Of a DNA stretch of 64,000 bases, positions 1 to 64,000 are shown piece by piece. The number at the start of each line of letters is the position of its first letter. The first letter of the stretch is position 1. A program made the position numbers and the translations under genes. Under the pieces are notes generated by a model. That model saw only the letters and a program-made list of their open reading frames with translations. It was not told where the DNA came from and ran no database searches. The stretch comes from Hydractinia symbiolongicarpus (taxonomy: Eukaryota > Cnidaria > Hydrozoa > Anthoathecata > Hydractiniidae), in NCBI RefSeq assembly GCF_029227915.1, contig NC_079875.1, positions 18,345,001 through 18,409,000 on the forward strand, written 5' to 3'.

Positions 1-3000
1 ATTTTTTACAAAATGTTTTTGGGTTAAAATATTTTATATGCCTTATTTGTTAATTAAGAACACGGGTTTGTCTCGATTTTTTCCATAAGAGGCTTTCCAA
101 CAATCTTATCATCAGAGGCTAATCCCCTCATGGAAAATATTATTTCGTTAAGTCAGTCACATTGTAAATAAAGAAAAGAATTCTTTCCCTGATTAGGAGA
201 AAACACGACCTATTTTGAACTATTTAACAAAGTAATCAATGGTTTTTATGACACTTCAACGAGATTTTCTGATTGTGACTAGCCTGGACACATAGTATCA
301 TTATCTTTTCATGTTTATTTTTTCCTCAAAGTATAGCCTTATTCATAATATATAGTATAAAAAAAATAGTTTCGTGAACATAAGGATATATATTGGAATA
401 GGTTTATTTTTGTATAATATTTCAGACAGAGCTTCAAACGGAACTTATTAAGATGACAAAATGCATAATTTGGAATAATTTTTTATAAAATTCTTTATTT
501 CAAGCGAACAGTAATTGGTTATATTATTTTTTTGCTCGCTTAATCCAGTTTTTAACAAATTGTTGTACATATCACGAAATAAAGCCTATAAAACACCTCT
601 GCAAAATATTTCTGCATACGTTAGGAACTTCAATTACTTTAAGTTAAAAACACTCATTTTAAATTTCCTAATGAAAATGCCTCTTTAATCATGCACCATA
701 TTTTTTTCCTTTGTTTTGTATAAAATAATTTTATCCTAGAATTTTTTTGTCTGCACATTGATAAAATAATAAATTTGTTATATAAATTATCTACCGTTTA
801 CTAAGCTGATATATTTATAGTAGAGAGTATGTTTAAATGTTAGTATTAATAGAAGCGAAACTTTGTTTTAGGAAGTTCGACCATAACTTTAGGAAATCTG
901 AAAGTCTGAACTCATCTAAAGCTTCGTACTTTTCTTTCATCCTGAAAGTGAAATAATTGACAGCAAAAAGTGGAATGTAATTTTTCCAGAATTTCTTGTT
1001 TCGTAATTTTGAAAATATTCTTGCCTCTGTTGTTCAGTTTTTCTGATTATTAATTGAGCCACTTTTGTACAGGATAACTGTGATAATAGATTTCTTTGAT
1101 TGTTCAGGTGCAGGCGAACAAAACAAATCACAAAACATTACTTCGTAACCGATTACTCATATTTCGGCATATTCTTTGCAAAAACCCAAAGCAATTTGAT
1201 TTGGGTCTCCCTGTGCACGTGACGTCAACATCCATTCATTACTTTAATGAGCAGAGCAATTTGTGATTAGGAGATGATTAAAATGTCGTTAAGATTGGAA
1301 TGTTGATTTCATTATTCCGTTTTTTGCTTTTGTTGATTTAAATGCTGTGGTTAACAGAGACGTGTTGTTGACAAATTTTGTCTCGTTTTTTGTCTCAGAA
1401 GTAATATTTCAAAAAAAAAAAGAAAAATGCTTCAAGAAAGAGGCTACCTTTAATAGATTTGTTTTGTTGTTAAAGAAGTCTTAGCAACTATTCACCATAC
1501 AACTTTAAATTTTCATTGATATTAAGGGTAGCTGTCATTCTCTATTTATACAATATTCGATTTGATTTAAAATTGAATACGTCAGCGTTTATTCTGATAA
1601 TAGTGGCTTGATTATTATTCAGGTTTGAACGACAATTCTCCGATAGCAATATTTTTGCATCTTTCAATATAGATCTTTTATTTTAGTATGATAGCTATTC
1701 TGTGTGTGGACAGAATTTGTTAATGTCTATTTTCTGATTTTAAAAAAAATAAGAAGTCGGTGTTATTTTACTAATTTTATCTATATATATAAATACATTA
1801 TTACGAAAAAAAACTTTTGCCTTTATTACCTGTAATTATATAGAAGTTAACAATATATATTCTAGGGTATGAGAGTGGGTTTGTATAAGCGAGGCATTTT
1901 TTATTATAAGGAGAAAGAAAAAAATTAACTTTTTTCACGACCTGTAGAATTTATTATTAATAAAATTTTTACTAATATGAGAGGAAAAAGTTTAGTAGAT
2001 AACCGAGCACAATTTTTGAGTAAAAATATATTATTTTAAAATTTGTTTTTTGTAAACAAGTTTGAAAAAATTACTTTTCCTGGATTTTTTTAGCACTGTT
2101 GTACCATTTTGTCATTCCGAACTCAGATTTTGTTTCTCTTGGTCTGATTTCAATCTTATGTAAACACTATGTGGTCACACTGTCTAAAAACATCCAGGAA
2201 ATTTATTATAATAAAATTAATTAGTAAATATTTAACAAAGTGCAATTTAGTTTTCATGTGTTTAATTATTGAGAGTTATTTTTATTTGGGCGATACATCC
2301 TAGCTATATATATAAAAGGAAGAATCATGTATAAATATAAAGAATTTGGTTTTTTATGCCCTTTCTCTGGTTTTCTCAGTAACATGTATCTAACAACACA
2401 ACCCATTGCTGATTCTTCTAAAAAAGCGTGCGTTACTAGATACAAAACAGTATTTTATGGTGCCAAGATGTAATTTAAGTCTCCAAAATTCATCAAAATT
2501 AATTCTTCTTTTTTATCTCACGCGCAGGCGTTTTATAACAATGGAACTATAATCCTCTTAAAAGATAAAAGATTTTTTGTCAGCACGCAAAAAATGGCAT
2601 GACTCAGCATGTGACAACATTCCAACTTTTAATAAGCACATACCCAACAAATTGCTGCCAGCTGCCTCTTATTTGCGTGCGTTTTTACATAGTTATTTGC
2701 AGCAGTAACCTGTTAAAAACACCCTCAGACCTCACGCTTCAGGTATGTTCTGGAATAGTCTTTGTCTAGCGTTATTTCGTATAGTGTTGTTTCTTCAGAC
2801 TTGATTTTTAATCTTGAATTTCACGTATAGAAATCAGAAAAGAAGCAGGACTGATAATTGCCACTAGTTGCATTAACTAGAGTTTAATGAAAACTGCAGG
2901 TTGCAAGAAGCGCGCAATCAAAGCATTTTTGCAATGAGTCAGATTTTCTTGCAGAAGAATAGGAATTAAAACCAAGATTAAAATCTTATTCAAGGACCAT

Positions 3001-4150
3001 TGTCTTTCCTTAAGAATCGCGGCGTGTTGTGCATTTATGGAATTAGGTTCCAGTAGCTTTATTTTTTTACAAGCTTTGTGTAGCCACGGCAATGGATAAA
3101 CAAGAAAGGGGGATTAGCAAAGTATTCTTCGCATCTACGATCATGTGGACTATTTTAAGCAAGCAAATCATTTGATTTAATTGAACTATGTCTTCACGAT
3201 AATTCCATCAGCCTTCGGTGTTGCCAGGATAGCCAGCGGGCTGAAAAGTCCTGATACCAAATTGAATACTGTTGTTTTTGTAATAAGTATTATTAGTACA
3301 GAAAGCTTGGTAAGCAAATTCTTAACAGGAAAATAAAAATTAGTTAGTCACCCTGGTTGACTGGCCTAAAAAAATATATTTTTTTTTTCATTTCAAAAAT
3401 TCCGAACGCTGTAAAGTTTTCAGAGAATATGCTTTTTTAAACAGGAAACTGGAATCTCCTGATGCAGTATGTTTTACAGCAGTTTAAAGTTCCTTCTTTT
3501 AAAGCTAAGAAACAAAGTTTAATAGTGTCAGCATAAAAATATTGTGGATTCATCTGTTCAGCCTTCTCTTAATATATATCACGAAAAATGGGTCTGCCAG
3601 GACAGGGCTGCCTTAAATTCAAAGAGAATAAAATAAAAACATGGAAAAAGATGCACATGACATAATGTGAAACACATGAAAGACAAAACTAAAAGAAGAT
3701 TAATGCGAGACAAACAGATATATGTTCTTATTGGAAATGAAAAAGCTACTATATTTTCTCAAAGATATATAAGCTGAAAGTTGAGAAAATCGTCAAATGT
3801 TTTTGACATAAAAACTTTACAGTGATCAGGGTAATTTAGCTGTTAAAAAAACTCTGAAGCCAGTTATGTATTTATGGTTATCAAAGCAAAGGCTAGCTAT
3901 CAATTAATCTGAAGAATTGAATATTCGAACTCGATGCTTATGGCTAGAAAAAAAGCTACCATATTTTTGTTTTTTTTACCTAATCTGACTTTATCAGACA
4001 CATTGCGTAAAAATCATAAGAAGGTAGTTACATCAAAAGTCACACATTGCTATCCACTGGACATTTTTGTCGTGATGTTGTGCTCAATTAAAAGTATGTT
4101 ATCAGATGTTACAATACATATTGTCATAACGTTATTGCGATTGTCAGGAG
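1..4150. other. Intergenic, no gene recognised
   Basis: AT-rich sequence with frequent homopolymer runs. All open frames are short, lack splice-site support and resemble no family I recognise. No tRNA-like or inverted-repeat element was seen. Confidence 0.6.
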
Positions 4151-4152
4151 AA

Positions 4153-4469
4153 TGGGTAACAATTATTATTATTACTATTATTTATCCAGGAATGCTTCTT
4201 TAGTTTCTATACGAACTGTTATCAAGGAGGATCCTGCAAAGGGAATCCTCGTACATTTAAGCTTCCATTTGAGCTACGGAAGGCGTGCAAGCACAACAAC
4301 CGCTCAACTAGACAACCGCCTAAGATATCAATCCTTTTCTTATGATGAACGTTAAGCAGAAAGGTACGCTTCACACTTTTATAGTCTCTAGCATGACTCT
4401 GTCGGGTTTGGAACCCAAGACCTTCCGCACTGGAGGCGAAAGCTCTACCACAAGGCCACCAGTCGGTTA
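4153..4469 (-). repeat. tRNA-derived SINE, family 1, minus-strand copy
   Basis: Read on the minus strand, this begins with a tRNA-like head containing a B box close to GGTTCCAAACCC and an A-box-like GTGGTAGAGC. A body and a simple AAT-type tail (4160-4185) follow. It matches the plus-strand copy at 22180-22482 over most of its length, including the stretches around 'ctaggcggttgtct' and 'acggaaggcgtgcaagcac'. A pol III head, a family-specific body and a short simple-repeat tail are the usual SINE layout. The copies differ at many sites, so neither is very recent. Confidence 0.85.
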
Positions 4470-5945
4470 ATTTGCTGATTTGCTGTTCTGTATCCATAAA
4501 AAGCAGTGTCTTTTTTATTATTATTTTTAAAGTATTTTTTTAACCGAAAAATACAATAATTTCGAAATACAATAAAGCATTGCACTCAAAATTCACTTGA
4601 TCGTAGAAAGTCAATAAACTAAGTGACTGCCAGTAACTGCGTCTGAACGGAAAACAAAAAAATCGATTCTGACATAATTTGAGCAAATCCGAATTGTAAT
4701 GATTAATTTTCGTGTTATTTTAACTGTCAAGAAAGATATAAACTTGCTAAAATTGCAATAAATAAATAAATCACATCAGCTATGGTTTCATACATCTGTG
4801 GTGTCAAAAAAAATAAATATAATCACCTCACTTACACACAATACAAGATAAAATCAAGATCCAACGAATTGAACAGAGGACTATGACATCTCATGTATTA
4901 GTACACGGTATTTTTTTAAAACCAACATAAAGCTGAAGTTCTTAAAAAGCAATTTATAATCAATCTTAATTGAACCACTACCTTAACTGTGCAACCAAAC
5001 ACATGAATTTCGTCTGCTTAAGTAGATAGCCGACAAGTAACAAGTAAGCAACAATTGAGCCGGTAAAATACAGAAAAGTTATAAAAAAAGTGTGTACTTC
5101 ATATTCCATAAATGATGTTTCAGAATAACTGGAACAAAATCTCCTGGATTGATCCAGTTTTTTTAAATGACACTTTTTGCAAGGGACTCAAATACTCCCG
5201 ATATTTTATTTTCTGGTCAGGAAAACATAACATTGTAGCTCAAACTTCGCAATTTACTTGTTAACCACTGGTTTCCATATTAATCGATTAAAGTACTTTT
5301 TTGAAATCCTTGCATAACGATTGGTTAACTCTACACATGGCTGAAACTGCTTCTGTTAATGTAGGAACTGTTTTTGCGCAGAGAAGTAGAATGAACGAAG
5401 TCATCAGCAGCTACTTACATTTGTTAGTGGAAAAAATTCAAAATATTTTTATATTAATATTTACATTCACAATTCTAAAGATTTTCTCTAAAAAAAAAAT
5501 ACCGAACTCTCCATTTGCAGTTGGTCTGATCCAGGAGAATAAAAAAAGATCTTTTGTGCGGGAGAACGCGGAAAAATAAATTCCAGAGACGGGAACGACA
5601 GGAAAGATGTTAAATTAAACGCCTAAAACTTGAGCTTGAAAGTGAGTTTGCCAGATTCGCCTGTCTCAGATATGGAGCTTAGCTGCTCTTTGGCCATGCG
5701 AAACCCACAACAACATACATTTAAACCCGATATTTCCCAAATGAATTGTCTAATTGGCACACTAATTGGTGCATACAATCATCCTCTTTCAGAAAGTTGA
5801 TAATTTTGGGGCTTATATGCAATAAATCGTGTATAGTTCTTTCTTCTTAATATTTTTTTGCATTTATTCAAAGCAAATAAAATGATAACAACAAGATAAA
5901 CCGTGGAAGATATAAACTTAAAATCCTGGTTCAGCTTCTTTCTTT
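4470..5945. other. Intergenic, no gene recognised
   Basis: AT-rich and without recognised coding or RNA genes. A 92-codon frame at 5301-5579 has no splice support or recognisable domain. Confidence 0.5.
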
Positions 5946-5949
5946 TGGT

Positions 5950-6400
5950 CCATCAAATGCATGTTTGTTTATGGCATTTTTTTTCTTTCCTATTTCTCTG
6001 CAGAAAACAATTTAGCTACAGAGCAGTTTCATAATCTTGTTATCCGCTGTCCGGTTGTCCACTAAAAAATATCTATTTCTACGATGACCCTGAAGGATTG
6101 TACACGGTGTTCTTTATCATGTGTTTGAATCTTTGTTGCTTAGATCCATTTAAATTATTTTGCGGGAAAACCCATCAAAGCACCCGTGTACCGACATATG
6201 GCTTCAACTTATCATAAGTACAATGTGCCATAGAAAGTCTTTTCTTTTTCCTTGATGACAATCCTTCTGGAACCATTTCCCTGAAAATTTCCATAGCTGT
6301 AATACGGGTAAAAGCAACACCTATTTTTTAAAGATACTCCAAAGCTATCCTTCTGTATCCTAAATGAACCATATAAGTCATTATCAACTGTAATAAAAAC
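5950..6400 (-). pseudogene. Decayed integrase-core (rve-like DDE) transposable-element gene fragment
   Basis: Minus-strand translation gives pieces of a known mobile-element protein type with an integrase core, split over several frames. In order they are: LGYRRIALEYL (about 6350-6380), a piece with MVPEGLSSRKKKRL (about 6245-6290), YDKLKPY (about 6195-6215), and in a shifted frame HGCFDGFSRKII (about 6150-6190). A stop follows at once, and then weaker similarity. The 'YDKLKP ... HGCxDGFSRKI' spacing is what I recognise from this family, where the Asp belongs to the catalytic core. An in-frame stop after EYL, at least one frameshift and the later stops mark it as dead. No terminal repeats were found around it. 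Confidence 0.7.
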
Positions 6401-6409
6401 TGTAATATC

Positions 6410-9400
6410 TGAGACGATATATTGGACTTTCATACAGTTGCATACCTAAATACTGCCACTATCAAAAAAACTTTCTTGCCACCTCTGCTTTTATAGCAAC
6501 TCTTTCTTCGTTCCGTTTTGATATACGCCTGCGTAAATTATTTTTCCTTCAATCTTCTTTTAAATGTTAGAAAACCTATGCAAATATTTTGTTGAATGGC
6601 TAAGAAACCCAAAAATTTCAACATTTACGACTAAATTAGTTCTTTAGTCATGTCAGAAAAAGGAGCGTCAGAAATAAATGTATTCCTTTATAAGATAAAA
6701 GTTAGTATAAACTACTGACCAGTTTGCTTCATCATTCTGCCCTAGTCTACTTATAAAAACCCAGAATCAGAAGAACAACTCACATAATCTGCGAATTGAG
6801 AAGAGCTCGTATTATATATGGAATTTGCGAAGCACGCGAGAAGAAGAGCGGACTAGGTATCGTTGGACATTGTACAATGTGCTAAAAAGAGCTCGCACAG
6901 AACCAAGAACAACACACACAATGTGAGCTTCCAGGGCCATCGTACATTTCGTGTATAAAAATGCGTCTATTAATTGGAGTGTCCACGTGTACGAAAATAG
7001 GTATTACAGGTATTTTCCATCAAATTTAAATTAGAAAAATCAGTTTAAAAAGTCTGAGGAAGAAAATGTTCAGTTCACATTTTAGGACATTATTACCAAC
7101 CAAATTAAATTTATTACCGCCATTAAAAAATGGTTGCGTCCTCACTAAACGGATTTACCGGACTGGAAACGTCGAAACACTTTTAAAATTGTGGCATTAC
7201 ATTGCATGGCATTTTTAGATAGACTTATGGAGACAGACATCACTTTGCGTCTTTCCGGACAACATCGAACGTTGTTTCATAACGAAGCTTAATGACGACG
7301 TAGTTAATCACTTCGTCTCACTACATTTAATTTCTATAAAAGTATCTTTATTTTGTGTGTTCAAAATAGTTGCGCCGCAGTTTAATTTCAAACCTCCGTA
7401 AGGTAATGTCATTACTTCATGGTAACAGGCGAATAAGAAGGACGAAACAGCGTTGTTTGTGCTATGTAACACAGGCAAAAATATGCGCGCTGTAATGACA
7501 CTTGTTCAATATATTTGCTTTAAAAATAATTGGTATAAATTTATCGATCAAGCAGTTAAAATCTTTGAACTTTACCCTATCTATAGAGATAATTCTTCAA
7601 AAGACTAACCAAATTTCTATGTTTGTCTTTTTAATTGCGCTAACCGCCATTGCTATGTTAATAACAACAGGAATTACCTTTAACATAACAACAACAACAA
7701 CAGCAACAGCAGAATCAGTCATTTGTTTGATTGTTGATATTCTTTGGATGAAATTAAAAACAAAATTAAATTGACATTGTGAGGAAGGAAGAACGTTGCG
7801 TTAGAAAAGAATTGTGTCACGAACGCTGCCCACCAAAAGCGATTAGTTTATGTATGATTAATGCAACAACTTTTTTCGGTCTTTTTAAAGATTTTTATCA
7901 ATGCTTTTCATGAACTTGGAAGGGTTTTTGTTTTTCTTGGCTGTAGTTTCATAGGTCATAATAGGACATGATACGCAAAAAAAAGAACCCTAAAGTATTG
8001 TTTTTTACCTGTTTCACATAAATGGAGAAAACGCTTGAAAAATCCCTCCTCAAAGTTTTCATCCGAGTGTTTTTTAAGAGAGCACTGGTCAAGATTACTC
8101 GAACATTTTAGAAGGTTTTTTTTAGAAATGCTTTAACAGGTGGTTTTGTTATATTATTGGTATCGAAACGTCTAGCTATCTAGGAGCTAGTATCTATCTT
8201 AGCTAGGTGTTGTCTAATGTGACTCTAGATTCATTATTTATACGTTTCAATACAAATATTCTTTTATTTGTTTTGTTTATGTTGTACTTGTTTATTTTTT
8301 ATGGTTATTATTTTGTTTTTTTTAGTGTGAATCCGAGAAAATATTACTATTAAAATATTTCAGTGTAAACTTTTTCTGTAATTTGAGTCAATTTTAGCTT
8401 TCGTGTAATTGACTTGACTTTCCACATTGACCTCAGTAACAACTTTCCCACCAAAAGAAGAATCAACTTAACGACCTGCGTGCCATGTAGTAATTGCTGA
8501 CAGCTATTTGTTCACCACGTATAGTTGAAGAAAAAATATTTTATTAAATGTTTTAACATAAATTTGGATAAAAAACCTTTAATGGGTTAAAATTTGTGAC
8601 TTTAAAAACTGCAGCCTATTTTTTTATACATTTAAGTAACAAATGTTGCCCCGGGAAGAATGACGTTATTATCAACGTGTATCACTTCTTAAATATCTCT
8701 TTTATCAAAAATACTCATCACAACAGGAACACATAATCGGCTACCCTTCCTTACACTTATGCAAGCAGTACTTATCACAAAAATGAATCCACTGAGATGG
8801 AATCTGCTATTATGTCGTTTCAAATTAAGTTTTGTGCTTGAGAGATGTGACGTCACTTAAGCTTGAGTAAATAATTTCTGGTGTCAAAAGTTTAAATTAA
8901 GGTCGAGAATTCCCTGTGTTCTTGCATTAACAAATCACCCTCCCTGTCAATATAAAATTTACAAATGAAAAAATAGGTTCAACTCAAAGAAACAATTTTT
9001 CTTTTTCTTGAAAAACATGAAAAACACGATACTAGAAGAAAATTCCTGTTTACATGGTTACTTTTTTCTATTTCCCAGAACGTCTTTAATAAAAATTACA
9101 AGCTTTCAAATCCATGAGAGAGAATCCAGGCAACACATCGCTGGAGTCAAGTCTAAAATATATCCCAGAAACATGTTATGTTTTATTTTCAAAGATATGC
9201 GTAATGAGTGTAGTGGTGACGCGTACTAATGATGTGATTTTAATTAAAGCATAAATCTCTTTTTAATTAGTGTCAAAATGACCGACGGATTATTGCTTGC
9301 TGCAATATAATGGAGTGAAAAACAAAAAAAAACACTTGTGAAGATACACAGGATCATTGTTTTGTCGTAACGATTAAAGATATTCTTGTTGGTCGCGTGG

Positions 9401-9437
9401 ATTCATTATGCTTCCGTCACTTTGTGTGAAATCATGC
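6410..9437. other. Intergenic, no gene recognised
   Basis: AT-rich. A short CAA/CAG-type simple repeat lies at 7684-7712. No coding region or RNA gene is supported. Confidence 0.5.
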
Positions 9438-10017
9438 TCATAATGTTTTAACAAATTTAAAATAGTTCTGAGATGAAGCGGGTTTTGACAGATTTTTATT
9501 AACTATCTCTGGATATGATAAACTTTCAAAAAAACACTGCCTTAGTGTAAAGTAGGCCTTATTTACATTAGACTTTTTAAACGAATTCATTGTAAAAAAA
9601 GTGTCCACGTTAACTTTGGTAGATCGCACGTTTTCTTCTTCCGTTTTTGTACTGAAATTTGGGAATATTTTCTATTTTTTTCAAGCCTTTTAACCGCATT
9701 TTTTCCCGCAAATATTTCAATTTATTACGGGTGTAGAACTTCTTGGATGTTTTGTCTATAGTTTTGCATGGTTTTTTTTTATTTGTTTGAAATACAATAA
9801 TTCTTCTCAGCATGAGGATTCTAAGCTTTCAGGGAAAGGTCTCATTATGTACTCTGTCATACGAGATATTTATATTTTCATATTTTGTGACGTCATAACT
9901 AGTAAACGAGACATTCTCAATTTTTTCACTAGCACAAAGTATTTTAAACAAAGTCATAAATGTTAGAAATACTACTGAAGCAATTAGTTTTGACTTCTTT
10001 ATCACTGAAAGTAACAT
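9438..10017 (-). CDS. Hypothetical small secreted or type II membrane protein, two exons proposed
   Basis: Family not recognised. An ATG at 10017 opens a frame whose first 30 residues form a signal peptide or membrane anchor (KKSKLIASVVFLTFMTLF, then ILCAS). It is followed by NVS and NIS N-glycosylation sequons. The frame meets a TGA at 9829-9831. A GT donor (GTATGA) after 9863 and an acceptor (AAATTTCAG) before 9651 would join exon 1 (9863-10017) to exon 2 (9438-9651) in phase. Exon 2 then stays open for about 70 residues, including FFTMNSFKKSNVNKAYF, to the TGA at 9438. The product would be about 122 residues. Without splicing, the reading frame breaks twice. The donor is mediocre and there is no homology support, so chance open frames in AT-rich DNA remain possible. 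Confidence 0.35.
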
Positions 10018-10125
10018 GGGGTTTAGCTATACTAAAAGCTTTAAATAAATGCTGCAGACGCTGTGATAGCATCGAACGCGAAACCAGCGGGAGGTAAATT
10101 GAAGAATTGAGAAAAATGTGTGCAA

Positions 10126-10153
10126 TTTGTGTAATTTGTGTAATTTGTGTGAT
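10126..10153. repeat. Short 9-bp tandem repeat
   Basis: About three copies of AATTTGTGT in a row. Confidence 0.8.
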
Positions 10154-10167
10154 ATTTCAACTTTTCG

Positions 10168-10232
10168 TTTTTGTAGTGGGTTCGTCTGCAGCTCCCAGTC
10201 CTGGGGACCGCGGATCGAATCCCGCTCACTGC
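10168..10232 (+). repeat. Degenerate tRNA-like segment, probable SINE head fragment
   Basis: GCGGATCGAATCCCGC forms a T-arm-like hairpin with a near-consensus B box. It is preceded by CCCAGTCCTGGGG, which can form an anticodon-arm-like hairpin. The A box is poor. No acceptor stem closes, so this is not an intact tRNA gene. No second copy of the body was seen in the window. Confidence 0.4.
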
Positions 10233-11384
10233 TTGGCAGTATGTTAGTGATGAACAAAGTAGTTCTTCTTCAATATGACTTACATTATTTTATCCGTTCG
10301 TGTATGTCTTACCTAGCGATCTTTTAAGTTTAATACCAAATCACATATCACAAATAACGCGAAGGCCCGTCCTGACGATCGGAGAAAATGGCCATGCTGA
10401 AGTCAACAACTGCAACCATTTTGAGAAAATTCACAATTTGAAATTTCTGCTCTAGATTTAGGGTACACAATTAATTGAACTTCAAAGTTTCGAAAATTCA
10501 ACTAAATTGTTCTTCTGCCTAACTGGATTTTTTCACGTGCTTTTTGAAATTTCGAAATTTGTAATCTTGTTCATAGATATTTTGATAAACATTGTTGCAA
10601 ATTTGGGAAACGATAATGTTACATGTTGTAGGTTGTACTTTCCCGTGGAAGAACTTTATTTTTCTCTATATCCATTGAATTTTTGGGTTTCTCTACGTTT
10701 AGCACGTTTTTATGACGTTTGCATCATGTTTTTTTTTGACACTGCACGAAAGAAATTATCTCAAGGGAACAGGATTAGATTAATTATTTCTTCAAGTTCT
10801 TCCCATTCCTTTAATTTAACTTTCGTTTTCTAATTTTCGTGTTGGTGGTACATGAAACCAGAAAGTATAATGTTTTTCTATGAAAAAATTGATTTAAAAA
10901 TTATGATAAAAGCCAACTATGGTAAAAAGCTGGAAAAACTTATACAAAATCAAAAGTTGCAATCGAAAACAAGATTCTTCTACTCATATAGAAACAGGCC
11001 TAGCAAGCATCAACACTACGAGGACAGGAAAACGTAAATTGTAGATTGAGATTACTCAAAAACAATTTTCTCCTCTTGCTGAACAAAATTTGAAAGCGCG
11101 CATCAAAAATACTCTAATTTTGTTTGTTTGCTTTCTTCAAGAAATTGACAATAAGATGGTAAAGCGAACTGCAATTGGAACAACGTGGGTGATGTCAACC
11201 AGAAATGGCTATTGATAGTCACTGAGTCTACTAAACTTTTAAAATGCAAGAAATGGAGTTGTGTATTTGTTAGTTTGATAAGGAAACCATCCACAGAAAT
11301 ATTATCTCCAAAATAAGATAGTACGACGGACATTTCTCACTTGTCGTTTACGTCGGACAACAATGCAGATGATAGACCGAGGCA

Positions 11385-12510
11385 ACAGTAGCACCAGCTG
11401 TTCTGTGTTGGGCCCAATGATTTTTAATATATTTATGAATGATTTATTTTATCGTAAATAGTGACCTACATAATTACGCAGACGACAATACGATATCAGC
11501 TTATTCAAACACTATTAAAAATCTCATTAAGACTTTAGAAAGGGAATCCCAAATAGCCCTTTCTTGGTTAAATAATAACAAAATGATAGCAAATCCAAAC
11601 AAATTTCATTCGATCCTTTTATCAAGAGCAAAACTGATAACTCGAAGCTTGAAATAAACATTGGCGATAGAGTCATACAATCAGAAAGGTCCGTAAAACT
11701 TTTAGGAGTAACAATTGATGATAAATTAAATTTCAACTTGCACATTAGTAATCTTTGTCAAAAAGCTTCAGTATAGCTGAATGCATTATTTAGATTTAAA
11801 AATGTACTGTCTTTGCAAGTAAGATCTATTTTAGCACAAAGTTTCGTGTATGCAAATTTTAATTATTGTCCCTTAGTTTGGCATTTCTCTTTTTTGAAAT
11901 CTCTTTTGAAAATTGACAAACTCCACAACAGGGCTTTAAGTTTTATTCATGATGACCCAAGACCAGTTGATTGCTTCCCAATTAAACATTATATGAAATT
12001 ACTAAGGCACAGACATTTATGCATAGAAATATTTAAAATTTGGAGAAACATCAGTCCTTCTTTCATGAAAGATATTTTCGTTTTTGAAGAAACTGATAGG
12101 CCAGTAAGAAGTCAAAACATGAAGAATCTAAAAACCAACAGTGTAAAAACAAGCACCTTTGATCTAAACAGTTTGCGATGTTTAGCCCCAAAAGTTTGGA
12201 ATAAACTTTCTTTTCATACGAAAAGTTGTGAAGATCTACAATCATGTTCATAATAGTTTTGGAAAAACCACTTTCTCCCTTCTCCCCCCCCCCCCCCCAC
12301 TCTTCAGTGGCGGTTTGAGGTCTTTTCCAGAGTCGCCGCCAGTATTTTGGGGCACAAATCAACACAAAATCAACACTGACTGTAGGGGGAGAGGGGGAAA
12401 ACTCTGAAAAAACCCTCAAAAGCCGTTTTTCCAATAATTTATGAACATGATTGTAGTTAAATTTAAGCTAATGATCAAAAAATGGAATGGCTCTCACTGT
12501 TCATGTACAG
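11385..12510 (+). pseudogene. Non-LTR retrotransposon (LINE) reverse-transcriptase fragment, broken
   Basis: The frames give the back half of a LINE reverse transcriptase. VLGPMIFNIFMNDLF (about 11405-11450) precedes the palm-core motif and is followed by a frameshift. Next come HNYADDNTISAYSN (about 11470-11510), which carries the YADD catalytic pair, then a segment with LLGVTIDDKLNF (about 11700-11735), and then the thumb-type region FVYANFNYCPLVWHFSF (from about 11845). The C-terminal part reads APKVWNKLSFHTKSCEDL, is interrupted by a MITE at 12239, and resumes after it as VKFKLMIKKWNGSHC. The 5' half (endonuclease and fingers) is absent. A frameshift near 11455, another near 11655 and a stop near 11776 show it is dead. 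The sequence is of the Jockey/CR1-like type, but the clade is not certain. Confidence 0.88.
12239..12453. mobile_element. MITE with TA target duplication, inserted in the LINE reading frame
   Basis: The ends are inverted repeats: CAATCATGTTCATAA at the left and its exact complement at the right, continuing imperfectly to about 35 bp. TA dinucleotides flank it at 12237-12238 and 12454-12455. Removing the element and one TA restores the LINE reading frame across the junction (GAT-CTA-GTT-AAA), which independently confirms the boundaries. The interior holds a long poly-C run (about 12285-12298) and no coding potential. TA duplication and short terminal repeats fit a Tc1/mariner-type non-autonomous element. 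Confidence 0.88.
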
Positions 12511-12681
12511 AGTAGTAGCCGTCGTCTGTCTGTCTGTGTGTCCACGAAAGCCGTGTCCCGTAACGGAAACACGAGATTTTTAAAATGCGCATCAATACCA
12601 AATGTTTCTGTCCACTTTGTTGCAACGGGTTAATTTAAAGGACTGGCGACCCCGTGCATTTTTCCACGGGCTAACGACTAG
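12511..12681 (+). mobile_element. Non-autonomous Helitron, 3' terminus intact
   Basis: It ends with a hairpin (CCCGTGCATTTTTCCACGGG, one mismatch in the stem) followed by CTAACGACTAG, so the terminus is the Helitron CTRR type, with T next. The 5' part has the GTCTGTCTGTCTGTGTGTCC block also present near the 5' end of the copy at 63552. The exact 5' boundary is not visible, and the element abuts the LINE remnant. Confidence 0.75.
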
Positions 12682-13339
12682 TCTATATAATAATACGCTA
12701 AGTGTGTCTGTCCGTCTCTCTGTGACAGGCAAAGTGGATGCGTTCATTCTGCTTTGATATTGCCGAAAAAGTGATGTCTCAAATGTTAAATTTCTTTACG
12801 TTACGGCGCGACGTCAATAACACTACTTTAACGTCAATATCCCATATTAAACTAATGAGACCATTACAGTGCACCTAAAACTTTGGACCAATTTGGGTAA
12901 TTTTCCCAAACCTGGGTCCCTAAATCCGTTTCGGAATGGACGGGTTCACCAAAAAACCTTCAAACCCCAATATCTCTGCAACGGTTTGTCAAAAGTACAT
13001 GATCCTATATATTTTCTTGATCAGCGTTTCAAGATCTATACGAGGAAGGCAACAGAGGTATATAAATTTCTTAAAAATTTTTTGTGTTTTCACGGCCCTT
13101 GCTGACGTCAGCACAATTTTTAAACCCTTATATCTCATTAGGCGTTCCTTGAAAACATATCATCCTATACATTATTTTGATCAGCGTTTGAATCTCTACA
13201 CATTACAATCAAAAAATAAAATGAATTTCGTCAATTTTTTAGGGATCTGCACTGCTGACGTCAGCAAAATATCTAAAACAACCTATTTTTCCATTGTCCA
13301 TCTGCCTAAGTGGATTTCTCCGCGGGCGTTTTCGACTAG
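12682..13339 (+). mobile_element. Non-autonomous Helitron in tandem with the previous one, with an internal duplicated module
   Basis: It starts with TCTATATAATAATACGC directly after the CTAG end of the previous element and ends CGACTAG followed by T. The 3' hairpin arm CCGCGGG is present, but its partner has decayed. Inside, a module of about 150 bp occurs twice (roughly 12955-13112 and 13115-13265). Each copy carries 'tgatcagcgttt' and ends with the palindrome GCTGACGTCAGC (13101-13112, 13254-13265). There is no Rep/helicase coding. A TCAA microsatellite follows at 13370-13392. Confidence 0.75.
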
Positions 13340-13394
13340 TTGTATATAATAACCGACGGTAAATAAATTAAATCAATCAATCAATCAATCAGCT

Positions 13395-16300
13395 TGTGTT
13401 ATTAATAGCTAAATGACATACCTGAATGACATTAGGGTACTTTCACAAATGAAAATCTCGCGTCCAGTTTGTAACAAATGGAATGGTCATTTTTGCTCTG
13501 CACGCAGCATTTGTCAAACCCATGTTAAAACAAACAAACAACAAAAACTCAAAAAAAGTATTAATATATTTATTTGAATTATTATTAACAGCCTGTGTTG
13601 ATTTGAATTTATCAAAGAACGTCACAGAAGGGGATATTTGCTCAACCAAACATGTTAATGAATTACTTTTTTAAACTTCGACTTTATTTACACAGCCACG
13701 TGCCACACAAGATTCGTACATGAAACAACGTAACATGCAACGATGACACTTGGTCACACTCTCTACTTTTTATCGTTATGTAAATAAACAATGTTTTGGT
13801 TAGTTGGTTGGTGTGATCACGTAAAGCCTACAAAACATATTGCATTCATTCACTGAACGAATCTGAGCCACTAATTTTCTTTTGGGACGTCTTTTTGCTT
13901 ATCTTGCCGGAGAACAGGATTCAACATTTCAAATCATAACGGATGTAAAGAAAGTTTCAGCGGAAAAAGGTATTGACTTGAGCGCTAACATAAACATTGT
14001 GTAACCACAAGTCTTCGCAAAGGTCTTTTTGTGGCTTGGTTAGATCCGTTTGAACATGAATGTGTAGCATGAAAAGTAAGGTCATATCACATTCGCTCCA
14101 TAACCTATATATATAAACATACACAAACTTAGCATTACCCGTAGATCATTTTTGCTACGCTCTTTCTCGAGACATCTGGTTAAAGTGATACTGTTGATAA
14201 TCTAATTGTCATGAAAGGTAGGTAGCGTTTCTATCAAATCGATGATTGGAAGGTGGTAATTGTAAGTCTGAGACAAGAGGGTGTTCATCAAGAGGGGCCG
14301 GAGGTAGTTTTAATTTATTTATTTTTTAAACTGTGTTTTAATTCAGATAATAAGGAGGTGGTCTAAATAAAGTTAGGGTTAAGGTAGTGATGGAATTTCC
14401 GAAACTGTTTTATTATTATGGATTTAGGGTAAGAAGGTAATAAATTGAAATGGGTGGCGTACAATAAAGATGCTTGCAATTTTTAAAAGTTCGCATGCGT
14501 ACCCCTCTCTATTTTAAGTTTTGAAATTGACATCATATTTTAATTAAGGCTTTAGCTATATGTCAAGAACAAGATTGTGATCCCATCTAAGGCGGAGATA
14601 TACTCTGCTGAAATGGAAAACAATAGCCATTACTATCTAATGCGACACAAAAAATTTAAAATACGCGTTACCACACAGCGAATAGTTATTTTGAGGTTTT
14701 CTTTCAACCAGGAGTAAACATGAGAAGTAAAAAGAAATAAAAATAACATCAACTGTCAGAAAAGAAAAGTTTCTATGAAAAAATGTTTTACATAAACACA
14801 CAAGTCAAACGGGTCACAGCCATTGTGGGTCTGTAACAATAATCTCTGTTCAGTTTATTTCACGTAGCAATCATGTTGGTGAACTTGTGACTATGATTTG
14901 AACGGTTGTTTAACATTTACTATGTTTAACATTTACTATGTTTCTTCTCCAATATATGTCTTGTTGTTTCTTTTTTTTTTATATAGCAGTTCTACTTCTC
15001 ATTTTATTTACATTTGTTTGTCCGATAAAGTATTCAAAACCCACATGAAAAAAGATTTTTTGAGAACGGGTATGTTTAATGTGCTTTTTGTTTGGTTTTA
15101 AAGGGGTGAGTAACGTCCTCTGCTTTCATCTCTCGCTACTCGAACCTACAATCTTTGAATCAAAGACAGATAGATAGACAGCCAAATATTAGAATACAGA
15201 TCCAGTCAATACTTACCAAAGTTTTAGCTATAATAGACTTGTTTAAGTATTATTTTCGCAGATTACTTTTGAGACATTTTGGGAAACCTTAACTCTGTGT
15301 CTGGTAGAGTGTTGCTCAAAATTTATTTATTTCTATATTCTTAACCATGTGCACAGACACAGGCTAATTTTAAATTTTTCGTTATTTGGTTTAAGTCTGT
15401 TAATTTCTTTGTCCGGAACTCAGCACGTACAGCTAAAACAACAAATTCTAATTTCCTAGCATTAGTCACACATTAAGTTACAAATCAATAACTCTTTCCT
15501 ACCCAAGTTACCCACTTTCACTTTTCAAAAAACAGCGCACGTTCAATCATGAATAAAATAAACACAATGATTTAATGGATGCGGCTTGACCTAAATATTT
15601 ATAAAAAAGTTTTCATAAAAACGTGACACGGCTATTCTGTAGTGCTACACCCAGCGTCTCGGCTAGTCCTTTTATATCATACTTTCTCATGATTTATGAA
15701 TAGCGGGTACGTTATTCCAAGCGGTCAACATAATATATAAAAGACAGACAAAATTCCATCACTTCAACCACAGTCATATAGTAATGAGCAGCGTCACCTG
15801 GGCTTATTTGGTGAAAAACAAAAACACAATAACTTAAGTACAAAAATGGTTTTGATTTGAAAGTTCTTCTGGGGTGCGTAACGAAATTGAAATTGAAAGA
15901 ATTTGTCCTGCCTAAACTTTTTCGAGTTCTGGGGTCAATTTAAAAGAAGTCCGATTAGACTAGTTTGGGGCAAGAGGGTGTCATTATGTTTGTAGGTCAA
16001 ATGATAGTTAAGCTCCACTTGTAATATTTTAATGTCCAACGACCTGGTTTAAATACTACTATAACACAATTTTTCGTGAATCTTAGTTTTAAAAATGATA
16101 TTAAATTAAGGCGTCCCAAAATGTGCTATGAGCAATCAAGGGGAAAATATTACTGAGTTCTGTTATAGCTAAAATTTTAGTAATATTAGTATTTACCACC
16201 GGACACTAATATTCGTCATTCAGCATAGGGTCTTTGATTGGAATATAGACACAGGCTGTGAAGCTGGAGCTTATTTGGTACAATATGCTGCCATAAAGCT

Positions 16301-17490
16301 TTTTACTCACGCTTTTAAATTGCTATGCCAAGTTCATAAAAACTTTTGTTTAGCTAGCCACATTCTATAAGTAAAAAGCATTAGAATTACAAAACTGTCC
16401 GAGAATTCTGTAGTTTTCTATAGGTAGCAAACTAGATATTTCCAGTTTTAATCCCAATATAAAATGAGAGATGGAGGTAAGTACTTACCATCTTAGCTAG
16501 GGTAATTCGACAACATGAATCGAAATTACATCTTGGAAGCTAGTCTAGTTAACTTAGCCTTCTTCGAGGATATTAAATTCAGTAGACGTAAACAAATGTC
16601 ACAGCAAATCCCTAAAATTCAAATTCACCTCATACTATAAGTCGGCGTGGTCACATTTTACCCTCCTAAAAACACAAGATTTAATTACATTTGTTTGGGT
16701 GAGTTAAATTATTCGCGTTCAAAACAAACGATTTCCCTATATTGACCACGTCAACAAAAAACAATAAAACTAACCAATCAAATACCACAGAAAAATCGTT
16801 TGAGACCCAGCGTAATATTTTCCATTCTGATTTCCTCGTGGTAAGAAAACTATGCTGTGTGTCCTAGCTACATATCAAAATAAATACAATTAAAAATTAT
16901 ATATATGCAAAAAAGGTGTTGAAGACCCAAACTAAACTTTGAAGACATAAAAATATAAAGAAGAAAAGCAAAAAGTACAAGAGCTATAAAGGGGACATAA
17001 GAAGTTGTGTAAACAGGTTGATAAAGAAGAGACAGAAATGAAGTATTGTTTTTTTCATATTCTAGACAGATAATGTTAATATTTTGTTATGTATTTTTGA
17101 GCACACTGTCAAAGTTTAAATGAAATTTTTGATTAATATTTTAACTTTTTCCTTGACCTTTATTTTTAACCGACTCATATTATAAATTTGTTTGATGTTT
17201 TTAAATATTCTTAAGAAAATTGTCTCTATCATTGTGTCATTTTTGTTGTCATCTACATCCGACACATCGTTTACTTTTTTGGCTAAATATTGTGCCTGCA
17301 GTACTCATTTAGGGAGACCTAACTCCTGTCGATGCTGGACTGATGTAACTTAAATGTAAATATGTTAGACCACTCTGAATGTGAAACGATTCGTAATTTG
17401 AAAATTCTTTTTCTTTAGCAAATCACCGAGTTACAATATTACAAAGACGAAAATTCGTCTCTACAATTTGGTATGTAAACTTTTAGTAAA
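13395..17490. other. Intergenic, no gene recognised
   Basis: AT-rich. A 16-bp unit (TTTAACATTTACTATG) is duplicated in tandem at 14909-14940. No supported genes or RNA genes were found. Confidence 0.5.
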
Positions 17491-17542
17491 TTCACACATT
17501 TTGAACTTGTCAAAGATTCACACAATTTGAACTTGTCAAAGA
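17491..17542. repeat. 26-bp tandem duplication
   Basis: Two adjacent copies beginning TTCACACA and ending TTGAACTTGTCAAAGA, with one mismatch. Confidence 0.9.
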
Positions 17543-17737
17543 TTATTTGTCAATATTCAGAGTAGACTTAGAACTCGGGATCTAAGGTTATTTGGTTATT
17601 TTAAAACACTTAATATGTCCTAATTGTTGCTGACGTCAGCATGAGCGTTTTTATCTAATATCAGGGCTTTTGTAGCCAACGACGTGGATTGTTCCATAAT
17701 GCAGGCATATTAGAAAAGGCTACTAACGGATTATGAT

Positions 17738-17980
17738 AACGGGAGATGTGAGGGATATTGAGGAGATGGCACTAACCCAAGCCATGTGAGGGAAATTGGG
17801 GAGATGGCACACTATGTGGGCCGTTGGATATTGCAGAGAGTTGTCTGGTGGAGCGAGTAGTTAAATACTCTAGGACTCCCCCATCTAAGCCATAGTCCTT
17901 TCTGGAAATAATAGACAGGGTATATCTCTAAATACTTGTGAGGCTAGCCATGTATATATGCACACCTATCTATCTAAAGG
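17738..17980 (+). repeat. SINE family 2, 5'-truncated copy
   Basis: This shares its body and 3' end with the copies at 31224-31565 and 32637-32966, including 'gccatgtgagggaaattggggagatggcac', 'agttgtctggt', 'actccc..catctaagccat' and 'agacagggtatatctc'. The tRNA-like head is missing. A segment of about 40 bp (ATGTGAGGGA...GAGATGGCAC) is repeated within it. Confidence 0.8.
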
Positions 17981-18223
17981 ATGAATGAAAAGTTACTATG
18001 TTAAAGGGACAAACATATTAACTTAGAGAGTATCTTGTGAAGGAATATGTTTACTGTGTACAAGTAAAAAGAGGTCAGGTGACGAAACGGGTAAAAATAC
18101 GTTAATCTTATTATTTCAGAGGCTGATTGAAAGTACTTGAAAATAGCCGAGAGATACAACGGAAATCTACGTTTAAATAAACAGTGGTTTTGTTTACATA
18201 AAAAGCTTTTTAAAGATCAAGAG

Positions 18224-19318
18224 ATGTATACGCCATCAAGATTTGAATATGTTCGTTTTGTTCCTATAACAAGTGCTGAGAAAATGGCGAAGAAAGAAAA
18301 CTATCGACACGAGAAAAAATTGGAAAACGAATTGAAATATCTCGAGAACGAAGAAAGGTACACGAAAAGCGTGCTACAGAAAAGCAATGTTTCGATTAAA
18401 ACAGCCATAGATAAGTTCTACTTTGACGCACAGAAATGTTTGACGTATAAAAAATCCGACATGGATGGAGAATACTATGTTCAACTAAATCGAGCGAAAA
18501 CGAAGTCGTTAGATAGGACTGATAAACGTTATCTTCGCCCAACCATGATGAGTAACTCGAGCGATAATCGTCTGTTCCACATGGATCGAATCACTGCTGC
18601 CAACTTGCGTCAGAACAGTCATCGTCGATTGACACGCTCCAGTAGTGACTCTGTCACACAACTTATTCCCAGTAAATTGGATTACACAACGAAGGGGAAA
18701 AGTTTTGAACAAGACCAAGGTAGAAATGTTCGATGCACACCACTATCCAAATCCAGCTCTGAAGTATCTATACCTGAACTCTGTACCGAAGCACTGCCTA
18801 GGGGAGTTTCAAGAGAAGACACATTTCCTTTAAAAGAAACTTCTTCTCTACAGAAACTTCCAAGAGTTTCAACTCCATTTGTTTCGCCAGATAAAAATGT
18901 TAAAATACCGTTGACAAGATCTTCCAGAATTATATCCAGAAATCAAGCCCGTGGGTTGTCACAAAGTAAATCAGACGAGCAGCCCGATAGTGTAAACATT
19001 CACCAAACAATTGCAAGGTCAGCATCTTTACCAGTTAAGACGACATGTTTTTTAGAATCAGAAGAAGACTTGCTAAAGACAGAAAACGCACCTTTTAAGT
19101 TACCTCTCAGATACCACCAAAATGCTACCACATTATACGAATGGCCAAACTTTAAAAAAAAATCTGATATAGCTATACAAGAAGAAGGCATAGAAAATGT
19201 TATGAGAGTGCGTCCGCGGAATTGTTATAGTGAAACAGAACTTTTAGGAAAGAAATATGGTCTCGAAGAGAGACATTCTAGTAGAATTTTACGACAAACA
19301 AAATCAAGCAATATATGA
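18224..19318 (+). CDS. Lineage-specific Lys/Ser-rich protein with N-terminal coiled coil, 364 aa
   Basis: Not recognised as a known family. The ATG at 18224 is the first in a long open frame. A strong 3' splice acceptor (ATTATTTCAG) lies at about 18120, and the sequence after it carries stops in all three frames before the ORF, so that part is 5' UTR and this ATG is the likely start. Residues about 15-60 are highly charged and heptad-like (EKMAKKENYRHEKKLENELK), predicting a coiled coil. The rest is a disordered Ser/Arg/Lys-rich tail with many RSSS/RSAS-type sites suited to phosphorylation. No signal peptide or membrane segment is seen. The coding part is a single exon, and AATAAA lies about 205 bp after the stop (19523). 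Its length and balanced codon use make chance unlikely. It could be a cytoskeletal or regulatory protein, but that is a guess. Confidence 0.75.
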   Translation: MYTPSRFEYVRFVPITSAEKMAKKENYRHEKKLENELKYLENEERYTKSVLQKSNVSIKTAIDKFYFDAQKCLTYKKSDMDGEYYVQLNRAKTKSLDRTDKRYLRPTMMSNSSDNRLFHMDRITAANLRQNSHRRLTRSSSDSVTQLIPSKLDYTTKGKSFEQDQGRNVRCTPLSKSSSEVSIPELCTEALPRGVSREDTFPLKETSSLQKLPRVSTPFVSPDKNVKIPLTRSSRIISRNQARGLSQSKSDEQPDSVNIHQTIARSASLPVKTTCFLESEEDLLKTENAPFKLPLRYHQNATTLYEWPNFKKKSDIAIQEEGIENVMRVRPRNCYSETELLGKKYGLEERHSSRILRQTKSSNI

Positions 19319-19522
19319 AAAATGTCGTTAGAGGATATAACAGGTGCTTAAATATGCTTTGTTTGTTATGGTTGGTTTTACTTTCTTGCTAGACAAAGAT
19401 TATATGTATACACGTTTTTTTTTTTTTGTAAGCAACTTGATTTTCATTTGAGTTTCTAAAAAATACGCCTTTAAAAGATAGAAAAATGTTACTTAGCAGA
19501 AAGCAGAACAATTTTGAAGATA

Positions 19523-19528
19523 AATAAA
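19523..19528 (+). promoter_or_regulatory. Poly(A) signal AATAAA
   Basis: Canonical hexamer downstream of the 364-aa protein gene, consistent with a 3' UTR of about 210 nt. Confidence 0.5.
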
Positions 19529-19539
19529 ATTCCTGCAAA

Positions 19540-22175
19540 CATTTCAGTACCAATGTGTCAAATTCTTGCCTAACGTCCAGACCAAAAAGACCCTCTTACG
19601 GAATACGAAAAGTAGCTAAAAGGATCAAGGAAGTGAGTCCGCTAATTAAATGTATGAAAAAATTATTTCAATCATAAATTTTCACTTGTACGAAGTATTA
19701 CTTATACTAATACCACTAAAGATGCTGCAATTTTTTAGCACAGTCGCTTATAAACTGGTTGCTTATTAAAAAGACACGAATTTGTGTACATATGTCTTAT
19801 ATCTGTTTGTATATATTACCATAAACTTCTTCTAAGAAATCCAGGTTTTGTAAATATACATCTATCTAGGTGTAACATACTTAGTTGTGACATAAAAGTT
19901 GTATAAAAATTACAATTTTTTACTCCAGGTATCCATTTTTTGGCTTAAAATATTTTGAAGTATTTCAGTGGATTTTAGGACGTTTTACTTGTTTTTATAA
20001 CAAGAGCGATGTGAAAAGGACTTTCAATGATTATTTTTAAATATTTATGAACAATTTGTTCTCTGCTATACATCGACACCAAAAGTATTTTTACAACAAA
20101 AAGAATATAATAGCCAAAATATTGATAGTGGTAACGATATTTATTTTCTTTCCAAAAAGAACTGCTCACAATGCCGGAAAATCATTTTTGTTTTCTTTCA
20201 CAAAAGTATATCTAAAAACCTTTTCGAGAGTTTGGCAATGTCACCGTCCCTTTAATGTGATTAAACAAAGGATTTAACAGCGTGGAACGCCTTCGACAGA
20301 TCTGTAAGAGGATTAGTCACTGAAAATATTCTAGTTACAACAAACAGTTGAAATATTTGTGAAACTTGTTTACAGAAAAAAACGTTTTTGCTAAAAAGGT
20401 TGTATGTTAGCCCAATATATATATATTTTTAAATGTTAGCACATTCGATATTTGCTAGTAAATTTCGCACATACGAACAAAGCCAGTAACAGATATTGAA
20501 GTTGTTTTGATTTTTGGAGAGGGTTTATAATTTACGATTGCATGTGGCCTCACAATTATTGACTCGCCTAAGGTAAATTTTAAGATTTAAACCCTTTAGA
20601 TTGAGTATTAACAATGATTGAAAATTTTAGAGAGAGAGGGGCATGACCCTCTTGTCCCATAGGTCACTGCGGTCCTGACGAAGCATGTTAAACACGATAG
20701 TTGTTGTTTACTTCACTACTAAAATGATAGTCGGTCTATGATTCGTGGTGGGTCGCAAAGTAAACACGAGCATAAAAAAATATTTGCGGTTTCAGAAAAT
20801 TTACTATGTACTTGTTTCAATGGCGCGAAGAAAAAAAAAGTGTGACGTATTTGTGTTTCAGCGTTTATTATCAACTTTTTCTTGTTAAAGTAGCTTAACA
20901 TCAATAGAAGATTGGTATTAACATCCGTCTTAAAGCTCGGCACGAGGTAGCTTGATATGTAAATATAACATTTCCTTATTTGGTCATTTGTGAGTCGACT
21001 TGGTTATTTCATCTTTTACTTCATCGCTGACATGTACACCAAACAAACAAGTTTAAAAAGAAAAAAAGAGTTCATTATTCTTAAAATGCTTTATGAACGC
21101 GGACTATAATTTCGTTAGCTGTCTAATTATGCTAATTTTATGCAATTTTTGGTTTTGAAAAAAGTGTGTCCAGCGGAGACTCAATTATTGCTTGCTAACA
21201 GGAGAACAAGAATGAACAAAATATCAATGCAGGAATATGTACAACAGGCGAATTTACCCTTTTTTTTCTCTTTTGTAGATTGAAGAGGTCACGGCCAGCA
21301 TTTTCCAGAGACTATGACACCAACCAAATTTTATTGTGTAAGCATATACACAAATATTTCTCGACTTAACCTTGTTAATCACACGTTGTCTTGTAGAATT
21401 TTTTTTACAGTAAAGCGCCAACATTAACTACTGCTTGGAAAAATATTTCTTTTATACTGCAAAAGATTAGAATTGTCAATATATCAATGCAAATCAGAAG
21501 GATGAACCTTTCAGAAAGCGAAGAAAACGCCTGCTTCCCTTTCAAACACTCACAATAATCATCCAAATTATATCTTTTTCAAACACCTTCTAAACCCGCT
21601 GCTAATATGAAGTGATACTGAAATTGATTGTGTCGGTTTTTTAGTGCTAACTTGATATAGCTGGTTCTTAAAAATGGTAAACTGCAAATTGATAAAACCA
21701 TTCTTGTAAATCAACAGACAATTAAACAATTTTAAACCACAAATGGAATTGATTGTTACTTTATATAGAAGATTCATGGTATACTTATCTAAATGTAATT
21801 TCATGCAATACATCTGGAAATACTTGTCCAAATGCTGTTATCCTTTCTTGAAAGTTACGCTGCCTAGGAAGATACGCAGACCTATCATGGAATTTGACCT
21901 TAGAAGTTTTTTTACAATAAGTAATATAGCTTAGACTGGATTCTGCAAATCTTTTTCTTCGTGATCTCCGTCCATGGCTAAAAATTGTCGGCCAATTTCT
22001 CTTTTCTCCAATATCGACCAATATACCCAAATTTGCTACTGGAAAAACTTTAGCTCTAACTTTCTTGATGTCAACAAAATTGTTAACTTTACATAAGCAT
22101 ATTTCATACTAACTTATTAGTTTTCAAGAAAAAAAGCTGCAGGTCAGACGATGTGTTGAACGTATACTTGACATA
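19540..22175. other. Intergenic, no gene recognised
   Basis: AT-rich. Overlapping short frames on both strands around 21570-22030 have no domain I recognise and no convincing splice sites. Confidence 0.45.
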
Positions 22176-22179
22176 ACAT

Positions 22180-22482
22180 ACCGACTGGTGGCCTTGTGGT
22201 AGAGCGCTCGGCTCCAGTGTGGAAGGTCTTGGGTTCAAACCCTGACCGAGTCATGCCAGAGACTATAAAAGTGTGAAGCGATCCTTTCTGCTAAACGTTT
22301 AGCATGAGAATGGGATTGATATCTTAGGCGGTTGTCTGGTTGAGCGGTTGTTGTGCTTGCACGCCTTCCGTAGCTCAAATGGGAGCTTTAGATGCAGTAG
22401 GACCCCCTTCGCAAGATCCTCCTTGATAACAGTTCGTATAGAAACTGAAGAGGCTATCCTGGGTAAATAATAGTAATAATAA
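22180..22482 (+). repeat. tRNA-derived SINE, family 1, plus-strand copy
   Basis: The tRNA-like head has an A box around TGGTAGAGCGCT (22197-22208) and a B box GGTTCAAACCC (22232-22242), correctly spaced for a pol III type 2 promoter. The body matches the minus-strand copy at 4153-4469. The 3' end is a TAA/TAATAATAA simple tail (about 22465-22482). Confidence 0.9.
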
Positions 22483-22697
22483 TAAAAATAGAACTTTTCG
22501 TTCTTCTTTTGTTAATACATCAATTCCACAAGTCTGTCATACATTCAACGGGTAAATTTTCTGCTGGTGGTTACAAAATTTTTTGCTACAACAAGCCCTA
22601 AAATCATTGTCAAAAAAACGTTCATTTCAACTGTTTATTTTCGCAAAATAAAATTTTGTTAGGTTTTGCTAAACAGAGTATAATATTTTTAGACATA

Positions 22698-23201
22698 CAG
22701 TATACTCTCGTTAAGTAGGACGCCCGCTATATAGTACGCTTTTTATCCGTCCCTTGAACTTTCTTACCCTTTTCAAGCAAAAAAATTCGCTTAAGTGAGA
22801 CCCTGAATAAGTAGGACGCCCGAAGTAGTACATTTTATCTCCGCCCTTGAAGCAAAAATTTCGCTTAAGTGGATGGAATGACTTCAAATTTTTTGAACAC
22901 ATTGCAATGATTTGAAAGAAAAATTTTGTAAACAAAACTTTTCTAGAATTTTCTTGGTTTGATGAGATATAGAAAGAGAAAAAATAAACACAATTACTAT
23001 CACCATATTTTGATTATGAATTTACGAATCCGTCTAAGATCTCCATAAGTCTCTCAAGAAATCTCGCGATAATTAGGACAAATTGAGCAATTTGATGAAA
23101 ATCCTACAGATGAGGAGATTCGCTTAAGTAGAACGCCTGCTAAGTAGTACATTTTCCCTTCTTCGCTTGAGTGTCCCACTTAACGAGAGTAAAGTATGCT
23201 G
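22698..23201. mobile_element. pogo/Tigger-like MITE, 504 bp
   Basis: It is flanked by TA on both sides (22696-22697, 23202-23203). The left end begins CAGTATACTCTCGTTAAG; the right end, read inward, begins CAGCATACTTTACTCTCG and continues GTTAAGTGGGAC. Subterminal copies of a motif close to CGCTTAAGTAGGACGCC recur at both ends. CAG termini, TA duplication and repeated subterminal motifs fit non-autonomous pogo/Tigger elements. There is no transposase inside; an open frame near 22711-22935 is a product of the repeats. Confidence 0.82.
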
Positions 23202-23204
23202 TAA

Positions 23205-24298
23205 TACCTTTTAAAACTACATTAAAAGGATTTTTCTTCAAATAAAAAACACAATCATCCATATTTTTATATTCACAGTTGTAGTACCCATGTTCTTTAT
23301 TAGCATGCATTTTTTTTTGTTAAGTGTTTTATTGGATTGTTCACGAGATATTTGAAACAAAAAATCATAACTTGAAGATTCAATGCTGCGACTTGTGAAA
23401 ACCAATATTGGATTTGTGTTTTATCCATTTTCTAAATTTTCTGTTGTGGTTTTAATTTGACGATAGTGGGGAGCAAAATTTGGCGTGTTTTTAATTTAAC
23501 GTTGCTAAAATATTTTTTTACATACACATAGAATATTTCGTGATTTTAACCTGAAAATTAAATTAAAACTAAAATTTTATCGAACGATAACGGAATTATG
23601 TCATACTATATATACGAAGACAAAGAAACTACCGAGAAGATTAAATATATTTTTGATTTTAGGCTCTGGTAAAATATATTTATCATGTGAAATGTGTGGC
23701 CGTGTTTATGGCAATTTTTTGGCACTTCTATTTTCGACGACAAGCGCTTTGTGTCGCTCTTGTGTTGTGGCTTACCGTAAAATGCCGAAATCAAGCGCAG
23801 CGCTTATCAGTGGTGATAGCAAGATTTTGATGCGAGGAAAAGGAAAGTGCAAGTAAAAAAAAAGAAAGAAAAATTAAATAATTTTTTTTCGATGATGTAT
23901 GTACTATATTTGTGTATCATATTGGCCAAGAATTTGTATCCAATCATAAATGAGTGCCGATTTTTATGGATGAAAGCAGTCATTACTGGTGAAAAGCGTC
24001 GTGTTCCTGAAGACACTTCGGTCCCTGGAGGAGGGATTGAACTTTCGTGTAGATATTATATATATGCTGTAAAAAATTATAAAAACTATATCCGTAACAA
24101 AATTAAAGAAGCAGAAAAAAATCTTGCATTTTAAGTGAAACAAACATTGTATTCTATATCTCCTTTCCCTATATGCGCTTATCTGAGGGTACGCTTATAA
24201 ACGGCAATAAAATTTAGGTAAAGATTTGGTGCGCTTAACAATGGGTGCACTTATAATCGGGTGCGCTTGATTTCGGTATTTTAAGGTAAAATAAACTC
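23205..24298. other. Intergenic, no gene recognised
   Basis: Short plus-strand frames at 23653-23856 and 23847-24134 resemble no family. Several copies of a TGCGCTTAT/GCGCTTA-type motif between 24170 and 24275 look like the remnant of a MITE end. Confidence 0.4.
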
Positions 24299-24727
24299 TT
24301 AAAAGCACATTAGAATGCAACGTCTTCTTTTGTTTGTTTGTTCCTCGTATACTATTTCTTCATGTAATTCTTCTCTTTCACTTTCTTCATATTTCGAAGC
24401 ATGTCCACATTCTTCCGTAACAATTGTTTCTGGTTGCACAGCAACATTATCTTTAGCGTGAGCATTTCTCGTTTGAGTGCAAGATGGGGAAGGTGGAAAG
24501 AACGTCGCCTCTGGACAAGAACTCGACCTCGGTCTGGTGCTGGGTGATTTTGTATATCTCTCAACGCTTCTTTTATAAGTGAGCTGTTGATTCAACAATG
24601 TTTTTCGTTGGTAAAGTTCAAGTTTTTTAAGCATATCAATTTTTTCATGGTATTCTTGAGGTTCTGAACATTTCCCATCTTTTTTATGCTGTTTTGTTTT
24701 CTTTAACACAAACTGCTCATCCGCCAT
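24299..24727 (-). CDS. Hypothetical charged coiled-coil protein, 142 aa
   Basis: Family not recognised. I chose the ATG at 24727 because its context (AAAAAGATGGCGG) is much closer to the animal consensus than the in-frame ATG at 24763. Residues about 1-60 are Lys/Glu-rich and helical (EKIDMLKKLELYQRKTLLNQ). A Pro/Ser stretch with STRPRSSSCPE follows, then an acidic segment EESEREELHEEIVYEEQ, and a basic Cys-containing end (NKRRRCILMCF). No signal peptide or membrane segment is present. The single exon stops at 24299-24301. It shares the short string ERYTKS and a similar coiled-coil/Ser-rich layout with the 18.2-kb gene, but this is too weak to claim homology. An exon of a larger gene cannot be excluded. 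Confidence 0.55.
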   Translation of the reverse strand: MADEQFVLKKTKQHKKDGKCSEPQEYHEKIDMLKKLELYQRKTLLNQQLTYKRSVERYTKSPSTRPRSSSCPEATFFPPSPSCTQTRNAHAKDNVAVQPETIVTEECGHASKYEESEREELHEEIVYEEQTNKRRRCILMCF

Positions 24728-25550
24728 CTTTTTTTCACTATTTGTAGGGTATACAAAGTACATACTGGACTACAATCGTAATTTGAACTTGGCACAGTAG
24801 TATAATACCTAACACAAACCCATACCAAAATATTATGGACAAATTTCAAGCGAATGGTATGATGACAGCACTAAAAATGTGTTGCTAGGGATTTGTTACC
24901 TTAAAGACATCTTACAAATGTGCAAAGTTCGATTGCATAAGAAACCCCCCTCCCCCCCCCCCCCCCTCCCTTTCCAGGTCGTAACATTTAATTAAGCCCG
25001 GGTAAACATACATGGCTATGTTTTGCAATCCGATACCTCACACCATCAAAGGTGACAGAAAATGTATTCAAACCGAATTATGTGTGTAATATTCTTTAAC
25101 TAAAATTTATAAATTCATTCCGTCTTTCTAAAAATCATCGACCATTTTTCTTCTCTACTCTACTTTTAATAACTTTGAAACAAATACGTTCGCAGTTTGT
25201 TTTCCCGGTACCATATGTTTACACATCAGCTTCGTTCAGTTAATTTGTTTAACGCTATTTCTTGCATGGATTAAGTACTAAAAATAACTCTTTCAATTCA
25301 TTACAGTTTCTCTTTTCTCACGATCATATTCGATTAGGATCTCAAGCTGTTTACTGTCGAATAAATTATTAACTTACCAAGGTCGTAATTAAGGTTTACC
25401 ATCTTTGTTATTGTTGCACGAATTTTCAACCAATCACGCTTGTTAAAGCTTACCGGTAGAGCGAGAGTTATATGTATTTTTTCTAATAACAAACCCTATC
25501 AAGCCAGAGTCTAAAAAGGTTTTTAGTCGAATAGGACTTTTTGCCTCGAT

Positions 25551-25800
25551 ACAAGTAAGGTTAATATGGTTAAAAATTTCGTTTTTAAGAACTTTTTAAA
25601 GATTCTTATGCTTCAAAATACGTGTTTTAAAGAAAGTTTCGGTATGACATTGCCAGAGCTGATGTTCTTGTTGTAACAAGTAAGGTTAATATGGTTAAAA
25701 ATTTCGTTTTTAAGAACTTTTTAAAGATTCTTATGCTTCAAAATACGTGTTTTAAAGAAAGTTTCGGTGTGACATTGCCAGAGCTGATATTCTTGTTGTA
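25551..25800. repeat. Tandem duplication, 2 x 125 bp
   Basis: Copies at 25551-25675 and 25676-25800 differ at about two positions (GGTATGAC versus GGTGTGAC; GATGTTC versus GATATTC). The near identity indicates a recent local duplication. Confidence 0.95.
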
Positions 25801-26729
25801 TATTTACGTCTTTGGTCTTATCATTAGGTTTGGTATACTGATGGTATTATAAACGACATACTTTGTTACAGTTTTACGGTTAATTTTAATATTAAACTTT
25901 GTTGAAGTTTTAAAAGGCTGGGTACCACTTTTTATAAATGGATTTTTTTAAAAAGTCATCCTCAATAAGCGTCCAGTCCGATAAAACACCCATTAATAAG
26001 ATCGCAAGATTAAATAAGCACCCTGTGAGTTAAATAGTCATTTACAGTATTTGAAAATAATTAATTTAACATCGACTAAATTTTAAACTGCATTTAATGA
26101 CACTCGTGTTCCATATTTTATCTTTCGTAAATATAACTCAAATAACGATGGCTCAACAACAGTGAAGATTTTTTTTTAAAAATCGATCTTTCACGACGGT
26201 CTGTTCTGATGGGACGCGGTTGGTGCGGGATTAACACTGATTTAAAAAAGAGAAATTGACGGTGCTTACAGTTACGACTTGTTTTCATTCAACTAATTTT
26301 TCGCTATGACAAAAAAGCGCGCGAGATTTTTTGTTAGCGCATGCGCGCTTTCAAAAATTTCTAATTTTTTCAATGTGCGCATGTGATGTCGCATTCTATA
26401 TGCAGAAAAAACAACATTTATTTTGTTATATACAAATTTATTTTCTTTTTTCATTCAAACCAATAATACAAATTAAGTGCGAGTTAAGAAATAAATTGTA
26501 AATATCCTCCATCTCAGGGCTGTTTTATTTACCAGAAGATGACGCTGGCAAAAAAATTATTAACTACTCTTACCCTTGCAATGGAGAGAAGTATATAGTT
26601 TTTAGAGAAAGTGTTTCTAAATAAAAACAGAACAAAACAAAAAAATCTTTAAATAAATTCCACGCATAAATATACTAATAAAGAATATATATTATAATTT
26701 ACTGTATCCCACAACCTTGTAAAACAGGA

Positions 26730-26785
26730 TAAAATTCTGGACAAAACTGCTTTCATGAAAGCAGTTTTGTCCAGATAGAATTTTA
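26730..26785. repeat. Perfect 38-bp palindrome with an outer 7-bp stem
   Basis: Positions 26737-26774 are self-complementary with no loop: CTGGACAAAACTGCTTTCA (26737-26755) is followed directly by its exact complement. Outside it, TAAAATT and AATTTTA extend the stem after a 4-nt bulge (ATAG). It could form a cruciform in DNA or a hairpin in RNA, or be the footprint of a foldback element. Confidence 0.95.
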
Positions 26786-27159
26786 CGGGATGTAATTTTA
26801 ACAATTAAGTGTTTCTTAAATACGTTAAGGTAAATACATCTATTTTTGTGTCACTTAGTGACATTATCTCAACATAATTTGGAGAAATAGCGGTAAAAAA
26901 AAATTACAAAATTCTTTATATTACAATTAAAAATCGGTGAAATATGCTAAACTTAAAAGTCAAAATTTTTACGAGTCCTGGACTTTAATTTTTAAGTTTA
27001 AAAATTTAAAGATATCTATAATTTATAGCAGGCTACTAAAAATAATGCGAATTAACTGGTTTAGGAAGAAGCCTATGTTGACGTTTTGCAAAGCAGATTA
27101 AACTTATTTTTGCTGAATTTTTGCTAATTTTTATCAACAAATTACTCAAGTGAACAAAA

Positions 27160-30100
27160 TTACACTTTGACATAAACTTCTGTTGTGTTTTTTCCACCTC
27201 CGATTGGTGGAAGAGGAGGGGTGTCTCCACGAAAGCTCGATGCTGTACTCACTTCGCCATTTTTAATTAGAAATCGGTGGCCGTTGATAAAGTCATCGAT
27301 AAGATCATATCCGGCAAAGTTATTCATAACTATCTTTGAACTTGGGCATTCAGGTAATTTCTTTGATTCAAACTGCTCTCCGTAGGACGTCTTGTTGGCA
27401 AATGGTTTCTTTGTATCAAATATTTCATGTTCCCGTTTTATCATCTGTGCAGGAGCGACGTTTTGTTGTTTGTAGTTATCTTTGCTCTCTGTTGTCGAGT
27501 CGAATGGAACATTGGACGAGTAGTAATCTCTACTGCGCTGAGTTTTATGTCGTGGTGAGATTTGATGTTTGACGTAACCGTCGGCGTACGACGTCACGCC
27601 GTCAAATTCATCACCGAAATTGACATTTGTCTTCGGCCGTAATGATTTTGCCGCGCCACGCCGTCCGAAATTTTTGTAATCGTCTGATGTCTTTTGCATA
27701 TCCATGGCGGCCGACGGGGGTCTGTATACGTCTTGGTCTCGTTTAGCCACATTTCTTTGCACCTGCCAGTGTTTGTATGTGGCACCATGTGTGGTTTCAT
27801 CGTCTAACTGCTGATCAGAGTTAAACAGGCCGTTGTCGTATTTGACAGGATGTGATTTCGACGCATTTTTGTGGTGCTTATAGTCCGTCTGCACAATTGA
27901 TTGTCCAGAAAACGGTTGGTTGTTAGGTATATATTCAGTTTTCCACCCTATAAAGAACATAGGTGATTAAAAAGTAAAGCCGAAGGAAGGTCGAAGGTCG
28001 GATCTTCGCAACCTTGTTTCAAGGTCTCTTGTCTTTTCGACATTTATACTGGCGGCGAAGAAAGCTCTGGTACATGCTGCTGAGCTGTTTAAAGCGATTT
28101 ACATTCAGCATAGACGATTTATTCGTGCTTAGCGTTATAAGTCAAAAGTTGCAAAAAGGGTATATTTGGGTTTGAAGGTTGTTTCGCTTTCGCTTTGAAG
28201 TTGATCTGGCTTTGGAGAAATTTGCTAATTTAAGTCGTTGTCAAGCTATTTTGACCCAAAGTAAAAAAGATAAAAAAGCATGTATTTTTTCAGGTTGGAC
28301 AGGAGGAAGAAAGTTTGTATCAAAATTGTTTGAGGATTTAAATTTCGCGAAAAGCGATTTTAAAAATTTTTTTACATACCTTTGGATGATCTTGGTCTCT
28401 GAGTATGTTTCACAAAGTGTTCATGATGTGTTGTTTCAAACTGTCCAGGTCCTATAAAGAAAAAAAACGCAGGTTTTTTAATGCCTCGGACGGAAGAGTC
28501 CCATTGTACAACGCTCATTAATATGAAAAAGTGTTATTTATTCCGCGAAAAAGTAAAACAACGAAAGCAGATTTTAAAATCACCTTTTCCATCCAAGTTA
28601 TCAGCTCGCCTTGGCACAATGTGAGATCTATCTCCATACAGGCCTTGATAATCTGCTTGGTGCGTCGACTTTTCGTCCATTGGAGCATTTGAAAGCGTGT
28701 GATTATCACGTAACTTGTAAAGATGTGGCCTCGGGTTGAGGCCTTTATTTTCATAGTCTTCGTGCGTGACAGATTTACCTTTTAATTCCTCCTCATTCCC
28801 AAAGGGTTGAGTTTTCTTTTTAAAATATTGCGGAAGAGGAGCGACTTGTCCCTTCCCTTTTAAGTATTTTGTTCCATATTCTGTACTCAGATCCATCGGC
28901 TCTTCTCTTTTAACGTATTGCTCGGTTGGTCGGTGATCAACGCGTGGTTGATGCTCATGAGCATGAAAGTTCTCCTTATGGCTAGTGATGTAATCTCCAT
29001 CACCATCATGCTTAAGGTTATCCTGAGGACGATTGACAATAATACGTTCTCCTTTGCTGGTCTTATAACCCTCTTGGTATTCTGATAAAGCACATGGTCC
29101 TTTGTTTGTAACTTGTGGTCTTGTTGGCATGTAGTGTGGACAGCGATGTTTGCTAAAGCAAATAAAACAGCTATTTATATACCTTTCATAATGGATTCGA
29201 AAAATGTTTAAGAGGCCCTGATTTTAGCAGATGCCTAGAATTACCAGCATAATGTATAAAATCTGACTCTCAATTTCAGTACTTGTTTTGTGGAGGTCAT
29301 TTCAGGCACCGTATAAGTACTGAATGTGTTAACTTTTGCCAGTTTGTTAGTATTATTGCACGTAAAGGAAACACCATACATACATAAATACAGAACAACA
29401 CAAAGATATTCTTTCATAAACATTTTCACTGCTGGGTTTATTTGTTTAGACTTAAGTAAGAAACAAATATTAAAAAGTATTACTAATTTTATAGAAAATA
29501 TTTATACATAAGAAACAAGTTGGAACTTCCCACTTAATAAATGGTAATAAAAAATGCAAAAAATACGATCTGAGATTAAGTTTATAATTTATGCGATATT
29601 GGTACTTGTCTAGTATATCCTTAATTTGAAGTGTGTTTTATTAAATTGTCTGCTCAAGTTTTAAATGGATGACTGACTGATGTTTTAGCTTATAATTTCA
29701 ATAGAGTAATTCAATCTAAGGTATGGTTAGACGGCTAAGTTTCAGGAGTTGTTTAAATCTAAATACTTCGTAAAGTATAAATTACCGCCCGAATACTTCT
29801 TGAATCAAGAAATTAGGGCGAATGCTTGACACAGTTTTATGAATTGGATAAAAAATATAAAATTGTTTTAAAAAAACGTGCGGTGCATTATATAAATAAT
29901 TTACTGGTGTTTAATTCACACAAACTTCAATCAGTGTTCTTCTTTAAATTATGTATAGTTGGTATGGAAGCATAGTAAAAAACAAAATCATAAAATAGAG
30001 CACTAGTCACATAAATTTTCCACAACTTCTGTTAAAAAAATGCTCATTATTATCAGTTCCCTGTTGTACGAAATTTGACCTAACAGTCCATCCTTTGTCA

Positions 30101-33069
30101 GGAAAAAATTATAAAAACAAAAGAATAATTAGCAGATAGCCAATCAAATTAAGATATTTTTCTTGTTCCTCTCTGATCTGATCCAATCCGAATTGATATT
30201 GAGTGGAAATACAGCTTTTAAAAACGTGTGAGCTTTCTATTTTAAAAACCTGAAACTTAACATGCACAAGTTAATTAAGCTTCTAAGGATTAAGTTTTGG
30301 AGGTAGAATAATTGCAGGGACCTATACAAAAGTGTTAGTTAGTTAACAAGTGGAGGATGCTTAACTTCTACACTATACAATGTCCAAAGAACTCATTTTC
30401 AAAGGGTCACAATGTATAAGATAATGTTAGACTTCTAATACAAAGTTTAATAGTTATTTAACAAATTTTCTTTAAGATATTCACATTTAAAGATATACAG
30501 GTTTAATCAAACTGCATATCAAATTGGGACATTCGTATTTCAACTCAACCAATGTATAGATATTATAAACGTGCATTGATTGGAATTACTTTTTTGTTGT
30601 TCTTGTTGCCAAAATGACACTCAAGTAAGGGGTCTCTTTGAGAAACGACAGAAAAGTGAATTTCCTCCACTTGTCTCATAAAATCTGACACCTAGTTCAG
30701 TCTGTGAGTTGAGAACTAAAACGGTCTAGCTCAGATTGAAAAAAGGTAATTAATATAAACATAAAAATAGGCGATTGGCTAAGAATGATAATGATGACAA
30801 TCATTTTCTCACCCCAGGTCTTTTAAATGTTCGCTGACAAGTAATTAACATCAACCAATATCTCACCACATGTTTAGATTGAAGTAAGCATACATATATT
30901 TCAGAACTATATTCACTTCAATATCAGCTCAAAAACTTTATATATAAATAGTACAAATATATTACAACAGCTATTTATGGAGCTAAAATTTGCAGTTTCT
31001 ATAGGTTGACGGCTGGTTGGATAAAGTTAACGCACTATCTTCAGTTCACTTTTGTTTCTACACTTCAATATCTGGCCTTAGTTAGCCAGATCATTGTGTG
31101 CCCAGTGTCATGGCTCTCATTTCCAGTTGTTTCTGTTTACTAGTTAATTTGAACTCCAGATTAAATTGAGCTACTTTACCTGCTAGACAATAAACAATAA
31201 TTCCCCTACCTAGCTACTTATTAGAGATGTGCATATTTTACATGGCTAGCCTCACAAATATCGAGGGATATACCCTGTCTATTATTTCCAGGAGGGGCCA
31301 TGGGGTAGATGGAGAGTCCTAGAGTATTTAATGCTCATTTTGAGCTACGCAGACCCAATTAGAGCCGGGGCTCTACTAGACAACTCCTGGCAACATCCAA
31401 CGGCCCACACAGTGTGCCATCTTCCCAATTTCCCTCACATGGCTTGGGTTAACCCGGGGCTATGGTAACATTCACTCGCCCATGTTGAATCGCCGTCAAG
31501 AGGAATCGAACCCCGGTCTCCCGCACAGAGTACGAGAGCTATAACCACTATTCTACGGCGCCACCAATTGTATATAGATCTTCCTGAGCAGTTTACCTTA
31601 ATTTTTTATTACTACATTCAATGCAACTGGCTTGGTTAATAACATTATGCTGGTTTAATGGCATTCCTCTTCACAACACAACCTTGATCTATATAAGGAT
31701 TTGAATTTTCTTCACCTGTAAACCTGTGCAATTACTTTAGCCACACATTTTTGGGGGGCTGGTTCAGTTTTGGTTCAGTGAATTTAAAGGTATCTGCCAA
31801 ATGGTGGAAGAAAGCCAAGTTGGTGCAGAGTTGCGACATTTTATGATGAGAAAAGTTAATGTGAGACTCATATCATTTCATAGGATATGTTTGTGTGAGA
31901 TTTGTGACCATGATAATATGATACTAATAAAATGCAATGTGAGATAGTTGGTGTGAAACTTATTTATATCTTGGAGCCACTCGCATATCCATTTCTCTCA
32001 GGCTTTGACTTAGTTCTGACGCTAATTCTAGAGCCCTCCTTCTTTGAATCAGAGCCCTTAAATACCCTATTCTATAAATTTTGAACATCCTGTCTTCTTT
32101 TTTTAATGAACATAAAACACAATAACGCTGTGTATAGGTGATTTTGAACATCCTGTCTTCTTTTTTTAATGAACATAAAACACAATAACGCTGTGTATAG
32201 GTGATGAAACACAAAGATATCTACTATATAGCTATACAAAAAAAATATTTTTGTACGAAAATCAGTTTTAAAATATAAACTATAAATTTTGTAAAAAAAA
32301 TGTATACAACTAAAATAACAATTTTCTCCTTTATTTCAATGTAATTGCAGTTGGCTTGTTGGCTAGCTGCAATGTTTTCTATGTTCCTTTTTTGAATTTT
32401 GGAATTGATTTCATTTTCCATTTAGTATTCACTTGTTATGACAAAAACAATAAGAAAAATCAATATGTGAGTTGCTCCTCCCCTCTCTCTCTCTACATTT
32501 AGTTTTGCCCTTAAATTTTGTAGCTATAATGATCCAGCTCAAATAACACAGATGGTGGCTTTCTTCTGGTTTCATTGACAACATTAAAAGACCAGAGTGG
32601 TTTCATGTGTTTTTTGTCAAGTAATTTTGTAGTTCTCAGGGCTACACATTGGTGAGCTTAGTGATTGTGCAGGAGATAGGGGTTTAATCCCCGTTTGGCT
32701 ACAATTTAATATGGTTCAAATAATGTTACTACAGCCCTGGGTTGAACCAAGCCATGTGGGGGAAATTTTGGGGATGGTACAGGGAGTTATCTGGTAGAGA
32801 GGCAGTGGCAGACCCTCTAATTGGGTTTGCATAGCTTAAAATGAGGATAAAACACTCTATGACTACCCATCTAAGCCATATCCCCTCCTGAAAAATATAG
32901 GTAGATAGGATATATCCCTTATATTTTGAGACTAGCAATGTAAAATATGCACGTCTATCTACATAAAATAGCTCAGAGGGCTGCAGTTCAGCGTCTCTCT
33001 AGGAAGTAAGTAGGAAAGAAGTATGAAGAAAACTTACCCACAACGACATATTTGACATATGCACTTCAT
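27160..33069 (-). CDS. SAXO1: SAXO1-like stabiliser of axonemal microtubules, four exons, 486 aa
   Basis: Predicted microtubule-binding protein of cilia, basal bodies or centrioles (SAXO/FAM154 family). Coding exons on the minus strand are 33038-33069, 28584-29152, 28380-28451 and 27160-27947, all with GT-AG borders and compatible phases. The 32-nt first exon plus the next gives MKCICQICRCGKHRCPHY, the conserved Cys-rich SAXO start, followed by the MPTRP and ALSEYQEGY signatures. Then come repeated Mn-type modules, each with a Thr/Ser-Tyr core and a basic Pro tail: DLSTEYGTKYL, THEDYENKGLNPRP, THQADYQGLYG, TTHHEHFVKHTQRPRS (the whole 72-nt exon), TTHGATYKHW, KTSDDYKNFG, TTESKDNYKQQNVAP and KTSYGEQF. 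The length is close to vertebrate SAXO1 (about 474 aa). Intron 1 (about 3.9 kb) holds two family-2 SINEs and a 63-bp tandem repeat. SAXO2 is an alternative paralogue label. Confidence 0.92.
31224..31565 (-). repeat. SINE family 2, copy with tRNA-like head, in SAXO intron 1
   Basis: On the minus strand the head carries an A box TAGTGGTTATAGC (31539-31551) and a B box GGGGTTCGATTCC (31502-31514). The body is shared with the copies at 17738 and 32637. The head is well kept, so this may be the least decayed copy in the window. Confidence 0.88.
32078..32203. repeat. Tandem duplication, 2 x 63 bp
   Basis: Two essentially identical adjacent 63-bp units (32078-32140, 32141-32203) start ATTTTGAACATCCTG and end TGTATAGGTG. 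The open frame across it is a repeat artefact. Confidence 0.93.
32637..32966 (+). repeat. SINE family 2, plus-strand copy in SAXO intron 1
   Basis: The head has a degenerate A box (GCTTAGTGATTGTGC) and a B-box-like GGTTTAATCCCC. The body shares 'gccatgtgggggaaat', 'gttatctggtagag' and 'catctaagccatatcccctcctg' with the other copies. It is more diverged than the 31224 copy. Confidence 0.82.
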
Positions 33070-33638
33070 AACGTCACTTTAGTTGCGTTAGTTCTATCCT
33101 TTTAAGTTGGTAAAACTTAACAAATCGACAATTATTAAGACGAAAATTGAATAAACGTTACTGTGGAAATTGTAAACAAAATCTGCATGGCTAGCTTGCC
33201 TCGTTACGCCAGATACTTTGTGCAATAAACCCATAGTGCGGAGGAATTTAGTGAGACACGTTGGAATGTTTTGAAAATGCCTTGCTTAGCCATGTTTTTA
33301 ATTGAAATTTTTAACTGGTGCGCCTGCGGATAGACGAGTGATGGATTTGGCATTTGACAATCGTTTCTGTTGCTGTTGTTGTAGTGTTGTCTGTATGAAA
33401 CATGAAAGATCTCAGAAGTCCACTAAAATTGTGGTTTAAGTGTTTTTTAACTTCTATTTGACTCTGTTTTTACATTTTTAGCAGTCTGCTGTGGAAACAT
33501 TGTTATCAAATGAGCCTAGCTACCTTGAGAAAATTAATTCTCACAACAATTATATTGCCCCTTTACAAACACAGAGACTCGCCGTCTCTGACTGCAGAAA
33601 AATAGTATGAGATCTGGAGTAATTTTTCCCACCTTAAA

Positions 33639-35006
33639 CAGTGGCTGATCCAGAAAGTTATTTTGACACCAATAGTTGGCCCAAAAATTTTTGTGTCTTT
33701 GTGGGGGGTCTCTAGAACGAGGGTGCCGATAAGAAGCATACGCCGTAAAAAGTGCATGCAGGCGAGCTCGGCGTTTTAAAAAAAATTCAAGTATTGGGCT
33801 GAAAACACCTGCATAGGCTTGAACAATGCCTGAGAAAAAAAGACAACGGACACTAATATGATTCAAAAAAACTATAAAAATTAAAATAAACTTACTATGT
33901 GGTAGCGAAGTTCTTAAAAGAACTGTTTTTGATGGTTTTTGATAAAGTTTACTTTATAAATAACTTATATAAACTTCATTAACTCCTTTCTGTTCAAGCG
34001 CTTTCTTCCCAACTACCGTCCGCATGGTTTGTTACAAGGAATTGCATTTCAGAAATGTTCTGGGTGAGTTCGGAAAAGTGCGGGTGGTTTCGGGGGTCAA
34101 CCGCTAATTTTATAGTGTTTACGTCTTGTCAGGTTTCTCTGGATTGGGCCACCGTCGAAAATATGTTTGGTTTTCGTCATTTCTAATTACAAAAGTGAGT
34201 TGGTCAGTCAGTTGGATAAAAATTTTTCCCGAAAAGTTACAAAAATACTTTATTTCGCAGCCATATTTTGTTATTCATTTCAAATATACGCCAGCTGTTT
34301 TTTAGCCTCCGTTTTAAGTTTGATTTTTGTCACTCAATGTCGTTTCCATGGTTTTCGCTTGTATTGCCGTATAAAATGCGAAGGAAAATATAGCACTGAG
34401 TAGTGCAGCGCAGTCGCATCGAAATAACATTCGGACGTAACAACCGTAATTCAGGGGACCGCTGAAAAGGTAAATGGTGGGTTTTGTTGCTTGTTAAAGA
34501 TTGTTCGAAGATTGTTTGGTTTATTTTTTACAAATTTACCGACTCCCCGACTCAACTTTCACCTTTCAAAGTGAGTCGGTTGGGTGACGCTAACCAATTA
34601 TATTTTGGGGGGTGGCCTTGGCTTAAACATTTAGAAACTCAAAATGTCTCTTCTTTTTTTAAGATTCCCTAAAATAAACAGGCTACATAATGGTATCTAT
34701 GTAGAGGGTTTTGTTGTTTTGATCGTGTGTGTCTGGTGTATTTCTGATAACAATGGTTTCGCGAGAGTTGTAGAGCATTGTGAGTATTTGTGAAGATAGA
34801 GCAACAAAAATACATGGCTATACATTGTCTTTTTTTAGTATAGAATGTAGTTATCTTCCCTGTGATTGAAGACTCTAAAAATACCTATAAAATAAGAAAT
34901 AAAGCATTCTCAAACATTTTAAGTTTGCGTCTCTGTTTTGGGTGCCCAAATTAGATGTGCCGAAAATCAGTATACCTATGTCCAAATTGAACTTGATCAG
35001 CCACTG
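33639..35006. mobile_element. Possible hAT-like non-autonomous element
   Basis: CAGTGGCTGATC at the left end (33639-33650) and its exact complement at 34995-35006 form terminal inverted repeats. A CAGTGG start is typical of hAT elements. TTAA or TTAAA lies just outside each end, but no clear 8-bp target duplication is visible. The interior has no transposase. The boundaries rest on 12 bp only. Confidence 0.45.
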
Positions 35007-35097
35007 TTAACTATTCAGATTTTACGTTGGTGAGAAATTTATGCTTGGTCTCCTTATGTCTACAGAAATTGAACAGCCAAAAGTTTCTAATCCTTAA

Positions 35098-37093
35098 GGT
35101 GACGGTATACCTTTATTGTATCAAAAATTCGATTTTTTTAATTAGCCATTTATACTAAAGAAACGAGGATCTTCCCAATGGTGAAACTATTTATTTATTT
35201 TATGAAGGGGAAATTTGACTTTATCCAAATAACCTAACTTTTTTTCTGATCGGGCTTTCACACCTCAAATTGAATAAGAGTAAAGAGTGAATGTTTTAAC
35301 ACTTATAATTATATAGTAAAAAATAATTTTTGATGTTTTGCATTTTGTTGAGAAAAACTTTATTTACAACAGCACAGAACAATAACAGTTAATTATTAGG
35401 ATTGATTTTCTATAAGTTTATGGGTTCCTAGCATTCAGTTATAATTCCTTCTGCTGAGAGTTAATTTTAACATTTATCAGGGGTTGTACACTCTTCACCG
35501 ATGCTCTTTAATCCTATGTCAATTTATTAGTAAATTGTGATAACATTAGTCCTTAAGTTACCATGTGTCTTGAGTAAGCCACATTTAAGAACTTTTAACA
35601 TATAAAAGTGCAAAGGTGTTATTACCAAACTATATCTGATTAAATTGACGCTTTTACTTGTGAATTTAGCTTAAAAATAAGAGAGAAGATGTTTCCGTAC
35701 TGTGTAAGCCACATTTCAGTACACACTCTGTACAAATTTCATTAAATCTTGTTAGATTTGAGGGTAATGTTATTTCTAGTTTATATATTGTTTCTAATCA
35801 AAAATTATGGCTTACAGGACATAATTTTGTTTAAATTTAATTTTAGATTTGTCAGCCACTTCTCAGGACTCATAATTAAATTTTTCTGAAAAATTTAACA
35901 CTTTTTGCAAAGTTTTACCCTTAGCCAAAAGATAGCAGTTCTAAAATGCATTTAATTAATATTACACTGATGTGGCTGACAGTTTTAGAATGTGTCTAAA
36001 ATGCTTCTGTGAGCCACAATTTTGGTCCGCATTACAAAATAAAGTTACTGATATTGTTTATGCTATTGATTAGGTGGATGGTTAGGGGGATGTGTAATGC
36101 CAGTCTGAGAGACAGAAAGAGTTCAGATGAGCTAAGAAGCAGGCTAAGTCTCCGTAGAATTAAAGATGTTATCCAGATAAGAAGATTGAATTGGCTGGGG
36201 CACTTGGAAAGAATGGAGGAGGATAATTGGGTAAGAAAGTGTAGAGACTTGATAGTTCCTGGGGCAAAGCCCAGAGGCAGACCCAGAAAGACTTGGCAGG
36301 AGGTTATAAGGACAGACTTGATAGAGAGGAAGTTGAGTTTAGATCTAACACAGTCTAGATCAGATTGGAAGAGGGTCATTAATATACCCCGTCCAACCCA
36401 TGCTAGCATGGAAAACGGACGTTAAGCCGAGAATGATGATGAATGATGATGATGATTCCAATTAATTTCTAGAATTTTGAAATGTAAGCAACAAAATAGG
36501 AGATTTTATAGCAAAAAGTTTAACTTTTGTTGTTTTTGCGAATTTAAAAAATGTCACACAATTTTTGACTGCAATCTAGTGTGTTTTTTTCGTATACCAT
36601 CTATTACATTTCAAATCTCTTTTACAAAACTACAGAAGATCTACAAGGGAGAGTGCTACTGTGCTGTAGCCAACGTGTTTATCTAAAAGCGATTTTTTTT
36701 TATTTTTAAAAAATCAACGATTCTCTAGAAATTAAAGACGAAAGTTTAAGTTAAAAATGGCTTTTTTAGAAAAAGTAAAATAAATCAAAAACGGGGGCTT
36801 TGTGGAAAATAATTAAAAAATCTTTTTTACATACATATATCACGATTCTATAGAACATTGAATGAGATTTGGAAACGAAGTAGTTTTGTAAATGAAGTCA
36901 CTTTTTGAAGGCAGGCTGTGTTTCAAAAATGTCTCTGTACTTTTCACGAGTTAAAAAATTTCAAATTATTTTTATAACATTTGATAGATGGTTGGAAATG
37001 CTTTTTAGTGATGTATGAATGAATAAACTATGATTAACTAGCGCTAAAAAAATCGTGATTTAAAAAACCATGCTCAAAAGGTATACCGTCACC
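35098..37093. mobile_element. TTAA-flanked DNA transposon (Kolobok- or piggyBac-type), non-autonomous
   Basis: The left end reads TTAA-GGTGACGGTATACCTTT and the right end is its exact complement followed by TTAA, with weaker similarity continuing inward (AATCACGATTTTTTTA-type). The TTAA copies at 35094-35097 and 37094-37097 are the presumed target duplication. GG/CC termini after TTAA resemble Kolobok-type MITEs; piggyBac is the alternative. The element is about 2.0 kb and encodes no transposase. A LINE 3' fragment is inserted in it (36066-36457). It ends about 560 bp before the TTC24-like start codon, so it may contribute upstream sequence. Confidence 0.8.
36066..36457 (+). pseudogene. 5'-truncated LINE: C-terminal end of a reverse-transcriptase polyprotein and simple-repeat tail
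   Basis: The open frame encodes the typical end of a non-LTR element polyprotein. RRLNWLGHLERMEEDNWVRK (36183-36242) is followed by GAKPRGRPRKTWQEVIRTDL and then NIPRPTHASMENGR just before the stop at about 36423. A GATGAT-type tail (36434-36457) follows, which is the usual LINE 3' end. No catalytic RT part is present, consistent with 5' truncation on insertion. The frame is intact, which suggests moderate age. It lies inside the TTAA-flanked element and so inserted later. The clade was not determined. Confidence 0.85.
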
Positions 37094-37656
37094 TTAAGCA
37101 CACCTTAAATAAACTATCATTTTTGATGATCAATTAACAGGTGCAATTATTTGTTATATTTTTGAACAGATTTTCTTCAAACTCACCTTGATCCCTCAAA
37201 AGCTAAAGCATGAAAAACCTCTTTTCTTCACTGGTCTCGAATTTAACTTTAACAGAAGATGGAGTTAGATATATATCACAACAGATTATATCAAACTCTT
37301 TTCCAGTTTCCAAAGTGTTGATTGATGCCGTAAGTTGGTAGAAAATTGGTAGAAAAGAACTAATTTCAATTGTCCAGAAACAACTTCTATTATTTACAGG
37401 ACTGGAATGCCCAATAATAATAATTTTTACTGTTTTTGACATTTCACTTCTTTTTAACATTTTTTCAGCCAATAACAGAGGGTGGGGAGAGGGGTCAAAT
37501 ATCAACTGACTATATATATATGCCAATAAAAAAGACAAAAATCATTTGTCAAGGGGCCCTCAAAATTATTTTTTAGCATGCTAAAAAATATATATAATTA
37601 TAGCATTAAATTTTGAACACAACTTTCATTATCCAGTAATGCAAGAATTTGTGTAA

Positions 37657-40641
37657 ATGGAGGAACCTCTGGATGATCTCAAAAAGCAAATCACTACCCT
37701 AACAGAAATTGGCCATAAAACATTGGCGAATGGTTCCCCAGATGAAGCAAGCGAAATATTTCGACATGTTTGTAATTTAGCTGAGCAAACAAAAGATGAC
37801 TTTATGAGACGAGGTTGTTATTTCAATCTTGGGGCATGTTATGTAGCTTGCCAGCAATCAAAGTTGGGACTAAAATACCTTGAACAGGCCATTCCACCTG
37901 ACGGTGTGGATGATGGAATAGAGAATTATGCGGACCTGTGGTATAACATTGGTATTGCTAATCATGCTCTTGGAAATATAGACAAAGCTGTTGTTGGATA
38001 CGAAAAAGCACAGATCTCCTACCATGAGCTGTCTGCAAAACGTTTGGAAGGAGGATGTCTGTGTAAACTGGCAGTGTGTTATCATTTAAAATATCGCTTG
38101 AAAGACACATACGACATGTACGTTAAATCTCAGGAAATATACAATGAACTTGGTGATAAAAACAGCCAGGCCTTAAGTTTAGTGAGTGCAACAGGCGTGT
38201 TGTCTGAGATTGGTGACATTGACGGTTGTGCCAAATTGTTGGATCAACTCTTAGATGTGTGTCAAGAAATCGAGGACAAGCATTTACAAGGTATACTGAC
38301 TTTATAAAATTATCTATATTTTTAATTTTGTTAAAAACAATCTTTAAAGCTAGCCTTTTACTCAAAAATATATATACTTTAATAGATAAATAGATATACT
38401 TTTACTGGTAATGTCTTAAAATTGATAACAATCTGGACGATAGATATAAAATATTACCCCTCTTGATAAAACAGGTTAGCATTTTACGGTAAGCAGTTTT
38501 TGTTAAGAACGAAGCATATTATCCGGGTTTGAGACTGTGTTGCTAAATTTTACAAACTTATAACTTGGGCAGTTGCTTTAACTTTCAGCCAAATTTCAAA
38601 CCTACAAACTGTTTAAGAATACGACAAAGAGTTATTTCCTGAACCATATCAATATGTAACTTGCCTTCCATCAATCTTTTTGTTTTCTTCAAAAAAAGGC
38701 CTTATTTGAAAATATTTCTGGGGGCATTTAATGGGGCAATCAATGACTTATTAACCCTAAATGCGGGTCTATACGAATATATATAGTACCTCTGTCTCGC
38801 AAGGACCACACTGTGTTCAGTCCAACACCAACAACATTGTCATATCAATTTTATTTTTTCTCTTCTTTTTTTTTTTTATTTGTTTGTATTTATTTACACT
38901 TACCGTGCTATTTGTTTACTTTTATTACTTACTCCCTATTTTCTTTTAGCAAAGATCTACCATGATATTGGCTTATTATATATTTCTGAAAAACTTTACG
39001 AGTCAGCAGCAGAGTGTTTCGAGCAAGCCTTAAAATGTTTGGAACAAGCTCTCGTCATAGACAAATCCCTAAAAGCTACGATTATGCAAAATATCGGTGC
39101 CACTTGTAATTACTTGATGCTTTATGATCGCGCCATCACCTTTCATCAATTTGCGGCTGATCTCTACGGTGAGTACCTTATTGGAATTATTTTTTTGCAG
39201 ATTTCGCGAATCGACACGTAATTCGCAAAATTTGATCGCAGTTATAAAATGTGTTTTTGGCTAATTCGCGAAAATACATTATCGTGAACAGCTTTATTGT
39301 TTAAAATTAATCTTCGTTAAAACCTACCTATAAGATAAATGTCAAGTATTTAGAAATTCTTAGTTAGCTATAACTCAACATTTTTAAACGATGTATTGAC
39401 GAAATTAATTTCCCGCAAAATATTTTCATTTTTACTAATTAATACACCTTTCCCAAATTAGTTTTCTTTGATGGTGAAATCTTCAGATTCATACAACAAA
39501 CAAACAACCTGTTACAACAGGTTTTTTAATTTAATTTTAATTTTTTTAATTTAACTCTGCTTAAAACCGAGGCTTATTAGTGGAAGCAGAAAATTAAGAA
39601 CATGTTGACCGTAATATTAATACCACCAAAGCAGCATTTTCACTCCAAATTTTACACACAACAATCCAATGATGTTAAGTATGATCCTAAAATCAAAACA
39701 TCAAAATTCTAAAATTTTAAAAAACATATAATTCGGGAAACGTGTATTGAAATAAATAAATAAATGTCGCGAATGGCGCACATTGCGAAAACTTCATACA
39801 TTAAGGTATATTCTGCCGCTTTATTTTAGGTGAGGTTGGTGACAGGAAAGCTCAAACACAAGTGTTTTGCAATTTAGCCTTCGCACAAACGAAAAAAGAA
39901 AGTTACAATGAAGCTATCGCTTCATTTCAACATGCCGTGCAAGCAGCAAAAGATTGCGGAGACAAAGAGTCGCAGTGTCTAGCTACGGAAGGATTAGCTG
40001 CGATTTATTTTCGCCAGAAAAACTACGAGAGAGCGATTTCGTTTTACAAGGATTCCTTAAGTTTATTGTCGTTGTCAAAAGAAAAAGACTCAAAACATGC
40101 TGATCGAATCGTCGATAAACTTGCCGATGCACTACAATCAAGTTTACGTGATGAAGTGGAAAGCAGAGAGCGGCGATTTGATTCACCTGTCAAACACAAG
40201 GTTGTAATAAAACAGAGTCGTCCAAGAATTTCTCGAGAACACACACAGTATTCTTTGATTGCGAAAGGTTTAGAAGAAATTAGTTCCGTAGAAGACTCTT
40301 CCGAACAGGATAGCAACGAAAGTTTAGACGAAACGGAGAGTAACCAAGACGAGGAGAGCACGTATATAATCCAGAACGACGAGAAACAAAATAGATATAT
40401 TAACGAAGAGTACTTGGAAGAAAATATACATCAACAGAATGGAGTCCATTTTAGTACGAAAAGTGCTCTTAATCGTTATACCCACGAACAACCAAAGGAC
40501 TACGAAGACGACGACGTTCCACGGGCTGATAAAGAATATTATTTAGCAGTAGTCGCGCAAAAGCAGGCTGAAAGACAAAAAGAAGCCTCTGCTAAAGTTG
40601 ATCATCCAAAGGAGCCGTCAAAAATGTGCTGTGTAATGTAA
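37657..40641 (+). CDS. TTC24: TTC24-like tetratricopeptide repeat protein, three exons, 554 aa
   Basis: Probable orthologue of TTC24, a TPR scaffold of poorly known function. Coding exons are 37657-38290, 38950-39168 and 39830-40641, with GT-AG borders and matching phases (one nucleotide left over at each junction). TPR motifs run through about residues 10-365. They include FNLGACYVACQQSKLGLKYL, WYNIGIANHALGNIDKAVVG, IYHDIGLLYISEKLYESAAE, NIGATCNYLMLYDRAITFHQ, FCNLAFAQTKKESYNEAIAS and GLAAIYFRQKNYERAISFYK, ending with the KLADALQSSL helix. This order matches my memory of vertebrate TTC24. An acidic disordered tail follows (SSEQDSNESLDETESNQDEE). The last four residues CCVM form a CaaX box, so the protein may be prenylated and membrane-bound. 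The ATG has a good context (TAAATGG). An acceptor-like CATTATCCAG lies just upstream and may mark a 5' UTR splice or trans-splice site. Confidence 0.88.
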
Positions 40642-40661
40642 AAAACCCTATTCATTTTTGG

Positions 40662-40667
40662 AATAAA
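40662..40667 (+). promoter_or_regulatory. Poly(A) signal AATAAA
   Basis: Canonical hexamer 21 bp after the TTC24-like stop, implying a very short 3' UTR. Confidence 0.65.
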
Positions 40668-40699
40668 GAACCACATTGTGGAAGGTGATAAACGGGCTG

Positions 40700-43600
40700 T
40701 TGGGAGGTTAGGGTTGTTATATTTTTCAAGCCCCTTTACATCAATTAATATACTAAACATATACAATATCCATAGTTGAATATACGGAGTGTGTGAATGA
40801 GTATGTCATTCTTTAAAAGCATATACACGCGTTTTCTGGATGTGATGGTGGTCACACGATCTTTTTACGGAGATGCCACCTGTTTAGAGAAATCAGGGAA
40901 TTTGAAATTCGATCAGGGAGAATGAGTGGGCGAAGAAGGATTTAATAATGGAGTTTTTGTATTTTTTACTTTTTAATTTCGATGTTTTATGCATTATAGC
41001 TATATTTTTCTGCTTTAGTTAGTAAATAATTTTGAATGTCAATACGGCAAGCAAAATTTAACACACATATATACAGCTTTTCTGGGTTTTCATGCGAAAT
41101 TTTTATTCAAATTTTAATCATGGCAAAATTAACAAAAATCAACAAAATCAACAAAAATCAACCAAAAAAAATCATGGAATTATTTTTCTGACTAACGATG
41201 GCAACCCTATCTTAAGCAGGAGTTCTCGTACTATATTTTGTATTATATATGTCCTCCTAAAAAACTTGGTAGCAACGTCCTTCACGTGTGCATCCTGTCT
41301 TTCGTCATATTGGCAATAAACTCTTTCAAAAATTTTAATGCAATCTACATGTTGTAAATAAAAAATATGCACCTATCATTGTTTAAGTGGTTATGAAAAA
41401 GAAGCCGGTATTGACTGGTTCACAGAACTGGATATTTTAAAGACACACGCACACACCAAATTCGGGAAGAGTTTGGAATTCAGCCCTACGAGTTTAGACA
41501 CCAGCAGACAGACGGTTTTGTAAGTGTACGCCAACCTTTTTATGCGGAAGTGGTAATGTGGTGTATTTCAGGTAAATTTACATTGTGTCACAAACAGGGA
41601 AAAGGGAAAGGTGACAGATTTTTACTCAAGTATAGTGTTTTAAGATTTAAAAGATGGTTAAATCTTTCCTTGACTTGTTTTTATGTGTCTATATGAAGTT
41701 AACAAAAAGCAGAATGTTAATCTTTTCTATATATTTCCCTTTTTCTCGACAAGATCGGAAAGCAATTTTGTGACAGTGTATTTGATACTTTTATCTGCTT
41801 TCTTTTTTATATATAAATTATTATTTATTTGAAGTTGGTTAACTTGGTGTAATATAACGAGTATATATTTTTAGTATGTGATAATAATAATAACTCCGGG
41901 ATGTGTTTTTTTTGTCTGATCTACCTTGTCAGGGACTTTCTTTTCTTTCCTCTATTTCTCGACAGAAAATCACTGAAAGTTTTAGAGGTGCCTGTCACAG
42001 TCCATCTATGATCATCTCTTACAGTGACAAAACAAAATAACCATTCCAACGGGGCTGTTTTGCACCTACAGGGGTGCGGGTGAGACACCTTTTAAGTCAC
42101 AAAAACTGGGTACCTCAGGAGAACCAAACCGAGCACCCGTAGTGGGCAAAACGCATTAGTACCCAATACCCAATCAACGCTTGCAAAATGTGCTGCAAAA
42201 TTTGACCACCCTAAGACGTTTTCATAGGTGGACTGAACACGCAGCACCCTTAATAGGTTCTATATAGCGCCAGAAGATATGGTTCCTGAATTGAAGAAAT
42301 TACAGTGAATATTTTTGAACTCCTGATATATTTCATGCAAGAAGTACTAAAATATGTACATCATCTTTTAGTGGAATTAAAACATAGTGGAAGTAAAATA
42401 TATAGCGTTCTCTCATAAAAATATATATACAATTTTTTTTTTCGAGAGATAATATCAACATGTATAAATACTTCTACACATTTCAAATATCTTTATCACA
42501 TATACCCGGATGACGTTTCGGAAGTATTGCAAATATTTTAAAACTTTATTTTCTCACAAAAATAAATAAAATATGTACAATTTCTTTCTTCATGCGGCCC
42601 AAAAATAGTAAGCACGTTATATTTCAAAAAACATTTCATGTTTTGAATAAAAACGATCGTATTACCACATCGATATTTTTTTGGCGATTTTGTATAACTA
42701 CGAAGCGTCACTTTTAGCACCCCTAAAACTTTGAAGTAGATAGATTAATCCAAATTCAATCTGTATGAGATCTAATGAAAAGGTAAATATATTTTTTTTT
42801 TTAAATGATGCTACATATTTGACTTTTGGTAACCACTAGCTAGGCATTGCTATGCGAAGAAAGGAATGGTTTTCATTAGATATTTTAGAGATGAAAGAAA
42901 TACTCAACTAGCCGCATAAATTTGTGACTAAAAAAACGCCGACCTCATTCGGTGACGAAAACTTTCTGTTCATTGAGAAACCCTTAAAGAAAAACCGTTT
43001 CTTTGGGAGTCAAGTGATAAGATCTTCTCCATGGCCATGTGTTTCACACCGCCAGCAAAAATAAAGAGACGAGGCGCTAGGAACATGGTTAAGATCTTCC
43101 CGACAGGGCGTTTTGTACCAATTCGTCCTTCACAGACGCAGACCTTTAGAAACAAAATAAACATCACTGCCCAACTCCCCCGATTTTTATTTGCACCTAA
43201 GAATAACACAAAACTATCAAAATTACATATAAAAAGATTAACATGCACATAGTTAGCCGTCATCATAAAAAGAGCTGTCAAACAGAAATTATTGCTAATT
43301 AAAAATGCAAGTACAAATGTATGAACGTTAGATAACATGGAATTATGTTTTTCTTTTGTAAGAAATCAAGCAAACGGTCGAAAGGTAAAAGTTTTTAAAT
43401 TCTAAGGTCGTTTTACTAGAAAAAGTTTCTTAATTTTAAGATGTCTATAAAACAGGTATATTTAATCAAAAAAACATAATTTTAACACAACAAAGAGACT
43501 TTCATTGATATTTTTTGCCTTTTATTTTTCATCTAAAATGATTTTTGTTTCGTTGAAATCGCCAACTTTTAAGTTGTCTTCTCATGGTTCAATTGATGGG

Positions 43601-44505
43601 AGACGTGTTTCTTACTTAAAAATTTTACATTTTTAAAACTAGCAGAAGATTTATATATATTGAAAGCCAACTACTCAGTTCTTCATAAAGTGGTTTCTTT
43701 AGATAAAGAAAACAAAAAAGTGTAGCTACATCGGCTTATTTTAGAAGACAATCTTCTCGTAATAATTGCTTAACACAATTTTAAATTTGTTTTGCAGATG
43801 AGATGTTATCCGTCTCATCATTTAAAAGGATGTTTAAATGATGAATGTTTTATTCGATGTGATTGTTTCTTGAAAATCTAGTTGGATATTTATTTTTTAA
43901 ACAGCTTGGTGAATATGTTAAACTTTCAACCTTACACATGATAATATGATGACTTAAAATATGTTTAGTTGACATACACTAAGAAGTACACCGTTTTAGG
44001 GGTTAAAATTTCGTGACTTTTTAATGACCTTTAAGATAGTTAAAGCTTTTTGAATATCATGTCACACCTGTTGCCATGGGAACTCTTGGATTAACAATTC
44101 AAAAATCAAATTTTCCCTTTTCTTGTGCGTTTTTAAGTAATTTTAGGCATCAAATTGTGTTTTTATTTCAATGTTTTTGTTTTACCCCTTTTAACTTTTC
44201 CCAGGCTCAGAAAATACATGACATCATTTTTTACTGGATGACATCATCCCAAATTTTTTTTATCCCAGTCCTCCAAAATATTCCTCCCTCACCAGCTTTT
44301 TTTTAGCCCAAAAGGGTTTAATTTACCTTTAAGGAACGAAATTTTCGCGGGAATTTAATGTCGCAAATCAAAAAGTTGAATTTTCGCGAAAAATTAATTT
44401 AGCGAATTGCCAAAATTCAAATTTTTTGGAAAAAATTAATTTGCGCGATCTTGAAGAAATCAAAATTTTGAGTAAACTTATTTTAGAATTTTATCATAAT
44501 AATCA
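40700..44505. other. Intergenic, one uncertain frame only
   Basis: Mostly AT-rich filler. Repeated TTTTCGCGAA-type motifs occur at 44345-44440, just left of the next transposon. An RFX X-box-like GTTGCCATGGGAAC is near 44069 with no gene start nearby. The only frame listed separately is 42970-43338. Confidence 0.45.
42970..43338 (-). CDS. Uncertain hypothetical hydrophobic protein, 122 aa
   Basis: An open frame from ATG 43338 to TGA 42970 has three or four hydrophobic segments, for example TFVLAFLISNNFCLTALFMM and VLFLG, then AVMFILFLKVCVC. The C-terminal half (about 42990-43150) is less AT-rich than its surroundings. No family was recognised and no poly(A) signal follows. The opposite strand is open over part of the same stretch, so coding status and strand are both doubtful. 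Confidence 0.22.
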   Translation of the reverse strand: MLSNVHTFVLAFLISNNFCLTALFMMTANYVHVNLFICNFDSFVLFLGANKNRGSWAVMFILFLKVCVCEGRIGTKRPVGKILTMFLAPRLFIFAGGVKHMAMEKILSLDSQRNGFSLRVSQ

Positions 44506-46354
44506 ACCCAGCAAACACAAAGACGTCTTAAAGACGGCTTTTCATGACTCTCACTCGTCCGGACGTCTTCCGACTAAAAAAAACGTCTCAAAGACGTCTT
44601 TATTTGGTCTCTGTGGACCAGCAAAATTTCGTTCAAAAGAAACGTCTCAAACACGTTTTTATTTGGTCTCTGCAAGACAAGTAACATCTCGTCCGAAATG
44701 AATGTCATCATTTCTTTTCGTTTTAAAGATAATTTCACAACAAACAAATAACTACGTTAATTCTTTGCCCATTCGCAATTATTGACGTCGAAATAAACGT
44801 TCTTGATATTTTAGAATTTCTTATACAGAGGTAGCCAAAAATTCGAATTAAATTTCTCTAGCATACATTTTACAATGAAAACAGCGTTCGAATGACCGCA
44901 TAGAATAAACTTGTAAAGAAACTTCGTTCTATTTCAACAAATGTTGCATTTGACGTTTACTTTTAAACAAAAAAGAATAATGTGCTCCATAAAACAACAA
45001 GTAAATAGCAAAGCAAAAAGCTGTATTTACCCGAGATATGAATGGACAATGAAGAAAATATTTTGCTGATTAAAAGTAAGTATGTTAGATTTTTTTGTAC
45101 TTTCTCGGTCAGAAACATTTTAAATTTTTGGTCTTTACGCGGAAGATTATGCGTACGAATTATTTTAGGTCAGTTTTAAATGTTGGTGTAATGACTGAAA
45201 TGCATTTTATTAAAGGGTTGTTTGGATATAACTTCAAAGAATAAACACATCATCCAACGTGCACAATATGACAGACATATTTTACAAGCAGGGCTCAGAC
45301 CGAAGTGTTGATTGGCGAAAATAAAATGACGCTGTTGTTCAAGACAACCTTCAAAGATACTAACTGTTATTGTTCACGGTCAACAATTTTAATTTTGTAG
45401 TATTCCATTGTATATTTTGTGTTATGCATGCACGCTTTGTTATATGCAAAACAGCAGTTTAGGTAAATGCAGCTTAGGTTTTTCTGTTTTAAATGCTTGA
45501 TTGTTGCTTATCTGTTGCTCATTGAAGATTCATCTTTTAAAACAAGAAAAGTTTCCGAAAGTAATGATTTTGTTTTCGTTGTTGTTGCTTATAAAAAAGC
45601 TTGTATGTGATATTATTTTATTTTTATTAAACTGTTTTTTTATATAAATGATAGAAATATAAATTTTCTATTAAATTCTTCATCATCGTTTTCTTAACCC
45701 TTTTCTTGTTTTGGTTTTTCACACCTCCATCAGAATTAAAATTACTAAAATCCTAATACGCATAGGCTAAAAGTATCTAAAGCAGGCCTACCTTGGCAGT
45801 ATAACGTTTGAAAGAGACTAAATAAAGGCGTCTTTAAGACGTTATGGCACCTACAGGAGCGCCTCTAAAACGTCTTTAACACGTCGCAAAAAGAAGTCTT
45901 TTTTTCGTTTCTCAAAGGCGTCTTTAGGCGTTACGCTTTTATTTAGACAAGTCAGAGACGTCTTAGAGACGTCTCATCTGGTCTTTAAAAGACGTTTTAA
46001 AGACGTGTTTAGGACGTCTCGTGTTTTAAAGACGTGTTTAAAGGTGTGCGCAAATGCGTCAAACTTTTCATCAAACTCCATCAAACTAGCGAGTTTGATG
46101 AAAGATTTGATGCATTTGAGTTGAACCATCAAACACGATTTTTTCGTCAAAATGAGAAAAGAAGAAAAAAATTGAGTTTGATGAAGTTTAATTTCATCAA
46201 ACAGTCATTTTTAATAACCGCGATGAGTGCAAAAAATATCAACAGCGGAGGGTCCTACGAACATTTTGTGTTCACGCAAATGGAAAATTCAATTTCATCA
46301 AACATTCGCAGTTTGACGCATTTGCGTCCGTCTTAAGACGTTTCGTGTTTACTG
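44506..46354. mobile_element. DNA transposon with GACGTC-repeat terminal regions, about 1.85 kb
   Basis: The left end begins CCCAGCAAACACAAAGACGT and the right end, read inward, CCCAGTAAACACGAAACGTC. Both continue for about 200-500 bp as arrays of AAGACGTCTTAAAGACG-like words in mirrored orientation (44506-44700 and 45820-46045). No target duplication could be fixed. The middle (44700-45800) has no transposase. I cannot assign the superfamily. A separate MITE at 46049-46326 interrupts the right terminal region. Confidence 0.72.
46049..46326. mobile_element. Nested MITE, 278 bp, rich in TTTGATGAA words
   Basis: The terminal inverted repeat CGCAAATGCGTCAAACT (46049-46065) has an exact complement at 46310-46326. 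The interior holds many TCATCAAAC/GTTTGATGA words in both orientations. It sits inside the right arm of the GACGTC-repeat transposon, so it inserted later. The open frame across it is a by-product of its composition. No target duplication was identified. Confidence 0.78.
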
Positions 46355-46517
46355 GGAAGTGTGAATGCGAGTAAAGGGAACAGACTATTAAAATCTAACA
46401 ACAACAAAATAATTTTTTGCAGGATTTTTTTTTTTCTTGTGTAGCTATTTTAGAAAATCAAATCTTTCGCGAGAATATAATTTCGCGAATATTATTCTTT
46501 CAAAGAAACCATGCCAT

Positions 46518-46603
46518 CAACCTCGATCCCAGGCCTTATCTTCTCTTTTCTTTTTTGCTGTCCCTTATATCAAAAAGAAAAAGAAGCCCCGGGATCGAGG
46601 TTG
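46518..46603. mobile_element. Very short MITE, 86 bp
   Basis: The 13-bp inverted repeat CAACCTCGATCCC at the left has an exact complement at the right end. CCAT occurs on both sides (46514-46517, 46604-46607) as a possible 4-bp target duplication. The centre is pyrimidine-rich then purine-rich, so the element folds into a hairpin. The superfamily is unknown. Confidence 0.65.
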
Positions 46604-46701
46604 CCATGCTATGTATTACGCAAAAAAGTTCTGCAAGTTAGTCATACTTTAATTCTTTGTACTTGGATTCCCTGTTGTTTCTAAGCGATTGAGTTTTTTG
46701 T

Positions 46702-46789
46702 TGCTTAACTGCGCATTTAGCGAGACGCACGCAATGCGGTATAAAAAGGACGGGCGTACCCGTGGATTTTTCCACGAGCTAACGACTAT
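46702..46789 (+). mobile_element. Helitron 3'-end fragment
   Basis: It shares about 88 bp with the 3' part of the element at 63552-63691, including CGCAATGCGGTATAAAAAGG and the terminal hairpin CCCGTGGATTTTTCCACGAG. The last bases read CTAT instead of CTAG. It is followed by TCTAATATAATTAC, which looks like the 5' start of a second Helitron. Confidence 0.65.
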
Positions 46790-46830
46790 CTAATATAATT
46801 ACTGAGTCTTCAGTAGCCGCGAAAATCAAG

Positions 46831-47120
46831 TCATCCGTAAAAACATTTCCCACAAAATGAAACTTTTTGAAATCACTCATCCACAAAAATATTTTCCACA
46901 CAATGAAGCATATTGAGATCATTATCCACAAATAAGTTCCCCACAATATAAAACATATGGGATCACTCATCCACAAATATGTTCTCCACAATATAAAACA
47001 TATGGGATCACGCATCCACAAATATGTTCTCCATAATATAAAACATATGGGATCACTCATCCACAAATATGTTCTCCACAATATAAAACATATGGGATCA
47101 CTCATCCCCAAATATGTTTG
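46831..47120. repeat. Minisatellite, 45-bp unit, about 6-7 copies
   Basis: The unit contains ATCCACAAATATGTTCTCC and ends CATATGGGATCACTC. The central copies are near identical and the outer ones more diverged. Because 45 is divisible by 3 it stays open on the minus strand (repeating MSDPICFILWRTYLW), but there is no other sign of a gene. Confidence 0.93.
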
Positions 47121-48494
47121 TCACTAATAAGTTGTTTATTTAAGGTATTAGAAAAAGAGTCTAGGCTGAACAAATTTTAACTTATAAAAAAATTCTACAA
47201 TCAGTACATTACACTACTTCCATATATATAGCTACATTTCGTATCGACATTACATATCTACAAAACTACTTTCAGAAACCCACATAAAAAGCATTTCATC
47301 TACAAAACAATCTAAAATTACATAAACAAATCAGCTGTTACGAAGTAGCTAATAACGAACAAATTTTCCTCTGAAACACTACGTGTAATAATTAAACGAT
47401 TCCTTGTTATTTTACATAACATTGCATTTTTTTAACCTTTCGAATTAACAATATCAAAAACAAAAATGAGATAGTTATGTTTTTGACTTTAATTTTGTTT
47501 GGCTATATATATACACTAAATGCATCATAGGTATCTTTCTAGAGCTGGAGTTTAAGGCTCCACGTGCAATTTAGTAAAAAACACAATATAAGCATTTTAA
47601 TACCTAACTCACTTCAATAACTAGTATATACAATAAAGTAAAGAACACATGTCTAGCTCTCTTAAAAAACAACATGAAGTATATAATAGCTACATATCAT
47701 AAGTTTTATACATATTAACAAAATTTAAACAAGAAAATCAATTTATGTATGCTCTGCTCTTAAAGACAAAGTAAAATATAGAATACTAGTCGATTAGGCC
47801 CGTGGAAACTAGCTAGCTATGTAAAATTTTCATAAGTTTTATACATAAACAAAAATCAATTTATTGATTCAAACTTTTTTTCTAAAACAAACGATACTCT
47901 TCCAATTAAAGTGTACAATCAGAGAGGAAAGCTTGTGATGATTGTGTGGCAAAACGACAGACATAATCAGTTTAAAAATATATAATATTTTTATATATAG
48001 AATAAAATTGAATGTTAATGTATATTTAAAAATATTTACATGTATTTGGCACAATGTTCTGTCATTTTTAAAACAACTTACCAATACTACCCATAAACTG
48101 CTAATTATGTCAAAGTTAACAATACACCCGAAAGTCTAGTTAGCCACATTCAGTTCAGTAAAAGCACTAGTAGTTTTAACCCCTGCTTTAGTTAGCAAAA
48201 AAACAAACATAAAATACATTTAAGATTTGTTTGCAGCCACAGGGTGAGCATAAAAAGTTGTAGCTATTTTTGCTAGCTAGCTAACTGGATTCTTTGTTTG
48301 TTTGTTTTTGATCAAATCAACATTGTTTTGCATAGATTATAGTAATACTGTGTTCCTGGCAGTCCGCATGCAATTCTTAACAAAACGACCAAAATCTTTT
48401 AAACCAACTGTCTCAGAAATCGAAAAATCAAAAAATTGCCCTAGGAAAGAGGTTGGCAAGTCATTTCCGATAAAAAAAAGTAAAGTTTAATTTT
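47121..48494. other. Intergenic, 3' flank of the NLR gene
   Basis: AT-rich with no gene recognised. It presumably includes the NLR 3' UTR, but no AATAAA was seen close to the stop on the minus strand. Confidence 0.5.
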
Positions 48495-51400
48495 CTAGTT
48501 TAAGCATAACACTTGTATATATTGTTTTGCCACAGGCGAGTTTACAATGACGTTAATGACTTCAATTCTAAACTTCTCGTACTTTTTTTGCTCGCCTTGT
48601 CTTATCAAGTTTTGTCTTGTGTTAATAAACGCATCGATGTATTGCAGAGATTTGTTGGTGACGTAGTGAAGATTATTACTTTGAAGGTATATCTTACCAA
48701 CATAACGTACACATGGCAAAACCGCCCACACATGTGAATCAGTGAGTTGACACGATGTTAGATCCAATATTTCCAAAAAATATGCTTGCATCTCTTCAGT
48801 GTGCTCAATAATACTGTTTGATATCGTTTGAAGAGCCCTAGCGCTGAACGATACGTCGCCGACAACAAGCTTCTCAAGCCCAGACAAGTCTAACTCTAGT
48901 AGGTCTTCATAAGTAAACAAACACTTGCTGATATCCAGGCTTTTCAAACGAGTGCTGTTATTGTTGGAATACGAATTTGAAATCATTGCTAACGTGCTAG
49001 CACTGAGTTGATCGTTACCACTTAAGCAAAGTTCATGTAGACAATACAGCATTGGTTGCAAACAACTTATATGTTCATCTGCCAAATTGCACGATGCTAT
49101 GAATAAACACACTAGATTACATATTCCTCTCCTTCCAATTTCTTCAATAACGGCTTCACACAATGCCGTCATTCCGTCGCAGGTAAAATCGACATTTCTA
49201 CTGATACTCAGCAATTGTAGATGTGGTATACAAGGCTTTAAAGCGACAAGATGAGCGTCAGTTAGACTACATTGATCCAGGTGCAGAATTTTCAAGGTGC
49301 ATTCACCTTTGATAAAGATACAATTTGTTAAGCTAGTTGCTATTGATTGCATTGCCAGTGAAGACATGTGCTCGTTGCAGCTAATGTTCAGAAGTTTGAT
49401 GCTTGGTAAGCACATGGTCAGCATGTCAATATCGTCATCATTTAAACTGAAGTCTGCGAAACAGCATTCAAGCTTCAGTCTAAGATTTTCCACAGGTTTA
49501 TCGTTAACGATGAGTTGATGTCTGTAAGCGTCTGCTAGCATGCTAAGGTGGAAGAATTTAATCCGGTGATTACCTGCGTTCAGATTCGGAATCTTATAGC
49601 GTATCTTATTCTTCAATTGATTCATTTCATTCGTGTAGTTGAGTAAATGATGAAATGCTTTATAGGCAGATTCTACTTGACAGTGCAATTGTATTACATC
49701 AACTACACAAAATGTTTCCAACAGCAGCCGATTTTGATATAACTTGGAAATTAGACCGGAAATCTCGATTGTTCGACAGGAGTCTTCCACGTTTTCTTGG
49801 CATGTAATTAAGACTTCGTCTGTTCGGTTTGTAGTTACTGATGACGATATTTTGAGGATCTTCTGACATGGGTAAGCTGAATAATACATCGTAAATAGAG
49901 TAACTAAATTTTCTGGCAGTTCATTGTGACCAGTAGTTTGAATGTGCAGAAAATCAACTTTAGCTCCATCCAATTTATTGATGAAATAGATCGTGCTTCT
50001 TACCTCATGATGAAGCGATGCACCTCGAATGTGAAATGACTTATTTGAAAACTTTCTTTGAAAAAAGGATGAAAATTCCCCTTGATATTCAAAAATAGCG
50101 GCCAGCAGGTGGTCACAAGAGCTATCCAACACTAGGCAGCTTCCATTTAACTTTCTCAGCATAACTCCTTCTATAAATTGCATAACATTAACGCGGAACA
50201 ATCTATCTGGAAAACATTCACACATCAAATTCATTTTCTCCTCCTCCATTTTCTTCTTTTTTGCATAATTCTTTAGATTACTTAAAAAACAGGTTGTGAT
50301 GTCGTTCTGATTTCCTTTGCCATGGATTCCAGAAAGTCCAGCAAGAAGTGGTACACATCCTGAAAAATTAGGCATTCGAATTGCGTTAGCTATTGCTCGT
50401 GGGTTAAGAAATACGTGAAGCGCGGTAAAGTATTCCTGCAAAACAAGATGTTTGAACTGATACACTGGTCTACTACCGTCAGGCGGTGTTTTCTTAATAA
50501 GAAGTCCCGCCCTTTCTAAGGAGTTTATCGAATCAGTAACATCTACATCAGCATCCGAGAACGACGTCTTGTTGAGCCTTAGCGACACTTCCGAAAGTTT
50601 TGCAAGAGACGTTGCTGTGTGTAAAATGAGGTCTTTCTTGCACATCTGAAAACAATCTAAATACGTGAATTCTGGGGAAAGACTCCTAGTGAATTCTAAA
50701 AAAGCAGTAGAACATAGTTGTGTAATTGTGTGGGGGTTGTTCATATCTGTACGCTGGTCAAACATCTCGCATATAACCCAAAGATAAAACGGGATTCTCG
50801 CCATTATTTGTAAATCTTTTCGTTCTCTTATTTGTCTTGTCACCAGATTGATCCGATCGTTGTTACCATGGAAACGCTTTTGTATATATGAATCAATAGC
50901 TTCGGAATTGAAACCATGGACCTCAATTGTTTTTGGAACCACATGTCTAAATTTAAAAGCTATCATGGAACATGTTGAGGGTCTTCCTGTAACCACAGTT
51001 TTATGGCCACGTAAAAAGCTGGACTGGTTATTCACTATGTCACCAAGGTAATTCGGAATAACAGGTTGAAAAACGTTGCCAGCTGAAAATAGGTGAATAG
51101 ATTTTATTTCGTCCACTCCATCCACGACAAACAGAACGCGATGCGATACCTCTTGCAAATCTTGGATATCTATCATATCAAACAGATCAGTGAACTTTTT
51201 ACGGATGAATTTCTTAGGTAATTTATACTGGAAGGTACCTGCAATTAAGTCTTCACTTTTAAGGTAAAATATAAAATCGATTTTGGGGAATTCATTTAAA
51301 ATATTCCCTTTCGCCCAGTTATATACATATGTATCCATAAAGGTGCTCTTCCCGATCCCTGCCAATCCTCGTAAAATGACCAAATCATCACCCTTTTTCA

Positions 51401-52033
51401 ATAAATCTTGAATTAGAACTGTTTGAAGTCGGTTAAATGTTGACTGCTGTTCTGAATCATTTTGTGGATTCTCAACCATAGATAGAGGCACATAAACTTC
51501 TTCTCGAGGTTTCTGTACACCTCGGTCTTGGCACAAAGGCTTATCCAAAAACATACTTGATAAGCTTTCGCTGTATTTTTCTCTTAGCTTCAAAGACGCC
51601 TTTCTTAAGCCTAGAGATAAAGAAGATGATGAGATAAACGAACAAACGAGCGATTAAAAATGACACTATTCTCAAAGTGGAGGCAATTTTCTTATTAATA
51701 ATTTTAGGGGTGGGTGACTTAACCGAATATTTACGGTAAATAAATAAATCATACAACACTTACCAGTTGTGATAAGACTTTCCATTCGAATACAATCGAC
51801 TATATCCTCTCGAGAAATTTTTATCAGGATATTTTTCACTTCACTCCACGTGAAAGTTGCATTCTTTTTGCGGAAGCTTATGTCCATCTTTTGTTCTTCA
51901 GTGACTTGTAAGTTTTCGATATTTTTAATTTCGTCAGGTGTTAATAGAAATTTGGACAACTGAGCCCAATCTTTCCCGATCTTTTTGCATATTATATTCA
52001 ATACCTCCGGTAAAATGACATGATAAGGGTTAC
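48495..52033 (-). CDS. NLR receptor: Death domain exon plus NACHT-LRR exon
   Basis: Predicted cytoplasmic NOD-like innate immune receptor. The Death exon (51764-52033) follows a strong acceptor (TTTTTTTCAG) and encodes a Death fold with IICKKIGKDWAQLSKFL and TWSEVKNILIKI, closing with REDIVDCI. It joins in phase (donor GTAAGT) to exon 48495-51610. That exon has a Walker A GLAGIGKST (51341-51368), a Walker B VLFVVDGVDEI, a GRPS sensor motif and the NACHT-associated HGFNSEAIDSYIQ, then a winged-helix-like region. The last third holds LRRs such as LKILHLDQCSLTDAHL, LQLLSISRN and FLEILDLTSCQLTDSHV. The stop is TAG at 48495. The Death exon has no start codon and needs one upstream nucleotide. The HEPN exon at 58763-59510 supplies exactly that, so both are probably one gene of 1377 residues. 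In that numbering Walker A is at about 421-429 and the LRRs at about 1040-1375. Confidence 0.93.
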
Positions 52034-52621
52034 CTGAAAAAAATAATTCATCAACAGATTCAAAGGTAGTACCTAGTTCTTAATTTTAATTCTTATATTC
52101 TTATACTGTTTTTAGAAGAATCTCAACGTCAACGTTCTTATAGAGTAGATTCTTAAGTGACGTGCAGTAAAAACAAAAAAACACATGTTAAGAGCAAATA
52201 TTGCATTGCATGTAGCTAATAACTTTTACGCGATGTTCGTAGAGTTTTAATAGTTGCTTCTTGCTCATGTTCGAATAATACATTATACAAATTAGCTGAC
52301 TATTACTCTGATGCTGATGCGTTTAAAATGTTGCATGTTTGAAATAGCTAAAATAGTTTATAGCGTTTGCTGTTAGTTTGTTTAAATATACACCTGCTGA
52401 AAAAAGGTATACTTCAAAAAATTGATCTTTTTGATATATTTTAATCTTAGTACATGTTTGCTTATTGCGTAACCTTTCCGAACTCATAACGGAAAATATC
52501 TTCTAAAACAAAGGGTTCTCCACATAAGGTAAATAATACATAGCCCGCAAGATTAGTATTGATAAAGCGACGTAAGTGGCTATATTTGTCCCTTTTGGAG
52601 ATTTTTGACGTCACTATCTCT

Positions 52622-52729
52622 CATGTATAATATTAAGCAGATATTCAGCAGGCGGAGTCGAATATGAAAAAGCGAGACTGAATAATTACGATATCCGATT
52701 TTACTGCGCTGAATATCTGTTTTATCATG
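52622..52729. mobile_element. Possible short MITE in the NLR intron
   Basis: CATG-AT-rich-AGCAGATATTCAGC at the left is mirrored at the right by GCTGAATATCTGTTTTATCATG. The match is interrupted by small gaps, and no target duplication was assigned. Confidence 0.4.
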
Positions 52730-52999
52730 CAACTAATGAGACTACAAAAACAATTCATTTTGTTTCACACAATCAGCAATTTTTGTCTTTTTCGTTGTTC
52801 TTGTTTCTTGTTGTTCTAAAACATTCGCGCTTCAGTTATTTTCAGCTCTCCACCTGATTGCTTATCTTTTGTGTACTACTATCGAGAACAATAAAAGATG
52901 GAGTGCGATATAATACATCCTTTGTTTGATAACTTTTTTATTTTTAATTAGTTTAACTCTCCATCTGATTGACTTGCATGTAATTTTATAAAGGAACTA

Positions 53000-53497
53000 C
53001 AGTTGACACCTCTCCATAATTCGAATTCCCACTGGGAGAGATTTTTGTTCCAATTATAGAGAGATTCGAATTAGAGAAAGTCTCTGTAATTCGAACTTTC
53101 AGCTTCAGAAAGTGCAAATTCGACTTACAGAGAGAAATTACGTTATTTCAAAATCAAGAAAACATAATTCAAGTTTCATTCAATCTTTTTTTTCATAGTT
53201 TACATTGGAGAAACGATCTCTTTCGACAATACGAGTTGCATTACCAAGTGCTTTTCTCAGGTCGATAAATTGAATTTGTCAAAGCCCTGTTTACACTCTA
53301 AAATTCGAATTAGGGAGAGAATCGTGCTGAAGGGACTGAAAAACTGTTCGAATTAGAGAAAGTTTCGAATTAGAGAAATTCGAATTGTAGAAAGTTTTTT
53401 ATAAGGGTCTGTTAAGGAAAATTGACGGTGACTGAGCACTCGTTCGAATTATAGAAATATTTGAATTATAGAGATTCGAATTAGAGGGAGTCAACTG
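53000..53497. mobile_element. pogo/Tigger-like MITE, 498 bp
   Basis: It is flanked by TA (52998-52999, 53498-53499). The left end is CAGTTGACACCTCTCCATAA; the right end read inward is CAGTTGACTCCCTCTAATTC, followed by GAATC. Copies of an AATTCGAATTAGAGA-type word recur near both ends. It is non-coding and lies in the proposed large NLR intron, next to the GINGER-like element. Confidence 0.85.
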
Positions 53498-54479
53498 TAA
53501 ATATATAAACGAAATATAAGTGCCGCTGTCGCCGTAAATTTTAACTCCCCTAAATAATGATTCTTAAGTCATAATAAACTAGTTTATAATAACCCCCTAA
53601 TTAAGATAAACTAGTTATAAATAACACCCCAGTCATAATAAACTAGTGAATTGTTACCCCCTAGAGTCAACATTTCCTATGAAATAATAACTCCCCCAGT
53701 TTATTTTGACTCCCTTATATTTCTTTTTGGATAGAACGGTAAAAGGTTGGTTCAGTTACTAAATATTATATGACCAAAATTTTAGCCGACTTTTTGTACC
53801 CGATCAAGATCTTTCCCCGAACTTTTTGCCTTAACTAAAAAATTTGTGAGCAAACTTTTTTTGAACTGCTTTGAACTGAAAATAAAAATAGAAGGTTTTG
53901 AGTGATTTAAAAGATCTAGTCGGAAAGAATTTACCGATTTTCAAAGTTAATCGGCGGGAAGTGACAAACCTTGCTGTTAAAAAAACATGACTACAGAATA
54001 TAAATTTCAGTAGATAAGAATCTTTTTTTCGAAATCCTAGCAAAGTAACTAATTAATAAAAAACGGAAAGAATAAAGGCACTGTACCGTAAGGTAAAGAT
54101 AATCTGCCTTTTATTTATAAATCCTAAAAAAAGTGAAAAATTGATAGAAATAGTGAAAAACATAACAAAGGTTTTTTAGAATGAGGCTAAGACCAAAATA
54201 AAAAAAAATCTCTTGGTAATTTGTGATGCTTTTTATAAAAGAGTTGTTTAGTGTGTATTTTTAGTACAAAAGTAATATGAGAAAAATCCTTCTAATAAAT
54301 AAAAGAGATCAAAAAATGTTGTAGAATACAAAAGAATGAAAACTTCAAATGTGCTCATAGATATAGAAACTAAAATAACGTCAAAGTGGGTTAACCCTAA
54401 GGAAAATTGTTTTTTTTTTCTGGTACCTTTCAAGACTCACTAAGTATGTACCTAAATAAAACTTAAGTTAACAACGCCA

Positions 54480-54960
54480 GAAAGTGTTTTAAAATCTCGA
54501 TTATCAATTCACTACCTTTGGATCAGGGTCTACTGTTCAAGACATAACATGGGGTGATTCCTCATGTTAGCAATATTAAACACTGCTTCCATTGGTGAAT
54601 TATCATCAAGATCTCTGCTGCGAAAGCGATAGCGAAGACTCCGTAATTGAATCCATTCTGTTGCTTTTGCTCGGATAGAAATGTTCGGGCAATATTTTGA
54701 AATTCACCAACTACATGCTTATACAATGAATAGATGGATTTCTTAGAAACACGATTTCAAACTATCGCAAATCTGAATCCGACCTCTTCGAACCTCTGTC
54801 GTGTAACAGTTGAATGTGGTCTTGGTATACAGGATCAAAAGGGATGGCAGTGTTCTTGTGAGTATTCAAAACAGATAGTTATCTTTTGTGTTTTGCATAT
54901 TAATTTCTGCGCGGCATCCATGATCATTTAACCAAGCACTTTTCGAGTTAAGGATTTCCC
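54480..54960 (-). pseudogene. C48/Ulp1-like cysteine protease remnant of the transposon
   Basis: Minus-strand frames give SIYSLYKHVVGEFQNI, then EQKQQNGFNYGVFAIAFA (about 54620-54670) and, in another frame, MRNHPMLCLEQ (54533-54565). This order matches the C-terminal protease-like module that accompanies integrases in related invertebrate elements, where the active-site Cys sits in a Q-x-G-x-DCG-VF-IA context. Here the Asp-Cys pair reads Asn-Tyr (AAT TAC), so the catalytic Cys is lost. Stops and frameshifts interrupt the rest. Assignment rests on motif recognition only. Confidence 0.6.
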
Positions 54961-55429
54961 TATCTTCAATATTGAGAAAATATTAATCGTTTTTTATCCA
55001 AAACTTTTCTCGGCTCCCCTTTTTGATATCTGACTCAATTGGTTGGTTATCTTTGATTAGGATAGGGTTTGTTATTTTGTCCATTCCGAACCTGATACAT
55101 AGAATTACTTTTTGGCTCTAGTAAAGCCAAGATGACTTCCATTTCTGACTGTTCACTATGTATTTAATTTTCTTTAATACCCCAGAATGCGCTTATAATA
55201 ATTTTGTAAGCTTTCGGGTGCTTATTTTGACTTTTCCATTATATCTCTTTAATTCATTCCGTGTGTTTTTCAGTAAATAACAAATGTAATTGGGTAGCTC
55301 TCGATCGTTCCTTCTTACAAGGATTTCTTTGAAACGATGGCATGTCAGAAATATAATTTAACGATGTGAGGGATTATGTCGAAGTTGTACAAGGATTATC
55401 TCTACTATTTCATAGGGTGACAGATTCCA

Positions 55430-56967
55430 CCTGTTTGGCTTATACTAGCTGACATTTTGTCATCGTGAAACAGGGGCAGTTTGTCTTCATTGTCTTGGGT
55501 CGGCGATGGTTCTGGCGCATCATCGTGATGGGGCGGTAATGGTCCGGGCTCAAGATCATGGCCCAGTGATGGTTCGGGTTCAACGTCATGGGGCGTAATG
55601 GTTTGTGTTCATCGTCATGCGATGGCAACGGTTCGGGCTCGTCATCATGGGGTGGCGATGTTTCAGCTTCATCGTCAGGCTGATTCGAAGATCAAGACAT
55701 GACTTAAGGAGGCCAGCATTGTACTTTTTAGCTAGTACACAACCACGCTTATTCTTTAACGCGCCCAAACCAGTCTTAGAAATGCTCTCCAATGTATATG
55801 GCCTCAACTATTTAAATGTTAACTCTCCTCCTTTTCTATCAATCCTTGATTATTAAAGTGGTTGCTAACAAATGGCGACGGCTGTTGTCATGTTGTTGTT
55901 TCTTCTGTGCTGCTGTGGTATTTTTGCTTGCTTCGTCGTTGGTATCTTGTGTCAATTTCAACGTTGATGGCAGGATAGTTTCAAACTCTTCCGAGTCAAG
56001 CGGAATATCTGAATTCTGTAAGTCTGAATCTAAATCGTACTTTAAATCGATTGGTAGAATTGGATGCCTATTATACATTAAAAAGAACGGAGTGAATTTG
56101 AATGAAGAGTGTTTACTCACTTTGTGTGCAAACAAAATACACCTTCAATTACATAAGGCCATTCATCTGCCCGTTCGTTCAAAACTTTCACCAGCCAGTG
56201 CTTGATGGTTCAACGAGCCAATGGTTTGAGAATGGTATGCAGACGTTATTCTTTGATCTGCACCAGTCATTTCATGCGAATTCGTTATCACTTCGTTAAC
56301 GAATTCCTTTCTCTGGTCATTGATTTGAATTTTCATGCGACTATGCCTACAAATAACCTCCTACAGGAATGTAGCAATTTTTTCAGCTGATTTGTCTTTC
56401 ACTGGCTTAGCTTCGGACCATTTCGAAAAATAATCAATGCAAACGATAAAATTCAGCAATGTCATTCAACATATTGTGCCCCAAAAAATCTTCCTGCACA
56501 TTTTTGGTAGGTGGCATCTCTTCCACGATGTGAAGCCATTGCCTGGGCTTTGTTGTGGTTTCCGAGGCCTTCATGGATATCTTGGATGATTTTTGTCCAT
56601 TCCTCTCGTGATGTGATTACTTCCACCGACAGGTGAAAAATTTCGACAAGCACGGCGAAAATTTTCTTTTTGAAGGAATTTTGTTTTTATAAAATTTGCA
56701 GTAAAACTTAAAAAATGATTAGCTATGGTTAGTTCATTCCACTTTTTGGAATCAAGTTTTCAAGTCATTAAAACAAAACTATAAAAATATCCCCTTCAAA
56801 ATAGCAACTCACATGTTCACCTTTTTTAAAAATAAGTCAGAACTCAAAATAAGAGTTGTCATGAAATGGGGAAAAAAGACAAACTAACCTTAGAATCCAT
56901 CTGGATATTTTTTGGTTTCCAAATATACTTTAATTTCACTAAGTGGCACATGTTGTTTGGCAGGCAT
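55430..56967 (-). pseudogene. Integrase (rve, DDE) remnant of the GINGER-like transposon
   Basis: The putative start is at 56967 (MPAKQHVPLSEIKVYL, then YPDGF). A donor-like AAG-GTTAGT follows shortly, so the gene probably had an intron. Next, at 56470-56650, is half of a zinc-binding domain (QDIHEGLGNHNKAQAMASHR, then GRDATYQKC). The Cys pair is missing, suggesting an internal deletion. The integrase core follows: CIDYFSKWSEAKPV (first Asp, about 56400-56450), QINDQRKEFVN (second Asp), a SAYHSQ segment with a frameshift around the expected Glu, and then FTPFFLMYNRHPILPID (about 56040-56100). A GPY/F-like piece, GPYTLESISKTGLGALKNKR in related elements, survives here as RPYTLESISKTGLGALKNKR (55740-55805). 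A degenerate Asp/Glu/Pro/His repeat closes it (55440-55680). Stops and frameshifts make it non-functional. Confidence 0.82.
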
Positions 56968-57264
56968 TTTCAATAAGAAAAAATTGTGTGAATATTTTGC
57001 TCACAACAACCGAACAACTCACGTGAAACAAAACAAAACAAAACAAAACATTTTAATATATTAGGTATACTGCAATGACTTCAAAATAGGGCGAGTTTTC
57101 AATAACCAGTTTATTTTAACTTTGCCTTTAAAGTTCTCTTTGAAAAATAAGGGGAGTGTTTATTAACTGGGGGAGTGATTATTTACTAGGTTATTTCTAT
57201 TCTATGGGAGTTATTACTCTCTAGTTTATTTTGACCTTAGGAGTCATCTTTTACAGAGAGTTAA

Positions 57265-58676
57265 GATAATCTGCTACACCGGAATTACTGTCGAATATCT
57301 CGAGCATATATTTGATATCGGATATCTGCTGACATGTTCAACTCTCGGCTAACGACTGCACGAATATCTAAAAATAATCCGTCAGACGCTCCCGCTAGAG
57401 GCGCATGATAATAACTATTATTTCTGCTTGTGGAGCAGACATTTTAGTTGATTGATAAAGTCTATATTTCCATGAAGGGAATTTCCCGTAAACAAAGAAT
57501 TTAGATGTGTAGGAAATTTTTCACATACAATAATGCGATCAAATGCTCGGATTAAAATGAAATTTTATGATGGCATAATATGAACAAAAACTTTTGTTGA
57601 AGTAATTTATCTATCAACAAAGTTTTTTTGATTTTATCTTTTTGTCAACACTTCATAGCTGTTTCAAGCAAAATCGCTCTCCTGCCTATGATACAACCAA
57701 GACGTATGATATACGCAAACAACCTCGCCAAAAAAGTGTATAAAAAGCTGAAGTTAGACACGACATATTTTGCTATTCGGATAGGCAATAATATTGATAG
57801 AAAATTTCTCGAAATTTCAATTTTCGTTAGGTCAGTCTGTAAACACGTCCTCGCGGGCGAGATAGTAAGAAGAAGAAAAAAGTAAAAATAGTTACCAAGA
57901 TGAGATTCGAACACACGACTACTCCCGTGTCGGTGCTCAGAGAGGCAAAAATTTCCATTCTTGTAGGACACATTTGCGTTTTAATACAAGCTCACGAGCT
58001 TGTAATAAGTTCGTTACTAGGTCTCTTGATATTTTCCTTACAGGAACACACAATTTGTAAACAAATTCCTTCAAGTGCTTTTTGCTTCATTTAAAAGTAA
58101 TTTGTACACGCACACGCATTGCTGCTTGATGCTGATCATGCACGTATTTTTTGTGACCTGCTTTGTTGTGTTTTTAGTGAAGAAATATGAATAAATATGC
58201 GCTTAAATTTTTCTCAAAGTTTTTTTCAAAAAATAATATTTGTTTGTATATAGTTTTAAAAATGTCCGGGCAGAGTTTCCCATATGGCTGTTGCGAAAAT
58301 AAATATGTTTAAGAACCTTGGCTAGCTCATATGCTTTACGCTAAAAAAAATTCATTTAGACTGTTGTTTTGCGAGCTAGTTTACGTCAATGATACGTCTT
58401 GTTCAATTTTGTTTACGCCTTTGTATATGACATTGTAATAACGATCTCAGTATGAAAAAACCCAAGGCGATGTCCAAGCCACCATTTTGATAAAGAGTGA
58501 AACAACAGAGTGTATGTGTTATGTATAGAAAGTTTGCTTCTATTAAAATTTTGTTTACCTTATTTTCTTAACCAGTCTTTTCTGAGATTCCTTCAAAAGA
58601 AAAATTCTTTCCTACGGTAAATAAGCGTTATTTCATGTTTCCACTTTTCCCTACCTGTTTCTCAACATCAAAGTTA
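57265..58676. other. Intronic or intergenic sequence with a degenerate tRNA-like patch
   Basis: On the minus strand, 57890-57960 contains GTGTTCGAATCTC, a B-box-like sequence, but no closed cloverleaf, so it is probably a SINE remnant. An 85-codon plus-strand frame (57628-57885) resembles nothing I recognise. If the HEPN-NLR gene model is right, all of this lies in its first intron. Confidence 0.4.
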
Positions 58677-58762
58677 TCATTTTTTAAAGCCATTAAATTT
58701 TAAAAAACATCGGAAGACATTAGCTGCCGATTTATTTTCTCCGAGATAAACTGTCAACTTAC

Positions 58763-59510
58763 AATGTTTTTTGATCTCCTGTTCATTTCGTTGTTTCACA
58801 TCTTCAAGCGTTTTTCTAACCTCCTCATATTTTTTTTCCAACTTATTGTGATCGTCGTCATGATCGTCCACGCGTTGTTTCAGCGAGTCAGCCGCCTGTT
58901 GCAAAATGTCATTTTTTTGTATAAGCAATTGCACTTGTTGATTTAAATAGGGATCCAGTGAACCAAGTTCCAGTCGTTGTAAAAATGGAAAATCGTTATA
59001 ATGAAGTCCACCCAATATAAATCTGATTTTATTCCAGTACATTTGAAATGCATGTCTCGTTGAAATTTGCGATATACTGCCGTGCTTTACTTCATGTCTA
59101 AGCAGCTTTGCATGCAAACAAAAAGCGGCTATACTTTGATCCGTTGAAAGAGGTTGACGGATGTCCCAATGCTTTGGTGGTGCAGGAGCTGGTAATCCTG
59201 GCAAACAATATTCAATGAGGATAACAATGATGGGTATATCAAAGTTTTGCGAATTTGTTTTACCGTTTTGTGGACATATAACAAGCCACTGATCAGGCCG
59301 TAAAATGCGATTTAACTTTCTTTGATGGGTTGATTTAAATTTGGCCATTGCTCCATGTAGTGCAGCGTCATTTCTTGGCAAACCCACATAAGTTCGATGA
59401 CAAATTTCATTATGAAGAATTCTTAAAAGAGCATCTTTCACGCATAACTCTAACGCTAGGTCTACCCGCATATAAAATTCCCATGGAGCGACAGGTCTCG
59501 ATAAAGCCAT
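58763..59510 (-). CDS. DZIP3-like HEPN domain plus coiled coil, probable first exon of the NLR gene
   Basis: The ATG at 59510 starts 249 codons plus one nucleotide, then a consensus donor (GTAAGT). Residues about 14-170 match the DZIP3-type HEPN domain: alternating helices, then LNRILRPDQWLVICP, NFDIPIIVILIEYCLPGL, PPKHWD and TDQSIAAFCLHAKLLRHEVK, with the HEPN signature R138-x4-H143, and MYWNKIRFILGGL. HEPN domains with this motif can be RNases or act as binding modules; which applies here is unknown. Residues about 195-249 form a charged coiled coil (NKLEKKYEEVRKTLEDVKQR). The frame can run on past the donor to 58677, but that tail looks like intron. The unpaired T fits the Death-exon acceptor at 52033 (T+GT = Cys250). 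A separate short HEPN gene with other 3' exons is the alternative. Confidence 0.85.
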
Positions 59511-59524
59511 CACACGTATTCATC

Positions 59525-60280
59525 CAGCGCCCATATCAGTATGTTACTTGACCGTCCACCATTTTAATTTTTACTGTTTTGACAAAAAAAAAGATGTCAT
59601 GTGATTTTCAAAAACGACACTCTTTCAGTGATGTCAATTTTACATTAGAAGAGTCCTGGTTTCCATTAAATGCCACAATTATTTACTTGGCAAAGATTGC
59701 AATTATACACTCTTTTGACGCTGCTTAATTAGACTAGTGTGCCAATAGTCTTAATAATATGTTTTGTACGTACGTTTTGAGTTTAGCTTATATAATAATC
59801 TTTTCTTTTCTGTTTTCCTTACTTTTTACAGGTCGACTGTTGCTGCTTACGAAGGAAATACGTTTTGTTTCATGAGGGATTTAAGCCTTAAGTTGCTAAT
59901 AAATATTGATTTTATAAGAAACTTGTAATTTTGAACCCCGCTGGAAAAGGTAAGGTGATTGTCAATACAGTGTTAACATAGATTTAAACTATTTGCTTAG
60001 TAAGTTTCCAGGGAGAAACCCTCCACTTTTAATATTAATCTTTATATTTTTAGAAAGTTAAACGTTTTCCCGTTTATGCGCACACTATTTTTTATTCAAT
60101 TTCCCGGCGGCCAGAGGCGATAATTTAAGGGCAGAAATTTTCGCGGGCAGAAACTTTCGTGTATCAATCGCGGTTAAAGGGTTATTTTCGCGTAAAAAAC
60201 TTTCGCGAATGAGCAAAAAATAAGATTTTTTTTTAAATTTTCATAATCATTCTTGTTTTGTCTGAAATAATAAAAAATAG
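59525..60280. other. Upstream flank of the HEPN exon
   Basis: No gene recognised. TTTTCGCGGG and TTTCGCG words at 60135-60205 recall similar clusters at 39190-39290, 44345-44440 and 62320-62520, probably MITE remnants. Confidence 0.4.
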
Positions 60281-60282
60281 AA

Positions 60283-60543
60283 CTAATTTTCTTCAACTTG
60301 ACACACCGAATCAGTTTCGTCATCGGTTTCTCCCTCTTCACCAATGTACCGCTGAATTTTGCTACCTCATAACAATTCAAATTCTTCTACCGTGACATCA
60401 CAAACGGTTAGTAGATGACTATTATCATCCACTTGCCTGTCATTAATGCGTCGATGTCACGGTAAGGATCGATGGATGCAACAATGCTACAATCAAGGCT
60501 GACACCCGCTATATGGAATTGGTCACGAATCTTGACATTAAGC
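60283..60543 (-). pseudogene. Possible pogo/Tigger-type transposase C-terminal tail, or an unrecognised gene 3' end
   Basis: After a good acceptor (CTGTCTTTTGCAG) the minus strand reads DQFHIAGVSLDCSIVASIDP and then YRDIDALMT. In a second frame it reads NSHLLTVCDVTVEEFELL, a stop, and KIQRYIGEEGETDDE to VEEN and a stop at 60283. A C-terminal 'DVTVEEF' after an Asp/Pro-rich linker is seen in pogo/Tigger-like transposases. Frame change and stop suggest decay, although a GC-type donor (CAG-GCAAGT) between the two parts could make them separate exons of a real gene. Confidence 0.35.
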
Positions 60544-60549
60544 CTGCAA

Positions 60550-63540
60550 AAGACAGAGCTATTGGTAACCTTTTCAATTTTTTAATGATTTTACTCCCAG
60601 TCGTGAACACTCCACCTGTTTTAGCACAAAACAGCGTAGAATTTCAGTTCGAACACTTAGTCATGTGATTTATATTGTCTTCTTGTGAATTTTTCACATC
60701 TATCACGTGGTATTTTTTATTTTATTTTTTATTTTTGCTTTCTTTGGCCTTGTGAAGTGTCTAAATGTTTCAGCTTTATAGAAAAGTAATACTGTAAGTG
60801 TTGATTTACTTTTTTCATCTTTGAAAGTTTCACTTGGTAATATGGTGTTAGTTTTTAGTCGTTGTTGTATCGTTAGTTGTTCCTTACTTTCTCATTGCGC
60901 CATGTGTTCAGCGAACTCAACCATCAGAGAACACACATGATTGCCTATCCCCGTCGGCGTCTCTTATGGCTTATTCGTTCAATATATCTACTCAGTTTTT
61001 TGTTTTGTTTTTCTTATTGCGATATTCTTTAGCTACTTATGTGTGTGTCTGTTTTTTAGCTATTATATTTACTCACTCACTGTTTTTATTAAGCTTGACA
61101 TTTTATTTACTACTTGTATATATAAATTAGACCCCGTCAGCTCCACCTGCATGCCCAGCCCCTTGATTACCTATCCTCCTTGTTAAAACCATCATAGTCA
61201 CGATAAAGTTAAAACGTAAAACGAAGCAATAACTGGTGGATTATAAAAAAAATCCTTTGCTTACCGAAGCAACTTTAGGTCTGGATCTTCTTTAAAAAAA
61301 TGCTTCGATGTCGGTCGAATGTATGTGGCACTGAGCCGCGTCAAGAGCATAGAAGGATTATATTCAGTAGTTGTGCTGATCCAAAAACCACATTGGGAAA
61401 TACGATAACTTGAAAAAAAAAATCAATCTTATATCTTTTAATTTGATAACTTACATCCTGATGAAATATGCTTCGAAGATTTCGGGAAACAACATTTCTT
61501 TTCGGATTCTACACTATAATTCAAGCGCGCAAATTATGCGCATGTGCTTTTTTATATACTGTATTGCATTTAAATCTTCTTTCTTTACAATCACTGACTT
61601 GTGCTTCATATTTTCTCTTATCCATACTCCTGACATTTGTTTGATGCGTTTACTGTCGTTAAGTTGAACTTTCCTGTTTGTCAGATTAACGTTCGTTCTA
61701 CTAATTGTTAACGTTATAATCATTGGTTTCCTCAAATATATCACCAACTTTACAATTAAATTCCCCATTATAAACAATTTTTGACAGTTTTTCTCATAAC
61801 CTCTTATACCAATTTTTGTAGTTGATTTGATGTAGTTGCATAAATTAGTCCTAATAAATTATTTCTTTCCCTTCTCCTGTTAGTGTAAATTGCTTATTTA
61901 TAGATTTTTGCGCTGAAATTCACAATTAAGCGTTCTCTTCTTTTCAAATACATGTTTCGCCAATTTCAATGTAGCTTTCTTTCTTTTAATGGATTTCTTC
62001 GAATGTGATTACATTTTTTGCAAATGGTACTTCATATTCATTACAAAATAATCCTGCTTGAGCAGTTGTTGTATAGCGATGCTGAACCATTTTATGACCT
62101 TTATTTCGACAATTTATTGGTAGTGTCGCATTTTGGATTTCATCAATAGGGTGTTTTTATATTGGTGATTTTTTTGAAAAAAAGAAAGTTTTTATCTCTA
62201 ATGCGAGAAATTTCTGGAAACATTGCCCGATCCATGAAATGAACAGAATCCATGAAATGAACACAAACAACAGAACAAATACAGAATTATTATATCTTCA
62301 GTTAATAAATTTCTCCGAAAACATATTTTCGCAAGGTCAAAAAAAATGCATCTCGCAAAAATTAATTTTTACGAATCATTCATGTCGATATATTTCGCTA
62401 AGATTTTTTTTCTTGAATGAAGGTTTTATGCGAATAATTAATGTTTTTACAGAAGTTTCTCGAAGGTTTAATTTCGGGAAAATGCATAAATATTCACGAA
62501 ATTCGCTAAAATTAATCTCGATGAAAGTTAATTGTTTATCTGATAAAATCTATTTCATATCATCTTAGATTTTATTTTGTCGGCAGATTTTCATGACTAT
62601 GTTTTGGTTGATTCAAAAGATTGGATTGTGTGTTCAAGCCGACAGGTTTTCTTGTCCTTTTTTTAATAAAAAGCTTATTTTTATAAAGCTGAAGCTGAAG
62701 TATAAAACGGAGCATGCGGTGCTCCTCTGCTTAAAAAATTACCACCCTAGCACTCGTTGTTTATTGGTTGGTTATTAAAAACAATGCAAGCACTTCATAG
62801 GTAAGAACGATGTGTCATGATTATCCACAGACTTTTACACAATCGCCGACCAGCCGCCGGCGGTTTTGTTCTTCTAGAAAAAGGTTTACCTGATATTTTT
62901 TTTGCTGAACTTTTTACCAAAACATTGAAGCTGTCATTTTGTTTCTTCTCGATTCATCATGGAAATGTACTTTCATGTCGATAAATAAACAAAGGTAAAC
63001 AAAAACTCTCCAGTAAAGTGTTTTTTTTCTTTCCATGCGCTGTTTACCTTAAAATTAAATAAATCCGTATGATTTCTGTGTTAAGGCGGGCTGTGGTAAC
63101 TATATCAAACTGTATTCGTTTGAACATGCACTGGCATGGTCACACATGTTAAAACATCGATCTAACCAAATAGATATGTTCAGTTTGTCGGATTGATATT
63201 TTAACAATAATCCATCAATTTATGTTGTTACATTCGTTTGCCATACCCACGCAAAACTTTGGAGCAACACTCTGCTTTTTACCATACCGATTGACAGCAG
63301 TAAGATTAATACAAAGATTTTGCGCTATAAGAGACATGAAGTACACCTTTTAGTTGGCTTTTATGAAGCAAGCTTCGCCTTTGGGACAATTTATGTATAT
63401 TTCACAGCAAGTGGGATGTCACCGGTTGGAACCACAGTCAACATCTCTTAAGGTTCCATCTTGCAGCGCATCTTATCTGTTGCTGTATATCTGTGAAAAG
63501 GTTTTTCACACAATGATTGTTATTCATAAGATTGCTTAAA
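60550..63540. other. Intergenic, no gene recognised
   Basis: AT-rich. Repeated TTCGC/GCGAA words between 62320 and 62520 suggest a decayed MITE. The small open frames have no recognised domain or splice support. Confidence 0.5.
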
Positions 63541-63551
63541 AGTGTAAATAA

Positions 63552-63691
63552 TCTATATTATAATGCCCGTATACGTCTGTCTGTCTGTCTGTCACGCAAA
63601 ATGGTAGCTTAGCTGCGCAATAGCGAGAAGCACGCAATGCGGTATAAAAAGGACGGGCGAACCCGTGGATTTTCCACGGGCTAACGACTAG
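63552..63691 (+). mobile_element. Complete miniature Helitron, 140 bp
   Basis: It begins TCTATATTATAATGCCCG and ends with hairpin CCCGTGGATTTTCCACGGG and CTAACGACTAG. It is inserted between A (63551) and T (63692), as Helitrons do. There is no inverted repeat at the ends and no target duplication. A GTCTGTCTGTCTGTCTGTC block lies near the 5' end. The 3' half is shared with 46702-46789. Confidence 0.88.
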
Positions 63692-63890
63692 TTTTCTCGA
63701 ATTTACCGCTTCTTATATCAGCGAGTTCAAGTCATTACAAAAATATAAGGAAAACCATAAGCGAAACCGAACGAGGATAGGGATAGAAGGAAAGCACCAT
63801 TGAAAATTAAATATAATGTATTATAAATCACAAAAATAGAATATGTAGAAGAGAATATATAAATGTATTTACGAAACAATCAACAACTTT

Positions 63891-64000
63891 TTGCTCGACT
63901 ACCAAAGCTATTTCCCGTTATACGTAGTGGATGTTGCTTTCTACGATCAGGTCTATCAAGAGCAGAGCGTAGTCGTCGTTGGTAGATCTTCTCGGCGTTC
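63891..64000 (-). CDS. 3' end of an unidentified gene, cut by the window edge
   Basis: Entering from the right edge on the minus strand, one frame is open: AEKIYQRRLRSALDRPDRRK, then QHPLRITGNSF and GSRAKSC before the TGA at 63891-63893. Base composition is clearly less AT-rich than the neighbouring DNA, as in the other coding exons here. The protein family cannot be told from about 36 residues. Confidence 0.5.

Follow-up and report, generated by a model that had tools for sequence, protein, structure and literature searches.

Three open frames on the minus strand of a 64,000-nucleotide stretch of Hydractinia symbiolongicarpus DNA (the window) encode parts of a putative NLR, and the frame with a HEPN domain lies far upstream of those with the Death-like, NACHT and LRR parts. 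An initial annotation had joined them into a single gene. Do the three frames form one gene, and what might a HEPN domain do at the N-terminus of such a receptor?

Gene structure and the relative P0001

When the exon coordinates and phases were recomputed, all were correct, as was the sum of 4134 nt (748 + 270 + 3116), which encoded 1377 residues and a stop codon with consensus splice sites and zero internal stops. The three exons spanned 11,016 nt of the genome and matched the related proteins P0001 and P0004 as follows.

58763-59510, minus strand: exon 1, from the start codon through the HEPN domain to the coiled coil; an open frame with a donor, to which residues 1-251 of P0001 and also P0004 match
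52034-58762, minus strand: intron 1, 6729 nt, GTAAGT...TTTTTTTCAG
51764-52033, minus strand: exon 2, with the Death-like domain; it covers residues 250-339 and one further nucleotide
51611-51763, minus strand: intron 2, 153 nt, GTAAGT...TTATCTCTAG, untranslated in P0001
48495-51610, minus strand: exon 3, with NACHT, winged-helix region, LRR and stop codon; matched by P0001

Both introns had GTAAGT as the donor (from 58762 and 51763), and the acceptors were TTTTTTTCAG and TTATCTCTAG. At the end of exon 1 a single nucleotide of codon C250 preceded GTAAGT, and the split codons C250 and G340 agreed across both junctions. Exon 3 lay within a 1052-codon stop-to-stop frame. No tRNA genes were found in the 64-kb window, and no second copy of the gene was seen there, the other tblastn pieces of P0001 and P0004 all having E values of at least 0.58.

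When the joined product served as query for a protein search, 7988 candidates were scored and three reached E <= 0.001. One of them was P0001, a public protein of 1376 aa whose 90% cluster has 14 member sequences; it matched 100% of the joined model at 93% identity. The alignment contained no gap at either exon junction. In a tblastn search on the window, residues 1-251 of P0001 matched exon 1 and residues 252-1376 matched exons 2 and 3, and the extra first Met of P0001 corresponded to the codon directly before the window ATG. A missing coding exon was considered and ruled out, the window exons covering P0001. The contig of P0001 was 4330 nt long with a frame of 4.1 kb, which left no room for the 6.7-kb intron 1; judging from the missing introns, this contig is apparently a cDNA. 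The transcript check across the HEPN-Death junction was approximated with P0001, in which the two parts were joined end to end without a gap. The single-gene claim was borne out by this apparently spliced contig of a close relative, which carried all parts in one frame, and the structure of three exons in one gene is almost certain. P0002 (E 1e-4; 22% identity over 24% of the query) and P0003 (E 9.1e-4; 23% over 28%) were NACHT-LRR proteins, and both had a Death match that stayed under the cut-off.

With section borders chosen by us, identity to P0001 was 169/181 in the HEPN part, 54/75 in the coil (by columns, gaps counted), 87/90 in the Death exon, 246/261 in the NACHT part, 376/400 in the part after NACHT, and 356/377 in the LRR part, so that the Death exon was the best conserved of the six sections.

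Domains of the encoded protein

The following domains and motifs were located on the joined protein, in addition to the Death-like domain of exon 2.

58995-59363, minus strand: HEPN_DZIP3 domain, residues 50-172 (Pfam PF18738, E 2.8e-15, 56.8 bits against a cut-off of 27)
59082-59099, minus strand: R138-x4-H143, candidate HEPN RNase motif (motif scan)
58767-58934, minus strand: coiled coil of eight uninterrupted heptads, residues 193-248 (apolar a/d pattern)
50868-51383, minus strand: NACHT NTPase domain (Pfam PF05729, E 2.6e-17, 63.6 bits against a cut-off of 26.7)
51345-51368, minus strand: Walker A, GLAGIGKS (motif scan, intact)
51108-51137, minus strand: Walker B, VLFVVDGVDE (motif scan, intact)
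50430-50456, minus strand: FKHLVLQEY (motif scan)
48675-49400, minus strand: LRR region with LxxLxLxxC-type repeats (motif scan)

The proposed order of HEPN, coiled coil, Death, NACHT and LRR was supported, with a distinction between its parts: in the HMM search HEPN_DZIP3 and NACHT scored above the cut-off, whereas Death and LRR fell under the curated cut-offs and are probable by fold and motif. PF18738 also matched P0001 (50.3 bits), and so did the Pfam NACHT profile. The R138-x4-H143 motif was intact in the window, as had been claimed, and identical in P0001 and P0004. Two further Rx4-6H strings were present in the first 250 residues, at 46 and 163, and the bare motif is therefore weak evidence; the weight of R138-x4-H143 comes from its position within the Pfam match and from being conserved. 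The structure prediction of the HEPN domain had a mean pLDDT of 44.3, too low for judging the active site. When relatives were sought by the HEPN part, residues 1-190 of P0001 returned P0001 itself only (349 candidates, E 10). Among solved structures, exon 1 matched just two prefoldin chains, over the coil (E 2.2 and 2.4). Exon 1 matched none of the PADLOC models of prokaryotic anti-phage defence at E 1, and P0001 matched DruC1 only (E 0.13).

In the coil (residues 193-248), apolar residues occupied 11 of 16 “a” and “d” positions versus 5 of 40 other positions, a pattern equalled by 8 of 20,000 shuffles for this stretch, which was picked beforehand by eye. Applied to P0001, this test gave 12/16 and 6/40, equalled by 4 of 20,000 shuffles, and a scan of the whole protein placed the best 56-residue window from residue 189, in the same region. 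Compared with the window, P0001 lacked one 7-residue unit and contained another, with the 56 residues and the register kept. These heptad-sized differences in the fastest-diverging section, being two events only, are no more than suggestive of a register kept by selection. Four sub-cut-off NCBIfam matches all lay over the coil, and none was found for exon 2.

Exon 2 matched the Pfam Death profile PF00531 with an E value of 0.02 and 15.4 bits, below the cut-off of 22.6, and the domain is therefore named Death-like; PF00531 had no match in P0001 at E 0.5. The best PDB sequence match of exon 2 was the Death domain of FADD (E 0.014). The predicted model of exon 2, for which the alignment rows included P0002 and P0003, contained six helices (pLDDT 71.6), and the nearest structures were Death-fold chains with weak scores. 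In exon 3, FKHLVLQEY resembles the winged-helix histidine motif of NLRs. The strict LRR pattern matched four times in the whole protein and the loose pattern nine times in residues 1001-1377, and Pfam LRR_4 matched below its cut-off of 27 (E 0.0039, 17.8 bits). The three exons together encode HEPN, eight-heptad coil, Death-like domain, NACHT and LRR-type repeats on a single polypeptide.

Intron 1 and the read-through frame

The initial annotation had also seen no acceptable 3' continuation near the HEPN exon. This may hold for splicing; the HEPN frame, however, stayed open beyond the donor.

58677-58762, minus strand: continuation of the exon 1 frame into intron 1, open for 27 codons and possibly giving a form with HEPN only; the same in P0004

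A search with exon 1 plus the read-through (577 candidates) returned P0004 as the sole protein. P0004 (286 aa, 3 member sequences, contig of 2068 nt) runs past the donor like the window frame. In the three protein searches neither the HEPN nor the Death exon was joined to other exons, as expected for a single gene; P0004 itself, on the other side, was an unspliced or intron-retaining form with HEPN only. Intron 1 contained inverted and tandem repeats, which are probably remnants of mobile elements.

P0004 could be taken as the product of a separate gene, with a HEPN-coil gene of 277 aa that ends in the read-through and, next to it, a Death-NACHT-LRR gene that would have a separate 5' exon, so far unseen. 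The length of intron 1 (6729 nt) and its repeats would agree with such a division. This reading was rejected on P0001, where all parts lay in one frame on the 4330-nt contig, and is very improbable. P0001 and P0004 were identical at 248 of the 250 exon 1 residues and are therefore probably derived from one gene or an allele pair, and the window and P0004, identical at 223/243 aligned positions of exon 1, agreed at only 20/27 of the read-through, where one 9-residue gap also occurred. The same frame could instead belong to one gene with two products, in which retention of intron 1 would give a short HEPN-coil protein able to pair with the full-length sensor and to brake it. The read-through was open in the window and in P0004 and ended in KK and a stop in both, and five polyA-like signals were found within intron 1 (57985, 57230, 57164, 57115, and 57057; scanned 57000-58676). 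Against this, an open stretch of 27 codons has a chance of about 0.19 at the stop frequency of the intron, and the P0004 contig could derive from pre-mRNA or from genomic DNA, which makes a second product improbable. From its divergence and length, the read-through looks like intron whose frame is open by chance in genomic or unspliced sequence.

Possible function of the HEPN domain

HEPN RNases require pairing of HEPN domains. The most likely mechanism for the single three-exon gene, to which we give about an even chance, is that NACHT-driven clustering would pair an RNase HEPN. The LRRs would keep the receptor closed, and binding of a ligand or danger signal would release it; the NACHT domain would then swap its nucleotide and oligomerise, the coil and the Death-like fold would help to align the N-termini, and the HEPN domains would pair. 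R138 and H143 could then cleave cellular or invader RNA, and the infected cell would arrest or die. The intact Rx4H and Walker A and B motifs, the heptad-preserving differences in the coil and the six-helix Death-like model were counted as support. The gene structure and the HEPN-RNase mechanism, taken jointly, are slightly favoured.

The same gene might work differently: HEPN would bind RNA or serve as an adaptor without being catalytic, and FADD-like adaptors and caspases would receive the output from the Death-like domain. Among solved sequences the Death domain of FADD came nearest to exon 2 (E 0.014), exon 2 was the best conserved section (87/90 against P0001), and passages of PMC3710099 state that some HEPN domains without the motif probably bind RNA only. 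The last point also counts the other way, since those non-catalytic HEPN domains lack the motif but the window, P0001 and P0004 all have an intact R138-x4-H143; an adaptor HEPN is possible, though rather unlikely. Distinctly improbable is a receptor with two outputs per oligomer, a ligand-gated RNase of paired HEPN domains and a Death-fold platform, in which read-through of the donor would also yield a short HEPN-coil protein that pairs via the same heptads and sets the RNase threshold, while gain or loss of whole heptads would tune pairing among paralogues.

Comparison with known systems

HEPN domains of the DZIP3/hRUL138 family are described in passages of PMC3710099 (2013) as mostly conserving Rx4-6H, as fused in various animal lineages to TPR, Zn-ribbon, RING, Ankyrin, CARD, NACHT ATPase, DEATH, and LRR partners, and as expanded in a lineage-specific manner in Nematostella, oyster, and Capsaspora. 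The window gene is like these fusions in its HEPN family (by Pfam), its partner domains and Rx4-6H; the DZIP3/hRUL138 table of that paper gives partners, and the exact order and the eight-heptad coil of the window gene are absent there. Nor was this exact domain order with an eight-heptad coil found spelled out in the passages of the HEPN-NACHT literature consulted. According to passages of PMC8260672, HEPN_DZIP3 was the commonest NACHT partner, LRR aside, in nine of the cnidarian species surveyed, HEPN-NACHT was the commonest NACHT fusion, LRR aside, in most surveyed anthozoans, and the anthozoan DZIP3-HEPN-NACHT expansions amounted to 17 to 83 proteins per species; these proteins combine HEPN_DZIP3 with NACHT, as does the window gene. 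Pearl oyster has more than 50 NACHT proteins with an N-terminal HEPN, and Rx4-6H occurred in 194 of 202 of its HEPN proteins of the DZIP3-type family (Rx4H in 131), as given in parts of PMC9646362. An N-terminal HEPN together with NACHT, and the Rx4-6H that most of the oyster HEPN proteins have, are also found in the window gene. Excerpts of two further sources report that DZIP3-like HEPN domains are numerous at the N-terminus of coral NLRs (PMC10236652) and that HEPN occurs alongside Death-like and TRADD-N domains in marine animals (PMC8195603).

HEPN of the CXorf38 family occurs with NACHT and DEATH in cephalochordates and cnidarians, and these proteins were proposed in 2013 to degrade cellular RNA like RNase L or to attack viral RNA, with their likeness to bacterial HEPN-STAND proteins pointed out (passages of PMC3710099). 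They share the idea of HEPN, NACHT and Death with the window gene, whereas the HEPN family differs. The functional logic suggested here, by analogy, of a HEPN brought together as RNase or adaptor is plausible, and a similar one was already in print in 2013 in those passages (PMC3710099). In the cited passages, the RNase function of HEPN-NACHT proteins is deduced from the motif and from the accompanying domains rather than from an assay.

HEPN-NACHT proteins are a little-tested family. With three exons, intact Rx4H and Walker motifs and whole-heptad differences in the coil, the window gene lends itself to testing whether NLRs of animals can be nucleases in their own right. The NACHT core was common by sequence, measured via P0001, to the window gene and the vertebrate NLRP6, NLRP3, and NLRP1, chains of which matched P0001 in the PDB with E values of 2.6e-10 to 7.7e-6. 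Vertebrate NLRs carry N-terminal PYD or CARD adaptors where the window gene has HEPN. By its sequence, the window gene is a single animal NLR of the known DZIP3-type HEPN-NACHT class.

Other candidate genes and tandem repeats in the window

37657-40641, plus strand: what is probably a TPR-repeat gene of several exons, with TPR_12 matches
27160-29223, minus strand: SAXO1-2 (stabiliser of axonemal microtubules) matches in two frames (E 4.7e-10 and 2.3e-6)
46872-47118: array of 5.5 tandem copies of a 45-nt unit (89% matches)
25551-25800: near-perfect two-copy tandem repeat (125 nt, 98%)
32078-32205: near-perfect two-copy tandem repeat (63 nt, 100%)

The TPR_12 match of the probable TPR-repeat gene was found at E ~5e-10 in each of the two pieces scanned. 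The tandem array has an open frame on each strand. The two-copy repeats were either assembly effects or recent duplications.

Repeats and integrase-like frames

53000-53500, both orientations: TTCGAATTATAGAGA-type short repeats, inside intron 1
55842-56144 and 56166-56360, minus strand: a pair of short frames
53563-53714 and 57152-57240: arms of diverged inverted repeats within intron 1 (72-78% complementary)

The two short frames resembled retroelement integrase, and a Pfam scan of both returned no match at E 0.01. The arms of the inverted repeats in intron 1, which separates the HEPN exon from the Death-like exon, were spaced ~3.4-3.6 kb apart, arranged as at the termini of an old mobile element.
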